Source of the DNA: Thermococcus sp. CX2
GTDB taxonomy: Archaea; Methanobacteriota_B; Thermococci; Thermococcales; Thermococcaceae
Assembly: GCF_012027555.1 (NCBI RefSeq)
Contig: NZ_SNUQ01000001.1
Location: forward strand, 372,001-436,000
DNA length: 64,000 nt
Reading direction: 5' to 3'
Shown: positions 1 through 64,000 of the stretch, in pieces
Layout of the letters: each line of letters starts with the position of its first letter
Numbering within the stretch: the stretch's first letter is position 1
Notes under the pieces: generated by a model
The model's input: the letters and a program-made list of their open reading frames with translations, nothing else
Told to the model about the DNA's origin: nothing
The model's database searches: none
Position numbers and translations under genes: made by a program

Positions 1-774
1 AGGACGAGGATAAGCTTTGAGGTTGGAATCTACCAGCTCGGTGGTTACGGCCTCTACCTCAACGCCAATGATTTGCAACTCAGGCGCGGTGAGACGATAG
101 CCGATACCGCCCGCGTTCTGAGCAGGTACGTCGACGGAATAATGGCCCGTGTTTTCGACCACCAGGACGTCGTCGACCTCGCCAAGTACGCGGATGTTCC
201 AGTCATAAACGGTCTCTCCGACTTCAGCCACCCCTGCCAGGCTCTGGCCGATTACCAGACCATTCTCGAGAAGAAAGGCCGCATAGCGGGCCTCAAGATT
301 GTCTACGTCGGCGATGGTAACAACGTGGCCCACTCTCTCATGATAGCCGGAACCAAGCTTGGCGCTCACGTCGTCGTTGCAACTCCAGAGGGCTACGAGC
401 CAGACGAGAGGGTCATCAAGTGGGCCGAGCAGAACGCGGCCGAGAGCGGTGGCTCCTTTGAGCTCCTCCACGACCCGGTCAAGGCCGTCAAGGATGCCGA
501 CGTCATCTACACCGACGTCTGGGCCAGCATGGGCCAGGAGGCTGAGGCAGAGGAGAGAAGAAAGATATTCAAGCCCTTCCAGGTCAACAAGGACCTCGTC
601 AAGCACGCCAAGCCGGATTACATATTCATGCACTGCCTCCCGGCCCACAGAGGAGAGGAAGTCACCGACGACGTCATCGACAGCCCCAACAGCGTCGTCT
701 TCGACCAGGCCGAGAATCGCTTACACGCCCAGAAGGCGGCGATGGCCCTGGTTATGGGCGGGATTAAGGTGTGA
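1..774 (+). CDS. argF: Ornithine carbamoyltransferase, 3' part (N-terminus outside window)
   Basis: Transfers a carbamoyl group from carbamoyl phosphate to ornithine to make citrulline, in the cytoplasm. The reading frame is already open at base 1 and starts with RTRISFE, the end of the STRTR carbamoyl-phosphate site, so roughly the first 55-60 residues are missing. Further on are the HPCQALADY motif (bases about 229-255) and HCLPAHRGEE near the C-terminus, which holds the HCLP ornithine-binding loop typical of OTCases. The gene ends with TGA and is followed by a T-rich stretch. An internal ATG at base 73 is not the start, because conserved sequence lies upstream of it. The assignment is firm; only the missing 5' end is uncertain. 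Confidence 0.95.
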   Translation, partial: RTRISFEVGIYQLGGYGLYLNANDLQLRRGETIADTARVLSRYVDGIMARVFDHQDVVDLAKYADVPVINGLSDFSHPCQALADYQTILEKKGRIAGLKIVYVGDGNNVAHSLMIAGTKLGAHVVVATPEGYEPDERVIKWAEQNAAESGGSFELLHDPVKAVKDADVIYTDVWASMGQEAEAEERRKIFKPFQVNKDLVKHAKPDYIFMHCLPAHRGEEVTDDVIDSPNSVVFDQAENRLHAQKAAMALVMGGIKV

Positions 775-775
775 C

Positions 776-786
776 CCCTATTTTTG
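776..786 (+). terminator. Probable oligo-T terminator after argF
   Basis: A short T run (CTATTTTT) directly follows the argF stop. Archaeal RNA polymerase terminates at oligo-T tracts without needing a hairpin, and the next gene has its own TATA box. Confidence 0.4.
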
Positions 787-814
787 ACCATTTCTTCCTT
801 TGTTTCTAGGGGTT

Positions 815-827
815 AAGGTTTAAAATC
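815..827 (+). promoter_or_regulatory. BRE/TATA promoter, NSUN methyltransferase gene
   Basis: AAGGTTTAAAATC is centred about 25 bp before the ATG at 846. No Shine-Dalgarno sequence precedes that ATG, so a leaderless transcript is expected. Confidence 0.55.
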
Positions 828-845
828 CCCATTCCAACTTTAGTT

Positions 846-1775
846 ATGCTCCAGAAACTCTTCAGCCTCGGCTACTCGAAGACCTTCGCGGAGCGCTATT
901 ACGAGCTCTGGGGCGAGAGAGCTCTGGCAATAGCTGAGGCCATGGAAAAGCCCCTGCCGAGGTGCTTTAGGGTTAACACGCTCCGCATTGAAGTGTCCCA
1001 GCTCACCAAGCTGCTCAACAAGAAGGGCTTCCAGTTCAGGCGAGTGCCCTGGGCGAGGGAAGGCTTCTGCCTAACGAGGGAGCCATTCTCGATAACTTCA
1101 ACGCCCGAATACCTGAGCGGGCTGCTCTACATCCAAGAGGCCTCGTCAATGTATCCTCCTGTTGCTCTGGAGCCACAGCCAGGGGATGTCATAGCTGACA
1201 TGGCGGCCGCTCCCGGAGGAAAGACCTCCTACATGGCCCAACTCATGAAAAACGAAGGCATCATCTACGCCTTTGACGTCGGCGAGGAACGCCTGAAGGA
1301 GACCCGCCTGAACCTCTCACGCTTGGGCGTTACCAACACGGTTCTAATCCACAAGTCCTCGCTCCACATGGGGGAGCTTGGGGTAGAGTTCGACAAGATC
1401 CTCCTTGATGCTCCCTGCACTGGCTCGGGGACGATACACAAGAACCCAGAGCGAAAGGCCAACCGCACGATGGAGGATGTGAAGTTCTGCCAGGGACTGC
1501 AGATGAAGATGCTGGAGGTGGCCTTGGAGAACCTAAAGCCTGGGGGAATTCTGGTCTATTCTACCTGCTCCCTTGAGCCCGAGGAGAACGAGTTCGTGAT
1601 CCAGTGGGTCCTTGACAACTTTGACGTCGAGCTTCTGCCCCTCAGATACGGGGAGCCGGCTTTAACCGCTCCCTTCGGCGTCGAGCTGAGTGATGAGATA
1701 AGAAACGCGAGGCGTTTCTATCCGGATAGACACGGAACGAGCGGCTTCTTTGTGGCCAAAATTAGAAAGCTCTGA
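846..1775 (+). CDS. NOL1/NOP2/NSUN-family RNA cytosine-5 methyltransferase
   Basis: SAM-dependent enzyme predicted to methylate cytosine C5 in tRNA or rRNA. The 309-residue protein has a short N-terminal RNA-binding region, an SAM-binding loop (DMAAAPGGKTSYMAQ, about residue 118), DAPCTGSGT with Cys191, and STCSLEPEENE with Cys241. These are the two cysteines of the NSUN mechanism: one attacks C6 of the base and the other helps product release. The protein is as long as other archaeal NSUN proteins and lacks an added PUA domain. It is a single gene with its own promoter. Whether the target is tRNA or rRNA cannot be read from sequence. Confidence 0.9.
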   Translation: MLQKLFSLGYSKTFAERYYELWGERALAIAEAMEKPLPRCFRVNTLRIEVSQLTKLLNKKGFQFRRVPWAREGFCLTREPFSITSTPEYLSGLLYIQEASSMYPPVALEPQPGDVIADMAAAPGGKTSYMAQLMKNEGIIYAFDVGEERLKETRLNLSRLGVTNTVLIHKSSLHMGELGVEFDKILLDAPCTGSGTIHKNPERKANRTMEDVKFCQGLQMKMLEVALENLKPGGILVYSTCSLEPEENEFVIQWVLDNFDVELLPLRYGEPALTAPFGVELSDEIRNARRFYPDRHGTSGFFVAKIRKL

Positions 1776-1781
1776 GGAAAG

Positions 1782-1790
1782 TTTTTATCT
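1782..1790 (+). promoter_or_regulatory. TATA box of the DUF257-like gene pair
   Basis: TTTTTATCT lies about 25 bp before a predicted start site near 1811. The ribosome-binding site GGGGAGGGG (about 1812-1820) and the ATG at 1827 follow. Confidence 0.45.
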
Positions 1791-1826
1791 GGCAGATCCC
1801 AAGATAAAGTCGGGGAGGGGTTACCG

Positions 1827-2456
1827 ATGGAATTGGGAATCGACCAGTTTCTGGAAACCCTTACTCTAGGAGACATGGTTCTAATTAGGTATCTCCTAAC
1901 CGACCATCCCGAGCTCTTGTTTTACAGTGCCGTCAAGCATGTCCTTGACGAGGGAGTGAACGTGATTATTGTAGACGCGTTCAGCACGTTCCACGTTTTC
2001 ACGACAATGCTCAAATTCAGCGGCAGAGACGTCACTTTCCTGAAGAATTTACCAACTGTAAGGATTGGAGGCCTCGTCCAAGAAGGAAAGGTCGTAGCGA
2101 CTATCAACCCATTTAATGATGTGTCCATCTTTGCTCAGGAGTTGTCCAGGAAAATAAAAGATATCGCAACGCCAGGAACCATGATTTTCTTCCTTGGAGC
2201 CGGAAAACTCCTCTCAATCTGGGAGAACAACCCCTATGACCTGAGCAGGTTCTTCATTGAGATTATTATGAAAACCCGCATTACAAAGGAATTCCGCAGC
2301 GTTGTCTTCGCCAACGCCGGAGTACTGAAGCCTGAGACTTTCGAGAAGTTGGAGTTCTACATTCCAATCATCGTTGAGCTCAAGGATGGAGGAAAGAAGG
2401 CCGAGATTCTCAAGCATGTCCACCCAAGGTTCGTTGGTTTGGGGGTGGTTCCATGA
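1827..2456 (+). CDS. DUF257-like protein (RecA-like without a P-loop)
   Basis: Protein of 209 residues, function unknown. It resembles the DUF257 family, which I know mainly from Pyrococcus and Thermococcus. The layout is that of KaiC/RecA-like folds: a strand (LGDMVLIRYLL), a helix, GVNVIIVDAFSTF, then alternating strands and helices. The usual GxxGxGKT ATP loop is absent; DHPELLFY sits in its place, so nucleotide binding is doubtful. The start is set by a strong ribosome-binding site (GGGGAGGGG). The stop overlaps the start of a second, similar gene by four bases, so the two are almost certainly co-translated and may form a heteromer (inference). There are no membrane segments. Confidence 0.75.
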   Translation: MELGIDQFLETLTLGDMVLIRYLLTDHPELLFYSAVKHVLDEGVNVIIVDAFSTFHVFTTMLKFSGRDVTFLKNLPTVRIGGLVQEGKVVATINPFNDVSIFAQELSRKIKDIATPGTMIFFLGAGKLLSIWENNPYDLSRFFIEIIMKTRITKEFRSVVFANAGVLKPETFEKLEFYIPIIVELKDGGKKAEILKHVHPRFVGLGVVP

Positions 2457-3124
2457 AAGATTTCAGAGACTTCGTGAGGTCGTTCAAACTGGGGGAAACA
2501 GTAACCGTCGAGCTATCATCGCGTTCTCCCCTTCATCTTGTCTTTTATGGGGCTCTTAAGTCAGCGCGGGAGAGGGGTATGAACGTCCTGGTTCTGGACG
2601 GCTTTGACAGACTGGCCATCGTTGTCCAGGATCTCAAGAGTGTCGGCATTGACATTGACCTGGACAAGTTAGACGTCATAAAGGGTGGGGGGAGGATACG
2701 GATAGGGAATCTGATAGCACACATTGACGTGTCTCACGACGAGAGGGTTTACATTAGAAAGTACCAGGACACATTCTACAGATACCTTAACTCCCATCCG
2801 GAAACCGTGCTGCTTGTCCTTGGCTTGGAGGAGCTCATCGTGAAGAGTAGCACAGGGAGCAGGGATGAGATGTTTTTTATGGATCTGCTTAGATCCTTCC
2901 TCAACGTCCCACAGAGAATCGCGGTTTACTTCATCAACCCCAGTCTAATCAGCGAGCGTGCCAGGGCTCAGCTGGAGGAACTCTCCACAAGGGTCGTCTC
3001 GGTGGAGTGTTCCAAGGGCTTGCTGATAAGAATCAAGAAGAGCATAAATCCAGAAGAACAAGGAGCCGAGATACTCGTGCCCATGGACTACGTTACCGAG
3101 ACAGCATCTTATCAAGGTCCTTAA
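2453..3124 (+). CDS. DUF257-like protein, paralogue of the preceding gene
   Basis: Protein of 223 residues, function unknown. It shares the architecture of its upstream neighbour: FKLGETVTVEL, a helix with LHLVFYGALKSARERG, MNVLVLDGFDRL, and a second half rich in strands. It too lacks a Walker A loop. The ATGA overlap with the previous stop indicates translational coupling. Its last 32 bases overlap the end of the convergent minus-strand gene, so mRNA 3' ends from both sides would be complementary there. The tandem arrangement suggests local duplication followed by divergence. Confidence 0.75.
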   Translation: MKDFRDFVRSFKLGETVTVELSSRSPLHLVFYGALKSARERGMNVLVLDGFDRLAIVVQDLKSVGIDIDLDKLDVIKGGGRIRIGNLIAHIDVSHDERVYIRKYQDTFYRYLNSHPETVLLVLGLEELIVKSSTGSRDEMFFMDLLRSFLNVPQRIAVYFINPSLISERARAQLEELSTRVVSVECSKGLLIRIKKSINPEEQGAEILVPMDYVTETASYQGP

Positions 3125-4055
3125 GCCTCTCTCTGACTTCCTCACTAAGCAGAGATTCAAGTTCCTCCCTTGCTTTTTTTGCGAGTTCAAACTTCTCCAA
3201 GCCCTTTGAAACACTTACCCAACTTATCCTTTTGCCTTCAACGAAGACGTCTATGTCGCACAGCCTCTTGTAGCCCACGTACTCGAGACCCTTAAGGAGG
3301 AACTTGACCCTCATCGGGTCTTCCCACGTCAGGAGCTTCAGCTTGTAAACCGGAACGCGCATAAATGGCCTTGGATAGTCCCAGTCCCAGCCCTCGCCGA
3401 CTATGAAACCGAGGTCCAGGTCTTCTATAACCATCATGAGCCTCTCTATGTTTTCGTCGTAGCGCTTATCGGTGTCGTATACCTTTATGATCAGCTCCTT
3501 CCACTCCGGCATCAGCTTCGTGAGGAGTATGGGGGCGTCTGTACTGAGTTCACGATAAACGTCGAGGAAGTCCCTGTGGAGAAGCACGGCCCCCTTTATG
3601 TCCTCCGGCCCGATGGGGCAGTTGAGCTTCTTCTCGGTAACTGCTATTATAGTATCAGCTGCCTCGCCCTCATCGAGGGCCGTCCTTATGTCCATCACTT
3701 CCCCGCCGTACTTCTCGGCGAGAAGCTTAAGCCCCTCCTCGACCCTTGTGGGGATTCGTATCATTATCATGGTGCCCTCGATATGGACCTTCTCAATCGG
3801 CATCCCCTCGTTGATGATCTCGCTCAGCACTACGGGAGCGTGTTTGTTGATCAAGAAGGCCATCTCCGGTGGAATCGTTTCTTTCTCCCACTCGTCAGTG
3901 ACGAAGACTATCGTCTCAAACTCATTGCTTTCGCGTATGGCATCGTTGGCCGGTATCTCATGAACGCCAAAAATCTCCATCAGCTTGGCCTTGACGGTCT
4001 CCACCTCTTTGGTTCTCAAGAACACTATAGATGGCCCAAACCTCAGAACGCGCAT
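3093..4055 (-). CDS. Conserved hypothetical protein, 320 residues
   Basis: I do not recognise this family with confidence. The protein is soluble, mixed alpha/beta and strongly charged, with no signal peptide or membrane segment; it ends in a probable coiled helix rich in Glu, Lys and Arg. A Trp/Asp-rich stretch (VGEGWDWDYPRP) and the conserved-looking WVSVSKGLEKFELAKKA region are landmarks. The start is the ATG at 4055: it overlaps the stop of the phosphoesterase gene as TAATG and is preceded by GGAGGGG, whereas an earlier in-frame ATG at 4070 lies inside that gene without a suitable site. Its coupling to a calcineurin-like phosphoesterase suggests a shared process, which is not identifiable here. 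Confidence 0.7.
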   Translation of the reverse strand: MRVLRFGPSIVFLRTKEVETVKAKLMEIFGVHEIPANDAIRESNEFETIVFVTDEWEKETIPPEMAFLINKHAPVVLSEIINEGMPIEKVHIEGTMIMIRIPTRVEEGLKLLAEKYGGEVMDIRTALDEGEAADTIIAVTEKKLNCPIGPEDIKGAVLLHRDFLDVYRELSTDAPILLTKLMPEWKELIIKVYDTDKRYDENIERLMMVIEDLDLGFIVGEGWDWDYPRPFMRVPVYKLKLLTWEDPMRVKFLLKGLEYVGYKRLCDIDVFVEGKRISWVSVSKGLEKFELAKKAREELESLLSEEVRERLKDLDKMLSR

Positions 4056-4633
4056 TACATACCCCTCCACATCTTGTATCCCCTCTCAAAGTCGGTCCCG
4101 GGGGGATACTTGACCCTATAGGTTCTCCTGCTCGGAAGGAGGACGAAGTTTACCCCAAGAACACCGTTCAGGCCCCTCTCAATGAGCTTGAAGTTGTGGC
4201 CGTAGAGCTTAAAGTCCGCATCGAGATTGACAACGTCTTTCCACGTGTGCCCGAGAGCAAAGCGGGCCCCCTCTATATCCACAACGCTCCCGGGCTCTAT
4301 GAGGTTCTCACCAAAGAACTCCCGCAACATCTCCAAGTCGTCCTCGTTACCAGGAACGATGTATATTCGCGCATTGGAGCCGTCGAACATCCTCGCGAGC
4401 TTTCTCAGGGCTCCCCTGTAGCGACGCCTAAGATGCGGCTTCCTCTCGAGTTTTATATTGTCGGCCAGATCCCCAGTGTGGATTATATAGCCAGGTCCGA
4501 CCTTCTCAATGAGTCCCTCTATGAAGCGGTAGGAGCTCTCTGGAGTATCGCTTATGTGCATGACTTTTATCTCGTCAGAGGAGGCCAATAGCTCCAGGAC
4601 TCTCTTTCTGAACAGGGGCAGTCTAATCTGCAT
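4055..4633 (-). CDS. Calcineurin-like metallophosphoesterase
   Basis: Small (192 residues) binuclear-metal phosphoesterase of the YfcE/MJ0936 kind. Metal-ligand motifs appear in order: HISDTPES, HTGDLADN, PGNEDD, GHTW and YGHN. The first motif has a variant spacing and the last lacks the second His of the usual GHTH, so metal ligation or substrate range may differ from standard members. Known relatives hydrolyse phosphodiesters such as cyclic nucleotides; the natural substrate here is unknown. It is the first gene of a two-gene operon whose downstream start overlaps its stop (TAATG). The ATG lies about 27 bp from a TATA box shared with the divergent dehydrogenase-like gene and has no obvious Shine-Dalgarno site, so a leaderless message is likely. 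Confidence 0.85.
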   Translation of the reverse strand: MQIRLPLFRKRVLELLASSDEIKVMHISDTPESSYRFIEGLIEKVGPGYIIHTGDLADNIKLERKPHLRRRYRGALRKLARMFDGSNARIYIVPGNEDDLEMLREFFGENLIEPGSVVDIEGARFALGHTWKDVVNLDADFKLYGHNFKLIERGLNGVLGVNFVLLPSRRTYRVKYPPGTDFERGYKMWRGM

Positions 4634-4654
4634 TGAATGAAGTAGGAGCAGACC

Positions 4655-4664
4655 TTATATATAT
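4655..4664. promoter_or_regulatory. Symmetric TATA box between divergent genes
   Basis: TTATATATAT is the only good TATA box in the 48 bp between the two divergent starts (4633 minus, 4682 plus). It sits about 25 bp from each, so one TBP site may serve both directions. Confidence 0.5.
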
Positions 4665-4681
4665 CTTCTCTCAAGTTTCTT

Positions 4682-6419
<1,738 letters not shown>

Positions 6420-6443
6420 ATCCAAATAAGAAAACGACACAAT

Positions 6444-6453
6444 GTTTTTATAT
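6444..6453 (+). promoter_or_regulatory. TATA box of the membrane transporter-like gene
   Basis: GTTTTTATAT lies about 57 bp before the ATG at 6506, leaving a leader of about 30 bases that carries the ribosome-binding site GGGGGTG (6491-6497). Confidence 0.45.
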
Positions 6454-6505
6454 TTCTTTCCTCTTAGCTCATTCTTAGAAACAGCCTCTGTGGGGGTGTA
6501 TCTCA

Positions 6506-7885
6506 ATGAGAAAAATAAGCGTCCTTATGGCGTTCCTAATAACCGGGTACATTCTTGGAATCTGGAACTTCCTGGTTCTACCGAAGTATTACATAACCTT
6601 CGGACTGAAGGGCTTTTTGGTTTCGCTGATTCCAATGCTGATAGCCCTGTTCCTGATCTACAGTGAAGCTGAGAGCACTAAAAGGACAAGGTATCTAATC
6701 TATGAGCTGTTCTTTAAGATAGCGAGGACACCCGCCCTGATATTCACCCTGATAATGTTTCTGCTGATAATGCTCGGTGTAACAACATACTACACTTCCT
6801 ACAGCCTCATATACATCTTCGGACTTGAAGCGAGCTACGTTCCCATCTTAGGGGTTGTAACGGTTCTAATCTCCGCAGTGCTTTTACTCATGGCCAAGGG
6901 CAGGACCCTTGAGTTCATCTCTGTTATATCCATACTCTTCGTGCTCTTCGCCATAATATCAGCCGTTCTTATTAGGAACCAGGCCCTGAGCGCTGTTACC
7001 ACCCCACAGGCTGTTCAGTACATGGAGAGAGCAGTTTCATCAATAACCTCCTTTGGCCAACCCTTGACGTTCAAAGGAGTTCTCTACATGCTCGTTTCGG
7101 TTCTCATCTCCTTCGGCCTTGGCGCGGGAGTTTACTACGTGGTGGGCAGCTTTACCCCCGAGGAGCTTGACCTGAGGAAGGTTCTGGGCATAGTGTTCAT
7201 ACTCCAGATAGTCCTCAGTTTTGCCGCAGCATTCACCGTTGCTTACTCCCTCGGCGCGGCCTATCAGGGATTCGATAGGAGCTTCCACAATCCCAATATC
7301 CCACCAGAGGAGTCCATGAAGCTCTTCCTCAAGTTCACAGACCTCAAGGAGTATGCCACCGACAGCACCAAGAGCCCGATAGACTCGATTGAGGTCTTCT
7401 ACTCGATCCCCGAGGTTCTCAAGGGCAACATAGCAAATGCTGACAGGTTAATCTACCTGCTCATGCTTTCACTGTACTTCGCAGGCCTAACAACCATCAT
7501 AATCCTTATCGAGATGGGCAGCCAGATACTTTCAGAGGTCATGCAGCTCGACAGGAGCGGGAGCCTTGCCATTGTTTCCGTAATTGGCATGATAATAGCC
7601 GGCCTCATGATGGTCAGTGATATCAGAATGATGTTCGTAGTTGTGCCCTTCAGTGTTGGTGCCCTCATAGCTGCAGCAGAGGCTTATCCACTCCTGTCCT
7701 CCGAGTTAGCCCACAACAAAGGAGCCGTGGAGGCAGTGATACTCCTGCTATTACTGGGTGGTCTGGTGACCCTCTACTACACCTTCAGGGCACCTTTGAC
7801 CACGGTGAAGATAGGCGCACTGCTCGGCCTCGTGCTCTTTGTGCCGATGCTTATGAACGGCATGCTGATAAAAGGCAGGCGTTGA
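6506..7885 (+). CDS. Multi-pass membrane protein, possible sodium symporter (LeuT-like)
   Basis: Protein of 459 residues with about 11-12 hydrophobic segments, in the cytoplasmic membrane. The start, ITGYILGIWNFLVLPKYY followed by GLKGFLVSLIPMLIAL, resembles the first two helices of neurotransmitter:sodium symporters (G-G-N-x-W-x-F-P-x-x pattern), though several usual glycines are replaced. A large extracytoplasmic or cytoplasmic loop (about residues 255-310) is hydrophilic. The substrate cannot be predicted. The ATG follows a GGGGGTG site. It stands alone between Nep1 and aIF5A with its own promoter. Family placement rests on the N-terminal pattern and helix count only, so it could be another LeuT-fold transporter. 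Confidence 0.6.
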   Translation: MRKISVLMAFLITGYILGIWNFLVLPKYYITFGLKGFLVSLIPMLIALFLIYSEAESTKRTRYLIYELFFKIARTPALIFTLIMFLLIMLGVTTYYTSYSLIYIFGLEASYVPILGVVTVLISAVLLLMAKGRTLEFISVISILFVLFAIISAVLIRNQALSAVTTPQAVQYMERAVSSITSFGQPLTFKGVLYMLVSVLISFGLGAGVYYVVGSFTPEELDLRKVLGIVFILQIVLSFAAAFTVAYSLGAAYQGFDRSFHNPNIPPEESMKLFLKFTDLKEYATDSTKSPIDSIEVFYSIPEVLKGNIANADRLIYLLMLSLYFAGLTTIIILIEMGSQILSEVMQLDRSGSLAIVSVIGMIIAGLMMVSDIRMMFVVVPFSVGALIAAAEAYPLLSSELAHNKGAVEAVILLLLLGGLVTLYYTFRAPLTTVKIGALLGLVLFVPMLMNGMLIKGRR

Positions 7886-7914
7886 GGTTTCTCCGTTTTC
7901 TTTCCTATTCAAAA

Positions 7915-7925
7915 ATTTTTTAAAG
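7915..7925 (+). promoter_or_regulatory. TATA box of the aIF5A gene
   Basis: ATTTTTTAAAG with an A-rich upstream element precedes a leader of about 25 bases containing GGAGGTC (7955-7961). Confidence 0.5.
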
Positions 7926-7968
7926 TCCCTTCCTAATCCCCTTTAGAACGCTTATGGAGGTCTGAAAA

Positions 7969-8379
7969 ATGGGAGACAAGACTAAGGTTCAGGTTAGCAA
8001 GCTCAAGCCTGGAAGGTACATCCTCATCGACGGTGAGCCCTGCAGAATAGCGAACATAACCGTTTCCTCCCCAGGTAAGCACGGCTCCGCCAAGGCGAGG
8101 ATTGAGGCCGTTGGCATCTTCGACGGCAAGGTCAGGAGCATCGTCAAGCCCACCAGCGCAGAGGTTGACGTTCCGATAATCGACAAGAGGACCGCCCAGA
8201 TCATCGCCATGACCCCAGACACCGTCCAGATCATGGACATGGAGACCTACGAGCTCTACGATGTCCCAATAGAGACCGGCGTCGCTGACGAGGTCAAGGA
8301 CCAGCTCAAGGAGGGCATCAACGTCGAGTACTGGGAGACCCTGGGCAGGATCAAGATAATGAAGCTAAAGGGCGAGTGA
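7969..8379 (+). CDS. eif5A: Translation factor aIF5A (hypusine-containing)
   Basis: Archaeal homologue of eIF5A/EF-P, which relieves stalled ribosomes and helps peptide bond formation. The protein has 136 residues: an N-terminal SH3-like domain (about 1-70) carrying the modification loop [10 protein letters not shown], with Lys37 as the residue converted to hypusine or deoxyhypusine, and a C-terminal OB-fold (about 75-136). All loop residues needed for modification are present. A good Shine-Dalgarno site and TATA box precede it, and a T-rich terminator follows. The next gene encodes agmatinase, which feeds the polyamine pool used for the modification. Confidence 0.96.
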
Positions 8380-8390
8380 TTTTTTCTTTC
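8380..8390 (+). terminator. Oligo-T terminator after aIF5A
   Basis: A run of six T then CTTTC immediately after the TGA. Agmatinase has its own TATA box just downstream. Confidence 0.5.
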
Positions 8391-8412
8391 GCCCCTACTT
8401 CCCTTCTGCGCA

Positions 8413-8423
8413 ACCTTTTAAAC
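8413..8423 (+). promoter_or_regulatory. TATA box of the agmatinase gene
   Basis: ACCTTTTAAAC lies about 37 bp before the GTG at 8455, leaving a very short leader with GGAGGTGA (8442-8449). Confidence 0.5.
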
Positions 8424-8454
8424 GGGTCGCTCAATTTTCTCCGGAGGTGAGACC

Positions 8455-9318
8455 GTGGAATTCCTCTACACCTACGACACCCTCAAACTCGAGTTTCCCC
8501 TCGTCGAGCCGGAAAATGCCAAGTTCGTAATTCTTGGAGTCCCCTTCGACGGAACAACCTCCTACAAGCCTGGAACCAGATTCGGTCCAACGCTCATCAG
8601 GCAGGCAACGCTCAACCTCGAGAGCTACATTCTAGACTACGGCATGGATATAGCCGAGCTCCCCATAGCGGATATTGGAGACATAGCGGTCATTGCCGGT
8701 GATGCCAAGGGCACGGCGGAAAGGGTGAGAGAAACCATCGAAGAGCTAAAGAGGACAAACCCCGACGCAATACCAATAACCCTCGGCGGCGAGCACTCGA
8801 TAACCCTCGGTCCGGTCGAGGCCCTCAAGCCTGCCAGCTACGTCGTGTTCGATGCACATCTCGACCTCCGTGACCAGTATGAGAACAACCCCTACAACCA
8901 CGCGTGTGTGGCGAGAAGGATTTCCGAGCTCGGGATTAGGGAGGCCATCTTCGGGGTGAGGAGCGGAACGAGGGAAGAGGTGGAATACGCCGAGGAGAAA
9001 GGCATCGCCTGGGTTCACGCGAGGGATTACTCCTTCGATGCCTTCGTGGAGCTGGTTAAACCCCTTCCGGAGCCGGTTTACCTCTCGGTGGACATCGACG
9101 TCTTTGACCTCTCGATGGTTCCGAGCACTGGTACGCCCGAGGCTGGTGGCCTGAGGTTCTGGGAGGTTATCGAGGCCCTCGAATGGCTCGTCGAGAACAA
9201 GAAGATAGCCGGCTTCGACATAACCGAGGTTGCAGGGACGGAGCTGGGAGATGTAACTGCCCTCACCGCAGCAAAGCTGCTCTTTTACTTCATCGGAGCA
9301 ATGGGAAGGGATATCTGA
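8455..9318 (+). CDS. speB: Agmatinase / aminopropylagmatine ureohydrolase
   Basis: Arginase-superfamily enzyme that removes urea from agmatine-type substrates in polyamine synthesis. In Thermococcus kodakarensis the homologue is known to act on N1-aminopropylagmatine to give spermidine directly, and the same role is likely here. Manganese-binding motifs are present in order: GGEHS (His), DAHLDLRDQY (Asp, His, Asp), and SVDIDVFDLS (two Asp), followed by PSTGTPEAGG. The length of 287 residues matches the family. Translation starts at GTG 8455, six bases after GGAGGTGA; no upstream ATG in frame has such a site. The 3' end overlaps the remnant of a minus-strand antiporter gene. Confidence 0.92.
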   Translation: MEFLYTYDTLKLEFPLVEPENAKFVILGVPFDGTTSYKPGTRFGPTLIRQATLNLESYILDYGMDIAELPIADIGDIAVIAGDAKGTAERVRETIEELKRTNPDAIPITLGGEHSITLGPVEALKPASYVVFDAHLDLRDQYENNPYNHACVARRISELGIREAIFGVRSGTREEVEYAEEKGIAWVHARDYSFDAFVELVKPLPEPVYLSVDIDVFDLSMVPSTGTPEAGGLRFWEVIEALEWLVENKKIAGFDITEVAGTELGDVTALTAAKLLFYFIGAMGRDI

Positions 9319-9714
9319 TTTCCTTTTTTGAGAACGAGCCAAGCTGCCAACAGTGCCCCAAGATATGCCCGTAACGGTCGTCACGAGATAGCCCGAGGCC
9401 TGGCAAACTCGCCAAGAAGGAAACCACCGAAGGCCAGCGCGAGGGAGAATATAACGACCTCCGGGAAGTTCATTACCCTCGCCCGCTTGAGGATGTTGTA
9501 GCCGACTATTCTAAGTGCCACGCCAATGACTATGGACATCCCATAGGAAGAAGAGCACCGCGGCGGGGTAAAATGCCAACGTAGCTGGCTATGCCCTCGA
9601 GAACCGTGGCACTCGATGCCTCAGGAACGAACAGAGCCACGGCGAAGGAGGTCAAAACTATGCCTAGGAGGCCGTTGAAGATGGACTCCGTGACGATTAC
9701 GGTCTCGGGCGTCT
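9288..9714 (-). pseudogene. Decayed Na+/H+ antiporter (CPA1/NhaP-like) C-terminal remnant
   Basis: The stretch after agmatinase has no intact gene, but the minus strand read in three successive frames gives one plausible membrane protein. Segment 1 (from about 9712) reads ETVIVTESIFNGLLGIVLTS, like the ESxFND helix of CPA1 antiporters, and runs to a stop near 9540. Segment 2 (about 9542-9392) contains NFPEVVIFSLALAFGGFLLG. Segment 3, across two more frame changes, reads LGALLAAWLVLKKGN and ends inside agmatinase near 9288. The N-terminal half is missing and at least three frameshifts are needed, so the gene is dead. Family assignment rests on the ESIFN motif and hydrophobic pattern. Confidence 0.65.
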
Positions 9715-9893
9715 GTTACTGTCATTTTGATTCCTCTATCCTATTTGTTTATCGTTGGAGTTAATAAGCATGCCGAAGATGGTGCCGAAAGGCTCTCCTG
9801 CCCGTCCCTACTGGCCGAGGGAGCGGTGAAACTTCAGTTGTTTTTTGGTACAATGTTCTAAACGTTTCCCCAATGCCCCCCTAGACCCACAAA
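9715..9893. other. Non-coding spacer, nothing recognised
   Basis: Between the antiporter remnant and the promoter of the CBS gene I see no reading frame with a ribosome-binding site, no RNA motif and no repeat. It may be residue from the deleted 5' half of the antiporter locus. Confidence 0.4.
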
Positions 9894-9905
9894 GCCTTAA
9901 ATAGA
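9894..9905 (+). promoter_or_regulatory. TATA box of the CBS protein-antiporter operon
   Basis: GCCTTAAATAGA lies about 38 bp before the ATG at 9938. Confidence 0.5.
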
Positions 9906-9937
9906 ACTTTTTTCATCTTTCAGAATTGGTGGTGGTC

Positions 9938-10432
9938 ATGAGCGTCGAGTCAGCCCTCGAGAAGTTTCACTCACTCAAGCTGACCGATATAATGCCCAAG
10001 TTCGAAATCATGCCAGTCGTTACCGCTGATGCTGACCTGATGAGCGTACTCAAGATACTGAGGACAAGGCACCACGTCTGGGTCGTCGAGAACAAGGAGA
10101 GCATGAAGCTCGTGGGTGTCATCCGCTACATCGATGTGATAGATGTCCTCCTGCCGCCAGAGGCCCACAAGTTCAAGCTCGGAATGACCAGCAGGACGAT
10201 GCGCTCTATGCTGGGCGGGGCGGCGAAGGCAGAGGATATAGCCGAGAGGCACGTGCTCACCATAGAGGAAGACGCGACGGTACTTGAAGCCCTCATGAAG
10301 ATGCGCAAGTACAGGATTCAGGTGCTGGCTGTGGTAAAGGACGGAAAGCTGGTCGGAGAAGTGAGCCTTCGCATACTGATTGACGAGCTACTTAGACTGC
10401 TCAGGGTAGGTGGTGCCCAATGGAAACAGTGA
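9938..10432 (+). CDS. CBS-domain protein, probable regulator of the adjacent antiporter
   Basis: Soluble protein of 164 residues consisting of little more than two CBS domains (about residues 15-75 and 90-150), a pair that usually forms a Bateman module binding adenosine nucleotides. Motifs are MPVVTADADLMSVLKIL with HHVWVVENKE in the first, and HVLTIEEDATVLEAL with RIQVLAVVKDGKLVGEVS in the second. The ATG at 9938 follows GGTGG; a TTG at 9926 is also in frame but lies on that site. Its last 13 bases overlap the antiporter gene, so the pair is translationally coupled. That suggests nucleotide- or ionic-strength-dependent control of the antiporter (inference). Confidence 0.8.
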   Translation: MSVESALEKFHSLKLTDIMPKFEIMPVVTADADLMSVLKILRTRHHVWVVENKESMKLVGVIRYIDVIDVLLPPEAHKFKLGMTSRTMRSMLGGAAKAEDIAERHVLTIEEDATVLEALMKMRKYRIQVLAVVKDGKLVGEVSLRILIDELLRLLRVGGAQWKQ

Positions 10433-11739
10433 CGTGGCTGCTGTTCGCGGTAGGTCTCTCGCTCATCCTGGCGAAGATAGGAGACAGCATAATCGAGCGC
10501 TATGAGCTACCAGGAGTCCTCGGAGAGCTGCTCATGGGAATGATCCTTGGAAACCTCGTCTACTTCGGCATAGTTGCTCCCCAGTACCTCCCAATAGTCA
10601 GCGGCGAGGAATTCACCACAGACCTGACAGTCGTCTCCAACTTCCTCGCCAAGCTTGGTATAATATTTCTGCTCTTCCTCGGCGCCCTCGATGCAGACCT
10701 CGAGCAGCTGAAGAAGACGGGCCTCACCGCCACAGTTTCGACTCTTCTCGGCGTCTTCGTCCCGCTCGTCCTTGGCTGGTTTGCTCTCATGGAAATGGGC
10801 TACGACAGCAGGGAGGCCTTTGCAGGCGGCGTTCTGCTCACGGCCACGAGCATAGGTCTCACCGTCCGTGTCATGATGGACTTGGGCGTGCTGAAGAGCG
10901 AAGTTGGAGCGGCATCGCTGAGCGCGAGCGTGATGGACGACTTCCTTGGCATAGCGCTGATAATCTTCGCAGTCGGAACGGGCAGTCTTATTGAGTTGAG
11001 CGCTAAGATTGTGGCCTTCTTCATAATAACGGGCGTTATCTGGTGGTTCCTCGTTGACTACTACATCAAGTTCGCGGAAAAGCTGCACGTCGAGAAGGGC
11101 ATTCTCGGAATGGTTCTTGGCGTGATGTTCCTCTTCGCGGCTTTGGCAGAAGGCTGGTTCGCAGCTGCAATCGAAGGAGCTTTTATGATGGGACTCGTCC
11201 TCTCAAAGCTCCCAGAAGGAAAGCGCCTGATGGAAGACGTTAGGGCCATAGGCTACGGCCTGCTCATACCGTTCTTCTTTGTGCACACGGGAGCAATGCT
11301 AAATCTTACAGTCTTCGAGAACGCCCAGGCCCTCGTTCTCGCCGCTGTTCTCACTACCGTTGCAGTCTTCGGAAAGATCTTCGGTAGGGGCATCGGAGCA
11401 TGGATTACCGCCTGGGGCCGCGGAAAGGAGTTCCTCTTTACCAGGGAGAACTTCTGGATGTCCCTCCAGATGGGAATTGGCTCCGTCCCCAGAACCGAAG
11501 TGGCGCTTGTTGACCTGATGGTGGCGATACATGGAGGGGCAATAAGCCAGCAGCATGCACCAGAGTTCATAGCGGCCACGCTGATATTCATAACCGTTTC
11601 AGTACTCATAACGCCGCCTCTCCTAAAGTGGGCCTTCAAGAGGGAGATCGAAGAGGCCAGAAACATCAAGGCAGCCCAAAAGGTCGAGAGGATACAGACG
11701 ACGCATAGAAAGATAAAGGAGATTAAAGGCTCTTCTTGA
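10420..11739 (+). CDS. CPA2-family Na+/H+ antiporter (NapA/KefB-like)
   Basis: Membrane exchanger of 439 residues with about 12-13 transmembrane helices and a short charged cytoplasmic tail. It is predicted to trade Na+ or K+ for protons. SASVMDDFLGIALIIF contains the paired aspartates of electrogenic CPA2 members such as NapA, where they bind Na+ and H+. Other family segments are LPGVLGELLMGMILGN in the first helix and KLGIIFLLFLGALDADLEQL. There is no RCK/TrkA-N domain at the C-terminus; regulation may instead come from the separate CBS protein whose gene overlaps its start by 13 bases. A decayed antiporter of another family lies 700 bp upstream. Confidence 0.88.
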   Translation: METVTWLLFAVGLSLILAKIGDSIIERYELPGVLGELLMGMILGNLVYFGIVAPQYLPIVSGEEFTTDLTVVSNFLAKLGIIFLLFLGALDADLEQLKKTGLTATVSTLLGVFVPLVLGWFALMEMGYDSREAFAGGVLLTATSIGLTVRVMMDLGVLKSEVGAASLSASVMDDFLGIALIIFAVGTGSLIELSAKIVAFFIITGVIWWFLVDYYIKFAEKLHVEKGILGMVLGVMFLFAALAEGWFAAAIEGAFMMGLVLSKLPEGKRLMEDVRAIGYGLLIPFFFVHTGAMLNLTVFENAQALVLAAVLTTVAVFGKIFGRGIGAWITAWGRGKEFLFTRENFWMSLQMGIGSVPRTEVALVDLMVAIHGGAISQQHAPEFIAATLIFITVSVLITPPLLKWAFKREIEEARNIKAAQKVERIQTTHRKIKEIKGSS

Positions 11740-11752
11740 GCCTTCAAATTTT

Positions 11753-12223
11753 TCAGCCGAAAAAGGCTCCCATCATATCCATCTGCTCTTCGCTCATGGA
11801 CTTTATCTTGAACTCGGGCATCTCGGTCTTGAGCTTCCCATATTCCTCAGCGGTTATCTCCTCGGCCTTTCCACCTTTCACGCGGTAGAAGACGCCGTAT
11901 TCCTCCTCACGGTAGGCAACGAGGAAGTCGTCGACCTCGATGTCGTCAAAGTTCACGAAGATGACGTTTCCGCCCGTGTACGGGCGCTTGCACTTGAAGG
12001 GGAAGCTTGAGGAGTTGAGCATGGCATCTCCGAGAGCCTGATTAGCTTTTTCACCGTTTATCTCGGTCCAGAACTTTCTCCCCTCGAAGTCCCCTTCGAC
12101 GACTATCAGAAACCTCTGACCATCGAGCTCAACTATGGGGGCGCCCTTCTCCTGGAGTATCTTGAACAGTTCGCCGATTGTCTCGGCGTTTCTGAGGGAA
12201 GCGACGAATCCTTCAACCTTCAT
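11753..12223 (-). CDS. Conserved hypothetical protein, 156 residues
   Basis: Not recognised. It is a soluble acidic protein with an N-terminal helical part (VEGFVASLRNAETIGELFKI), a strand-rich middle (QRFLIVVEGDFEGRKFW) and a C-terminal segment ending MDMMGAFFG. CKRPYTGGNVIFVNFDDIEVDDF in the middle (about residues 80-102, here described rather than as a motif of known meaning) is the most distinctive part. The ATG at 12223 follows GGTGG at good spacing; a GTG nine bases upstream is less suitable. It is divergent from the ClC gene and transcribed from back-to-back TATA boxes, and it converges on the antiporter gene. Confidence 0.65.
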   Translation of the reverse strand: MKVEGFVASLRNAETIGELFKILQEKGAPIVELDGQRFLIVVEGDFEGRKFWTEINGEKANQALGDAMLNSSSFPFKCKRPYTGGNVIFVNFDDIEVDDFLVAYREEEYGVFYRVKGGKAEEITAEEYGKLKTEMPEFKIKSMSEEQMDMMGAFFG

Positions 12224-12252
12224 AGTTTCCACCGAAGGAAGTTCTCGAGGAG

Positions 12253-12275
12253 GTATAAAAGCTTAAGCTTTTTAT
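12253..12275. promoter_or_regulatory. Back-to-back divergent TATA boxes
   Basis: The plus-strand TATA (TATAAAAG, from 12254) and the minus-strand TATA (ATAAAAAG, 12268-12275) are joined by the perfect palindrome AAAGCTTAAGCTTT. The plus box drives the ClC gene and the minus box the 156-residue gene. Confidence 0.5.
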
Positions 12276-12297
12276 TGGCGATACTTACTACCATTTG

Positions 12298-14019
12298 ATG
12301 GCCCCTGAAAACGGGCGCTACATTAAGAAGTGGGGAGGTGTAATAGCGTTCTCGATACTTGCAGGCTTAGTCGGGGGTATTGGAGCGATTGCATTCAGGA
12401 TTCTAATCGGGCTCGTTCACGAGTTTTTCTTTGTCTGGTTGCTGCCGAAGGTGTCCTACCAGGTGGGAGACTTCAACCTGGGCTACATCCTCCTACCAAC
12501 CCTGGGAGCCCTCGTAGTTAGCTTCTTCATCGTTAAATACCCCGACATAAAAGGCAACGGCATTCCCGAAGTCATAGAGGCCGTGATCTTCAAGGGCGGT
12601 AACATCCCCGGAGCCTTTGCGGTCATCAAGACCGTCGCAACGGCGATAACAATTGGCGCAGGTGGAAGCGTAGGAAGAGAAGGCCCAATAGGATTCATCG
12701 GGGCCTCGCTTACCTCTGTCCTCGCTCGCAGATTCCATCTCTCAAAGGAAATGAAGAAGCTCCTCGTTACCTGCGGCTTAGCCGCGGGAATAGCAGGGAC
12801 CTTCAACACGCCTCTTGCGGGAGCTATGTTCGCCCTTGAGGTTGTTTACATGGGGGCGTTCTCGATAAACTTCGTGCCAATCTTTATAGCGGCAGTAACA
12901 GGCAACGCGGTCACTCTGGCGGTGCTCAACAGGGCGGTTGAAATAGACATTCCAGACAAGATAGGCCACACGCTCCCAGAACTGCCGCTCTTCTTCTTCC
13001 TGGGTCTCGTCCTCGGCCTCCTTGCGGCATTCTACGCCCGCTTCCTCTACTCCGTCGTTGACAGGTTCAGCGAGTCGAAGCTCCCCGAGCTCTCAAAGCC
13101 CATCATCGGCGGCATCGGCGTTGGCTTCCTTGGAATGCTCTTTCCAGCTTACGGGATATTCGGCATAGGCTACGATGGCATGAGGATGGCATTCTACGGC
13201 GAGCTGGCGATATGGCTCCTCATAGTTCTCGGGCTCACAAAGATGCTTGCAACCGCGCTGACCATAGGCTCTGGCCAGAGCGGCGGTGTTTTCGCGCCGA
13301 GTCTCTACATTGGGACGATGTTCGGCGCCGCCTTCGGCCAGCTGGTAAAGCTAATCCTGCCAGCGCTGGAGCCAAATCCCACCGTTTACGCCCTCGCTGG
13401 AATGGCTGCCTTCTTCAGTGGGATGACGCAGGCACCACTGACGCAGATACTCATGGTGACCGAGCTAACGAGGAGCTACGCCGTCCTGCCCCCTGTAATG
13501 ACCTCAGCGACGATAGGCTTCCTGACCGCGAGGTTCTTCCTCAAGGGAGAGTCCATATACACCCTTAAGCTCCGCAGGAAAGGTTACCGCGTCAGAACAG
13601 GAAGGCCGGTAATCCTCGAAACCATTTCGGTCAGCGAGATAATGACGCGCGAGCCCGTTTACGTCCACGAGAACCAGACACTCCTCGACGTCGAGCATCT
13701 GATAGGTGAAACCGGCCACGACTGCTTCCCCGTCGTTAATGACAACCTCGAGGTCGTTGGTATCATCGGGATAAAGGACATTCTGAAGAAGCCGACTTCC
13801 CTCAAGAGAATGCACGTGAAGCGCTTCACGAACAGGGCCTACGGTGTTACATATCCAACGGAAACAGCGGAGGATGCCTTTGAGAAACTGATGGCCTACG
13901 ACCAGAACCTCCTTCCTGTTTTGGAAAGCCCACAGAGCAGGAAGCTCGTCGGAGTCGTCACCAAAAGGGACATATACCGCGCCTACTACCGCGGACTGGA
14001 GGGTATGTACATAGACTGA
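12298..14019 (+). CDS. ClC-family chloride channel/transporter with C-terminal CBS pair
   Basis: Membrane protein of 573 residues: about 18 ClC helices (residues 10-415) followed by a cytoplasmic two-CBS module (about 440-565). Chloride-pathway motifs are present: GNGIPEV (variant of GSGIPE), GSVGREGP with the gating glutamate, and GSGQSGGVFAPSLYIG. The gating Glu is intact, but which ClC subtype it is (channel or Cl-/H+ exchanger) cannot be settled from these motifs alone. The CBS domains probably sense nucleotides. The start is ATG 12298, with no clear Shine-Dalgarno site, close to the predicted transcription start; a TTG just before it is unlikely. It is followed after 9 bases by the EndoQ gene, so the two may be co-transcribed. 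Confidence 0.9.
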   Translation: MAPENGRYIKKWGGVIAFSILAGLVGGIGAIAFRILIGLVHEFFFVWLLPKVSYQVGDFNLGYILLPTLGALVVSFFIVKYPDIKGNGIPEVIEAVIFKGGNIPGAFAVIKTVATAITIGAGGSVGREGPIGFIGASLTSVLARRFHLSKEMKKLLVTCGLAAGIAGTFNTPLAGAMFALEVVYMGAFSINFVPIFIAAVTGNAVTLAVLNRAVEIDIPDKIGHTLPELPLFFFLGLVLGLLAAFYARFLYSVVDRFSESKLPELSKPIIGGIGVGFLGMLFPAYGIFGIGYDGMRMAFYGELAIWLLIVLGLTKMLATALTIGSGQSGGVFAPSLYIGTMFGAAFGQLVKLILPALEPNPTVYALAGMAAFFSGMTQAPLTQILMVTELTRSYAVLPPVMTSATIGFLTARFFLKGESIYTLKLRRKGYRVRTGRPVILETISVSEIMTREPVYVHENQTLLDVEHLIGETGHDCFPVVNDNLEVVGIIGIKDILKKPTSLKRMHVKRFTNRAYGVTYPTETAEDAFEKLMAYDQNLLPVLESPQSRKLVGVVTKRDIYRAYYRGLEGMYID

Positions 14020-14028
14020 GGTGGTTTC

Positions 14029-15288
14029 ATGCTGGTTGACGCTGACCTTCACATCCACTCCCGCTACTCGAAGGCGGTTTCAAAGCTTATGACGATTCCA
14101 ATGCTCGCGGAGAACGCGAAGTTCAAGGGCCTTGGAATTGTCGGAACCGGCGACATACTCAACCCGAAATGGGAGGAAGAGCTACTCAGATACGCAGAGG
14201 AAGCTGATGAAGGAACCTACGAAAGGAACGGGATACGTTTCCTGCTCACGACGGAGGTCGAGGACAATAAGAGAGTCCACCACGTTCTTATCTTCCCAAA
14301 CATTGGAGCCGTCCACGAGATGAGGGAGCTGCTTAAACCTTATTCCAACGATATAGATACGGAAGGTCGCCCCCACGTAAGCCTTTCGGCGGCAGAGATA
14401 GCGGACCTTGCCAACGATCTTGGTGTCCTGATCGGTCCTGCCCACGCCTTCACACCCTGGACAGCACTCTACAAGGAGTACAACAGCCTGAAGGAGGCTT
14501 ATCAGGGAGCCAAAATCCACTTCCTCGAGCTCGGCCTTTCCGCCGATTCCGAGATGGCAGATAGAATAAAAGCCCATCACGGGCTCACCTACCTCAGCAA
14601 TTCAGATGCCCACTCACCGATGCCACACCGACTAGGGAGGGAGTTCAACCGCTTCGATATCAAAGAGGCAACCTTTGAGGAGGTCAGAAAAGCCATCCTG
14701 AAGCGCGGAGGAAGGAGGATAGTCCTCAACGCAGGGCTTGACCCAAGGCTCGGGAAGTACCATCTAACCGCCTGTTCCCGCTGCTACGCCAAGTATTCAC
14801 CAGAGGAAGCCAAAGCCTTCAAATGGAAGTGCCCCGAGTGCGGCGGGAGGATAAAGAAGGGTGTTCACGATAGAATTCTCGAGCTGGCGGATACAGAAGA
14901 AAGGCCCAAAGACAGGCCGCCCTACCTGAGGCTTGCCCCTCTGGCTGAGATAATAGCGATGGTAATCGGCAAAGGTGTCGAGACGAAGGCCGTGAAGGTC
15001 ATCTGGGAGCGCTTTTTGAAGGAGTTTGGAAGCGAGATTAAAGTCCTCGTTGACGTGCCTATCGAGAGTCTCGCGGAGGTTCACGAAGAGGTGGCAAAAG
15101 CGGTCTGGGCCTATAGGAAGGGCAAGCTGATAGTGATCCCCGGCGGAGGGGGAAAGTACGGAGAGATAAGACTGCCCGAGGAAATACGAAAGGCTAGAAT
15201 AGACGAGCTGGAGAGCGTTGAGGTGAAAGTGCCGAAGGAAGAATACAAGCCGAAGCAGACTTCGCTGATGAAATTTTTGAAAGGGTAA
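14029..15288 (+). CDS. endoQ: Endonuclease Q (PHP-domain DNA repair nuclease, TIGR00375 family)
   Basis: Cuts DNA 5' to deaminated bases (uracil, hypoxanthine) and abasic sites; the family is known from Thermococcales and some Bacillus. The 419-residue protein has a PHP catalytic domain (LVDADLHIHSRYSKAVS at the start, TTEVEDNKRVHHVLIF, IGPAHAFTPWT, SNSDAHSPMPHRLGREF), a four-cysteine zinc site (CSRC about residue 246 and CPEC about residue 267), a helical region, and a C-terminal tail. The last residues, QTSLMKFL, fit a PCNA-interacting peptide (Q-x-x-L/M-x-x-F-F/L), consistent with reported EndoQ-PCNA interaction. The ATG follows GAGGTGG nine bases after the ClC stop. Confidence 0.9.
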   Translation: MLVDADLHIHSRYSKAVSKLMTIPMLAENAKFKGLGIVGTGDILNPKWEEELLRYAEEADEGTYERNGIRFLLTTEVEDNKRVHHVLIFPNIGAVHEMRELLKPYSNDIDTEGRPHVSLSAAEIADLANDLGVLIGPAHAFTPWTALYKEYNSLKEAYQGAKIHFLELGLSADSEMADRIKAHHGLTYLSNSDAHSPMPHRLGREFNRFDIKEATFEEVRKAILKRGGRRIVLNAGLDPRLGKYHLTACSRCYAKYSPEEAKAFKWKCPECGGRIKKGVHDRILELADTEERPKDRPPYLRLAPLAEIIAMVIGKGVETKAVKVIWERFLKEFGSEIKVLVDVPIESLAEVHEEVAKAVWAYRKGKLIVIPGGGGKYGEIRLPEEIRKARIDELESVEVKVPKEEYKPKQTSLMKFLKG

Positions 15289-15295
15289 GAGGAAA

Positions 15296-15904
15296 TCAAA
15301 GCATGAAGAGGGGCTTTATCAGAACCGCAACTACTGGAACGGCAATGTTATCATCGATGACTTTCTGATACTCGGCGAGCATCAGTATGCCAGACCAAGC
15401 AAACTTCATGACAACGTTCAGATCGGGCAGCATTACAAAGGCTATGATAAGGGCACTGAGGATGTACCCCACGCTGCCGATCCAGTGCTTCCTGAGCTTG
15501 ACGTTGAAGCCGTTCTTTTTGAAATAGTAGAACCTGAGCACACCAGTGATACCATCGCTGATGGCCATCACGAGCATTATCGCGGAGGCGTAGTTGACAT
15601 CCATAAAGACCGCCATGGCGCTGAACATGATGCAGTAAAAGACCTCGCCGTAGTTGTCCCTTATCTGGTACCAGCTGAGCTCCTTTTTCATTATATGAGT
15701 TATAAGCTGGACGATAGCAAAGACCATGACGGCACCAGCAAGTTCAACGCCAGAAACAAGGCCTTCTCTGAACATGAGGATTGCCGGAACACTGCTGAAG
15801 TGGATTATCTTCCTGTTTATCCACGCATAGTCTTCTCCTAGCTTCTTCGTCAGCACTATCGCCAGCACTGGAAAAAACACCGCAAGCAGCAGATATTTTA
15901 ACAT
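15296..15904 (-). CDS. Dolichol kinase / phosphatidate cytidylyltransferase-like membrane protein
   Basis: Polytopic membrane protein of 202 residues with about six helices. It belongs to the CTP-dependent SEC59/CdsA-like group. NRKIIHFSSVPAIL near the N-terminus and AISDGITGVLRFYYF followed by KHWIGSVGYILSAL carry the residues usually conserved for CTP/metal binding in dolichol kinases. The likely reaction is CTP-dependent phosphorylation of a polyprenol, giving the lipid carrier for glycosylation. Other SEC59-like members phosphorylate phytol or geranylgeraniol, so the substrate is open. The ATG follows GGAGGGGGAA. It has its own promoter (ACTTATAAATG about 15954-15964, minus) and converges on EndoQ. 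Confidence 0.75.
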   Translation of the reverse strand: MLKYLLLAVFFPVLAIVLTKKLGEDYAWINRKIIHFSSVPAILMFREGLVSGVELAGAVMVFAIVQLITHIMKKELSWYQIRDNYGEVFYCIMFSAMAVFMDVNYASAIMLVMAISDGITGVLRFYYFKKNGFNVKLRKHWIGSVGYILSALIIAFVMLPDLNVVMKFAWSGILMLAEYQKVIDDNIAVPVVAVLIKPLFML

Positions 15905-16044
15905 CTTATTCCCCCTCCGAAGTTGGGTAAATTAATCAAATTATCACGGTTTCATTTATAAGTTTCTCGTTTTGTCTAGCGAACTTTCGGCGGGTGCCGA
16001 AGGCAACCCTAATAACTACCCCTCCGAACCTTGGTGTGATGCCC

Positions 16045-16980
16045 ATGGAGCGCGAAATCATCGAACTCTTCATGAAACATCTCAGAAAGCAGGGCGATTT
16101 GCCGCTCGGTGATGATGCAGGAGCACTAAGGCTAGGTGATGAGTGGCTGGTTGCAACCAACGACATGCTCGTGAAAAAGACCGACGTTCCCAATATAATG
16201 ACCCCCGAACAGGTCGGCTTCAAAGCCGTAACTATGAACGTGAGCGACGTGGCAGCTATGGGAGCCAGGCCCATCGGATTCTTGTTCTCGCTAGGAGTGC
16301 CAAGGGGTATTGATTGGGGCTATATCGAAGGTGTTGCGAGAGGGATTGGTGAAGCGCTTGAGTTCTATGGCGTTCCGGTGTTGAGCGCAGACACCAACGA
16401 GGCAGACGATTTGATAATCGACGGCATCGCCCTCGGAACGACAAGGCGCCTCCTTAGGAGGAGTGGAGCAAAGCCAGGCGATTTAGTATGCGTTACCGGA
16501 GACATAGGAAGGGCACTGTCGGGCCTCATGATTTATTTGAACGATCTCGACATTGACAGGAAAACAAGAGAAGTCCTCTACGAAAAGCTGCTCGAGCCAA
16601 AAGCGAGGGTAAAGGAAGGAATCGAGCTGAGTAAGTACGCGAACTCGGCGATAGACATCAGCGACGGACTGAGCAAGGAGTTGCATCTCCTTGCAGAGAT
16701 GAGCGGCGTGAGAATCGAGATCGACGGGGAAAACCTGCCGATACGGAAAGAAGTTCATGAAGTCGCCTCAATTATAAATGCCGATCCCATTGAAATTGCA
16801 CTGGCCTCCGGGGAAGAGTTCGAGCTGCTCTTCACTATTCCGCCCCAAAATCTGGAAGAACTGAGCTTTGACTTTACGGTTATAGGTGCGGTACACAAAG
16901 GGGCTGGGGTATTTATTACTACCTCCGGAAAACGACTGAAAATGCCCCTGTTAGGGTGGGAACACCTCAGGGGGCCCTGA
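16045..16980 (+). CDS. thiL: Thiamine-monophosphate kinase
   Basis: Phosphorylates thiamine monophosphate to thiamine diphosphate with ATP. The 311-residue protein has the PurM/ThiL fold: PLGDDAGALRLGDEWLVATNDML near the N-terminus (metal and nucleotide site), GFKAVTMNVSDVAAMGARP, a glycine-rich CVTGDIGRALSG, AIDISDGLSKELHLLAEMSG, and ALASGEEFELLFTIP. All are standard ThiL blocks. The ATG at 16045 is preferred because GGTGTG lies eight bases upstream; the ATG at 16039 is too close to it. No other thiamine genes are adjacent. Confidence 0.92.
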   Translation: MEREIIELFMKHLRKQGDLPLGDDAGALRLGDEWLVATNDMLVKKTDVPNIMTPEQVGFKAVTMNVSDVAAMGARPIGFLFSLGVPRGIDWGYIEGVARGIGEALEFYGVPVLSADTNEADDLIIDGIALGTTRRLLRRSGAKPGDLVCVTGDIGRALSGLMIYLNDLDIDRKTREVLYEKLLEPKARVKEGIELSKYANSAIDISDGLSKELHLLAEMSGVRIEIDGENLPIRKEVHEVASIINADPIEIALASGEEFELLFTIPPQNLEELSFDFTVIGAVHKGAGVFITTSGKRLKMPLLGWEHLRGP

Positions 16981-17028
16981 ACACCAGCCTTCTGCCACGT
17001 CCGCCTTCCTTACCCCTCAAACTCGGAT

Positions 17029-17040
17029 AAGGTTTATAAG
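17029..17040 (+). promoter_or_regulatory. TATA box of the surface-glycan operon
   Basis: AAGGTTTATAAG lies about 37 bp before the ATG at 17072. Confidence 0.5.
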
Positions 17041-17071
17041 CGATCATCGTGAGTAAAGGTTGGTTGGGAGT

Positions 17072-17950
17072 ATGTTCGAGAATGTCGGGGTATCAACAGA
17101 ACAGTACTTGACTCTTATAGAAAAAGTTCCCCTACACTACTTAGCCCTGGCGCTCCTCACATACTACGTGAGCGTCGTGCTGTACGCCATCCGTTGGAAG
17201 CTCGTTCTCAGAGGTATGGGGCGTGATGCTCCCCTCTTCGAGCTGGTGAAGGCAATTTTGGCCTCCATCTTCATGAACAACGTGACCCCGATGAGCCGCG
17301 GCGGCGGCGAACTCCTGAGAATCGCGTGGATAAGTAAAAAGAACAATATCCCCACAGGCATATCCACGGTGAGCATAGTATACGAGCGTATCCTTGAGAC
17401 AGTCCCAGTTTTCGTTCTGTTCCTGGTGGGGATGCTTTATTTCTCCTCAACACCTGAACTGCTGTTCCTTATAGGGGTCGCGGGCGTGGCGGCGATATGG
17501 ATTAAATGGGAAGCCTTTGTGAGGCTCTCCCTGAGGCTGTTCAAGACCTCTGTGAGCGAGGAAGAGATGGAAAAAATTCTCTCCCTTAGGGATCGGCACA
17601 ATATAAACCTCATGGGCATTCTTCTGAGCTCGGCCGTCTGGATACTCGATGTTGCAAGGCTCAAGCTGATAACCCTCGCTTTTGGGCTCCACTTAAGCCT
17701 GAGCCTGATCGCAGTCATTTCCATAGCAAACCTGCTCCTCGGCCTGGTGGCATTCACTCCGGGAGGCATCGGTATCATTGAGGGGGGTCTCGTTGGAACG
17801 CTTACTCACTTCGGTATCCCACTGGGATTTGCCGTTTCCGTAACCCTGCTGGAGCGCTTTGTCTCCTACGTGCTCAGCACCCTCGTGGGACTAGTGGTTC
17901 TTCTAACGTCCGGGGGGAGAGAGGTATGGAGAGCCTTAAAATCGCGATAG
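17072..17950 (+). CDS. LPG_synthase_TM-family membrane protein (flippase-like, UPF0104)
   Basis: Integral membrane protein of 292 residues with about seven helices, related to the transmembrane domain of lysylphosphatidylglycerol synthase and to bacterial and archaeal proteins often found beside glycosyltransferases. Diagnostic segments are YAIRWKLVLRGMG, NNVTPMSRGGGELLRIAW and FTPGGIGIIEGG. Members are thought to move or modify lipid-linked molecules; there is no catalytic domain here. The ATG follows GGTTGGGAG. Its 3' end overlaps the glycosyltransferase gene by 25 bases, making it the first gene of a tight three-gene operon. Confidence 0.85.
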   Translation: MFENVGVSTEQYLTLIEKVPLHYLALALLTYYVSVVLYAIRWKLVLRGMGRDAPLFELVKAILASIFMNNVTPMSRGGGELLRIAWISKKNNIPTGISTVSIVYERILETVPVFVLFLVGMLYFSSTPELLFLIGVAGVAAIWIKWEAFVRLSLRLFKTSVSEEEMEKILSLRDRHNINLMGILLSSAVWILDVARLKLITLAFGLHLSLSLIAVISIANLLLGLVAFTPGGIGIIEGGLVGTLTHFGIPLGFAVSVTLLERFVSYVLSTLVGLVVLLTSGGREVWRALKSR

Positions 17951-19152
17951 TGTCCGACTGGTTTTTTCCTAAAATCGGTGGAATCGAGACTCACATTGAC
18001 GATCTCGCCCGGAATCTCCTCGAAATCGGGCACGAGCCCTATGTGATCACCCACGATTACCGATATCTGAAACCCTACAAGGACAACTTTCCATATACAG
18101 TCAGGAGGTTTTCCGCGTCCATGTATTTGAAAAACTACCATGTCAGCCTCGGCCCAAACCAGCTTTGGAAGATAAATGAGCTCTACAAAGAGGTGGGCTT
18201 TGACATTACCCATGTTCACAGCATATATTCACCCCTTTCAATTGCCGTCGCCAACCTCTCGCGGGGCGTCCGTGGTGTTCCAGTTGTTGCGACTAACCAC
18301 TCATTCTACGGAAACCCCAAGGTTGACTTTATCCTCGGCCCCATGCTGAGGCACTACCTTAGGAGGGTAGACTCCTTTATCGCCGTGAGCACCCCCGTGG
18401 CAGAGGACACCAAGAAACTGCTCGGAAAAAGGCTGAACGGGCGTCCTGTGGTGGTCGTTCCCAATGGCATCGATGTCGAAAAGTGGCGGCCCCCAGAGCC
18501 GGAGGAAAGAGAGAAGGCCAGGGAAATGCTGGGACTTTCCGATGAGATAGCACTCCTCTACATAGGCAGGATGACCGAGAGGAAGCAGGCCCACAGGCTT
18601 CCTTTCGTTATCTCTTCTGCTCTGAAGCTTTCGGGCCTCAGTAAGGACAAGATACGACTGATTGCTGTCGGGAACGGAGCTATGCGTCCTAAACTTGAGG
18701 AGAACCTCCACATAACCGGTTTGGCCGAGCGCACGGTTCTCTTTGATTTCCTGCCAAGGGAGAAGGTTAGAGAACTGTACTGGGCGGCGGATGTTGTTTT
18801 AATGCCAGGAATGCTGGAGGCGTTTCCAATAGTGGGTCTTGAGGCCTCGGCCACGGGACGTGCGATAGTTGGTCGGAACGAAAGCGGACTCTCTGACCTG
18901 ATAGTAGATGGCCTCACCGGATTCCTTGGCAACAGTGAGGAGGAGCTCAGCCAGAAGCTCGCTGAAGTGATTTCCAACGGGGATATCATAGAAAGAATAG
19001 GCAGAGAGGCCAGAAAACGCGCAGAGAGAGAGTTCTCCTGGAAGGTAGTCCTTGAAAAGCTCCTCGATGTTTACAAAACCACATTAGATGCCGTAGATGG
19101 GGCCGATAAGAGATATATACTCTACAGGATACTAAGGGGGAGCAAGGGATGA
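17926..19152 (+). CDS. Glycosyltransferase family 4 protein
   Basis: GT-B-fold retaining glycosyltransferase of 408 residues, cytoplasmic face. N-terminal acceptor domain: SDWFFPKIGGIETHIDDLA with the glycine-rich loop, then DITHVHSIYSPLS. C-terminal donor domain: VVVPNGIDVEKW, LLYIGRMTERKQ, and MLEAFPIVGLEAS, which contains the E-x7-E motif that binds the nucleotide sugar. It resembles PimA/WbaZ-like enzymes adding a sugar to a lipid or glycan; donor and acceptor are unknown. It is the middle gene of the operon and its stop overlaps the deacetylase start (ATGA). Confidence 0.9.
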   Translation: MESLKIAIVSDWFFPKIGGIETHIDDLARNLLEIGHEPYVITHDYRYLKPYKDNFPYTVRRFSASMYLKNYHVSLGPNQLWKINELYKEVGFDITHVHSIYSPLSIAVANLSRGVRGVPVVATNHSFYGNPKVDFILGPMLRHYLRRVDSFIAVSTPVAEDTKKLLGKRLNGRPVVVVPNGIDVEKWRPPEPEEREKAREMLGLSDEIALLYIGRMTERKQAHRLPFVISSALKLSGLSKDKIRLIAVGNGAMRPKLEENLHITGLAERTVLFDFLPREKVRELYWAADVVLMPGMLEAFPIVGLEASATGRAIVGRNESGLSDLIVDGLTGFLGNSEEELSQKLAEVISNGDIIERIGREARKRAEREFSWKVVLEKLLDVYKTTLDAVDGADKRYILYRILRGSKG

Positions 19153-19862
19153 TGGTTTCAATAACCTTCGATGTTGAACACGATTGTCCGCCCTACCTAA
19201 CGACCACAAAAGGAATGGAGGAAGGCCTGCCGAAGCTTCTCGACCTTCTAAGCGAGAAGAACGTTAAGGCGACCTTCTTCTTTACCGCGGAAATGGCCAG
19301 GCGCTTTCCGCACCTTGTGCGGCGCGTTGTAGATGAAGGCCATGAGCTTGGAAGTCACAACTACAACCACGAGAGACTGGACAAGCTCTCAAAGGACGAA
19401 GGAAGGTACGTGATAGAGAAATCCCTCAAAATCCTAAGGGAGTTTGGTGATGTCGTCTCGTTCAGGGCCCCCAACCTGCAGTTTCCTAACTATTATTATA
19501 AGATACTGGAAAGGAATGGTATACTGGTTGACTCGTCCAAGGCAACTTACAAGGGTTACCGCGAAGGGGTTAGATTCTTTGGGAACGTGCTTGAGGTTCC
19601 CGCGTCAACAACATCTTCTGTCATAAGGCTCCCATGGAGAATCCAGAAGCTCATTCACCCCAGACTGAGCGAGCCACGCGTTTACTTCGCCCACCCCTGG
19701 GAGTTCGTTCCGATGCAGAAGGAGCCCATAAGGTTCGACTGCAGGTTCAACACTGGAGATAGAGCCCTTGAGCTCCTCGCCCGGCTTATAGACTACTACA
19801 AAAGCCAGAACGCCGAGTTCCTCCTTGTGAGAGACTACTACAAGAGGTATGGGAAAGCCTAA
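19149..19862 (+). CDS. Polysaccharide deacetylase-family protein (NodB fold)
   Basis: Predicted metal-dependent carbohydrate de-N-acetylase of 237 residues. Motifs in order: ITFDVEHDC (Asp and metal-binding part, variant of TFDDG), GSHNYNHERL (His-x3-His), FRAPNLQFP (Arg), and a final FAHPWEF (His). No signal peptide, so it probably acts in the cytoplasm on a lipid-linked or nucleotide-linked amino sugar, as GlcNAc-PI deacetylases do (inference). The ATG at 19149 overlaps the previous stop as ATGA; a second ATG at 19152 is equally possible. It closes the flippase-glycosyltransferase operon. Confidence 0.87.
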   Translation: MMVSITFDVEHDCPPYLTTTKGMEEGLPKLLDLLSEKNVKATFFFTAEMARRFPHLVRRVVDEGHELGSHNYNHERLDKLSKDEGRYVIEKSLKILREFGDVVSFRAPNLQFPNYYYKILERNGILVDSSKATYKGYREGVRFFGNVLEVPASTTSSVIRLPWRIQKLIHPRLSEPRVYFAHPWEFVPMQKEPIRFDCRFNTGDRALELLARLIDYYKSQNAEFLLVRDYYKRYGKA

Positions 19863-19909
19863 TTAACTTTCCTTTCCAATTATATCTAAGTGAGATGGAG
19901 GTGATAGTT

Positions 19910-20953
19910 ATGAGAGAGGCAATGTTCTGGGAGAAGCTCGACGGTAACCGCGTTCGCTGTAGGCTCTGTCCAGTCAACTGCATCATCGATGAGGGGCAGC
20001 GCGGCTCGTGTAGGATAAGGAAGAACATCAGTGGGAAACTCTACACCTTAAACTACGGCAAGGTTTCTTCGATGGCTATGGACCCAGTGGAGAAAAAACC
20101 GCTCTTTCATTTCTGGCCCGGTTCCTGCGCATTCTCGATCGGAACCGTCGGCTGCAACATGCACTGCAAGCACTGCCAAAACTGGGAGATAAGCCAAGCA
20201 GATGAGAGCCTCCCCTATATACGGGATGTTTCTCCTCCTGAGGTAGTTGAATTGGCCAAGCGCTACGGCTGTGAGAGCATAGCGTACACATACAATGATC
20301 CCGTAATCTGGTACGAGTTTGTGCTGGATACTGCAAAGATAGCGCGGAGAGAAGGTCTGAACAACATCCTCGTCACCAACGGCTATATTAACGAGGAGCC
20401 GTTCAGAGAGCTGGCTAAATACATAGACGCCATGAACATCGACATCAAGGCCTTCGATGATGTCTTCTATATGAAGATAGCGGGCGTCCCCTCCGGAGAG
20501 CCGAGCAAGAGAATCGCGGAGATAGCTAAGAAAGAACTCGGAATTCACGTTGAGCTGACATATCTTATCATTCCAACGCTCAATGACAGAGAAGAGGAGA
20601 TAAGAGCCTTCGCCCGCTGGGTAGTCGAGCATTTAGGGGACGACACACCCGTCCACTTCTCGCGCTTCTTCCCGCACTACAAGCTCGCCAGCCTTCCGCC
20701 GACACCGCTTGAGACCATCGAGATGGCATACCGCATTGCCAGGGAGGAGGGCCTGAAGTTCGTGTACACCGGCAACGTGCCTGGGCACACAGGGGAGCAT
20801 ACGTACTGCCCAAGTTGCAGCAAACCTTTAATAGTCCGCTGGGGATTCAAAATCATCGAATACCACGTGAAGGACGGGAAGTGCGAGTACTGCGGCGAAC
20901 CCATTCCAATAGTTGGGACGTACTTAAAAAAGCAATATAGCTGGATGTGGTGA
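19910..20953 (+). CDS. amrS: AmmeMemoRadiSam system radical SAM enzyme AmrS
   Basis: Radical SAM protein of 347 residues. The cluster motif CNMHCKHCQNW (Cys-x3-Cys-x2-Cys) lies near residue 85, preceded by a Cys-rich N-terminal segment (CRLCPVNCIIDEGQRGSC), and CPSCSKP plus CEYCGEP near the C-terminus form a probable zinc ribbon. AmrS is usually linked to AMMECR1 and Memo proteins; neither is next to it here. The substrate is unknown. The ATG at 19910 is chosen because GGAGGTGAT stands directly before it; the upstream ATG at 19895 overlaps that site. Its stop overlaps the next start as TGATG. Confidence 0.9.
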   Translation: MREAMFWEKLDGNRVRCRLCPVNCIIDEGQRGSCRIRKNISGKLYTLNYGKVSSMAMDPVEKKPLFHFWPGSCAFSIGTVGCNMHCKHCQNWEISQADESLPYIRDVSPPEVVELAKRYGCESIAYTYNDPVIWYEFVLDTAKIARREGLNNILVTNGYINEEPFRELAKYIDAMNIDIKAFDDVFYMKIAGVPSGEPSKRIAEIAKKELGIHVELTYLIIPTLNDREEEIRAFARWVVEHLGDDTPVHFSRFFPHYKLASLPPTPLETIEMAYRIAREEGLKFVYTGNVPGHTGEHTYCPSCSKPLIVRWGFKIIEYHVKDGKCEYCGEPIPIVGTYLKKQYSWMW

Positions 20954-21783
20954 TGAAATTGTCCGAGATTGAGGTTATTTTTTACATAGAAGCCTTGGGC
21001 AACGACAAGAAAGTTTTAGAAAGGGCTTTAGAGGAGACTGCCAAGAACCTCAAAGATGAAAAGGGGGTCAAGATCAAATACATAAACGTTGAAGACGTGC
21101 TGGAAAACGAAGATGAGGAGCTTCTAAAGTATTCCGGAGTCATAGAAGCCCAGCTCTCCGGGGATCTGGGAAACATAGTCCGGTTAACCCTCAAATACTC
21201 ACCGGCAGTTGTCGAGGTGCTTGGACCCGGAAAGGTCGAGGTCGAGTCCAAAACGCTCATGAAGATCCTGGGAGAGGTTTCCCTCTTCATGGGCAAGCTC
21301 ATGCAGAAGTTCGGCGGTTTGGCGGTTTACCCCAAACTCGACGATTTGCCAGAACCGAGAATAGGCTATTCCCGAGAGGAAATCGAGGAGTTAATCGTCG
21401 AGGACAGGAACATTCTCTATCGTTTTGTGATAGAGGTCTTTGGTGAAAGCGAGGAGGCCATAAAAACGACTATGGCAAAGGCCCTGACCATCGAAGGGTG
21501 CAGGATAAACAAACTCGCTGTTCAGGGGCAGGAAGAGGACGGTCAATTTAAGGGACTTTTAGCGGCTGAGCTCCTCTCGTCTTTCGAGTCCCTCATGCAG
21601 CTCACGGCAAAATACGCCCCTGTGGCGATTTCTGTGCTTGAGCCCGAAATCATCGACGTCACTGCCAACGAGCTCCAAAACATCCTCACGGATCTGGCCG
21701 GATTCGTGAACGAACTGGTTACCAGACCCATAAAGAGGCAGATTATGGAGAAAAAGAACACCGAGTTCAAGCTCAGCCCGTGA
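20953..21783 (+). CDS. Unknown protein built of two similar halves
   Basis: Soluble protein of 276 residues that I cannot name. It appears to be an internal duplication: residues about 5-120 and 150-255 share a pattern. LKYSPAVVEVLGPGKVEV in the first half matches AKYAPVAISVLEPEIIDV in the second, each followed by a predicted helix (KTLMKILGEVSLFMGKL and NELQNILTDLAGFVNEL). Each half begins with a strand and a Glu-rich helix. There is no signal peptide, P-loop or cysteine cluster. The ATG overlaps the AmrS stop (TGATG), so it is co-translated with AmrS and may be its partner or substrate carrier. A promoter region of 200 bp follows. Confidence 0.7.
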   Translation: MKLSEIEVIFYIEALGNDKKVLERALEETAKNLKDEKGVKIKYINVEDVLENEDEELLKYSGVIEAQLSGDLGNIVRLTLKYSPAVVEVLGPGKVEVESKTLMKILGEVSLFMGKLMQKFGGLAVYPKLDDLPEPRIGYSREEIEELIVEDRNILYRFVIEVFGESEEAIKTTMAKALTIEGCRINKLAVQGQEEDGQFKGLLAAELLSSFESLMQLTAKYAPVAISVLEPEIIDVTANELQNILTDLAGFVNELVTRPIKRQIMEKKNTEFKLSP

Positions 21784-21888
21784 TATTATCGGCAAAAGGC
21801 GAATACTCTATAGGCATTTAATTAAGCTCCCTTTCATTTTTACGGCAATCAGCGTGCTCTTTTTAAGCAGAGAAAGGGTCTGAAAGCG

Positions 21889-21902
21889 AAAAGTATATAT
21901 AC
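21889..21902 (+). promoter_or_regulatory. Strong BRE/TATA promoter of the S-layer gene
   Basis: CGAAAAGTATATAT is the best BRE plus TATA match in the window, with a leader of about 60 bases after it. Both features fit a highly expressed surface protein gene. Confidence 0.6.
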
Positions 21903-21939
21903 CCGTATCTGATAGAAAGTCATTGACAATACATATTAG

Positions 21940-21962
21940 GCCACCTTAGGGTGTTAAACCCA
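21940..21962 (+). promoter_or_regulatory. Possible stem-loop in the S-layer mRNA leader
   Basis: CACCTTAGGGTG can form a short stem (CACC with GGTG) in the 5' leader, ahead of the ribosome-binding site GGAGGTG (21970-21976). It could stabilise the message; no function is shown. Confidence 0.3.
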
Positions 21963-21983
21963 AACTTATGGAGGTGTTGGGAA

Positions 21984-23783
21984 ATGAAAGTGAAGAAAAT
22001 CGCGGCCCTTGCCCTTGGTGCCGCAATGGTTGGAGCAACCGTCGGCTTCGCCAGCGCCCAGCCGACCGTCCCGAACATACCGAAGGACTTCTTCGTTAAC
22101 GCCGATGGAACCCCGAACGTTAAAATCGTCGTTGGAAGTAACGCTGCTGCAATGGACGTTGCCAGTGCCGCTGACATAGCCGTTGCCCTTGGAAGCCTGC
22201 TCTACACCACCGAGCAGGTCGAGGCCCAGAACGCTTACGTCAAGGTCAAGCAGGAGATCCCGCCTGCTCACATTCAGGACTGGACCATCTACTCTTACAA
22301 CTACGACACTATGACCGTTGACCACAACCTCACCGACCTCACCGGATGGGCTACCGCCTACGAGGAGCTTCCGGGCGACTACTGGTTCAACGGCACCGCC
22401 TACACCGCTAACTACACCGTCTGGGCCGGTGGATTCACCGCCAGCGTCACCATACCCGACAAGGACAAGACCGGAGATGACCAGACCATAGATTGGCACA
22501 TCACCATAAACGGCATCGAGCTCGTCTCAAAGGACCCAGCCGAGTGGGACGGCACCATGCCACCAAAGGACGCCGACATACAGATCCCCGCCGGTGGTGT
22601 TGAGGTCTTCCTCGACTACGTGCTCTACAACTACACCGTGACCTACACCACTGAGGTTAGGCCAGAGTACCCAGAGTGGGGCGTCCCGGCCGATTACGAT
22701 ACTGTTACTGACTGGTACATCGGCGACGCCGAGAACGTTGCCGCCGATGGCGGAACCATAGTCGGCACCTACGACCCAGGTGTCGGCGTCGGTGAGACCT
22801 TCAGCGTCTTCGGCAACACCTACTACGTCCTCAGCGTCGGCAACGACACCTTCACCGCCGGTCTCGACAAGGGCACCGCCTGGTACCAGGTCGGTCAGCC
22901 GCAGGCCATCGAGGGCACCGACTGGATCGTCACCGTCCTCGACATAAGCATCATCGACCAGAGGGCCCTCGTTGTCGTCAAGAACTCCGTCACCGGCGAG
23001 GAGAGCGACCAGCTCATCCTTGAGAAGGACAACCCACGGGACGTCTTCGGCGACGGTAGGGTGTGGCTCACCCTCAGGGACACCTTCGTCGGTATCGACG
23101 GCCACCTCATAGCCAGCATCGAGTCCCAGGTTGATGTCGTTGACTACACGAGCGGTGCCACCGTGGTCTACGATGGCAAGACCTGGGAGATGACCATCAA
23201 GACCAACGGCACCTACATAACCAACATCACCCTCACCAACGTCGACCCGCTCGAGGGCAACCCGGTTGACATATTCGGCACCTACAACCTTGGCTACAGC
23301 TTCGAGATCAAGTTCCTCAAGGAGAGCGACGTCAACTACGACATCAACGGTGACGGCAACATCACCGACACCAGCTACGCTGTTGCCTACGCCTACATCA
23401 GCCTCACCGAGAAGGAGCCCACCATCCTCGAGCAGGAGCTCACCGTTGGCGACGAGTTCGAGGGCTGGACCATCGAGGGCATCTACGCCGACAACATCAT
23501 CCTCAAGCCGGTCACCGGCCCGATAACCGTCATGGACTACGAGGTTGACCTCGAGAACCCAGGAAGCAACCTCATCCTCGTTGGCGGCCCGGTTGCCAAC
23601 AGTGTCACCCAGTACCTCGTCGATGAGGGCATCAGCCAGGTCGACTGGTACAACAGCCCAGGCGACATCGAGTACATCCAGGACGCCCTTGGCGGCTACG
23701 ACGTCGTCATCGTCGCCGGTGCCACCAGGACCGAGACCAAGGCTGCCGCCGAGGCCCTCATGCAGTACCTCGCTGGCCTCTGA
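21984..23783 (+). CDS. S-layer protein
   Basis: Major cell-surface protein of the Thermococcus type, 599 residues. The N-terminal signal peptide (VKKIAALALGAAMVGATVGF) has a cleavage site after AlaSerAla, before QPTVPN. The mature chain starts with PNVKIVVGSNAAAMDVASAA, then Thr/Asn-rich beta domains with several N-x-S/T sites (N-glycosylation), DYDINGDGNITD-like calcium-loop sequence near residue 455, and a C-terminal alpha/beta domain with LILVGGPVANSVTQYL and DVVIVAGATRTETKAAAEAL. Codons are strongly biased to GCC/GTC/ACC, more than the neighbours, as expected for high expression. The ATG at 21984 follows GGAGGTGTTGGG. A T-rich sequence after the stop probably terminates most transcripts. 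Confidence 0.9.
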   Translation: MKVKKIAALALGAAMVGATVGFASAQPTVPNIPKDFFVNADGTPNVKIVVGSNAAAMDVASAADIAVALGSLLYTTEQVEAQNAYVKVKQEIPPAHIQDWTIYSYNYDTMTVDHNLTDLTGWATAYEELPGDYWFNGTAYTANYTVWAGGFTASVTIPDKDKTGDDQTIDWHITINGIELVSKDPAEWDGTMPPKDADIQIPAGGVEVFLDYVLYNYTVTYTTEVRPEYPEWGVPADYDTVTDWYIGDAENVAADGGTIVGTYDPGVGVGETFSVFGNTYYVLSVGNDTFTAGLDKGTAWYQVGQPQAIEGTDWIVTVLDISIIDQRALVVVKNSVTGEESDQLILEKDNPRDVFGDGRVWLTLRDTFVGIDGHLIASIESQVDVVDYTSGATVVYDGKTWEMTIKTNGTYITNITLTNVDPLEGNPVDIFGTYNLGYSFEIKFLKESDVNYDINGDGNITDTSYAVAYAYISLTEKEPTILEQELTVGDEFEGWTIEGIYADNIILKPVTGPITVMDYEVDLENPGSNLILVGGPVANSVTQYLVDEGISQVDWYNSPGDIEYIQDALGGYDVVIVAGATRTETKAAAEALMQYLAGL

Positions 23784-23786
23784 AGG

Positions 23787-23815
23787 CCTTTCCTTCTCTT
23801 TTAATTCTCTCTTCT
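23787..23815 (+). terminator. T-rich terminator after the S-layer gene
   Basis: Several T-rich blocks (TTTCC, TCTTTT, TCTCTTCT) lie between the S-layer stop and the next TTG start. Partial read-through would express the downstream membrane-anchored protein at lower level. Confidence 0.4.
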
Positions 23816-23828
23816 GGGGGTTTTAACC

Positions 23829-24611
23829 TTGAATCAAAAGAAGCTTGCAGTCATTTTCATAGTTCTCCTCATAATCGTTGCTCCAATAAGCTACTTCATT
23901 TATGCATATCATGAGTTTTCTAACGTCCTCAATCCAGGATCACCAAAGGCATCGAGCCAGTACATCGTGATATACACTCCCTCAGCCCAGTTCTATGTCC
24001 TCACTGAGGAGCAGTACGGGAAGCTCCTCAAAGAAGGAACCAGGCCACCTACGGGTTCGAGGATATACAACATCACAGTGGACAGCTACATAACAGGAAG
24101 TCCTGAGGTGGACCTGAACTTAACCCTCAGGAGCATGTACGACTATTTCACCATAGTACTCGGTGACCCATCGGCTGAGAACTGTAAAGACAACCCACAG
24201 CTGTACGTTGGAGACTGCGCGTACAGAACACTGGTGGTTTCCGAGATATCCGGCGTAGTATCCAACATCTTCAAGACAAATTACTATCTAAAGGGCTTAG
24301 AGATGGGCTATGACAACGCCACCGCCAAGCAGTACGCTTACAACCAGACCTGGCTGAGGTACAGAAAGGTCTACCTAACGTTCATGACTAAGTTCGATAT
24401 TGGCCGGGGTAAGATTGGAAACCCAGACCACCTGGTGATACTCATCATTGGACCGGCTGAGGGCGCAAAGGAGAACCGGATCTTTGCCCCACGCAGAGGT
24501 GTGCTTGTGATAGAGGGAGTGACCGACGACACCCTCAGGGCAGAAATCACGCTGATAGAAAAGCTGATAGGGTTCACATGGCCGAGTGGAGAAGGGAATA
24601 CTACAGGGTGA
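23829..24611 (+). CDS. Membrane-anchored extracellular protein next to the S-layer gene
   Basis: Protein of 260 residues with an N-terminal uncleaved helix (about residues 7-26, LAVIFIVLLIIVAPISYFIY) and an otherwise hydrophilic domain that would face outside. It has several N-x-T/S sites (for example VDLNLT, YNQT) and a disulfide-capable cysteine pair (NCKDNPQLYVGDC). I do not recognise the domain. The start is TTG 23829 after CTGGGGG; the next ATG would remove the membrane anchor. It lies 45 bases after the S-layer stop, so it could be an accessory to the surface layer. Its last 11 bases overlap the convergent radical SAM gene. Confidence 0.65.
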   Translation: MNQKKLAVIFIVLLIIVAPISYFIYAYHEFSNVLNPGSPKASSQYIVIYTPSAQFYVLTEEQYGKLLKEGTRPPTGSRIYNITVDSYITGSPEVDLNLTLRSMYDYFTIVLGDPSAENCKDNPQLYVGDCAYRTLVVSEISGVVSNIFKTNYYLKGLEMGYDNATAKQYAYNQTWLRYRKVYLTFMTKFDIGRGKIGNPDHLVILIIGPAEGAKENRIFAPRRGVLVIEGVTDDTLRAEITLIEKLIGFTWPSGEGNTTG

Positions 24612-26346
24612 TCAAATCCTCCAGGAGGTTTCTCTCTTCTTTTCCAACCACTTCAAAGAATTCATCCTTACTGCTGAACGGTCTCCTTGAAAGAAGTTTC
24701 ACAACCTTCTTTTTCCCTATCCCCGGAATCTGCTGAAGAACCTTGGGACTCTCAGTGTTAACGTTTATCGGTACTGGAATTCCCGTTATACTCCTGAAGC
24801 CGTGTCCGACTATTACCACATCGTAGAAGCGGTTCAGCTCGACCTCCTTTGGAATGCCGACTATAAGGGGATAGCTTCCTATCTGCCTGCCGTAGGTAAG
24901 GCCGTTATCATAAACCTCAGCCCTAACGTCTCTAAGCACAGTCCCAACGGGCACAACCCGCTTCAGCATCGGCAGATCTATCTCATGACGGATTTTATAC
25001 TTGTAGTGCTGGATGATCTTCTTGTGCTTCTCTGTCTTGACTTTGTTTCTCATGTGCCATAGCGGAGTCCCGGGGAAGACAACCACCTGTCGGATGTTTA
25101 TCCTCCTAACCATCAAACCGTCGTCGAGAAGCCTCTTTAGGAATTGGAACGTCAGCTCGTAGCTCTTCTTTGTCTCTCCTGGAAGGCCGAAGATAATATT
25201 TATACCCGGCAGGAGCCAGGGCATCCCATTGTATCCTCTCTTCCCGCCGATTTCGTTGAGCAGCTTTACAGCTTCATAGGTTTCCTCGGGAGTGGCGTTC
25301 AGGTTGTTGAGCCTGGCCACTTTGGGATCTGCGCTCTCCAGCCCGAAGGCCACAACGTTCCCCGGAGTGCCATATTCAACAAGGGCCTTCGCTATACGCG
25401 TGCTCTCTTCTGGATAGTTGGCTATTACAGCTGGGTTGGCGTTGTCCACATGGAGGGTTTTCAGGTCTGGAGCGACCGAGCGGATTCCACGGAAGAGCTT
25501 CTCTATCGCCTCGGGGTTTGGTATGGGAACGCGGCCGTTCGGCTTCGCCATATAGGAGAAGATGCAGCTCTGCCTGCCGACGCGGAAGTGTCTTACTCCC
25601 AAGTTGTAGAGAATCTCGACTTCTTTTACTATATCATTAACTGGCCTGTCCTCAACGGTTCTGTACCTAACGGGTTCCGTGCAGAAGGAGCATCCCCCAA
25701 TACCCATAGCCTTTGGACAGCCGCGCTGCGTTTCGATTTCCACTATTACAAAATCCGGGAAGTCAGGAAACTGTTTGACAACTTCAGCCCCAAGGAGCGC
25801 GTAATCCCGGAGCTCGTCATAGGTTCTGAACCTGAATGGGTCAGCCTCTCTCGGGTCTCTAAAAAAATCATGGAGGAACGCTTCCAGGTCACCGTAAACG
25901 ATGTGGTCAAAAACCTCCTGGGCCAGCATCAGTTCTCGCGAGGTTATCTTCGTCCCACCCTGATGGGCGGAGCCCATGAACGCAGGCCCACCAAGGATTT
26001 TAACCCCTTGAAAAGGCTTCAGAAACTTTGCAACCTCCTCAACCTGGGATGGAACTGCCGAAAGATATTTGCCAGGAGTGTGCAAGCCACCGATGTATAT
26101 TATAACTTGAGCCTTTTCAAGGATTTGCCTAGTCTTCGGGAAGTTTGGAGTTTTGTTCTTGGTTGCTATGCCGTTTTCCCCGATGAACGTAGCTCTGAGG
26201 TCATCTATGGTTAGGTAGAATACTTCAGCATCATTTCTGGCCTTTTTAATTGCCCCGTAGGCATACCTTGGGTATATGCCAAGATAAGGCGGAACCCCCA
26301 GCCCGGCAGGTTCGTCTGTGTAACCGTCGATGATGGCAACTATCAT
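24601..26346 (-). CDS. Radical SAM protein with C-terminal helix-hairpin-helix
   Basis: Protein of 581 residues: an N-terminal B12-binding-like alpha/beta domain (about 1-190, with KILGGPAFMGSAHQGG), a radical SAM barrel (about 195-500), and a C-terminal helix-hairpin-helix (LQQIPGIGKKKVVKLLSRR, about 535-555). The cluster cysteines read CPKAMGIGGCSFC, a Cys-x8-Cys-x2-Cys spacing rather than the standard Cys-x3-Cys-x2-Cys. FGLESADPKVARLNNL and FGLPGETKKSYELTF are typical of SAM and substrate-binding strands. The helix-hairpin-helix points to nucleic acid contact, so an RNA or DNA modification role is possible (inference). The ATG is close to a minus-strand TATA (CCTCTTAAAAATC on the plus strand, 26367-26379). 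Confidence 0.85.
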   Translation of the reverse strand: MIVAIIDGYTDEPAGLGVPPYLGIYPRYAYGAIKKARNDAEVFYLTIDDLRATFIGENGIATKNKTPNFPKTRQILEKAQVIIYIGGLHTPGKYLSAVPSQVEEVAKFLKPFQGVKILGGPAFMGSAHQGGTKITSRELMLAQEVFDHIVYGDLEAFLHDFFRDPREADPFRFRTYDELRDYALLGAEVVKQFPDFPDFVIVEIETQRGCPKAMGIGGCSFCTEPVRYRTVEDRPVNDIVKEVEILYNLGVRHFRVGRQSCIFSYMAKPNGRVPIPNPEAIEKLFRGIRSVAPDLKTLHVDNANPAVIANYPEESTRIAKALVEYGTPGNVVAFGLESADPKVARLNNLNATPEETYEAVKLLNEIGGKRGYNGMPWLLPGINIIFGLPGETKKSYELTFQFLKRLLDDGLMVRRINIRQVVVFPGTPLWHMRNKVKTEKHKKIIQHYKYKIRHEIDLPMLKRVVPVGTVLRDVRAEVYDNGLTYGRQIGSYPLIVGIPKEVELNRFYDVVIVGHGFRSITGIPVPINVNTESPKVLQQIPGIGKKKVVKLLSRRPFSSKDEFFEVVGKEERNLLEDLITL

Positions 26347-26389
26347 GTTGGGTGAATCAACTGGGCCTCTTAAAAATCAATCGATACCG

Positions 26390-26401
26390 AAAAGTATAAA
26401 C
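26390..26401 (+). promoter_or_regulatory. BRE/TATA promoter of the ferritin-like gene
   Basis: AAAAGTATAAAC is preceded by the BRE-like CCGAAAAG and lies about 40 bp before the ATG at 26435. The minus-strand TATA of the radical SAM gene is separate (26367-26379). Confidence 0.5.
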
Positions 26402-26434
26402 GGTTCGACGCCGTAGCACAGAACTGGGATAAAT

Positions 26435-26989
26435 ATGACCACTCAAATGACTACCTCCCGTTACAAAACTAAGAAAAAAGCTCAATTTGAAAAAATCATC
26501 CAGACACTTTCCCAGCTCAACCATAAGGAACTTATCTCATACTGGATAGACCAAGAGGTAAAGGAGGCCGAGATGTACCACAGACTCTACACGATGAGCA
26601 AAGAGATTATGTGGGATGAACGGGTTCCAAAGCTTTTCTTTGAACTCTACAGGGACAGTTTGGGGCACGCTGAGATATTGCTAAGGCTATACCACACGAT
26701 GTTTCCCGGGGAAAATGTAGTTCAGGTAGACATCCCTCCCCTGGAGGTGGAGTTATCCGAGGATCGCCTCAGGGAGATGGTGTTTAAGGGGAACCTGGGG
26801 GACATCATCGAGTACATGATGGGCACCGAAAGGCTTGCGCACGAGGTCTACCGTTACCTGGCAGATCACGCTACCGACGAAAAAACAAAGGCAACTCTCG
26901 TATGGCTGGCTGACATCGAGAATGGACATTACGAGAGGCTCAGGAAGATCTATGAGGCACTCTTCGGGGATGAACTGGAGAAAGAATAA
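26435..26989 (+). CDS. Ferritin-like diiron protein (rubrerythrin-like, no rubredoxin domain)
   Basis: Four-helix-bundle protein of 184 residues. Residues fitting diiron ligands are in the helices: KEAEMYHRL (Glu), DSLGHAEIL (His, Glu), GTERLAHEVY (Glu) and IENGHYERL (Glu, His). A charged N-terminal tail of about 20 residues has no rubredoxin cysteines. The family reduces peroxide or stores or oxidises iron; here peroxide or iron handling is inferred. It has its own promoter and is divergent from the radical SAM gene. A second ATG at residue 5 is possible but has no better ribosome-binding site. Confidence 0.75.
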   Translation: MTTQMTTSRYKTKKKAQFEKIIQTLSQLNHKELISYWIDQEVKEAEMYHRLYTMSKEIMWDERVPKLFFELYRDSLGHAEILLRLYHTMFPGENVVQVDIPPLEVELSEDRLREMVFKGNLGDIIEYMMGTERLAHEVYRYLADHATDEKTKATLVWLADIENGHYERLRKIYEALFGDELEKE

Positions 26990-27020
26990 GATAATTCCGC
27001 CACCAGTTCTTTGCTTCCAC

Positions 27021-28459
<1,439 letters not shown>

Positions 28460-28528
28460 TTTCTCTCCCCCAGAAATTATACCCACTTGGAGTTTTTATA
28501 CTTTGTCGAGAAAAGGGAAAGAAGGAAG

Positions 28529-28891
28529 TCACTCCCTGTAGTCGTCGAGGAGCCTTATTATCTCCTCGGCCTCTTCCTTCGTTGGCAAGTACTCTTCCTT
28601 GGCAAAGATGACACGGATGTCGAAGTAGTCCTCCGGCATCAGGTCGACGAGCTTAGCTGCCAACCTCTCGTCGAGCCAGTCGAAGAGCTCCATGAGCTTC
28701 TCCTTGAGCTCAACTGCCTGTTCTGGCTTGAGCCTGGTGAAGCGCTCGGCATGCTCGAGGCTAACCCTGGCCTCGTAAAACATCGGCTCCTCAGGGTTCT
28801 CCTCGATGCCCTCAGCCTTGCGCCTCTCGAGGAGCTCTTTCGTTTCGGCTATCGTAAGATAGCGCTCCTCGAGCTTCTTCCTGCCTATCAT
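28529..28891 (-). CDS. rpoF: DNA-directed RNA polymerase subunit Rpo4 (F)
   Basis: Homologue of eukaryotic Rpb4, 120 residues. With Rpo7 it forms the polymerase stalk that helps open promoters and binds RNA. The protein is mainly helical: LTIAETKELLERRKAEG, then FTRLKPEQAVELKEKL and the HRDC-like C-terminal LMPEDYFDIRVIFAKEEYLPTKEE (about residues 85-108). The ATG at 28891 follows GAAGGGATGAGC; the ATG at 28897, which overlaps the L21e stop, is the alternative and would add two residues. Its gene is coupled to rpl21e. Confidence 0.92.
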   Translation of the reverse strand: MIGRKKLEERYLTIAETKELLERRKAEGIEENPEEPMFYEARVSLEHAERFTRLKPEQAVELKEKLMELFDWLDERLAAKLVDLMPEDYFDIRVIFAKEEYLPTKEEAEEIIRLLDDYRE

Positions 28892-28893
28892 GC

Positions 28894-29190
28894 TCATCCC
28901 TTCTGAGCCCTCAGGTGAACCGGGTGGATGAAGAAGGTCTTTATCTTGCCGCCGTCCCTAATCTGGACGACGTAAGCATCGCCGCGCTTGCCGACGACGG
29001 TTCCAGTTCTACCGTGGAACCTTGGGTCGGGCATTCCCTTGTGGTAGCTTGGCTCTATGACGATGTGAACCCTCTGCCCGACCTCAAACTCCTGGAGGAA
29101 CCTGGTGAGCGGGGGAAGTCCCCTCCTCCTCGGCTTCTTGCTGAGCTTGCCTCTGGTCTTCCTCCTAAAGCTGTGGGCCTTCTGAACCAT
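28894..29190 (-). CDS. rpl21e: Ribosomal protein L21e
   Basis: Large-subunit protein of archaea and eukaryotes, 98 residues. The basic N-terminus [20 protein letters not shown] and the KOW-like SH3 core [21 protein letters not shown] are typical. The ATG at 29190 follows GAGGTGAT four bases upstream; a GTG nine bases earlier overlaps that site and is less likely. It is the first gene of the cluster that continues with rpoF, DUF655 and ksgA. A minus-strand TATA-like sequence (GAGATAAACC) lies near 29250. Confidence 0.93.
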
Positions 29191-29337
29191 ACCAATCACC
29201 TCACTAATTTTTACTCATCCCGCAACGGACATGGAGAGGTTTATCTCCACTTTTCGAATTCTCCAAATCTTTTCGGCGTATAGACTAAGCCTATTATGGC
29301 TTCGTTACCCAATCAGCGAAAAGCGTTTATAAAGTTT

Positions 29338-30501
29338 TCAGTCATCGAGGATGTTCAGCACATCAAGCTTCTCGCACCAGGCGGGCTTTCCGAGCAGCTC
29401 GCTCACGGACGGTTTCGTCCTTCCCTTATCCCCGGAGATTAACTCCTTGATGTAGAGGCCGCCGTCAGTTATGAGCCTCAGTTCAAAGTGCCTCTCGTCT
29501 ATCCACCTAGCCTCGGCATCGTGAACCCTCTTCACCCTGACCTTGTCGGCCCGCGCCTTCCTCACGCGCCACGGCGTCCTCTGGCGTATCTCAAGTCCTC
29601 TAAGCTTTCTCGCGACTTCCTCGGCTTCCTCGGGAGTTACGCCGTCCTCAACGAGGACGAGCGCAAGATATTCCTTTCGGTGGTTCTTGGTGAGAACTTT
29701 CTCAGCCTCCTTAGGAGTAACGAAGCGAAGGTTAAGCACTTCAACCTTTCCACTCCCGTTTATCTCCTCTGTGAGGACGTTGAGGTCAACGCTCCTCACT
29801 TTGGGGTTCTTTATCTCAAGGATGAAGGGCCTGCCGTTGCCGAGGGTTCTGACGTCAACATCCTCCCTCCCTGCACCCTTAAAGACGCACTTCCCCCCAG
29901 TTGCCTTTGAGAAAGGCCTGCATATCAGCGACGCAACGCTGTCCTCGAAGTCCGGTAGGGGCGTCTGGGGGATTCCCCTGACGAGCTTTCTATAGCGGCC
30001 ATAAACGTAGAGCGGGTTTATCTGAAGCTCCACTTTCCCAGAGAAGGGCTCCACGATGAAGACCACGTCGGGGTTGTCTCTCTCAGTTTCCTTTCTCAGT
30101 CTCTTTCCGAGGGCCTTTCCGAGCTCGCGGTTGAACTCGGCCTTTATCGGCTCGGCTGTTTCTATACCAAACTCCTCCCAGATTCGCCTTTCCTTCTCAA
30201 GCACCTCATCGGGAAACCTCGAGCCGACCCAGAAGGTTGAGAACTCAATCCCTTCAGATGCTTTTAAGCACAGCTCAACGAACTGGTCAAGCCTCTCGAA
30301 AACGTTGTTACAAAGCTCACATCTCGCAGGCTTTTCGACGGGTTCCAGTCCTTTTTCGGAGCGTTCCATGTTGAGAACGAACCTTATTGCCCCTCCACGC
30401 TCCTCGTTGGTGCCCTTTCCGAGCTTGGCGAAGAGCCTGCCAAGGCAGTGATTGCAGAGACTGTGATTCTCGAGAACCTCTTCGGCCTTTTTGACTATCA
30501 T
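29338..30501 (-). CDS. pus10: tRNA pseudouridine synthase Pus10
   Basis: Makes pseudouridine 54 and 55 in tRNA. The 387-residue protein starts with a Cys4 zinc site (CNHCLGRLF at about 16-24 and CELCNNVF at about 61), then a THUMP-containing accessory domain (VVFIVEPFSGKVELQINPL), and the C-terminal catalytic domain with GAGREDVDVRTLGNGRPF, where the Asp after Val is the nucleophile position. This order is unique to Pus10. The ATG is divergent from a small Zn-ribbon protein gene. No Shine-Dalgarno site is evident, so it may be leaderless. Confidence 0.93.
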   Translation of the reverse strand: MIVKKAEEVLENHSLCNHCLGRLFAKLGKGTNEERGGAIRFVLNMERSEKGLEPVEKPARCELCNNVFERLDQFVELCLKASEGIEFSTFWVGSRFPDEVLEKERRIWEEFGIETAEPIKAEFNRELGKALGKRLRKETERDNPDVVFIVEPFSGKVELQINPLYVYGRYRKLVRGIPQTPLPDFEDSVASLICRPFSKATGGKCVFKGAGREDVDVRTLGNGRPFILEIKNPKVRSVDLNVLTEEINGSGKVEVLNLRFVTPKEAEKVLTKNHRKEYLALVLVEDGVTPEEAEEVARKLRGLEIRQRTPWRVRKARADKVRVKRVHDAEARWIDERHFELRLITDGGLYIKELISGDKGRTKPSVSELLGKPAWCEKLDVLNILDD

Positions 30502-30512
30502 GCTCCCACCCT

Positions 30513-30524
30513 AAGCTTTATATC
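30513..30524 (+). promoter_or_regulatory. TATA box of the small Zn-ribbon gene
   Basis: AAGCTTTATATC is about 26 bp before the ATG pair at 30547/30550, which fits a leaderless message. Confidence 0.45.
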
Positions 30525-30546
30525 TTCTGTTTCCAAGCATCTCGCA

Positions 30547-30840
30547 ATGATGACTCGCAGGCAACGGATAATAAAACTTTTGGAGGAGCGGGACTACTCA
30601 CCGAGCGAGTTAGCCATGGCTTTGGAGCTCCGAGGAAGGGGGGCGAAGAAATTAATCCTCGAAGACCTCAAAGCCATCCAAAAGGTTCTCAAGCGCGAGG
30701 GAAAGGTTCTCCTCATAAAGCCCGCCGAGTGCAGGAAGTGCGGCTTCGTTTTCAGGCCAGAAATAAACATTCCATCGCGCTGTCCGCGCTGCAAGTCCGA
30801 GTGGATAGAGGAGCCTAGGTTTAAAATAGCCCCCAAGTGA
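30547..30840 (+). CDS. Predicted transcription regulator, winged helix plus zinc ribbon
   Basis: Small basic protein of 97 residues. The N-terminal half is a winged-helix-like segment (RQRIIKLLEERDYSPSELAM, then GAKKLILEDLKAIQKVL), and the C-terminal half carries CRKCGF and CPRCKSEW, a Cys4 zinc ribbon. This combination is known from archaeal predicted transcription regulators of unknown regulon. The ATG at 30547 is set by the TATA box 26 bp upstream; ATG 30550 is equally possible. An upstream in-frame extension would run through the Pus10 start region and is not used. Confidence 0.8.
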   Translation: MMTRRQRIIKLLEERDYSPSELAMALELRGRGAKKLILEDLKAIQKVLKREGKVLLIKPAECRKCGFVFRPEINIPSRCPRCKSEWIEEPRFKIAPK

Positions 30841-30900
30841 TTGCCATAATGACAGATTTTTGCGGTATTTTTCCACGATTTTCGTCATACGTCCAGCCCG

Positions 30901-30911
30901 AAGGTTTATAT
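30901..30911 (+). promoter_or_regulatory. TATA box of gatD
   Basis: AAGGTTTATAT is about 25 bp before a start site near 30931, with the ribosome-binding site GGCGGAGGGAG (30931-30941) following at once. Confidence 0.5.
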
Positions 30912-30946
30912 TAGCCTCCCACCAGTATAGGGCGGAGGGAGTAGTT

Positions 30947-32266
30947 ATGCGCAAAGTCGAGCGGTTCATGAAAGAAAAAGGCCTCAACGTTGGGGATTAC
31001 GTCAGAATAATTGAAAAGGAAAACGGAAACGAGAGCGTCTATGAGGGCATCGTGATGAGTCCCTACGAACTCTCCAGCGGCGAGACACTTACGCTCAAGC
31101 TCGACAACGGCTACAACATCGGAATTCTCGTTGACCAGATAGCCTCCGTCGAAATAATTGAGAAGGCCAAGCCCAAAGAGGAAATCCAGTTCGAGGAAGT
31201 GTTTCCCAAAAAGCCAGACCTGCCGAACGTTGCCATTCTCGGAACGGGGGGAACCATAGCGAGCAGGATAGACTACAAGACTGGTGCAGTTCACCCGGCC
31301 TTTACAGCAGAGGAGCTCGCAAAGGCGGTTCCAGAAATCTTCGAAATAGCCAACATCACGCCAAAGCTTCTCATGAACATACTCAGCGAGGACATGAAGC
31401 CCAAGTACTGGATTAAGATAGCCCACGAGGTCGCAGGGATGCTGAACAACGGAGAGGATGGAGTGGTCATCGCCCATGGAACAGATACGATGGCCTACAC
31501 TGCCTCGGCGTTGAGCTTCATGCTCCGCGACCTTGGAAAGCCCGTTATTCTCGTAGGTGCTCAAAGAAGCAGTGACAGGCCGAGCAGTGACGCTGCCATG
31601 AACCTCATCTGCTCGGTCAGAATGGCCACCGCAGACTTCGGCGAGGTGGCCGTGGTCATGCACGGCGAGACTTCTGACAGCTACTGCCTCGCCCACCGCG
31701 GAACGAAGGTCAGGAAGATGCACACCAGCAGGAGAGATGCGTTCAGGAGCATAAATGACATCCCAATAGCCAAGATAATGGCCGATGGAAAAATCGAGTT
31801 CCTCAGGAAGGACTACAGGAGGAGAACCGAGAGCGAGGTCTGGGTAGATGACGAGATGGAGGAGAAAGTGGCCCTCGTCAAAGCATTTCCCGGAATGGCA
31901 ACGGAGATAATAGACTTCTTTGTTGATAAAGGCTACAAGGGCATCGTAATAGAGGGAACAGGCCTCGGCCACGTGCCAACCTACGTCATTGACTCCATCC
32001 AGCGCGCCACGGAGGAAGGTGTCACCGTTTGCATGACGAGCCAGTGCCTCTACGGAAGGGTGAACCTCAACGTCTACTCCACGGGAAGGAGGCTCCTCAA
32101 AGCTGGAGTCATCCCGTGTGAGGACATACTTCCAGAGACGGCTTACGTTAAGCTCATGTGGGTTCTCGGCCACACCAACGATCCAAAGGAAGTCAGGGAG
32201 ATGATGCTGACCAGCTACGCGGGCGAGATAACCCCCTACACGAGGTTTGACACGTTCCTGAGGTGA
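30947..32266 (+). CDS. gatD: Glu-tRNA(Gln) amidotransferase subunit D
   Basis: Releases ammonia from glutamine or asparagine for the archaeal GatDE enzyme that converts Glu-tRNA(Gln) to Gln-tRNA(Gln). It has 439 residues: an N-terminal beta domain (about 1-80), then an L-asparaginase-like domain with [19 protein letters not shown] (first catalytic Thr), [14 protein letters not shown] (second Thr and Asp), and [17 protein letters not shown]. The ATG at 30947 follows GGCGGAGGGAG; upstream ATG codons in frame have no site. It is followed six bases later by gatE. Confidence 0.95.
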
Positions 32267-32271
32267 TAATA

Positions 32272-34152
32272 ATGGCGTACGATTACGAAAAGCTTGGGCT
32301 TAAGGTGGGTCTTGAGATTCACAGGCAGCTCGACACCAAGAAATTATTCTCACCCGTTCCGAGCGAGCTGAGCGACGAGGTGGAGTTCACCTTCCAGAGA
32401 AGGCTAAGGCCAACCATAAGCGAGCTCGGCGAGATTGATCCAGCCGCACTGGAGGAGTTCAAGAAGGGAAGAACCTACATCTACGAGGGCAGTTACGAGC
32501 TCGCTGACCTCGTGTACATAGACGAAGAGCCGCCGCACATGCCGGACGAAGAGGCCCTCCGCGTAGCGCTCCAGATAGGCTACCTCCTCAACGCCACCCC
32601 CGTTGACGAGGTCCACTTCATGCGTAAAATCGTCATAGACGGCTCCAACGTCTCGGGCTTCCAGAGGACAGCGATAATAGCCATGAACGGAAAGGTGGAA
32701 ACGCCGTGGGGAACGGTCGGCATCCCAACCGTCTGCCTTGAGGAGGACGCGTGCAGGATAGTTGAGAGGAGGGAGAAGGAGGTAATCTACCGCCTCGACA
32801 GGCTTGGAATCCCCCTCGTCGAGATTTCAACGACGCCAGACATCCACCACCCGGAGCAGGCCAAGGTTGTAGCCAAGTTCATAGGCGACGCGCTGAGGGC
32901 AACCAGGAAGGTCAAGCGCGGCCTCGGAACCATCAGGCAGGACCTCAACGTTTCGATAAAGGGTGGTGCTAGGGTAGAGATCAAGGGCGTCCAAGAGCTT
33001 GATATGATACCACTCATTATCGAGAGGGAAATCGAAAGGCAGCTCAAGCTTTTGGAGATAAGGGACGAGCTGAGGAAGCGCGGGGTTAAGCCGGAGGACA
33101 TAAGGGAGGAGTTCTACGACGTCACGGAAATATTCGAAAACACCCCGTCAAAGATAATCGCGAGGACGATTAAGACGGGCGGAAAGGTTCTGGCGATAAA
33201 GCTCCCCAAGTTCCGTGGGCTCATCGGGAAGGAGATACAGCCCGGCAGAAGGCTCGGAACGGAGATGGCCGACAGGGCCAAGAAGTACGTTAGGGGCATC
33301 TTCCACATCGACGAATTGCCGAATTATGGAATTACAGAATTAGAGGTTAATGCAGTTATCGAAAAACTTGGCCTCGGCGAGGAGGACGCGTTTGTCCTCG
33401 TTGCTGCCGAAGAGGAGACCGCAAAGAACGCCCTCAGAGAAGTAATTCAGCGTGCGAGGGAGGCTATAGAAGGAGTTCCCGAGGAAACGAGAAGGGCTCT
33501 GCCAGACGGGAACACCCAGTACATGCGCCCGCTCCCAGGAAAGGCAAGGATGTACCCCGAGACGGACATCCCGCCGATACTCATAACGAAGGAAATGAAG
33601 GAGGAGATACTTGCCAACCTCCCAGAGCTCCCACAGGAGAGAGTTGAGCGCTACGTGAAGGAGTACAAGATAGACAAGAGTTTAGCTGAGACCCTGGTAA
33701 ATGACGAGCGCGACGAGCTCTTCGAGGAGCTTATAGAGATGGGCGTCAAGCCCTCTTTGGCGGCTTCGACGCTTGTTGTCGTCCTGAAGGGCCTCAAGAA
33801 GGAGGCCCCAATAGAGAACATCACCGACGAGCACATAAAGGAGGCCTTCGAGCTTTACCTCGCTGGAAAGATAGCCAAAGAAGCCTTTGAGGATATATTC
33901 AAAGAGCTCGCCCTCAATCCAGAGAAGACTGCAAAACAAGTGGCTGAAGAGAAGGGCCTAACGCTGCTCAGCGAGGAAGAGGTCGAGAGGATTATTGACG
34001 AGATAGTCCAGCAGAACATCGAGGTAATCAAGGCCAAGGGTATGGGCGCGATGGGAATGCTGATGGGCAGAGCCATGGCAAAGCTCCGCGGCAGGGCAGA
34101 TGGAAAGCTCGTCAGCGCTCTGGTCAGGAAGAAGATTCAGGAGCTCAGTTAA
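32272..34152 (+). CDS. gatE: Glu-tRNA(Gln) amidotransferase subunit E
   Basis: Synthetase-like partner of GatD that phosphorylates and amidates the glutamyl group on tRNA(Gln), 626 residues. [18 protein letters not shown] and SELSDEV open the GatB-like cradle domain; further blocks are [29 protein letters not shown] and [12 protein letters not shown]. An AspRS-like insertion follows, and the C-terminal helical YqeY-like tail holds [20 protein letters not shown]. The ATG at 32272 has AGGTGAT four bases upstream. It forms one operon with gatD. Confidence 0.95.
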
Positions 34153-34190
34153 GCTTTTAACTCCCTTTTCTTACTTCTTCTCGTGAGAAC

Positions 34191-34709
34191 ATGGGAAAGT
34201 TCATCATCTACTACTACCTCCACAAACTGACGGACGAGCCAATAAGCGTCCGCGCAAGGAGATTTGAGGAAGATTTGGAAAGCTATATCAGGCTCGTGAA
34301 TCCTGATGACTTCACCCTGCTAGAAAACGCGAGGGGACTCCTCAAAGAGTCCAAGGAAATATATGTAATCGAGTTGAGCGACGGAGTTAGCAGATGGTTC
34401 TACCTGACGGACAAGGAGTTCAAGTGGATAGAAAAGCCCACGCTCGCCTACGAGTATGAAGTAGGAAAGTGGAAGGGCCTTGAGGTAGTTTTCAATGAAA
34501 TCATAGACGAGAAATTTAAGGGGAAGTGGAGCTCCGACAGAATATCGTGGCTTCTCCAGGGACTATTATGGGGAAGCTTCTTCCTCATGAGTTATCTCGG
34601 ATACAGAAACGAAGAACTCGAAAAGGTCTCCAACTACCTGCCCCTTATACTCCTCATCTCCGGAACAATAGAGGGCCTGAGGAGAGGCTACAAGAGGAGG
34701 AGAAGATAG
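34191..34709 (+). CDS. Hypothetical protein with two C-terminal membrane helices
   Basis: Protein of 172 residues that I do not recognise. The first 110 residues are soluble and mixed alpha/beta (starting KFIIYYYLHKLTDEPISV, including FTLLENARGLLKESKE). Two hydrophobic segments follow (about 120-138 and 148-162), ending in the basic tail RRGYKRRRR. It would be a cytoplasmic-facing domain on a membrane hairpin. It lies 38 bp after gatE with a possible TATA (CTTTTAACT at 34156) that would give a nearly leaderless start. It converges on the sRNA and hmgA. Confidence 0.55.
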   Translation: MGKFIIYYYLHKLTDEPISVRARRFEEDLESYIRLVNPDDFTLLENARGLLKESKEIYVIELSDGVSRWFYLTDKEFKWIEKPTLAYEYEVGKWKGLEVVFNEIIDEKFKGKWSSDRISWLLQGLLWGSFFLMSYLGYRNEELEKVSNYLPLILLISGTIEGLRRGYKRRRR

Positions 34710-34764
34710 GTCAGAGCATCGGCTCCTCATCACTTGTCAGAGTGAGGGAAATGGTCATCATCCC
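34709..34764 (-). ncRNA. C/D box sRNA (2'-O-methylation guide), predicted
   Basis: On the minus strand: box C ATGATGA (34755-34761), a 14-nt D' guide (34741-34754), box D' CTGA (34737-34740), 3 nt, box C' GTGATGA (34727-34733), a 12-nt D guide (34715-34726), and box D CTGA (34711-34714). Flanking GG and CC can close the terminal k-turn stem. This is the exact layout of archaeal C/D sRNAs, which with L7Ae, Nop5 and fibrillarin direct 2'-O-methylation. The D' guide matches the conserved 23S segment GUGAGGGAAA over 10 bases, and the +5 rule points to the A after GUG. The D guide target is unknown. A TATA-like box lies about 25 bp upstream. Confidence 0.8.
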
Positions 34765-34785
34765 CAGAACACATTTCTTCGAGGA

Positions 34786-34796
34786 TTTTTAAGCGT
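34786..34796 (-). promoter_or_regulatory. TATA-like box of the C/D sRNA
   Basis: On the minus strand CTTAAAAAT is centred about 25 bp before the predicted 5' end near 34765, just after the hmgA stop. The sRNA may also be processed from the hmgA 3' end. Confidence 0.45.
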
Positions 34797-34817
34797 TAAG
34801 TAAGAAGGGAAAGAGGC

Positions 34818-36044
34818 TCAACGACCAAGCTCCTTGTGAGCCTTGGCGAGGTGCTTCGCCGCTATTGCCGCTAACAAGGAGAGCTCGCCCGCGAGAACTG
34901 CACCAGCTATTATCTCCGCGAACTTCTTGGCGTTCGTCCCCGGTGGATCTCCACCGCCGGCGACGCCCATTATGCTGAGCGCTTCCCTCTGAGTTGGAAC
35001 CCTCGTTCCTCCGCCGACGGTTCCTATCTCGAGGCTCGGCATTGTTATGCTGATGTAGAGGTCGCCTTCTGGTGTAACCTCTGCAAGAGTTATGCCGTGG
35101 GCTCCTTCCGTAATCTGCGCCTCGTCCTGACCAGTGGCGAGGAATATGGCTCCAACGATGTTGGCAAAGTGAGCGTTGAAGCCGTAGGAGCCGGCCTGGG
35201 CAGAGCCTACGAGGTTCTTGCGGTAGTTGACCTCAGCGATAAGCTCGGGGGTGGTTTTGAGCTTCTTCTCGACTATCTCGCGCGGGATTATTGCCTCGGC
35301 TATGACCGTCTTTCCACGGCCATTGATGAAGTTCATGGCGTTGGGCTTTTTATCAACGCAGAGGTTACCGGATAGGGCTAGGTACCTAACGTCGGGGAAC
35401 TCCTCCTCAATGACCTTCATTATTTCCTCGCTCGATATGGTCACCATGTTCATGCCCATGGCATCGCCCGTCTCAAACTCGAAGCGGAGGTAGAGGTTGT
35501 TGCCCACTATGAAGGGCTTAACATCCCGGAGCTTTCCGTGCCTTGTTACCTTTGAGACTGCCTTCTCCTGGAGATAGTCGAGGTTAGCCTTAACCCACTC
35601 AGCAACTTCTCTAGCCCTTCTCGCGTCGGGGCACTTGAGGAGCGGCGCGCGGGTCATTTTATCCCCTACGATGGTCGTCTTAACTCCCCCAGCTTCCGTC
35701 AAGGCAGAGCAGCCCCTGTTCACGGAGGCAACCAGTGCCCCTTCCGTCGTCGCGAGCGGGATGTAGAACTCTCCCTTGGCGTACTCTCCGTTGATCTTTA
35801 ACGGCCCCGCGACTCCCATCGGAATCTGGACAACTCCTATCATGTTTTCGATGTTCCTTCCAATGACCTGGTTCGGGTCAATGGAGTAGTGTCCTATGTT
35901 CTCGAGGCTTATTCCAAGCTTCTTTTCGAGGGCCTTCCTTCTTATTTCAGTGGCGAGCCTTTTGTCGCCGTCCGTGTACTTCTCAACCTGGTGGAGCTTT
36001 ATTTCTCCCCTGGCTACCTTATCCACGAGCTCTTCCACGTTCAT
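34818..36044 (-). CDS. hmgA: HMG-CoA reductase (class I)
   Basis: Makes mevalonate, the committed step to archaeal lipids. The 408-residue soluble enzyme has no membrane anchor. Motifs: IPMGVAGPLKI, EGALVASVNRGCSAL (catalytic Glu), GDAMGMNMVTI (NADPH and Asp), SGNLCVDKKPNAMNFI (Lys), ATGQDEAQ (Asp) and GTVGGGTRVP. All catalytic residues are present. The ATG at 36044 is chosen for the GGAGGTG site; an ATG 33 bases earlier lies beyond it. It starts 17 bases after the stop of the MinD-like gene, so the two are probably co-transcribed. An sRNA gene follows its stop. Confidence 0.95.
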   Translation of the reverse strand: MNVEELVDKVARGEIKLHQVEKYTDGDKRLATEIRRKALEKKLGISLENIGHYSIDPNQVIGRNIENMIGVVQIPMGVAGPLKINGEYAKGEFYIPLATTEGALVASVNRGCSALTEAGGVKTTIVGDKMTRAPLLKCPDARRAREVAEWVKANLDYLQEKAVSKVTRHGKLRDVKPFIVGNNLYLRFEFETGDAMGMNMVTISSEEIMKVIEEEFPDVRYLALSGNLCVDKKPNAMNFINGRGKTVIAEAIIPREIVEKKLKTTPELIAEVNYRKNLVGSAQAGSYGFNAHFANIVGAIFLATGQDEAQITEGAHGITLAEVTPEGDLYISITMPSLEIGTVGGGTRVPTQREALSIMGVAGGGDPPGTNAKKFAEIIAGAVLAGELSLLAAIAAKHLAKAHKELGR

Positions 36045-36061
36045 CCTAACACCTCCAGAAA

Positions 36062-36805
36062 TCAGCCGAATATCCACTCTTCGAGAATTTCTCCCACCTC
36101 ACGAAACGCGAGGGCAGCATCACTCCGGGGCATGTACTTAAGGATTGGAATACCAACGTTAATTGACTCGGGGACGTTGTTATCAAAGGGTATCCACCCC
36201 AGAACAGGAACACCAAGGTCACTTTCAACGGCATCTATTATCGCATCAACCACATCCTCAGACTCCCTCACCTTGTTCAGTATCACGCCAATGTTGAGTT
36301 TGTACCTCTCACCCAGGGCCTTCAGCTTCTCTATCTCGTTCTTCACCATCGTCTCAAAGGAGTAAATTGGAGAACGCTCTATCTCAACCACTATAAGCTG
36401 GTAGTTGGCCAGCTCAAAGGTGGGAAGCGTGTCGAATGGAATGCCCGTAGGTGAGTCTACAAAGACGACACCGAACTTGTACTTGACTTTATCGAGAATC
36501 TCCACCAATCTTTTCGGAGAAATACCAAGGACATCTTGGAGCTGTGTGCTTCCCGGCATCACGTGGACTCCCGTTTGGGGGTGTTTGTATATGGCCCATT
36601 CTGGATCGATATCGGGGTTTTTGAGGAGTGAGTGAAGTGTATACTTTACGGTATCGAGTGCAAAGTGAAAACCAAGATTCGGCAGATAGAGGTCACCATC
36701 AACTGCCAGAACGCGGTACTCTCTCATAGCCAGGAAAGTGCTGAGATTTGCGGTAGTGGTGGTTTTTCCTGCACCCCCGCGTCCAGTCACGACGATCAAC
36801 GCCAT
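36062..36805 (-). CDS. MinD/ParA-like ATPase with altered signature lysine
   Basis: P-loop ATPase of 247 residues. Walker A is VVTGRGGAGKTTTTANLS, where the usual first Lys of the deviant motif (KGGxGKT) is Arg. VLAVDGDLYLPNLGFHFAL and VVFVDSPTGIPFDTL are typical MinD switch and Walker B regions. No membrane-targeting C-terminal helix is obvious. MinD-like archaeal proteins position cell structures or deliver cofactors; its role here is unknown. The ATG at 36805 follows GGGTTGGAAG; earlier in-frame starts lie in the promoter region. It precedes hmgA by 17 bases. Confidence 0.85.
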   Translation of the reverse strand: MALIVVTGRGGAGKTTTTANLSTFLAMREYRVLAVDGDLYLPNLGFHFALDTVKYTLHSLLKNPDIDPEWAIYKHPQTGVHVMPGSTQLQDVLGISPKRLVEILDKVKYKFGVVFVDSPTGIPFDTLPTFELANYQLIVVEIERSPIYSFETMVKNEIEKLKALGERYKLNIGVILNKVRESEDVVDAIIDAVESDLGVPVLGWIPFDNNVPESINVGIPILKYMPRSDAALAFREVGEILEEWIFG

Positions 36806-36855
36806 CTTCCAACCCCCTTTGTCCATTAGGGAAATACTTGCAGGAGAATATAAGG

Positions 36856-36878
36856 TTTCCGATGATCCATCAGGAAAA
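36856..36878. repeat. Imperfect inverted repeat between divergent genes
   Basis: TTTCCGATG and CATCAGGAAA face each other with ATC between, one bulged base apart. It lies next to the MinD-like gene's TATA (about 36846-36853, minus strand) and could be an operator. No known motif is recognised. Confidence 0.35.
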
Positions 36879-36908
36879 CTATTGTTTACATCGCTATACG
36901 CTCGCAAA

Positions 36909-36919
36909 AGGTTTATATC
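36909..36919 (+). promoter_or_regulatory. TATA box of tdh
   Basis: AGGTTTATATC is preceded by AAA and lies about 50 bp before the ATG at 36965. Confidence 0.5.
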
Positions 36920-36964
36920 GCCTCTCGTTTAGATATGCGTGTAAACGCTTTGGAGATGATAACT

Positions 36965-38017
36965 ATGGAAGGCAAGATGCCAGCCATCGTGAAAACGAAG
37001 CCCGCTTACGGTGCGGAGCTTGTTGAAGTTGATATCCCCAAACCCGGTCCCGGAGAGGTTCTCATCAAGGTTCTCGCTACGAGCATCTGTGGAACCGATT
37101 TGCACATATACGAGTGGAACGAGTGGGCCCAGAGCAGAATCAAAACTCCCCAGATTATGGGGCACGAGGTCGCTGGAGAGGTCGTAGAGGTTGGCCCCGG
37201 CGTCGATACAATCCAGGTTGGAGATTACATTTCAGCTGAGACCCACATCGTCTGTGGAAAATGTTACGCCTGCAAGCATAACCGCTACCACGTCTGCCAG
37301 AACACCAAGATATTCGGCGTCGACATGGACGGTGTCTTCGCTGAATACGCCATAGTTCCAGCCCAGAACGCCTGGAAGAACCCGAAGGACATGCCGCCCG
37401 AGTATGCAAGCCTTCAGGAGCCCCTTGGAAACGCGGTCGATACAGTTTTAGCCGGCCCGATAGCCGGGAGAAGCACCTTCATAACCGGAGCCGGTCCGCT
37501 CGGCCTGCTTGGAATCGCCGTTGCAAAAGCTGCTGGCGCTTATCCAGTCATCGTTAGTGAGCCGAGCGAGTTCAGGAGAAAACTAGCGAAAAAGGTCGGC
37601 GCCGACTATGTCGTCAACCCATTCGAGGAGGATCCAGTTAAGTTCGTAATGGACATAACTGATGGAGCCGGTGTTGAGGTGTTCTTAGAGTTCAGCGGGG
37701 CACCAAAGGCCTTGGAGCAGGGACTCCAGGCGGTAACCCCAGGAGGAAGGGTTTCGCTGCTCGGCCTCTTCCCGAGGGAGGTCACCTTCGACGTCAACAA
37801 CCTCGTAATCTTCAAGGCCCTCGAAGTTCACGGCATAACCGGAAGACACCTCTGGGAGACCTGGTATACCGTCTCAAGCCTCATCCAGAGCGGCAAGCTC
37901 AACCTCGACCCGATAATCACCCACAAGTACAAGGGCTTCGACAAGTTCGAGGAAGCCTTCGAGCTCATGCGCGCGGGCAAGACTGGAAAAGTCGTCTTCT
38001 TCCCCCACAAGAAGTGA
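36965..38017 (+). CDS. tdh: L-threonine 3-dehydrogenase
   Basis: NAD+-dependent, zinc-containing medium-chain dehydrogenase that oxidises threonine to 2-amino-3-ketobutyrate. The 350-residue protein closely matches my memory of Pyrococcus [22 protein letters not shown] with the catalytic-site Cys and His, [16 protein letters not shown], a structural-zinc lobe [31 protein letters not shown], and the Rossmann motif [20 protein letters not shown]. The ATG at 36965 is preceded by GGAGATGAT; an in-frame ATG at 36935 has no site. It is monocistronic and divergent from the MinD-like gene. Confidence 0.96.
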
Positions 38018-38050
38018 GTCCTCTTCTTCCCTTTTCCTTCATCAACCGCA

Positions 38051-38060
38051 ATTCTTAAGT
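38051..38060 (+). promoter_or_regulatory. TATA box of pheST
   Basis: ATTCTTAAGT lies about 40 bp before the ATG at 38096, which follows AAGGAGGTGG. Confidence 0.4.
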
Positions 38061-38095
38061 AACTCTCCTCAAACTCAACCCAAGGAGGTGGCCTT

Positions 38096-39598
38096 ATGGA
38101 TCTGAGCTACCAGGAAAAGCTGACGCTCATAAAGCTTAACGATTTAAAGCGCGCCAAGTTCGAAGAACTCGTTGAGAAGACGGGTCTTGATCAAGTGGCT
38201 GTGATGAGAGCCGTTCTCTGGCTCCAGAGCAAGGGGCTGGCCAGGCTCCACGAGAGGAGCGAGAGAGTAGTAAAGCTAACCGAGACGGGTAAAAGGTACG
38301 CCCAAATAGGATTACCGGAGTGGAGAGCCCTGAGCGTTTTGAGGGAGAAAGGAAAAATCACGCTCGACGACCTTAGGGATGTCCTCAGCGAGGATGAGCT
38401 CAAGCCGATAGTTGGCCTTCTCAGGAGAGAAGGCTGGGCAAGCGTCAGGAAGGAAGAAGGAAAGCTCATCCTTGAGATAACGGAGAAGGGCCTCAAAGCC
38501 GGGGAGAGACCGATAGACAGGGCCCTCAAACTGCTCGCCAAGAGGAAAGCCCTTCCGGTTAGTGAAATCGAGGGGCTCGTTAAGGTGAACGAACTCAAGA
38601 GGAGGAAGATAGCGGAAGAAGACACCGTCACAGAGCGCGAGGTTGAGATAACACCAGAGGGAGAGGATGTGGTCAAAGCAGGTGTTGAGCTCAAGGAGGA
38701 AGTTTCTACCCTCACACCCGAGCTGATAAAGTCCGGCAAGTGGAGGGAAGTTGAGTTCAAGCGCTTCAACATCTCCGCACCCGTTAGAAGGGTTTATCCG
38801 GGCAAAAAACAGCCCTACAGGGCGTTCCTCGACAAGATAAGGAGAAGGCTCATCGAGATGGGCTTCATCGAGATGACCGTTGACAGCCTCATCGAGACTC
38901 AGTTTTGGAACTTCGACGCCCTCTTCCAGCCCCAGAACCACCCCGCGAGGGAATGGACAGACACTTACCAGCTCAAATACCCAAAGAGCGGCTACCTACC
39001 CAATGAAGAACTCGTCGAGAGGGTTAAGACCGCCCACGAGAGAGGCATAGCTGGCTCACGCGGCTGGGGCTACGTCTGGAGTCCGGAGAGGGCCATGCTG
39101 CTGATGCCAAGAGCCCACGGTACCGCCCTGAGCGGCAGGCAGCTTGCTAAAGGTGTCGAGATTCCAGGTAAATACTTCACGATACAGCGCGTTTTCAGGC
39201 CTGACGTCCTTGACAGAACCCACCTCATAGAGTTCAACCAGGTAGACGGTTTTGTGGTTGGCGAAGATCTCAACTTCAGGCATCTCTTAGGTATACTCAA
39301 GCGCTTCGCCGTTGAAATTGCCGGAGCAAAGAAAGTCAAGTTCCTGCCTGACTACTACCCGTTCACCGAGCCGAGCGTTCAGATGAGTGCCTACCATCCA
39401 GAACTCGGTTGGGTTGAGTTCGGAGGAGCAGGAATATTCCGTGAGGAGATGACCAAGGCTCTGGGTATAGATGTCCCTGTCATAGCCTGGGGAATTGGAA
39501 TAGACAGGCTGGCCATGTTCAAGCTCGGAATTGATGACATCCGCTACCTCTTCAGCTACGACCTGAGGTGGCTCAGAGAGGCGAGGCTGGTATGGTGA
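38096..39598 (+). CDS. pheS: Phenylalanyl-tRNA synthetase alpha subunit
   Basis: Catalytic subunit of the (alpha-beta)2 class II synthetase, 500 residues. The first 220 residues form winged-helix tRNA-contacting domains of the archaeal/eukaryotic type (starting [20 protein letters not shown]). The class II core follows: motif 2-like [20 protein letters not shown], and motif 3 region [14 protein letters not shown] with the ATP-binding [10 protein letters not shown] near the C-terminus. An AAGGAGGTGG site precedes the ATG. The gene is followed 22 bases after its stop by pheT. Confidence 0.96.
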
Positions 39599-39620
39599 AA
39601 CCTCACGGGTGGTGATGCTC

Positions 39621-41300
39621 GTGCCGAAGTTCGACGTTTCAAAGACTGATTTGGAAAGGCTCGTTGGGAAGACCTTCAGCGTACAGGAGTGGGAAGACCT
39701 CTTCCTCTACGCGAAATGTGAGCTCGACGACGTCTGGGAGGAGAACGGTCAAATCTACTTCAAGGCGGACTCGAAGGACACCAACAGGCCAGACCTCTGG
39801 AGCGCCGAGGGTATAGCAAGGCAGATACGCTGGGCGCTCGGATTCCAGAAAGGCCTCCCGAGGTATGAAGTTGCGAAGAGCGACGTCACTGTTTACGTTG
39901 ACGAGAAGCTCAAAGATATCAGGCCCTACGGTGTCTATGCCATCGTTGAGGGTCTCAGCCTCGACGAAGAGGCTCTCAAGCAGATGATCAACCTCCAGGA
40001 AAAAGTCGCTTTAACCTTCGGAAGGCGCAGAAGGGAGGTTGCCATAGGCATCTTCGACTTCGACAAGGTGAAGCCACCTATCTATTATCGTGCGGCGGAG
40101 AAAACAGAGAAGTTCATTCCCCTTGGCTTCGACGAGGAGCTCACTCTGGAGGAAATCCTCGAAAAGCACGAGAAGGGTAAGGAGTACGGCCACCTCATAA
40201 AGGACAAACCATACTATCCGCTCCTCGTTGACAGCGAGGGCAACGTTCTTTCCATGCCACCGATTATCAACTCCGAGCTCACCGGAAGGGTAACCACCGA
40301 GACCAAGAATGTCTTTGTTGACGTCACTGGCTGGGACCTGAAAAAGATAATGCTCGCCCTCAATGTAGTCGTTACTGCCTTAGCCGAGCGCGGCGGCAAG
40401 ATAAAGAGCGTCAAGGTAGTTTACAAGGACTTCGAGATCGAAACCCCAGATCTAACCCCCAAGACCTTTGAAGTCGAGCTCGACTATATCAAAAGGCTAG
40501 CCGGGATAGAGCTGAGCGATGTTGAAATCAAAGACCTCCTCGAGAGGATGTTTTACGAGGTCGAGCTGGTCGATGGCAAGGCAAAGCTCAAGTATCCGGC
40601 CTTCCGCGACGACATAATGCACGCCCGCGATGTGCTCGAGGACGTCCTCATAGCCTACGGCTACAACGAGATCGAACCCGAGGAGCCCAAGTTAGCCGTT
40701 CAGGGCAGGGGAGACAAATTCGTGGGGTTTGAGGATGCTGTAAGGGAGCTGATGATCGGCTTCGGCTTGCAGGAAGTCATGACCTTCAACCTGACGAACA
40801 AGGAGGCCCAGTTCGCCAAGATGAACATTCCGGAGGAGGACATCGTCGAAATAGAGAACCCGATAAGCCTAAAGTGGTCGGCCCTGAGGAAGTGGCTCAT
40901 ACCTTCCCTTCTTGAGTTCCTGAGCCAGAACACCCACGAGGAGTACCCGCAGAAAATCTTTGAGGTCGGGAAGGCCACGCTGATAGACGAGAGCAGGGAG
41001 ACGAAGACGATAAGCGAGAGCAAGCTCGCCGTTGCCATCGCCCACCCACGCGTCACATTCACTGAGGTCAAAGAGATACTCGAGAGCGTTATCTACCATT
41101 TAGGCTTTGAGTACGAACTAAAGGAAACTGAACACGGCTCGTTCATCCCTGGAAGGGTTGGCAAGATAATAGTGAACGGTCAGGAAATCGGTATAATCGG
41201 AGAAATCCATCCGCAGGTGCTCGAAAACTGGGGAATAGAAATGCCAGTGGCGGCCTTTGAGATTTTTCTCAGACCGCTCTATTCAGAACCGTATTTCTGA
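39621..41300 (+). CDS. pheT: Phenylalanyl-tRNA synthetase beta subunit
   Basis: Editing and structural subunit, 559 residues, of archaeal type. B1-like start KFDVSKTDLERLVGKTF, B3/4 editing domain with ALTFGRRRREVAIGIFDF and MPPIINSELTGRV, B5 domains with LKYPAFRDDIMHARDVLED, and a catalytic-like C-terminal domain with ENPISLKWSALRKWLIPSLL. The start is GTG 39621 (protein beginning with the initiator Met then PKFDVSK, as in Pyrococcus) with GGTGGTG eight bases upstream; an ATG at 39615 would add two residues. The stop is followed by a small minus-strand gene. Confidence 0.95.
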   Translation: MPKFDVSKTDLERLVGKTFSVQEWEDLFLYAKCELDDVWEENGQIYFKADSKDTNRPDLWSAEGIARQIRWALGFQKGLPRYEVAKSDVTVYVDEKLKDIRPYGVYAIVEGLSLDEEALKQMINLQEKVALTFGRRRREVAIGIFDFDKVKPPIYYRAAEKTEKFIPLGFDEELTLEEILEKHEKGKEYGHLIKDKPYYPLLVDSEGNVLSMPPIINSELTGRVTTETKNVFVDVTGWDLKKIMLALNVVVTALAERGGKIKSVKVVYKDFEIETPDLTPKTFEVELDYIKRLAGIELSDVEIKDLLERMFYEVELVDGKAKLKYPAFRDDIMHARDVLEDVLIAYGYNEIEPEEPKLAVQGRGDKFVGFEDAVRELMIGFGLQEVMTFNLTNKEAQFAKMNIPEEDIVEIENPISLKWSALRKWLIPSLLEFLSQNTHEEYPQKIFEVGKATLIDESRETKTISESKLAVAIAHPRVTFTEVKEILESVIYHLGFEYELKETEHGSFIPGRVGKIIVNGQEIGIIGEIHPQVLENWGIEMPVAAFEIFLRPLYSEPYF

Positions 41301-41313
41301 CCTTCTCTACTAT

Positions 41314-41466
41314 CTATCTCTTTTGGAGAGAGAAAGACGGAGATACCGAATTAGCATCTTTTCCGACATTCTCAGGGTTTTCATTCAATTTCTTAAGAAG
41401 GAACTGCCACATAATATCAAAGTTCACGATGTTTATGAAGACTTCGGGTTCAATCACAGATTCCAC
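41314..41466 (-). CDS. Possible 50-residue protein of unknown function
   Basis: A 51-codon frame starting at GTG 41466 (reads VESVIEPEVFINIVNFDIMW then QFLLKKLNENPENVGKDANS). It is preceded by GGAGGTGATC, a perfect match to the archaeal anti-Shine-Dalgarno sequence, six bases before the GTG. About 50 bp upstream on the minus strand is a TATA-like TGTTTAATAAAG (41515-41526). The hydrophobic stretch is amphipathic rather than a membrane span, and the C-terminal half is Ser/Asn-rich. I do not recognise a family. It could be an intact small gene or the stub of a larger gene that has decayed. Confidence 0.5.
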   Translation of the reverse strand: MESVIEPEVFINIVNFDIMWQFLLKKLNENPENVGKDANSVSPSFSLQKR

Positions 41467-41527
41467 CTAGTGATCACCTCCATAACTTTTTTCAAATTGA
41501 TAACTCCAAGGTCGCTTTATTAAACAT

Positions 41528-41632
41528 TTCGAAAAATTTTGAAAATATTTGTCAAAATTCGCCCAGTTTTTACACCAATTATTATCAGAATGCCAACAAA
41601 TTAAGCACCAAAAAGGCTTTAACTTTACCTAA
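41528..41632. other. A/T-rich spacer upstream of truA
   Basis: Very A/T-rich sequence with AAATTTTGAAAATATTTGTCAAAATTC and no frame with a ribosome-binding site. It holds promoter elements for the small minus gene and a TATA-like AGGCTTTAACTT (41615-41626) for truA. Confidence 0.35.
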
Positions 41633-41644
41633 CAACTCCAGACC

Positions 41645-42445
41645 ATGAGACTTGCCCTTCGCATAGCCTACGATGGAACAGCTTTTTACGGATTCCAAAG
41701 GCAACCGGACCTTAGAACCGTTGAGGGAGAACTCATCAGGGTTCTCACCAAGCTTGGAATAATCGACGATGCCGAAAGCTCCAACTTCAAGGGTGCCTCG
41801 AGAACTGACAGGGGCGTTTCGGCTTTCTTCAATGTCGTCTCTTTCGACACAGAAAATTCTCGCTTGGCAAGGCCTGAAATCCTCAATCACCATCTTAGGG
41901 ACGTCTGGGTTCTTGGGGTTGCTGAGGTTCCCGAGGACTTCCACCCACGTTTCTGGGCGAAGTCCAAGACCTACAGGTACTACCTCGTCGATGAAGGCTT
42001 TGATGTAGAAGCAATGCGGGAGTGCGCGGGGCTATTCGTCGGAACCCACAATTTTTCAGCCTTTGCAAAGCTCGAACCCCACAGAGACCCAGTGAGGGAA
42101 CTCACGAGGGTGGAAGTGATTAAACGCCAGGGCTACTACATCATCGAGCTTGAAGGGAAAAGCTTCCTCTGGGAAATGGCCAGGAGGATAGTCAATGCAC
42201 TCCGATTTTGCGGACTGGGTATCCTGACGGAGAGGGAAATCGAGGGCATGCTCAGGGGGGAGTACTCCAAGAAGATACCGCCAGCGAGGCCAGAGGGCCT
42301 CGTGCTCTGGAGAATAGAATATGAGGGGGTTAAATTTTCCGCGGATGAAAGGGGGATTAAAAAAGCGAAACGTGACCTCTTTGAGCGCTATTCCGAGGCC
42401 CTAACAAGGGCAGCCCTATTTGGTGACCTTCTTCTTGGCCTTTGA
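41645..42445 (+). CDS. truA: tRNA pseudouridine synthase TruA
   Basis: Makes pseudouridine at positions 38-40 of tRNA anticodon stems. The 266-residue protein has the catalytic GASRTDRGVSAF (nucleophilic Asp), AYDGTAFYGFQRQPDLRTVEG at the start, FHPRFWAKSKTYRYYL and FLWEMARRIVNALRFCG. The ATG at 41645 is close to a TATA box and lacks a Shine-Dalgarno site, so a leaderless mRNA is likely. Its 3' end overlaps the convergent helicase gene by 30 bases. Confidence 0.93.
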   Translation: MRLALRIAYDGTAFYGFQRQPDLRTVEGELIRVLTKLGIIDDAESSNFKGASRTDRGVSAFFNVVSFDTENSRLARPEILNHHLRDVWVLGVAEVPEDFHPRFWAKSKTYRYYLVDEGFDVEAMRECAGLFVGTHNFSAFAKLEPHRDPVRELTRVEVIKRQGYYIIELEGKSFLWEMARRIVNALRFCGLGILTEREIEGMLRGEYSKKIPPARPEGLVLWRIEYEGVKFSADERGIKKAKRDLFERYSEALTRAALFGDLLLGL

Positions 42446-43795
42446 TCTCTCCATTTCCCTGTCATAGTACTTGCCGTAGTACTGCTTGAGGGCCTTCTGC
42501 CGCTCAAGGAAGTGCGTAAAGAGCAGGGGATCGTCGTCCTGAACGTCCACAATGACGGCTTTCATACCCTTTTTCGGTCTAAGAGCTCTGCCTATGGTTT
42601 GGATGGTCATGATGTCGCTCTTCCCGCCTCCAGCAAGAATTATCGCCGAGATTTCAGGTATGTCGACACCCTCTTTCAGCAGGGTTGACACGAGGACAGG
42701 TATGCTACCTTCCTTGAAGCCCTCGAGAATCTCCCAGCGGTTGGGACTCTTGGAACTGAGGAATTCCGCTTTTATGCCCTCCTTCGCGAGCATCTCCTTT
42801 AGTATCTTACCGTGCTCTATCCTTTTAACGTCTATGAGGACTCTGTGGCCCTTCTTGGCCAGCTCCACAGCCTTCTTGATTATTGCCCTGTTCCTCTCGT
42901 CGTTGTTCATTATCATATCCTCGTAGAGCTCCTTATAGCGCTCACTGAATGAAGGCATGGTCGACTCATAGGTTATTATCTCGAAGCGCGGTTTTGCCAG
43001 AAAGCTTTCCTTGATGAGATCCTCAGCACGAACCTCAAATATCGTTGGACCAACAACTGCCTCGATCTTGATTTCTTCCCCTTTAACGCGCCTCCAGGGA
43101 GTAGCAGAGAGTCCAAAACGGTAGACCTGGGGTAGAGAGAGACCCAGCTTGTAAAACTTCTCAGCTGCAGAGGTTCTGTGGCACTCATCGAACATGACTA
43201 TTGCGTAGTTGTTCTGGAGCTTATCAGCGCCTCTTGAGAGGAGTGTCTGGATCATCGCTATGGTTACGGCTTTTTCTTCCCACTTGTTGTCTCCAACAAT
43301 TCCCGGCTCGACACCGAGAACCTCGTGCACCTTATCCGCCCACTGATAGAGGAGCTCTTTGGTGTGAACGACAATGAGAGCCGAAAGGTCAAGCTCGTGG
43401 ATTATCCTCAGCCCAACTACAGTCTTTCCGCTACCAACTGGAAGTGAAAGAACACCCATTTTCTCCTTCAAAGCCTTTTTAACGGCTCTCTGCTGATACC
43501 GTCTCATAATGTAGTCCTCGTTCCAAGTCGAGTTGAGCTTAACGCCCCCAATCTCTCGCTCGTCCTTTACCCTGACGCGGTAGCCCTTGGAGTTAAGGAA
43601 CTTCTTCACCCTTGGAAGCACACCAACAGGGAAAGTCTTCTCGTAGGGATCGTAGAGGCTCTCGGGCTTCTCCCACTTGCCGAAATCCTTTCTATACGTC
43701 AGTAGCTCGTATATTCTAAAGTAAACCTGTGGATCTGCCTTCTCTACGTGCACCAATGCGGAACCGTCAGGAATACGAAGGACAACCACGGGCAT
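42416..43795 (-). CDS. XPB-like superfamily 2 helicase
   Basis: DNA helicase of 459 residues related to archaeal XPB/Rad25. Motifs: MGVLSLPVGSGKTVVGLRII (I), DECH in IVMFDECHRTSAAEK (II), FGLSATPWR (III), and ILAGGGKSDIMTIQTIGRALRP (V/VI). The N-terminal part (about 1-85) is a damage-recognition-like domain. The DECH box instead of DEAH is seen in other XPB-like proteins. A Bax1 nuclease gene, which often accompanies archaeal XPB, is not adjacent. The likely start is ATG 43795, leaderless from a shared TATA box; it overlaps truA at the 3' end. Confidence 0.88.
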   Translation of the reverse strand: MPVVVLRIPDGSALVHVEKADPQVYFRIYELLTYRKDFGKWEKPESLYDPYEKTFPVGVLPRVKKFLNSKGYRVRVKDEREIGGVKLNSTWNEDYIMRRYQQRAVKKALKEKMGVLSLPVGSGKTVVGLRIIHELDLSALIVVHTKELLYQWADKVHEVLGVEPGIVGDNKWEEKAVTIAMIQTLLSRGADKLQNNYAIVMFDECHRTSAAEKFYKLGLSLPQVYRFGLSATPWRRVKGEEIKIEAVVGPTIFEVRAEDLIKESFLAKPRFEIITYESTMPSFSERYKELYEDMIMNNDERNRAIIKKAVELAKKGHRVLIDVKRIEHGKILKEMLAKEGIKAEFLSSKSPNRWEILEGFKEGSIPVLVSTLLKEGVDIPEISAIILAGGGKSDIMTIQTIGRALRPKKGMKAVIVDVQDDDPLLFTHFLERQKALKQYYGKYYDREMERSKAKKKVTK

Positions 43796-43825
43796 GATCA
43801 ATCAGACAAGAGTTCTGGAAAAAGC

Positions 43826-43836
43826 CTTTATAGACC
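43826..43836. promoter_or_regulatory. Shared TATA box of helicase and UbiD genes
   Basis: CTTTATAGACC reads TATA-like in both directions and is the only candidate between the starts at 43795 (minus) and 43865 (plus), about 25 bp from each predicted start site. Confidence 0.5.
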
Positions 43837-43864
43837 TTTTGGAACAGTAGTCTAAGGTGGTAAA

Positions 43865-45130
43865 ATGCTGAGAGAGATCATCGAACATTTTGATGATACC
43901 GTGGTCATCGAGAGGCCGGTTAGCAAAGAGCTCGAGGTAACCCGCTACCTGATGAAGTACAGAGATCGGCCAGTGCTCTTTAAGGACGTTGATGGCTGGC
44001 AAGTTGTTGGAAACATCTGGTCAAAGAGGGAAAGGATAGCGGACTATCTCGGTGTGGAGAAGGGGGAAATCCTCCATCTCATGGCAGAGGCCATGGAGAA
44101 TCCCATGCCATACCAAAAGGCCGAGAAGGCCCCTTTTATGAAGAACTCAACGAAAGACTTTTCCCTTAAGGAGCTCCCAATTCCCAAGTACTTCCCGAAG
44201 GATGGGGGCCAGTACTTTACCTCCGCAATGGTAATTGCAAAGGACGAGAACGGTTTCGTAAATATGTCGTTCCACAGAATGATGGTGTTCGATGATAAGC
44301 GCGTTGCGATAAGGCTCGTACCTAGGCACCTCTATTCGATGTGGAAGGACAAAATGGAACATGGCGAAGCACTGAACGTTAGAATAGTCGTAGGCAACCC
44401 CATTCACCTGCTTTTGGCTGGAGCAACCAGCGTCGCCTACGGCGTAAGTGAGCTTGAGATAGCATCCGCCATAAGCCAAAGAACCTTCGGAAAGCCCTTA
44501 GAGGTCGTTGACCTCAACGGGATTCCTGTACCAGTGGAGAGCGAGTTCGTCTTCGAGGCAAAGATACTTCCCGAACTAACGGACGAGGGTCCCTTTGTGG
44601 ACATCACCGGAACCTACGACTATGTTAGAAAGCAGCCTGTGGTGGTCTTCGAGAGGATGTACCACGTTGACGAGCCGATATTCCATGCCCTCCTCCCAGG
44701 AGGTTATGAGCACTACATGCTGATGGGACTCCCCAAGGAGCCCCAAATCTATGCCAGCGTGAAACGGGTCGTTCCAAAGGTTCACGGGGTCCGTTTGACT
44801 GAAGGCGGAGCGATGTGGCTCCATGCAGTGGTCAGCATAACCAAGCAGCACGATGGCGACGGTAAAAACGCCATCCTAGCGGCCTTCACTGGCCATCCCT
44901 CGCTCAAGCACGTCATCGTCGTTGATGAAGACATCGACATCTATGATGATAGAGAAGTGGAGTGGGCGGTAGCCACTCGCTTCCAAGCCGATAGGGATCT
45001 CGTGGTAATCCCGAACGCGAGGGGAAGCTCCCTCGACCCCTCTGCTGAGAGGAGCCTTACAGCCAAGTGGGGCATCGACGCCACAAAGCCGCTCGATAGA
45101 AAAGAGGAATTCGAGAGGGCTAAGATTTAG
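43865..45130 (+). CDS. UbiD-family decarboxylase, probable anhydromevalonate phosphate decarboxylase
   Basis: Prenylated-FMN-dependent decarboxylase of 421 residues. Family segments are [60 protein letters not shown], and [20 protein letters not shown] near the catalytic region. In archaea a UbiD homologue makes isopentenyl phosphate from trans-anhydromevalonate 5-phosphate in the modified mevalonate pathway, and the presence of HMG-CoA reductase in this window fits that role. Other archaeal UbiD proteins act on other acids, so the specificity is an inference. GGTGG precedes the ATG. It is divergent from the helicase and has no co-transcribed neighbour. Confidence 0.75.
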
Positions 45131-45162
45131 ACCTCCCAGTTCACTTCACTTTTTATGCCAAG

Positions 45163-46082
45163 TCATTCGACCATCTTAAGGAAAATCTCCTCGAGGCTGG
45201 GCTCCTTGACCTGCATCGTAAGTACCTTAGCGCCCTGTGCCGCCACGAAGTCATGAACTGCCTCCCTGATGTCTCCAGGCGCGACGATGCGGTATTTCTT
45301 CTCCCCGAGGGGTGTGACTTTCCACTCAACGCCGCTGAAGTCAACCGGCCTGTTGGTCTCAAGGACTATGGTGTATCCTGCCCTCTGGAGGAACTCGCGC
45401 TTAATGTTGTCAAGTTTGTCCTCCACGCGGAGTTTGCCCTTCACGATTACTCCCACTGTGTCGCATATCTCCTCGACGTGTGCGAGGATGTGCGAGGAGA
45501 AGAACACCGTCTTTCCAGCCTTCTTCTGCTCCCTGATTATCCCCTTAAACTCCGCTATCCCTGTTGGGTCGAGGCCCGTCATAGGCTCATCGAGGATGAG
45601 CAGCTCCGGATCGTTCATTAGGGCCTGGGCGAGGAGGAGTCTCTGCTGCATTCCCTTGGAGAACTTGCCCACCTTCTTATCCCTGACCTCCCATAGGTTG
45701 AGGAGCTCGAGCAGTTCCCTCGCCTGTTTTTCCCTTTCGGGCTTGGTATCCCAAAGGCCTCGCCTATTATGTCAAGGGTCTGCATCGGCGTGAGGAAGTC
45801 CCACAGAGTAGCGTGCTCAGGCATGTAGCCGATTCTCCTCTTGGCCTCAACGAGCTTGCTCTCATCGTATTTCCCGTTTCGGAAGACTTCCTCTCCAAAG
45901 AGTTCTATCCTACCCTCCTGGGGAAAGATAAGACCAAGAACGCTCAGGATAGTCGTGCTCTTTCCAGCACCGTTCGGGCCGAGGAAACCGTAAATCTGAC
46001 CCTTCTTCACTTCAAGATCGAGACCGTCCAGAGCCCTAACGTCCTTATAAACCTTAACAAGGTTCTCGATTTTCAGTACCAT
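45163..46082 (-). pseudogene. ABC transporter ATPase gene with one-base frameshift
   Basis: ATP-binding subunit of an exporter, interrupted near 45743. The first frame (46082 to about 45743) encodes FLGPNGAGKSTTILSVLGL (Walker A) and AKRRIGYMPEHATLWDFL (Q-loop); the second frame (to 45163) encodes KFSKGMQQRLLLAQALMN (signature) and LLILDEPMTGLDPTG (Walker B) plus SSHILAHVEE. If one base is restored at CCAAGCCCG the protein reads EAFGIP, then a linker with REKQARELLELLN, then VGKFSKG, giving about 305 residues with no internal stops. Its frame is otherwise intact, so the defect is recent, a sequencing error or a recoding site. The partner permease lies upstream and overlaps. Confidence 0.8.
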
Positions 46083-46087
46083 TATCA

Positions 46088-46969
46088 TCACCTCAGATCC
46101 ATCCTGCTGAACCTGTAGAATCCGATGCCCAGGTAGAGAAGTGTCATCACAACAATTATCGCGAAGTTCACGAGGTTGTTGCTTATGGCGTATGCCATGC
46201 CCTTGTATTCAGTGTTAACATCTCCGTAATCCCCGAATCTTCCATCTGAAACAGTTCCAACGTCTCCAGTGATGACGCCAACCTGTGATGTCGGGACGTA
46301 GAAGAGGTATTTGGTGGTGTAGTCCTTCTGCAGCTGTTTGAGCTCAGTCATGCTCATGTCGGGGTTGTCCATGGCTTCCTTAAACACCATGTATCCAACG
46401 ATGTTGGGGACTATGAGGAACATCACGAAGACCAGAACCAGCGCGGCCCCAAGGGCTGAGCTCGAGGACTTTATTACCGTGGAAAGAATGTAGCCAAGGG
46501 CAACGAGCTGGAGCATTGCTAGGAGAAGGAGCATATTGAGAAGCAGAACGTCTGTCACGAGCTGGCCGCTCAGGGGCACACCGAGGTAGACAACACCCAG
46601 CACCCCGATGAGAGTTGATATGAGCAGGGCTATGAGGAGAACCACCGCGTGGGCGAAAAACTTGCCGCCTATGTAGCTGAGCCTCTTTATGGGCTTGCTC
46701 ATCGCAACGCGAAGGGTGCCTTTCTCTATCTCACTGTTTATTGCTGTCGCGCCCATGAGCAGGGCGAGTATCCCAATGAAGAACCCCGCCATGCCTGTGA
46801 CGAACTGTATCAGAAACGACATGGCCTCCTCGGTGGTGAAATCCTGTACACCCGCACTCTTCATGATGTAGAACACGGGGATGTAGAGAAGCGCCATTGT
46901 GCCGAGTATCACCCAGAGCTTCTTTGTTCGAAGGCTCTGCTTAAACTCAAGCTGAAATCCCCACCACAT
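46088..46969 (-). CDS. ABC-2 type transporter permease
   Basis: Membrane subunit of the exporter, 293 residues and about six helices. A short N-terminal helix is followed by a substrate-facing loop and the ABC-2 core (GKFFAHAVVLLIALLISTLIG and VLVFVMFLIVPNIVGYMVF). An extended extracytoplasmic loop (about residues 195-250) has few N-x-T sites. The ATG at 46969 is taken because GAGGTGATTCAT lies just before it. The ATPase gene starts within a few bases of its stop. The substrate is unknown; ABC-2 exporters move lipids, polysaccharides, drugs or peptides. Confidence 0.85.
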   Translation of the reverse strand: MWWGFQLEFKQSLRTKKLWVILGTMALLYIPVFYIMKSAGVQDFTTEEAMSFLIQFVTGMAGFFIGILALLMGATAINSEIEKGTLRVAMSKPIKRLSYIGGKFFAHAVVLLIALLISTLIGVLGVVYLGVPLSGQLVTDVLLLNMLLLLAMLQLVALGYILSTVIKSSSSALGAALVLVFVMFLIVPNIVGYMVFKEAMDNPDMSMTELKQLQKDYTTKYLFYVPTSQVGVITGDVGTVSDGRFGDYGDVNTEYKGMAYAISNNLVNFAIIVVMTLLYLGIGFYRFSRMDLR

Positions 46970-46986
46970 ATGAATCACCTCTACAG

Positions 46987-47004
46987 TCGCGAGCATTATC
47001 GCGA
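46987..47004. promoter_or_regulatory. Candidate operator, TCGCGA-6-TCGCGA
   Basis: Two copies of the palindrome TCGCGA, six bases apart, lie at or just after the predicted transcription start of the ABC exporter operon, which fits a repressor-binding site. Confidence 0.4.
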
Positions 47005-47030
47005 ATAGCTTTCAATTACAACTAAATAGC

Positions 47031-47043
47031 GGAGTATAAAAAT
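47031..47043 (-). promoter_or_regulatory. TATA box of the ABC exporter operon
   Basis: On the minus strand ATTTTTATACTCC is about 25 bp before a predicted start near 47010. Confidence 0.45.
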
Positions 47044-47066
47044 TTTTCTCAAAAAGAGGTTATACA

Positions 47067-47858
47067 TCAAAGAGTCGCCAGTTCAAAAACGAGATCCGCC
47101 CTTGGGCAGTATTTTTTGAGCCTCTCCATCACTTCCCTGTGTCTTCCCAAGACCGGCCACAGGATTGAGTCAATGTGGAGCGGTGGAATGCCAACCTCCT
47201 CAGCTATTCTGCTCCAAAACCTTACCGGCGGCTCATTCGTGAAGCGCTTCGTGTAGGCGTTTATCCTGACGTCATCGGGAATCTCTATCTCTGTTGGATA
47301 GGAAACAAACTCGCCAAAGGCTATTCTCCCAGCGTAGCCGAACATCTTGACGGCAAAGACTATGGTTTTGGCGCTCCTCTTCGAACCGAGAACCTGAGCG
47401 AGGTCGTCCCTCAGGGCGCTCATTCCAGTGAAGTAATACCCCTTAAGGTCTTCCAGACTCAGCTTTTCCAGAAACGGCTCCAGCTTCTGCAGTCTTCTTA
47501 CCTTCCCGGAGACCAATCGCCTGTTGGTTTTCGAAGCTGGGAGGAACTCTGAATAGGCCTTGGCTATGCCCTCCCGTGGTGGATTTCTCGAGAAATGCAT
47601 CGAAAACTCCCACCACCACTCCTCCCCGGTCGCAGTCAGCTGGTAGCTCACTATCGCATTCGCTATGACCAGTTTAATGAAGAGCTCGCTGTCCTTCAGG
47701 TTTTTATGGAGATTCTCCAGCGCAGGGAACTGCAGGTCAACCTTTTCCTCGATGGTCCTCGCACACTCGATGCCGAGCTCACTAAGGATTTCCTTTAAGC
47801 GGAAGACCTTTGCTTCGTCGGTCTTGTACTTTACCCTGAGGAACCTGTCCAGCGTCAC
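47067..47858 (-). CDS. ogg: 8-oxoguanine DNA glycosylase AGOG
   Basis: N-glycosylase/AP lyase of the archaeal AGOG family, removing 8-oxoguanine, 263 residues. The helix-hairpin-helix-like core KLSLEDLKGYYFTGMSALRDD and GSKRSAKTIVFAVKMFGYAG (with the catalytic Lys region) followed by EIEIPDDVRINAYTKRF match the family. The start is ambiguous: GTG 47858 has GGTGA at good spacing just before it, whereas the GTG at 47867 overlaps the RFAP synthase stop and would add three residues. Either way it is coupled to the RFAP synthase gene. The 3' end has a T-rich sequence. Confidence 0.85.
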   Translation of the reverse strand: MTLDRFLRVKYKTDEAKVFRLKEILSELGIECARTIEEKVDLQFPALENLHKNLKDSELFIKLVIANAIVSYQLTATGEEWWWEFSMHFSRNPPREGIAKAYSEFLPASKTNRRLVSGKVRRLQKLEPFLEKLSLEDLKGYYFTGMSALRDDLAQVLGSKRSAKTIVFAVKMFGYAGRIAFGEFVSYPTEIEIPDDVRINAYTKRFTNEPPVRFWSRIAEEVGIPPLHIDSILWPVLGRHREVMERLKKYCPRADLVFELATL

Positions 47859-47859
47859 T

Positions 47860-48831
47860 TCACTCACCTGCCACGTTCCGCAGAATCCTTTGGAGGAAGG
47901 CGTTCTCCTCAACTACCTCGGCACCCCTGTTTCTCGGAAGGCCAAGCTCAATCCGCGCTTTTATCCCGTGCTCCCTCAAGTAGTCGTGAGCCTCTGCGCT
48001 GAGTCTCGCGAACTCTCCCTTGAGTATCAGCCCATAGACGGTTGGTCCCCACGAGCTCTGACCGTAGCCGTAGGTTTTTTGGGCGAGGAAGTCCAAGATG
48101 AGCTTTACATCTTCCCTGAATTCTCCTCCCTGGTAGGCCTCGAAGTGCTTCCCGACGAGTCTCTGGATGGCACTCAAGTGCTCGCCGAAGACCTTTATGT
48201 TCCTCTCCCTCAGCGCGGGCAGGAGACCGAGCAGGATTCTGTAAGATATCTCCATCGCAACGTCAACCCTTCCCGTCATTCGCGCCATAACGGGCTTTTC
48301 CTCCTTCTCATCCAGTCCCGGCCTGAGGTCGGGCGTTATCAGCAGAAACGCCCAGTTCTCTGGAAAGTCCTCACGGAAGATGAGCGGAGGTATGTCCCCC
48401 TTCACGCCGCCGTCTATCACAAATCCCCCATGCTTGAAAGCATAGATCCCGGCCCCTCCGTTCCTCCCCCTGCCAAGAATCCTGGCAAGCTCTTCAACTG
48501 AAACGTTCAACCCTCTGAGCTTTGCTATCCCCATTGCAACGGCCAGACTGAGCTGTGTGGTTGAGCCTAAGCCCACATGTCTGGGAATCGATTTCCTGAC
48601 TTCGACAAGGTAGTTCACGCCGACCTCGTAGCGTGAGTTCATCCTCTTTATTGTGAACTCTATCGTCTCTCTATCCTCACCTTCAGCTACTATCTCCATA
48701 GTGTCGTTTTCGATGATTTTAATCTCGTAGCCTCCTTCCAGGGCAACGCCAAGGCTTCCGAATCGTCTTCCGAGCGTTGCGGAGGGGTCTATAAGGCCGA
48801 GGTGGAGCCTCCTGGGAGTACGGATTATCAT
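47860..48831 (-). CDS. mptG: Beta-ribofuranosylaminobenzene 5'-phosphate synthase
   Basis: GHMP-kinase-fold enzyme (323 residues) that condenses p-aminobenzoate (or p-hydroxybenzoate) with PRPP, losing CO2, in methanopterin-like cofactor synthesis. RTPRRLHLGLIDPSATLGRR and PRHVGLGSTTQLSLAVAMG match RFAP synthases; the second is the glycine-rich loop. The ATG at 48831 follows GGTGGTG; an in-frame ATG upstream runs into the promoter of the divergent gene and is not used. It is paired, head to head, with a dihydropteroate synthase homologue that would act next in the pathway. Confidence 0.87.
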   Translation of the reverse strand: MIIRTPRRLHLGLIDPSATLGRRFGSLGVALEGGYEIKIIENDTMEIVAEGEDRETIEFTIKRMNSRYEVGVNYLVEVRKSIPRHVGLGSTTQLSLAVAMGIAKLRGLNVSVEELARILGRGRNGGAGIYAFKHGGFVIDGGVKGDIPPLIFREDFPENWAFLLITPDLRPGLDEKEEKPVMARMTGRVDVAMEISYRILLGLLPALRERNIKVFGEHLSAIQRLVGKHFEAYQGGEFREDVKLILDFLAQKTYGYGQSSWGPTVYGLILKGEFARLSAEAHDYLREHGIKARIELGLPRNRGAEVVEENAFLQRILRNVAGE

Positions 48832-48862
48832 GAACACCACCAAAACTGAAAGGGCAAAAGTC

Positions 48863-48871
48863 CTTTTATAC
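48863..48871. promoter_or_regulatory. Shared TATA box of RFAP synthase and DHPS genes
   Basis: CTTTTATAC (minus strand: GTATAAAAG) is the only TATA between the starts at 48831 and 48903 and is about 25 bp from each. Sharing would co-regulate two consecutive pathway steps. Confidence 0.5.
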
Positions 48872-48902
48872 CCAGCGCTGTACTCTTGAGGGGGTGAGTA
48901 CC

Positions 48903-49721
48903 ATGAAGTTCGCAGGAATAGACCTCTCAGAGCCAAAGATAATGGGCGTCATTAACGTCTCGCCGGAGAGCTTCTACAAGGGAAGCGTCAGGAACGACGA
49001 GGAGAAACTGATTGAAACAGCCGTGAAAATGGTCGAGGACGGCGCCTCCTTCATTGACATTGGGGCAAAATCCACTGCCCCGTATCTTGAAACGCAGATT
49101 CCTTTGGAGGAGGAGGTAAGGCGGGCAGTCTGGGCAATAAAGACCATCCGCGAGCACGTTGAAGTCCCGATAAGCATAGACACCACCAGCGCCAAGGTGG
49201 CAGAAGAAGCCCTGAAGGCGGGAGCGGACGTAATCAACGACGTCACCGGCCTTAAAGGAGACCCCAAGATGGCCGAAATAGCCAGGGAATACAACGCTCC
49301 GGTGATAGTCTGCGCCCACGGCGAGGTCAAAAACCTGAGCGACCCCATCCACACTGTCATGGACTTCCTCCAAGAAAGCCTCGTAATAGCGGAAAAGCAC
49401 GGCATTGAGGAGGTTGCAGTGGATCCAGCCATCGGATTTCTCCGTCCGGAGTGGCCCCCCTGGTACGAATGGGATTCTAAAGTCATAGCCAACCTCAATA
49501 TGCTCAAGATATTCGGAAAGCCCATTCTGGTGGGCGTATCCAGGAAGTCCTTCATAGGCGCAATAACGGGGAGGAAGGATCCAAACGAGAGACTCCCCGG
49601 GAGCCTAAGCGCCACGGCCATAGCAGTTTTCAATGGGGCAAACATCATCAGAACCCACGACGTCAAGGAAACCCTCGACGCTGTGAGGATGGCGGAATTC
49701 ATAAGGCGGTTTGCGCCTTAA
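48903..49721 (+). CDS. Dihydropteroate synthase-family protein
   Basis: TIM-barrel protein of 272 residues with DHPS motifs: IMGVINVSPESFYKGSV (pterin-PP binding), SFIDIGAKSTAPYLETQIP, DVINDVTGLKGDP, VAVDPAIGF and ILVGVSRKSFIG. Archaeal members with the K-S-T-A-P variant join a pterin diphosphate to the ribofuranosylaminobenzene phosphate rather than to p-aminobenzoate (characterised as MJ0301 in Methanocaldococcus). The ATG at 48903 follows GGGGGTGA. It is divergent from RFAP synthase with a shared TATA box and overlaps the convergent AI-2E gene by 23 bases. Confidence 0.87.
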   Translation: MKFAGIDLSEPKIMGVINVSPESFYKGSVRNDEEKLIETAVKMVEDGASFIDIGAKSTAPYLETQIPLEEEVRRAVWAIKTIREHVEVPISIDTTSAKVAEEALKAGADVINDVTGLKGDPKMAEIAREYNAPVIVCAHGEVKNLSDPIHTVMDFLQESLVIAEKHGIEEVAVDPAIGFLRPEWPPWYEWDSKVIANLNMLKIFGKPILVGVSRKSFIGAITGRKDPNERLPGSLSATAIAVFNGANIIRTHDVKETLDAVRMAEFIRRFAP

Positions 49722-50706
49722 TTTTCTTCTTCGTTTCTTTCCACTCATCAACGAGGGTCGCGAACAGACCAAGGGCAACGGGTCCGATTATGATTCCTAC
49801 GAATCCAAAAGCCAGCAGTCCTCCGAAGATTCCGATGAGCGAGATGAGGGCGTTGACACCCCGCTCCCTAACGGTTATTCTGGGCTTGAGGACGATATCG
49901 GGGAGCGGCGAGATAAACACCACACCGTAGAGCGCAAATAACAGTCCGGAAATAATCTGACCTCCGTTGATAAGGTAGATCATCCCTGCGAGCCAAACCA
50001 CCCAGCCGCCGAAGACCGGGAGGAGCTCAAAGATTATGGTGAAAATTCCAGCGGCTATGGCACCGCCCATATCGGCCATTCCAAAGAGCAAAAAGCCCGC
50101 CGCGGTGAAGATTCCCTTGAGGACGCTGAGGGAGAGCCAGCCACGCAGGAGAGTGTGGAGGGTTTCTCCAGCCTTGTCAAGGAGTTTTATTGCCAGTTCC
50201 TTGTTCTCCGGCGGGAGGAGTGAGTAGACCTCACGCCTGATGGTTCTGGCATTGACAAGAATGCCGTAGAATGCAAAGACCGTCACTATCGCCTGGAGCG
50301 AGAGTTTAGGAAGGGAATAGGTGTATCCGAGGATATATTCTTCAAAACGCTTCGGAATGTCCTCCGCAAGCTTCTGGAGGAGTTCATAGAGTGAAGGCGG
50401 AAGATTGAAGGTGAGCAGCCATGTGAAGAAGCCATCCAGGTAGTAAGCCAGGGAGCGCTTGACGTCGTTCATCCACAGGACGAAGCCTATTATAAAGAGG
50501 AACATTATAACCGTGAGGATGGCCGTTATGGTGAAGGCGGAAAGCTTGTTGCCCATCTTCTTGGACAATCTTTCGTGGAAGGGGTAGAGTATGTAGGCAA
50601 GGGTCACGGCGATGATTAGAGGAGAAAGGATTGGGCTAACCGTTTCCCATACGAGGTAAAGGATTATGATGGAAATCGCAATCCATATGGCCGCCTCAAG
50701 CTCCAT
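49699..50706 (-). CDS. AI-2E family transporter (PerM-like membrane protein)
   Basis: Integral membrane protein of 335 residues with about eight helices and two re-entrant hydrophilic loops. The C-terminal half contains FLLFGMADMGGAIAAGIFT, FELLPVFGGWVVWLAG and VVFISPLPDIVLKPRITVR, the most conserved parts of the family. Some members are Na+/H+ antiporters or transport autoinducer-like compounds; the role here is unknown. The start overlaps the preceding gene's stop by 11 bases. With the 160-residue gene it forms an operon with SppA. Confidence 0.8.
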   Translation of the reverse strand: MELEAAIWIAISIIILYLVWETVSPILSPLIIAVTLAYILYPFHERLSKKMGNKLSAFTITAILTVIMFLFIIGFVLWMNDVKRSLAYYLDGFFTWLLTFNLPPSLYELLQKLAEDIPKRFEEYILGYTYSLPKLSLQAIVTVFAFYGILVNARTIRREVYSLLPPENKELAIKLLDKAGETLHTLLRGWLSLSVLKGIFTAAGFLLFGMADMGGAIAAGIFTIIFELLPVFGGWVVWLAGMIYLINGGQIISGLLFALYGVVFISPLPDIVLKPRITVRERGVNALISLIGIFGGLLAFGFVGIIIGPVALGLFATLVDEWKETKKKIKAQTAL

Positions 50707-51178
50707 CCGCCATCCCCAAGTACTTGAGTATCAGCTCGCGGGCGCTGGGCTTGTTGAAGACGAAGAGCACCCCTCTGCCCTCGTCAAGGATGAAGTTCTT
50801 CCCGAGGGCTAATAAACCTTTCTTGAGCTTGTGAACCTCCGCGCTCTCAAAATCGATGGCCTCTTTGACTTCCTCGGGAGCATCTATCTCGTCGAGGGCC
50901 TTTTCGAGCTTGTTGAGCACACTCCTGTTCAGGAACTTTATGGGACTCGGCGTGAAGTCTTCGGCGATTATTTCTCCAGCATCCATGTAGATGCCCCAGA
51001 ACTCCTTGGCGCACTCGAATGGATAGACGTAGTCCTCTCCGTAATCTGGAAGGTACAGCTCCCTAATGATGGCCAGGAGAACCCGCCTGGCGTCGCTTCC
51101 GTAGAACTCCACCCTGAGGTTGAACTTCCCGTCCTCGAAGCCGTTCTCAAACACTTCCAGCTTCTCTTCGCACAGCAA
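50696..51178 (-). CDS. Conserved hypothetical protein, 160 residues
   Basis: Soluble acidic protein, not recognised with certainty. It starts CEEKLEVFENGFEDGKFNLR and has a conserved-looking Tyr/Trp segment (YPFECAKEFWGIYMDAG) and a basic helical part near the end. Translation starts at TTG 51178 with GGGGGTGGGAG just before it; the next ATG would remove most of the first domain. It sits between SppA (12 bases upstream) and the AI-2E permease (overlap 11), so all three are probably one transcript. It may be a homologue of the structural-genomics protein PH1010, but I cannot confirm this. Confidence 0.6.
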   Translation of the reverse strand: MLCEEKLEVFENGFEDGKFNLRVEFYGSDARRVLLAIIRELYLPDYGEDYVYPFECAKEFWGIYMDAGEIIAEDFTPSPIKFLNRSVLNKLEKALDEIDAPEEVKEAIDFESAEVHKLKKGLLALGKNFILDEGRGVLFVFNKPSARELILKYLGMADGA

Positions 51179-51190
51179 GCTCCCACCCCC

Positions 51191-52198
51191 TCAGCCCGTC
51201 CTTAAATAGGGACTAACGTAGCGGGGGTCGAGGAGGAGGGCCATGCTTCCGAATATCCCGAAGTCCGAGGAGGAGCGGCTGTTATATATCACCACCCTCG
51301 CGTTTGTAACGTTGAGCATGTCCTCCAAAACCTTAACCGCGTAGTCGAGATCGCCGGTCTCATCAACAAGCGTGCCCGTCACGTTGATGGCAAACCAGGT
51401 TCTTCCAGTTGCGTACTCCCTGGTCTCGTTGAGGCTCATGTTCCTGCCGCCGCTGACCGCTTGCAGGAAGGCCTGGAAGTAAGTGTCGATGCTCTCGGCT
51501 ATCATGTTCTTCTCTTCCTCAGTCAGACCCCTCCACTCGGCGCCCATGTCCTTGTACGGGCCCGTCTTGAAGACCTCAACCTTTATTCCGTTCATCTGGT
51601 AGTTCTGCTCCATGTCGTAGTGGACGTAGATGACGCCTATGCTTCCCACTTCAGCGAGCGGGTCGGCTATTATCTTCTCCGCACCGACCGCTATGTAGTA
51701 GCCGCCGGAGGCCGCTATTCCGCCAGTGTAGGCCACGACTGGCTTTATCATGTTAAGCTTCTTCACGGTCGCGTATATCTCCCTCACTGGCCCCACGTAG
51801 CCGCCGGGGCTCTCTATCCAGAGAACGACCCCCCCTATGGAGTCGTTTTTAGCGATATCCCTTAGAATGGGGATTATACTAAGGGAGGTATACTCATCGA
51901 TGAGTCCAAAAATGGGAACGATTGCTATGGTCGTGTTGCCTTCAGGCAGGTTCTGCTCCCTTAGCTGGGCCTTCAGAAATTCCACCTGCTTCCGGAGCTC
52001 CTCTACCTGCAGCTCATAGGCCGTCAAATTGCAGCTCGCGTTGAGGGGTCTCTCAACGATGACCGTGCTTGTGACGTTCGGTGGTGTGTAACTCCTCAGC
52101 TCGGAGTTCTGCATGTAGAGCAAAACGACCGCTACGCTCGACGTTGCGAGAAGGAGGATAAGAATCGCCGAGACGTACTTCCAAATGTTTTCCCTCAT
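51191..52198 (-). CDS. sppA: Signal peptide peptidase SppA
   Basis: Membrane-anchored Ser/Lys-dyad protease of the ClpP-like fold that degrades cleaved signal peptides. The 335-residue protein has an N-terminal anchor (about 8-28) and a coiled segment (ELQVEELRKQVEFLKAQL), then the protease core: IESPGGYVGP, TGGIAASGGYYIAV with Ser164, and FKTGPYKDMGAEWRG with Lys216. In T. kodakarensis SppA the dyad is Ser162/Lys214, consistent with this numbering. The ATG at 52198 follows GGGTGAGCG; an in-frame ATG 24 bases earlier is before the site. The TATA on the minus strand is CAGGTTTAAAAGTT (about 52227-52240). Confidence 0.93.
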   Translation of the reverse strand: MRENIWKYVSAILILLLATSSVAVVLLYMQNSELRSYTPPNVTSTVIVERPLNASCNLTAYELQVEELRKQVEFLKAQLREQNLPEGNTTIAIVPIFGLIDEYTSLSIIPILRDIAKNDSIGGVVLWIESPGGYVGPVREIYATVKKLNMIKPVVAYTGGIAASGGYYIAVGAEKIIADPLAEVGSIGVIYVHYDMEQNYQMNGIKVEVFKTGPYKDMGAEWRGLTEEEKNMIAESIDTYFQAFLQAVSGGRNMSLNETREYATGRTWFAINVTGTLVDETGDLDYAVKVLEDMLNVTNARVVIYNSRSSSDFGIFGSMALLLDPRYVSPYLRTG

Positions 52199-52251
52199 CC
52201 GCTCACCCACATATACTCCCAAGTGGAACTTTTAAACCTGCCCCTCGCTAA

Positions 52252-52263
52252 GCTTTTATATCC
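52252..52263 (+). promoter_or_regulatory. TATA box of the TIM-barrel gene
   Basis: GCTTTTATATCC lies about 35 bp before the ATG at 52292. The minus-strand sppA TATA (52227-52240) lies 15 bp away, so this divergent pair has separate boxes. Confidence 0.5.
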
Positions 52264-52291
52264 TCCGCTCCACTCTTGTGTAGGTGATAGT

Positions 52292-53098
52292 ATGGAGATA
52301 GGTGTAACGATTTATCCACATTTCGTCACGAAGGACAAGACGCTCGCATCGATTCTCGCCGACGTCAAGATAAAGAACTACGACTTCGTGTCAATCTTCC
52401 CGCACACCCTCGGCCTTATAATGAACGGCATTGTCATTGAGAAGAAGCTCAGAAACGTCGAGACCACGCTTCGCGGAGTGGGCATCGACTACATCGTCAG
52501 AATGCCGATCTCGGTCAACCTGCGCGACCACATCTACTACACGCGTCACTTCCGCGTCGCGAGGGCCGTGGCCGACGTCGCCATAAAGCTCGGTGCCAAG
52601 GTCATCGTCATGCAGAGCGGCAGAACCGGAAGGCTCGACCTCGAGATAGAGGCCATACAGCAGCTTGCCGATATGGTGCACCCATTCGGCATAAAGATAG
52701 CCCTCGAAAACACCTTCAGCGTCAAGGATACACTCTACGTCGTTGACAACGTCGACAGGGAGAACGTTGGCTTTGCCCTGGATGTTGCCCACGCCTTCCT
52801 GAGCGCCCAGGGCGATGCAGACAAGCTCCTCGAGGACGTCAAGCTCGGTACCGACAAGACGATCATTCTGATGATACACGACAACTTCGGAAAGCTCTTC
52901 CCGCAGGTCGAGCCAGAGGATGCCCTAGCTTACGGCGTCGGTGACCTCCATTTGATACCCGGCGAGGGAAGCATACCCTTCGGAAAGGTGCTCAGGCTCT
53001 TCGGTGACGTCCCGCTCCTGCTAAAGGTCAAGAACCCGGAGAAGTTCGCCAAGGTTCCCAACAAGCAGGGCCTTATTGAGCTACTGACGAGCCTTTAA
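52292..53098 (+). CDS. Sugar-phosphate isomerase/epimerase-like TIM barrel protein
   Basis: Protein of 268 residues of the AP endonuclease 2/xylose isomerase TIM-barrel group. Segments: [78 protein letters not shown], and [14 protein letters not shown] near the end. The Glu, Asp-His and His residues in the last four could be metal ligands. Members act on sugars or on DNA abasic sites; the substrate is unknown. Codons are strongly biased, as in highly expressed genes. The stop shares bases with the stop of the convergent RNase III-like gene. Confidence 0.75.
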
Positions 53099-53481
53099 AG
53101 CTCCAGCCTCTCCCTTATTACCTTGAAAACCTCTGCAAAGGCCTTTCCTATTGCCTCTTTTCTCCTTGAGAAGTGAGTAACATCCTCGGTGAAGTTTTCC
53201 TTCAAAATCTCGACGGCTTCCTCGACCGTTATCTTACCCTCAAGCCAGGCGTAGGCGAATATGGCCTCGGCTATGTCCCCCTTCCCGTGCTTGTCGGTCC
53301 TCGGTGGAACCACGTGCCTCAGCCCAGAGAGCTCGAGGGCCATGCTTAGAGAGGCGTTCGGAACCCTCTCGCCGGTGGGGCGCCCAAGATATTCGCTCAG
53401 CGCCAGCGAGAAGACGAAGTTCACCAGAGAATCACCAAACTTCGACAGCCCCTTGTCCCTGAAGTCCCTCTCGTATCTCAA
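53095..53481 (-). CDS. RNase III-like fold protein (Pyrococcus-type), 128 residues
   Basis: Small all-helical protein. [26 protein letters not shown] resembles the signature helix of RNase III (LxFLGDAVLxLxxxxxL), followed by [41 protein letters not shown] (residues about 42-82). The double-stranded-RNA-binding domain is absent. Such short archaeal RNase III homologues may act on RNA; this is unproven. The start is TTG 53481 with GGGGTGGGAGC before it, and it overlaps the stop of the membrane glycosyltransferase gene (TTGA). Confidence 0.65.
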
Positions 53482-54797
53482 GCTCCCACCCCAAGACGGT
53501 TGGAGAGCCAGGTTTTAAGGGTTTTGAGGTGGGGAACGGTCGAGGTCAAAACTATGAGGTAAAGAAGAACCGTCAGACCAAGGCTGTAGGCAACGTACGG
53601 CTCGTCCTTGAAAATCCTCAGGGTTAAACTGTCTACCAGGTGCACCATTCTCCAGTTCGGGTTTTTCAGATGCACATGGAACCAGAAGCTCGCCGGCTGC
53701 ATTATCGGCCAGAACCCAGCGTAGATTGCCGTTCCAAGGGCAAGGATTGAGGGGAAGTCCCTTCCGCGGGAAGCAATCAGAACCAGGAACGCCACGAGGG
53801 GGGCAAGGTACTGGGGGTTTACCCTCCAGAAGGTCGCCACGAAAACGGCATAGGCGAGGGAGCTTGAGACGAGCAAGTTCCCCTCAAAGGAGTGCCTCAC
53901 AAAAACGAGGGAGAGCAGAATGGCCGCTGGGACGTACCAGTGCTCCAGAAGGGCAAGGGTTTCGGCTCCCCTCGTCTGGTGGAGGTAAGTGGCCAGGCTT
54001 GAAACCCCGTTTAGGCTGTAGGGGATCGGAAGCGTGTAGCCTATAGACATCCCACCCATAAGTTCCGGTACCGAGCGGAGGCTCGAAGGACAGAGGAGTA
54101 GAAGTGGAAGGAACGGAAGCGAGACACCCAGAAGAAAGAGGGCGAGCTTCTTAACAGCTCCTCTTCCAGTTAGAAGGGCGTCCCATACTGAGACGAGAGC
54201 CGGGAAGAGAAGGGTGTGCTTGACGGCTAATGTAAAGCCGTAAAGTGCGTGGGAGAGATTCTCCTTCAGGGTCGAGATGTAGAGGCCCAGCAGAAAAAGG
54301 AGGAGTGCCAGCCCGTCAAACATGCCGTAGATGGAGGAGACGTAAATCGTCATCGGGTTCAAATAATAGAGCGCGGTCAGGAAGAAGGCTTTCTTCTCAC
54401 CCCTTGACATGAGCATGCGGTAGAGCAGGAGCGCCACGAGAGCATCTGCAAGGATGAAGAAAAGCTTCACAGACAATGCCCATGTGGGGTCAACATAGAC
54501 GTAGTAATTCCCATCGCTCCAGAAGGCTTCTACAGAACCCCCGACGAGACGGCGGATTAAAGCCAAGAGATAAGCCAGAACCGGGCCGTAGACGTAGGGC
54601 CAGGGATACGGCCAGCCCTCCCCGATGTGGCCGATCCCATCAGCGTAGGAGTAAAAGCAGGCTCCATGTTCAAGCATTGTCCCAGCGAAGCCGTAGAACT
54701 GGGCCAAATCACTGCCAGCTGAATACGGGGCCAATACCAGCCTCACAGCGAGCCCAGTTAGGATTAGTGCAGTAAGCAGTGGGGGAGGACTTTTCAA
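53478..54797 (-). CDS. Multi-pass GT-C-like glycosyltransferase (DUF2029-type)
   Basis: Membrane protein of 439 residues with about 11-12 helices. The first loop, [20 protein letters not shown], has the Asp-rich motif typical of GT-C enzymes that use polyprenyl-phosphate sugars, followed by [20 protein letters not shown]. Later helices include [21 protein letters not shown]. The likely role is adding mannose or another hexose to a lipid-linked or surface glycan outside the membrane. The start is TTG 54797 after GAGGTGG. It is followed by the coupled RNase III-like gene and preceded by no cotranscribed gene. Confidence 0.7.
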
Positions 54798-54898
54798 TCA
54801 TTCCACCTCACAGAGGGTCGGGAGGTTTCAACTTAAAGTTAGAAGAGTTCAGGATTTAAGGGTTTTGGAAGCGGGGGTTAACAAAAAGGGTGGAGGGC

Positions 54899-55186
54899 TT
54901 ACTGGCCAACGGCCTCTTTCCAGGCCTCGAGAACGGCCCTCGCCCTGTCAAATATCTTCTGGGCAGCCTCTTCAAGTGCCTGCTCTGGAGTCACTTTTCC
55001 ATCGGTGACGACCCTGAACTTCGGCTTCCTGGCCATGAGAACCGGGTGCTCGATGGTGTAGCCGGCAAAGGTCACATGCTCGTTCTCGTGAAGGACTTCG
55101 TTGAGCAGGTTGGCAAAGGTGTGGTCCTCACCCTCAAGGTAGAACTCAAGGACGTTTTCCTCACGCTTGATGACCTCAATCTTCAT
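54899..55186 (-). CDS. rpoL: DNA-directed RNA polymerase subunit Rpo11 (L)
   Basis: Assembly-platform subunit, homologue of Rpb11, 95 residues; pairs with Rpo3. Core: [20 protein letters not shown] with the LDTFAN-like segment, [12 protein letters not shown], and the C-terminal helix [19 protein letters not shown]. Length and sequence match the family. The ATG at 55186 follows GTGAGGAAG, and it overlaps the DUF2067 gene by 11 bases, so it is translated from the csl4-DUF2067-rpoL transcript. Confidence 0.95.
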
Positions 55187-55808
55187 CTTCCTCACCCTTC
55201 AGATGCTTTAGCAGGATCTCCAACGCCTGCTCCTTGTTCTTCACCAGTTCGTATTTAAACTTATCCTCCTTCCACTCGGCCAGACCCAGTTCCAGCAGGA
55301 TGTCTATAACTTCCTCGGGATCCAAGTTGTAACGGATGGCTACCGGGAGAATCACCTCGCGTATCTGCCTCGTTGTCTGGAGGGAAACATCACCGAGATA
55401 CTCACCCAGCCTTCCGACGAGTTTAATTATCTCCTCCCACGGCATCGACGTTACTAGCTCTCCATTCTTGACCTCCACGGTTTCCCCGAGGAGCTCAAGG
55501 GTCTTAACGAGGATTGGTGTCGAGACGCTCGCGCCGGCTCCCCTGAAGAGATCGTCGAGATTGTAGCGGTAGAGTCCGCGCCTATCTGGGTAGAGCTTAG
55601 CCCTCACGCGGTTGTGAATCTCCTTGATTTTGTAAGTCGCCTCGCGGATCTCCTCCTTCGTTCCCTGTATGTTTATCTTGAGGTCGTTGAGCTTTCCGTG
55701 GACGTAGATGAAAGCTGGAAGGCGGAGCTTCTGGAGCTCCTTGAGGAACTCTTCCTTCTCCCTATCGTCCTGAACGTGAATTGTAATTACCTTTTTTGCC
55801 CTCGCCAT
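55176..55808 (-). CDS. DUF2067-type archaeal protein
   Basis: Protein of 210 residues found in archaea, here called from sequence pattern and position between csl4 and rpoL. The N-terminal domain reads [20 protein letters not shown], with a KH-like strand-helix-strand ([20 protein letters not shown]); the middle has [20 protein letters not shown], and the C-terminal part is helical ([20 protein letters not shown]). RNA binding is plausible. The ATG at 55808 follows AAGGTGTGAGC. Conservation next to RNA polymerase and exosome genes suggests an RNA-related role. Confidence 0.7.
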
Positions 55809-55810
55809 GC

Positions 55811-56398
55811 TCACACCTTCAGCTTTCTGTAGAGGGAGGAGAGCTTCCTTGTCTCGACGTGGCCGCATCTTGGGCAGACGAGCTGGTTCCCGCGTCTGAC
55901 GAGTGGAGCCCTACAGCGTGTGCACAGCGCGTAAACCACCCCAAGGTCATGGCCTTTCGTGGAGAGCTGTATTGGACTCTTCTCGTTGGCTATTACCCTG
56001 GCCCTGATTACATCCCCAATCTTGAACTCGTTGGTCATGCTCTCGATGTAGCCCTCCCTAACCTGGGAGATGTGGATGCCGGCCAGCTTCGATGTGGCGA
56101 TCTCCCTCTCGTTCCGGCCCTCGATTCTAACGAGCTGGACTATCGCAGCTTGGGGCTTGACCTCTATGACCTTGGCTATAACGATGTCTCCTATCTGCGG
56201 AAGCGGAGGCGTGTCCGTAACTGGTTCTATGCTTATTTCCATTTTGTTTGGATTTATCCTGACTCTTCCTGGCCTGATCGCGTAGAGTTCCCCGTTCTCC
56301 TCTTTAACACCATCACCAGGGAAGTACTCCTCGATGACGCCGAGATAATCTCCAGGGAGAACGAGGTCGCCGTTTTCTACCCGTTTCTTTTCATCCAT
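55811..56398 (-). CDS. csl4: Exosome subunit Csl4
   Basis: RNA-binding cap subunit of the archaeal exosome, 195 residues. N-terminal beta domain (VLPGDYLGVIEEYFPGDGV), an S1 domain (about 65-150, IGDIVIAKVIEVKPQAAIVQ and GIHISQVREGYIESM), and a C-terminal zinc ribbon (CTRCRAPLVRRGNQLVCPRCG). The gene is first in an operon with DUF2067 and rpoL. A minus-strand TATA-like GACTTAAAAAATCC lies near 56435. Confidence 0.93.
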   Translation of the reverse strand: MDEKKRVENGDLVLPGDYLGVIEEYFPGDGVKEENGELYAIRPGRVRINPNKMEISIEPVTDTPPLPQIGDIVIAKVIEVKPQAAIVQLVRIEGRNEREIATSKLAGIHISQVREGYIESMTNEFKIGDVIRARVIANEKSPIQLSTKGHDLGVVYALCTRCRAPLVRRGNQLVCPRCGHVETRKLSSLYRKLKV

Positions 56399-56463
56399 TC
56401 TCCCACCTCCAAGGGAGTTCGGGTTCGGATTTTTTAAGTCTTTGCTATGGGACGTCAGGTGAG

Positions 56464-56474
56464 AGTTTATAAAG
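56464..56474 (+). promoter_or_regulatory. TATA box of thrS
   Basis: AGTTTATAAAG is about 60 bp before the ATG, leaving a leader that carries GGTGGTT (56515-56521). Confidence 0.5.
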
Positions 56475-56526
56475 GCCGAGGGAAAAGTTTTAGTAATTCC
56501 TATTGACCCTAGGGTGGTGGTTAAAG

Positions 56527-58407
56527 ATGAGAATGCTTCTAATACACAGCGACTATTTGGAGTACGAGGTCAAAGATAAGGCTTTAAAGAACCCCGAGCC
56601 GATAAGTGAAGAGCAGAAGAAGGGAAGGCTTGAGGAGGTTCTGGCAGCCTTTATAAGCGTTGAGAAGGTCGACGAGACCAATCCCGATGAAGTTGTAGAA
56701 AAGGCCGTTAACGAAATCAAAGATGTCGCCTCTCAGGTTAAAGCCAAAAACGTGTTCGTTTATCCGTTCGCCCACCTCAGCAGTGAGCTCGCCAAGCCCG
56801 ATGTGGCCCTTGAAATCCTTAAAAAGATAGAAGAGCGTCTCAAAGAGGAGGGTTTCAACGTCAAGCGCGCCCCATTTGGTTACTACAAGGCCTTCAAGCT
56901 CTCCTGTAAGGGCCACCCGCTGGCAGAACTCAGCAGGACGATAGTCCCGAGCGGCGAAGCCAAGGCCGAAGAGGAGGTCCCAGAGGCCCTCAAGAAGGAG
57001 GAGGAAGAACTCGTCAGCTACTGGTACATACTCACCCCCGAAGGCGAGCTTATCGAGGTCGACAAGTTCGACTTCACAGGCCACGAGAACCTCAGAAAGT
57101 TCGCCAACTACGAGATAAGCAAGAGCCGCATCGCTGACAGGGAGCCACCACACGTCAGGATAATGCTCGAGCAGGAGCTCGTGGATTATGAGCCGGGAAG
57201 CGACCCAGGCAACCTGCGCTACTACCCGAAGGGCAGGCTGATAAAGAGCCTCCTCGAACAGTACGTAACTGAGAAGGTCATCGAGTACGGCGCGATGGAA
57301 GTCGAGACCCCTATCATGTATGACTTCGAGCACCCAGCTCTCGAGAAGTACCTCAACCGCTTCCCAGCGAGGCAGTACATAGTTAAGAGCGGTGACAAGA
57401 AGTTCTTCCTCCGCTTTGCGGCTTGCTTCGGCCAGTTCCTCATCAAGAAGGACGCGATAATAAGCTACCGCAACCTGCCGCTCAGAATGTACGAGCTCAC
57501 CAGATATTCCTTCAGGCGTGAAAAAAGCGGCGAGCTGAGCGGACTCAGGCGCCTTAGGGCATTCACGATGCCAGATATGCACACCGTCGCTAAGGACCTC
57601 AAGCAGGCCATGGACGAGTTCAAGAAGCAGTACAAGCTCAGTATGGAGGTCCTCAAGGGTGTCGGGCTTACCCCAGAAGACTACGAGGTGGCCATAAGGT
57701 TTACGGAGGACTTCTGGAACGAGAACAGGGACTTCATAGTGGAGCTCGCCAGGATTATAGGAAAACCCGTGCTCATCGAGATGTGGAAGCAGAGGTTCTT
57801 CTACTTCATCCTCAAGTTCGAGTTCAACTTCGTGGACAACCTCGACAAGGCGGCCGCACTTAGCACAGTCCAGATAGACGTCGAGAACGCCGAGCGCTTT
57901 GGTATCACCTACTACGATGAGGAAGGCAAGGAGCAGTATCCACTCATACTCCACTGCTCGCCGAGCGGAGCAATAGAGCGCGTCATGTACGCCATCCTTG
58001 AGAAACAGGCCAAGCTCCAGGCCAAGGGAGTAAAGCCGATGTTCCCGCTCTGGCTGAGCCCGATACAGGTCAGGGTCATTCCGGTCAGCGAGGAGGTTCT
58101 TGACTACGCCCTCTACGTCGCAGGAAAGCTCGAGGGGGCAAGGATCAGGGTCGACGTCGACGACACCAACGACAGGCTCAACAAGAAGATAAGGAAGGCA
58201 GAAAAAGAATGGATTCCCTACGTCATCGTGGTCGGCAGAAACGAGAAGGAGCAGAACACTGTAACTGTAAGGCGCAGGAGCGGAGGCCAGGCCGAGATGC
58301 AGCTCGAGGATCTCATCAGGGAGATAAAGAGCCAGACTGAGGGCTTCCCCTACAAGCCGAGGCCTCTGCCACTTCTCCTCTCGAAGAGGCCCAAGTTCAG
58401 GGGCTGA
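56527..58407 (+). CDS. thrS: Threonyl-tRNA synthetase
   Basis: Charges tRNA(Thr) and edits serine. The 626-residue protein has the archaeal N-terminal editing domain (D-aminoacyl-tRNA deacylase-like; [19 protein letters not shown] and the motif [11 protein letters not shown]), and the class II catalytic core with [17 protein letters not shown] (motif 1), [19 protein letters not shown] (motif 2) and [14 protein letters not shown] (motif 3); the zinc/substrate segment AACFGQF lies between. A C-terminal anticodon domain ([20 protein letters not shown]) follows. The ATG at 56527 has GGTGGTT before it. It converges on a RecA-like gene with 11 bases of overlap. Confidence 0.95.
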
Positions 58408-59134
58408 TTTTTCTGACCTTTAATTTATCCATCCCTCTGTTTTTGGTAACCTTGAATGAATAAGCCGTTGGCTCGAACTCCTCGTAGGGGGCCGTTATTA
58501 GATAGAGGAACTCTTTTGGACCGTCTTCGTCGAGTTGAGACTTGGTAAGGATGACGTAGTCGCTTATGCTCGCCACCCACGCCACGAAGCGCTGAGAGAC
58601 CACGTCCCTATTGATTGCAAGGACCAGGGTGGAATCCAGGAGCTGAATGCTCTTCGAGGCAAGCGTCTGATTTAGAAGCTTCAGGGTATTATCCTCCCCC
58701 AGGAGGAGGGAGGCCCCATCAAGGGTGTATATCAGGCGAAGTGCCGGTTTCTCCGAGAGATATTCCTTCAGTGGACCATCGTAGATACGCTCTATCTTCG
58801 GGTTCAGGGTCTCTGGCTCGACCTTATCGAGGTAGAAGACGTTGGGAAGCTCCTCCTTTGAGAGGTACCTGGACCCAAAGAGGTCTATTATTGCCATCTC
58901 CCCTTTCTCTAGGGTGTTCCTGATGTCAAGGCCAACTGTTTCGGCCTTTCTTATGAACGCACTTAGCGGGACGCTGTAGTTTGAAACAATTCCAAAGTAG
59001 CCGTTTTCCAGGCCATAGCGTAGAAGGAGCAGCGCTATCTGCCAAGCCGACGAGTAGGCATCGTAGATTACGCTAACCGTTGAACCTGGGAGGTGCTCCT
59101 TGTGGAAGATTTCAATGACGTTCATCTCCTTCAC
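58397..59134 (-). CDS. RecA/KaiC-like protein without a P-loop
   Basis: Protein of 245 residues. The strand-turn-helix at the start ([19 protein letters not shown]) occupies the place of Walker A but lacks Gxxxx[37 protein letters not shown] and [20 protein letters not shown] follow the KaiC core pattern. ATP binding is therefore doubtful. The start is GTG 59134 with GGAGGTGG before it; the ATG at 59125 is the alternative. It is transcribed after the TIP26-like gene. Function is unknown; it belongs with other inactive RecA-like archaeal proteins. Confidence 0.7.
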
Positions 59135-59207
59135 TGGCACCACCTCCACGAATGATGCACACTGAATTCCAGCCAGCTGATTGTAACAAGAATTAGAGAA
59201 GAAGAAA

Positions 59208-59888
59208 TCACTCGACGGACTCCCGCATACCTGCCATAATCTCGTCGAGGAAGTCCTTGGCCTCTTCGCTGAACTGCTCCCTCGGCACTTCTTTTCCGTA
59301 CTTGTCGTAAACCTTGCCATCCCTGAAGTTGATTTCGAAGACCTCGTACCTCTCCTCGCTCTTCTCATGGTGCTTGATACCGTGCCACTTGAGGTGCCTC
59401 TCGACGCTCTCTATATCAACATACTTCCCGCAGTCTTTACACCTGTAGAACTGCCAGAAGACGTAGTCCTGGCCAGCCAGCATGTTGTTCTTGATGTGCT
59501 GGACGAGCACGCCCCCAAGGTACTCGTAGAAATCCTCCTGAACCAGCCTGCCGTCCCCCTCGACGACCTTGAACCCGCTCCACACTATGTGGTCGTTTAT
59601 GTCGGCGAGCGTTGCCTTGAGGTAGCGGTAGGTGAGGATAAAGGCCCCGTTGTGGATGTAGAAGACGCTCTTGTCCGGTATGGCGATTATCCTTATTCCA
59701 TCAGCGTCCTCCTCTGAAAGCTTCTCCGCGTGCTCCTTATTGTCGGCGACGTCTATTGTTATCTTCACACTGCTCTTCTTGTGGATTCCGATGATTCTGT
59801 CATCCTTAATCTCCCAGTAATAGTCATCAAGGTATCTCACTTGGGCATAGACTTTTTTAATCCTCGGACTGAGCTCCGCGTAGGTCAT
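59208..59888 (-). CDS. TBP-interacting protein TIP26-like
   Basis: Protein of 226 residues matching the length and layout I remember for TIP26 of Thermococcus kodakarensis, a protein that binds TBP and inhibits TATA-box binding in vitro. A PD-(D/E)XK nuclease-like N-terminal domain ([40 protein letters not shown]) is followed by a C2H2-like zinc finger ([20 protein letters not shown]) and an acidic C-terminal helix ([19 protein letters not shown]). The ATG follows GGTGGTGATT. It is the first gene of a two-gene operon with the RecA-like protein. Confidence 0.75.
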
Positions 59889-59936
59889 TAATCACCACCG
59901 TGAAGAGATGGAAGCTAACGTTAATAAGCTTTAGCG

Positions 59937-59953
59937 AAAAATTTTAAAAAGGG
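59937..59953 (-). terminator. Oligo-T terminator after the cis-prenyltransferase gene
   Basis: On the minus strand the sequence after the stop is rich in T (CCCTTTTTAAAATTTTT), just before the TIP26-like promoter. Confidence 0.45.
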
Positions 59954-59988
59954 TCGTTCTGCCCAATGGGGGCTGCGATTGAGAAGTG

Positions 59989-60783
59989 CTACCTTCCGAA
60001 GCGCCTCTGCCGTTTCTGGTACTCTCTGATTATCCTGAGGAAGTCTATCTTCCTGAACTCAGGGAAGTAGACATCGACGAAAAACAGCTCACTGTATGCT
60101 ATCTGGTAGAGAAGGAAGTTGCTTATTCTCACCTCGCCGCCCGTCCTTATCACGATATCAGGGTCCGGCATGTTGGGGTAGTAGAGGTAGCGCTTTATGA
60201 GATCCTCGTCTATGTCTTCCCTGCTTATTTTTCCAGCGAGAACGTCGTCAACGATCTCCCTCACCACATCCACTATCTCGCTTCTCCCGCCGTAGGCTAT
60301 CGCTATGTTCAGGAAGTAGTTGTCGTACTTTCTTGTGGCCCTTTCCGCCTCTTCAGCGGCCTCCCTGACGTCTTCGGGGAGGAGTTCCTTTCTGCCTATA
60401 ACGTTCACGCGGATGCCGTACTTATGAACCCTCTCGTCGTGTATCAGCTCGTGGAACTTCTCCTTAAAGAGGTTCATAAGGGCATTTACTTCCTCTGGCG
60501 AGCGCTTGAAGTTCTCCGTGGAGAAGGCATAAACGGTGAGCGTCCTTATATTGAGCTCGCGGCACCACTCCAGAATCTCCTCAAGCTTTCGGGAGCCGAA
60601 GAGGTGGCCGTACCACGGGGGCTTCTCAAGCTTCCTCGCCCACCGCCTGTTTCCGTCCATAATTATTGCTACATGCTTCGGAATACGGCCCCTCTTAACC
60701 TTGTCTAGGAGGTAGCTCTCGTAGAGGTCGTAGGCGGGCTTGAATAAAATGTGGGGAATATGGGAAACCAAACGGGATATCAT
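59989..60783 (-). CDS. uppS: cis-Prenyltransferase (undecaprenyl/polyprenyl diphosphate synthase)
   Basis: Builds long-chain cis-polyprenyl diphosphate, precursor of the dolichol-type lipid carrier, 264 residues. Motifs: HVAIIMDGNRRWARKL (catalytic Asp), HLFGSRKLEEILEWC, RTLTVYAFSTENFKRSPEEV, and DPDIVIRTGGEVRISNFLLYQIAYSELFF (residues about 209-237, with the RxGG and substrate Arg/Ser). The ATG at 60783 is the likely start, preceded closely by the gamma-class protein stop; a GTG three bases earlier is possible. It is co-transcribed with the hexapeptide-repeat gene. Confidence 0.93.
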   Translation of the reverse strand: MISRLVSHIPHILFKPAYDLYESYLLDKVKRGRIPKHVAIIMDGNRRWARKLEKPPWYGHLFGSRKLEEILEWCRELNIRTLTVYAFSTENFKRSPEEVNALMNLFKEKFHELIHDERVHKYGIRVNVIGRKELLPEDVREAAEEAERATRKYDNYFLNIAIAYGGRSEIVDVVREIVDDVLAGKISREDIDEDLIKRYLYYPNMPDPDIVIRTGGEVRISNFLLYQIAYSELFFVDVYFPEFRKIDFLRIIREYQKRQRRFGR

Positions 60784-60789
60784 CACGCA

Positions 60790-61314
60790 TCACTCGATTC
60801 TCTTCCTACCCTTCATGTGCTTTTCAGCCAGCTCGATATAAATCTCGGCGTTCTTCTTTGTCCACTCAATCTCCTCCTCACTGAGCTGCCTGACGACCTT
60901 ACCTGGAACACCGACAACGAGACTGTAGTCCGGTATCTCCTTGCCCGGTGGGACGAGGGCACCGGCGCCAATGACGACGTGCTTGCCTATCTTAGCACCG
61001 TCTAGGACAACCGCACCCATTCCAATGATGGTGTAGTCCCCTATCTCCGCCCCATGAACGACGGCGTTGTGCCCGATGGTAACGTACTTGCCGATTATCG
61101 TCGGCTGTCCGTGGGATGTGTGTATGCTCACGTTGTCTTGGATGTTGGAGCCTTCGCCCACGTAAATCTGCTCTATGTCTCCCCTGAGCACGGCCGATGG
61201 CCACACGCTGGTCTTGGCTTCAAGAACAACATCACCTATGACCGATGCAGTCTCATCAATGAAAGCGGTCTCGTGAATTTTAGGCTTCTTTCCATCCAGC
61301 TCGTAGACTGCCAT
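60790..61314 (-). CDS. Gamma-carbonic anhydrase-like hexapeptide-repeat protein
   Basis: Left-handed beta-helix protein of 174 residues. The repeats run from KIHETAFIDETASVIGDVVL through SVWPSAVLRGDIEQIYVGEG. The three metal-ligand histidines of gamma-carbonic anhydrases are present in the SIHTSHG and IGHNAVVHG segments. Many archaeal homologues are called ferripyochelin-binding proteins; activity here is not tested. The ATG at 61314 follows GGCGGTGGT; an upstream frame extension has no site. It lies seven bases before uppS. Confidence 0.85.
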   Translation of the reverse strand: MAVYELDGKKPKIHETAFIDETASVIGDVVLEAKTSVWPSAVLRGDIEQIYVGEGSNIQDNVSIHTSHGQPTIIGKYVTIGHNAVVHGAEIGDYTIIGMGAVVLDGAKIGKHVVIGAGALVPPGKEIPDYSLVVGVPGKVVRQLSEEEIEWTKKNAEIYIELAEKHMKGRKRIE

Positions 61315-61344
61315 TAGTACCACCGCCCCTAACTCCTCGACATA

Positions 61345-61354
61345 ACTTATAAAC
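61345..61354. promoter_or_regulatory. Shared symmetric TATA box, hjc and gamma-CA genes
   Basis: ACTTATAAAC (TTATAA is palindromic) lies about 30 bp from each start (61314 minus, 61386 plus) and is the only TATA between them. Confidence 0.5.
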
Positions 61355-61385
61355 CTAACCAGACAAGATAGTCTGAGGGAGTGCA

Positions 61386-61787
61386 ATGAAGTACAGAAGG
61401 GGTGCGAGTGCCGAGAGGGAGCTCATAAAGATGCTCGAGAAGGAGGGATTCGCAGTCGTACGCTCCGCCGGGAGCAAGAAGGTTGACATCGTGGCCGGCA
61501 ATGGAAAGCTGTACCTCTGTATAGAGGTGAAGAGCACCCACGACGAGAAGCTCTACTTCAGTCGGGAAGATTACGATAAGCTCGTCTCCTTCGCGGAGAA
61601 GTTCGGGGGGAGGCCTATTATAGCTGTCAAGTTCATCAACAACGGCTGGCGCTTCTTCCATCCGGAAAACCTTGAGAGGGGAGGCAAAAACTATAAGGTT
61701 AGCCTCCAAACATCAAACTACCTGACCTTTGATGAGGTCGTTGGAAAGCAGAGGTCTCTCGAAGAGGTGATAAGTCGTGAAGCTTAG
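61386..61787 (+). CDS. hjc: Holliday junction resolvase Hjc
   Basis: Structure-specific endonuclease that resolves four-way DNA junctions, 133 residues. The PD-(D/E)XK core is present: ASAERELIKMLEKEGF (Glu), KKVDIVAGNGKLYLCIEVKS (Asp, Glu, Lys). The length and N-terminus match archaeal Hjc. The ATG follows GAGGGAG. It overlaps the downstream membrane-anchored protein gene by 11 bases. It is divergent from the gamma-carbonic anhydrase-like gene and likely shares its TATA box. Confidence 0.94.
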   Translation: MKYRRGASAERELIKMLEKEGFAVVRSAGSKKVDIVAGNGKLYLCIEVKSTHDEKLYFSREDYDKLVSFAEKFGGRPIIAVKFINNGWRFFHPENLERGGKNYKVSLQTSNYLTFDEVVGKQRSLEEVISREA

Positions 61788-63306
61788 GGCTTTAATTCTC
61801 GTCCTCCTGATGATTCCGGTTTTCCTTCCATCCGCCAGCGCCCAGTCCCCGCTAGCTATCATTCCACTAAATGATAACTTTTCTGGTGTCCCTGGCGACG
61901 TTATAGTAATACCCTTCCGTCTCATAAACCTTGGAAACGAGACAATCTCGAACGTTACCGTGTACGTTACGGGACCGACGGAGGGCTTCCTTTACCAGAG
62001 CAAGGTCATCAGGGATCCAATCGGACCAAACGAGACAGTTCAGGACACTCTATCCGTGAAGATCCTTAACATTGATCCCGGAAAATATATCCTTACCATT
62101 GTCGCCCGTGTGGGTTCAAGCTACTCGGAAGCACAGGTAACGATAACGGTGAAAACCTTTGTCGATTACGCCCTCAGGATAGATGTCGACGATGAATACC
62201 TCTACGGAAACAACGTAACGGCCCTCCTTAGGATCACGTCCCAAGCGAACGGTGTTATCATCGGGCGGATAGGATACAGTTTCTATTACGATGGAACCCT
62301 TCTCAAGAGCTTTTCCACGGTCATCTACCTTAGACCCGGCGAGAGCTGGCTTCAGAACCTCACGCTGACCACGCCCAAGGTTGGCAACTACATGATTTAC
62401 TTCTGGGGCAACTTTAGCGGCAGGTTCAAGAGCACCACCGCGACTTTCCGCGTCTACCAGAGGAACCTCAAATACGAAGCCTACTTCAGGGACGGAGTGA
62501 TTTACGTTCAGGTTTACGATGAGAACGGAAACGGCGTCCCAGATATCTCGGGTAAGATAAACGAAATTCCGTTCAAGACGGATGACGATGGCACAGTCGC
62601 CTACCTGGTGAACCAGCCCGGAACGTACAAAATAGTGCTCAACCTCGATGGAAGAATCATAACAACCTTCGTCGAGGTGAAAAAGCTCTTTCTGAGCTAT
62701 TCTCAAGAAAATGATACACTGCTGGTTAAAGTCGTGGATTCCACCGGCGTTCCAGTTCCCAACATCACCGTAACGGCATCGGGGCCCCTAGGAAAGACCT
62801 ACGCCGTGACGGACTCGTCAGGTCTCGCTACGGTAGATCTGAAGAAGACCGGCTACGGGACCATCATGCTCAAGGCCGAGAGCAGCAGATACGTTGGAGC
62901 AGAGGCGAGCGTTAAGGTAGTTCCTCCCATAACTCCCACGCCGACGCCCACAACGACCACACCCGAAAGCAACGCCTCGACGAGCACAGTTCCGCAGGAG
63001 CCTCAAAAGGGCTACGGTCCCTTGGGTGTCATACTCATCATAGCCGGCATTCTATTCGCTGGAACGTCCTACGCGGCCTTCTTCATGCCGTTAACCCAAG
63101 AGGAAGTGCTCGACCGCTATTACTTCGTGAAGGTGAAGGCACCGAGGCTCAGGGGCATGGATAACTTCCGCTTTGAAAAGGCTGTGTCTGCCATAGACGT
63201 TAGGGCAACCAAGGGGACGGCAAAAGTTGAGGACAACAGAGTAATCTGGGAAATAGAGCATTTGGAGCCAGGTGAAGAGGCCTACCTCCAGGTAATCCTC
63301 GGCTGA
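61777..63306 (+). CDS. Secreted membrane-anchored protein with CARDB-like domains
   Basis: Protein of 509 residues: cleaved signal peptide (LRALILVLLMIPVFLPSASA), an N-terminal beta domain (PGDVIVIPFRLINLGNETIS, like the CARDB/NEW3 type found in archaeal surface proteins), a second beta region (about 140-390, with a Gly/Asp-rich DENGNGVPDISGK and a BIG-like VVDSTGVPVPNITVTASG), a Thr/Pro-rich linker (TPTPTPTTTTPESNASTST), a C-terminal transmembrane helix (LGVILIIAGILFAGTSYAAF), and a cytoplasmic tail of about 70 residues. GTG at 61777 follows GAGGTGATAAGTC and overlaps hjc. The role of the tail is unknown. Confidence 0.75.
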   Translation: MKLRALILVLLMIPVFLPSASAQSPLAIIPLNDNFSGVPGDVIVIPFRLINLGNETISNVTVYVTGPTEGFLYQSKVIRDPIGPNETVQDTLSVKILNIDPGKYILTIVARVGSSYSEAQVTITVKTFVDYALRIDVDDEYLYGNNVTALLRITSQANGVIIGRIGYSFYYDGTLLKSFSTVIYLRPGESWLQNLTLTTPKVGNYMIYFWGNFSGRFKSTTATFRVYQRNLKYEAYFRDGVIYVQVYDENGNGVPDISGKINEIPFKTDDDGTVAYLVNQPGTYKIVLNLDGRIITTFVEVKKLFLSYSQENDTLLVKVVDSTGVPVPNITVTASGPLGKTYAVTDSSGLATVDLKKTGYGTIMLKAESSRYVGAEASVKVVPPITPTPTPTTTTPESNASTSTVPQEPQKGYGPLGVILIIAGILFAGTSYAAFFMPLTQEEVLDRYYFVKVKAPRLRGMDNFRFEKAVSAIDVRATKGTAKVEDNRVIWEIEHLEPGEEAYLQVILG

Positions 63307-63331
63307 CCTCTTTTCTCCCTCTTCTGCGGCA

Positions 63332-63343
63332 AACCTTTTAAGG
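63332..63343 (+). promoter_or_regulatory. TATA box of the M42 peptidase gene
   Basis: AACCTTTTAAGG lies about 57 bp before the ATG at 63394, leaving a leader with GAGGTGATT (63382-63390). Confidence 0.45.
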
Positions 63344-63363
63344 AAAGGAAGCTTTACCGTTAG

Positions 63364-64000
<637 letters not shown>

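Follow-up and report, generated by a model that had tools for sequence, protein, structure and literature searches.

A predicted double-guide C/D box sRNA gene downstream of hmgA in Thermococcus sp. CX2 with putative targets U446 and A498 in domain I of 23S rRNA

The intergenic region downstream of hmgA in Thermococcus sp. CX2 contains a C/D box sRNA gene of about 58 nt (34708–34765, minus strand). Positions refer to the window, i.e. the whole stretch of 64,000 nt that was analysed. It is highly probable that this sRNA is a double guide for 2'-O-methylation of U446 and A498 in domain I of the 23S rRNA. The basis for this assignment is the anatomy of the sRNA, a promoter-like box, the in-register complementarity of both guides to 23S rRNA, the conservation of the pairing bases and the presence of Nop5 and fibrillarin genes. 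From these features we infer transcription, RNP assembly and methylation. The sRNA is an ordinary further member of a large and well-known class; this genome thereby gains a guide RNA that had no annotation, with both targets assigned from the organism's own rRNA.

The gene is located in a 108-nt gap between the stop codon of hmgA and the end of a convergent ORF. The hmgA reading frame (36077–34818) was named as such in a first-pass annotation of the sequence, and the Pfam match to HMG-CoA_red (HMG-CoA reductase, E 1.4e-144) agrees with this. Its stop codon lies approximately 50 nt upstream of the sRNA on the same strand. The convergent ORF (34191–34709, plus strand) encodes 172 amino acids, terminates no more than 2 nt from the 3' end of the sRNA and gave no match in a Pfam search. 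In many relatives such an ORF, fast-evolving and often only 24–35% identical, separates gatE from the sRNA.

The complete minus-strand sequence (34765–34708) reads GGGG ATGATGA CCATTTCCCTCACT CTGA CAA GTGATGA GGAGCCGATGCT CTGA CCT. The C box ATGATGA (34755–34761) is followed by the 14-nt D' guide CCATTTCCCTCACT (34741–34754), the D' box CTGA (34737–34740), the 3-nt spacer CAA (34734–34736), the C' box GTGATGA (34727–34733), the 12-nt D guide GGAGCCGATGCT (34715–34726) and the D box CTGA (34711–34714). All boxes were placed by sequence and by an alignment of 47 copies. Their order corresponds to the consensus for a C/D sRNA of 50–70 nt (C RUGAUGA, D' CUGA, C' RUGAUGA, D CUGA). The arms GGG (34763–34765) and CCT (34708–34710) form a terminal stem of just 3 bp, two G-C and one G-U; both arms are supported by the sequence and the alignment with the Rfam model RF00095, the 5' arm also by our own covariance model. 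Single-strand folding of the sRNA is unremarkable (z −0.35), as expected since C/D sRNAs have nearly no Watson-Crick pairs. A TATA-like promoter element, CTTAAAAAT (34793–34785, minus strand), was read from the sequence; its centre precedes the RNA 5' end by about 24 nt. TTTAAA- or TTAAAA-like boxes occur at a similar upstream distance in most orthologues. The first-pass annotation had described the four boxes in order, guides of 14 and 12 nt, the 3-nt spacer, the short stem and the TATA-like box at this position; direct reading of the sequence confirms each of them.

The four-box pattern occurs once in the 64-kb window and in none of 100 dinucleotide shuffles. In the whole 1.8-Mb genome it was found five times, versus zero for a reversed-pattern control. 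Four more four-box C/D sRNA candidates (L067, L068, L069 and L070) are present outside the window.

The organism's own 23S and 16S genes were located, and each guide was then scanned against the RNA strand. The best match of the D' guide is 23S 495–504 (GUGAGGGAAA), which forms 10 Watson-Crick pairs with the block TTTCCCTCAC (34751–34742); the fifth base upstream of D' faces A498. The ten-base match to this segment had already been proposed at first pass, together with a target A predictable by the +5 rule, and both hold for the 23S rRNA of this organism. The D guide had been left unassigned. Its best match is 23S 443–453 (GCAUCGGCUCC) with 11 Watson-Crick pairs and an additional G-U pair at 442, and its fifth base faces U446. 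A guide is expected to form at least 9–10 bp with rRNA or tRNA in the +5 register, and lack of any match of nine or more pairs had been named at first pass as grounds for giving up the sRNA reading; the two guides give 10 and 11 contiguous Watson-Crick pairs in this register. The computed duplex energies are −17.2 kcal/mol for the D' guide and −23.4 kcal/mol for the D guide.

Among 1000 shuffled guides, none matched as well as the D guide with its 11 bp, and 48 reached the 10 bp of the D' guide. The predicted D target is thus a strong assignment on its own. For the D' duplex on its own, a chance origin is only moderately improbable (4.8%), hence the assignment of A498 leans also on proximity and conservation. 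The genome contains the 11-mer D target three times, once in 23S, once antisense within the sRNA gene and once elsewhere, which is fewer than the 11 occurrences of the reversed control. The predicted targets 446 and 498 lie 52 nt apart in domain I of the same 23S rRNA. For archaeal double guides target sites within 100 nt are typical (PMC7994747), but not obligatory. Much of domain I has been described as less densely occupied by methylation targets (PMC4644070), and a RiboMeth-seq data set exists for P. furiosus (GSE153501; PMC7758197).

One DNA search and two pattern searches for homologues gave matches throughout Thermococcaceae. With a covariance model built from 24 variants, the window sRNA itself scores 81.5 bits (E 4.7e-21). 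Of the 94 Thermococcales genomes, 47 contain an intact orthologue with a score of at least 75 bits. These are 31 of the 61 genomes of the window's genus, all 9 of g12, a genus that is probably Pyrococcus, 6 of 7 in g14 and 1 of 3 in g11. No match of at least 75 bits was obtained in g13 (0/13) and g15 (0/1). The scores are separated by a clean gap, with three matches at 43–50 bits and the remainder below 33 bits, the range where other C/D sRNAs score. One orthologue is found in G064 (230633–230690, plus strand), another in G011 (795508–795566, minus strand). G011 is T. kodakarensis, because its matches at 1446212 and 1371729 coincide with sR49 and sR46 of this species (PMC9014305). Synteny is shared by g14 and the window's genus: hmgA is followed by the sRNA, the small convergent ORF and gatE.

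The alignment of 47 copies lacks one genome that was missed by the regular expression and contains G024 twice; the contig B21_G6 in it probably duplicates G070. All 47 copies have the same D guide block GGAGCCGATGC, and the D' block is retained in 46 of them, the sole change being a C to T that still permits a G-U pair. Variable positions are the D' guide bases 5' of the duplex, the spacer and the nucleotide beside the D box. Thus, the conserved blocks end where the predicted duplexes end. Neither 23S target stretch differs among the 60 genomes in which a match was readable.

Since the anatomy, the register of both guides and the adjacent fibrillarin and Nop5 genes found in this genome all point to a double-guide RNP, we propose the following function. 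The locus would be transcribed independently as a double-guide C/D box sRNA. L7Ae would occupy the kink-turn formed by C/D as well as the k-loop formed by C'/D', and Nop5–fibrillarin dimers would dock on the sRNA. The D guide would pair with 23S rRNA 442–453 and the D' guide with 495–504, whereupon fibrillarin would methylate the ribose 2'-OH opposite the fifth base upstream of D and D', i.e. U446 and A498.

Alignment to E. coli rrlB places U446 at about C413 and A498 at about A466. U446 is located in the loop of the 23S hairpin GGGAG-GCAUCGG-CUCCC. The loop residues U446-C447-G448-G449 are complementary to C2504-C2505-G2506-G2507 with one G-U pair, and this pairing is the aligned counterpart of 413–416/2407–2410 (CCAU/AUGG) in E. 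coli, which we take to be a domain I–domain V tertiary contact in the ribosome. This complementarity would suit an sRNA that acts mainly as an rRNA folding chaperone, with methylation as a secondary function: the D guide would mask the loop U446–G449, which is later paired with 2504–2507, and the double pairing would keep 442–504 open until release. Such a role has been proposed for double guides (PMC4644070; PMC7994747). However, the +5 register and the box geometry are precisely those of methylation guides, and genomes without the sRNA retain the same rRNA sequence, so a chaperone is not strictly needed. A predominantly chaperoning sRNA is therefore unlikely.

The position about 50 nt past the hmgA stop codon and on the same strand would also fit a kink-turn in the hmgA 3' UTR to which L7Ae binds for regulation or protection of the mRNA, with no free guide RNA being formed. 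C/D-like kink-turns can act in cis, as described for 5' regions (PMC4247193). We rejected this explanation as very improbable, since the sRNA has its own TATA-like box, persists where hmgA is not adjacent, namely in the probable Pyrococcus genomes and as the second copy of G024, and has two guides whose conservation follows 23S rRNA base by base. A decayed, non-functional remnant, as three relatives hold at the same place and as might be suspected where many have lost the gene, is even less credible and was rejected because none of the elements (four boxes, two guides, stem, TATA-like box) is damaged in this genome.

The double-guide sRNA is the preferred reading; its place among known families was examined with Rfam. 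At curated thresholds no match was found in the whole window. At a relaxed threshold, RF00095 (snoPyro_CD, the Pyrococcus C/D box RNAs) aligns from its first to its last position with 44.9 bits versus a gathering cut-off of 45.0. Length, box layout and terminal stem are the same as in the window sRNA. The sRNA is unannotated because this score falls 0.1 bit below the cut-off, and the case demonstrates how an intact gene can be hidden by the curated threshold of an RNA family by so small a margin. Eight orthologous loci scanned with RF00095 all exceed the cut-off (46.7–55.4 bits); the T. kodakarensis orthologue scores only 32.6 bits. RF00095 is a broad catch-all model with hits to dozens of different C/D sRNAs in each Pyrococcus genome; the match is thus evidence for the class of the sRNA and does not name this orthologue. 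The Pyrococcus families sR3, sR17, sR1, sR15 and sR5 resemble the window sRNA in boxes and size but differ in their guides, and membership in any of them was rejected (20–22 bits versus thresholds of 36–45). A run of snoscan or of an archaeal C/D covariance model and an alignment of the guides to the organism's 16S, 23S and tRNAs had been suggested at first pass. Taken with the order of motifs and the conservation in 47 genomes, the Rfam fit and the guide–rRNA complementarity uphold the C/D box sRNA reading put forward there.

Of the published inventories, a Pyrococcus set of 46 C/D sRNAs is attributed to Gaspin et al. 2000 in PMC7994747. For T. kodakarensis, whose genome contains an orthologue of the window sRNA, 54 verified C/D RNAs (PMC4247193) and 61 (PMC9014305) have been given. 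Table 1 of PMC9014305, on circular sRNAs, does not list this orthologue, and searching the literature for the guide sequences themselves gave no hit. The Pyrococcus and T. kodakarensis orthologues are probably already on published sRNA lists.

Decayed copies with broken or missing boxes were found near hmgA and/or gatE in G033, G030 and G088 (L101, L102 and L103, respectively). These copies represent gene loss caught under way. Where the gene is absent, neither guide was found in box context elsewhere in the genome with two strict patterns, which shifted or wobble-rich guides would escape, and the 23S target is unchanged wherever readable. The gene appears dispensable because it is absent from nearly half the order. 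Loss of the gene, an unchanged target and no replacement guide lead us to predict that both methylations are dispensable and have been lost repeatedly.

The C'/D' kink-turn pair 3b.3n, defined here as the fifth base of C' and the second base of D', is U.U in 32 of the 47 copies, C.C in 10, C-G in 4 and U-A in 1, and mixed U/C pairs do not occur among them. At the C/D motif the same position is U.U in 45 copies and U/C in two rows that probably represent one genome. The 3b.3n pair affects ion-driven folding of kink-turns (PMC4382518, PMC5689011), and archaeal box C/D kink-turns strongly prefer U.U at this position. Outgroups carry U.U. A gatE tree made quickly from 690 nt, without support values, spreads the C.C and C-G copies over more than one branch; hence more than one coordinated change at C'/D' 3b.3n is likely. 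Only tentatively, and with more doubt than confidence, we suggest that one archaeal order is losing, in place and on several occasions, a double guide whose rRNA target is invariant, with coordinated switching at C'/D' 3b.3n. If this is true, Thermococcales would be a natural experiment on the worth of one rRNA methylation pair at high temperature, of which one methylation falls in the domain I–domain V loop contact. Since the target is unchanged where the gene has been lost, methylation and growth of species with and without it would bear on whether a single double guide matters.

In g12 the sRNA is located elsewhere, near snoR9 RNA at least in L035 and L037. The snoR9 RNA (RF00065) lies on the opposite strand in the same 3-kb stretch in L035 (1313–1439, minus strand), at a distance of about 58 nt from the sRNA, and also in L036, L037 and L041, all from probable Pyrococcus. 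G024 contains two intact copies (L008 and L024) approximately 31 kb apart with similar downstream flanks, one of them beside hmgA and one not.
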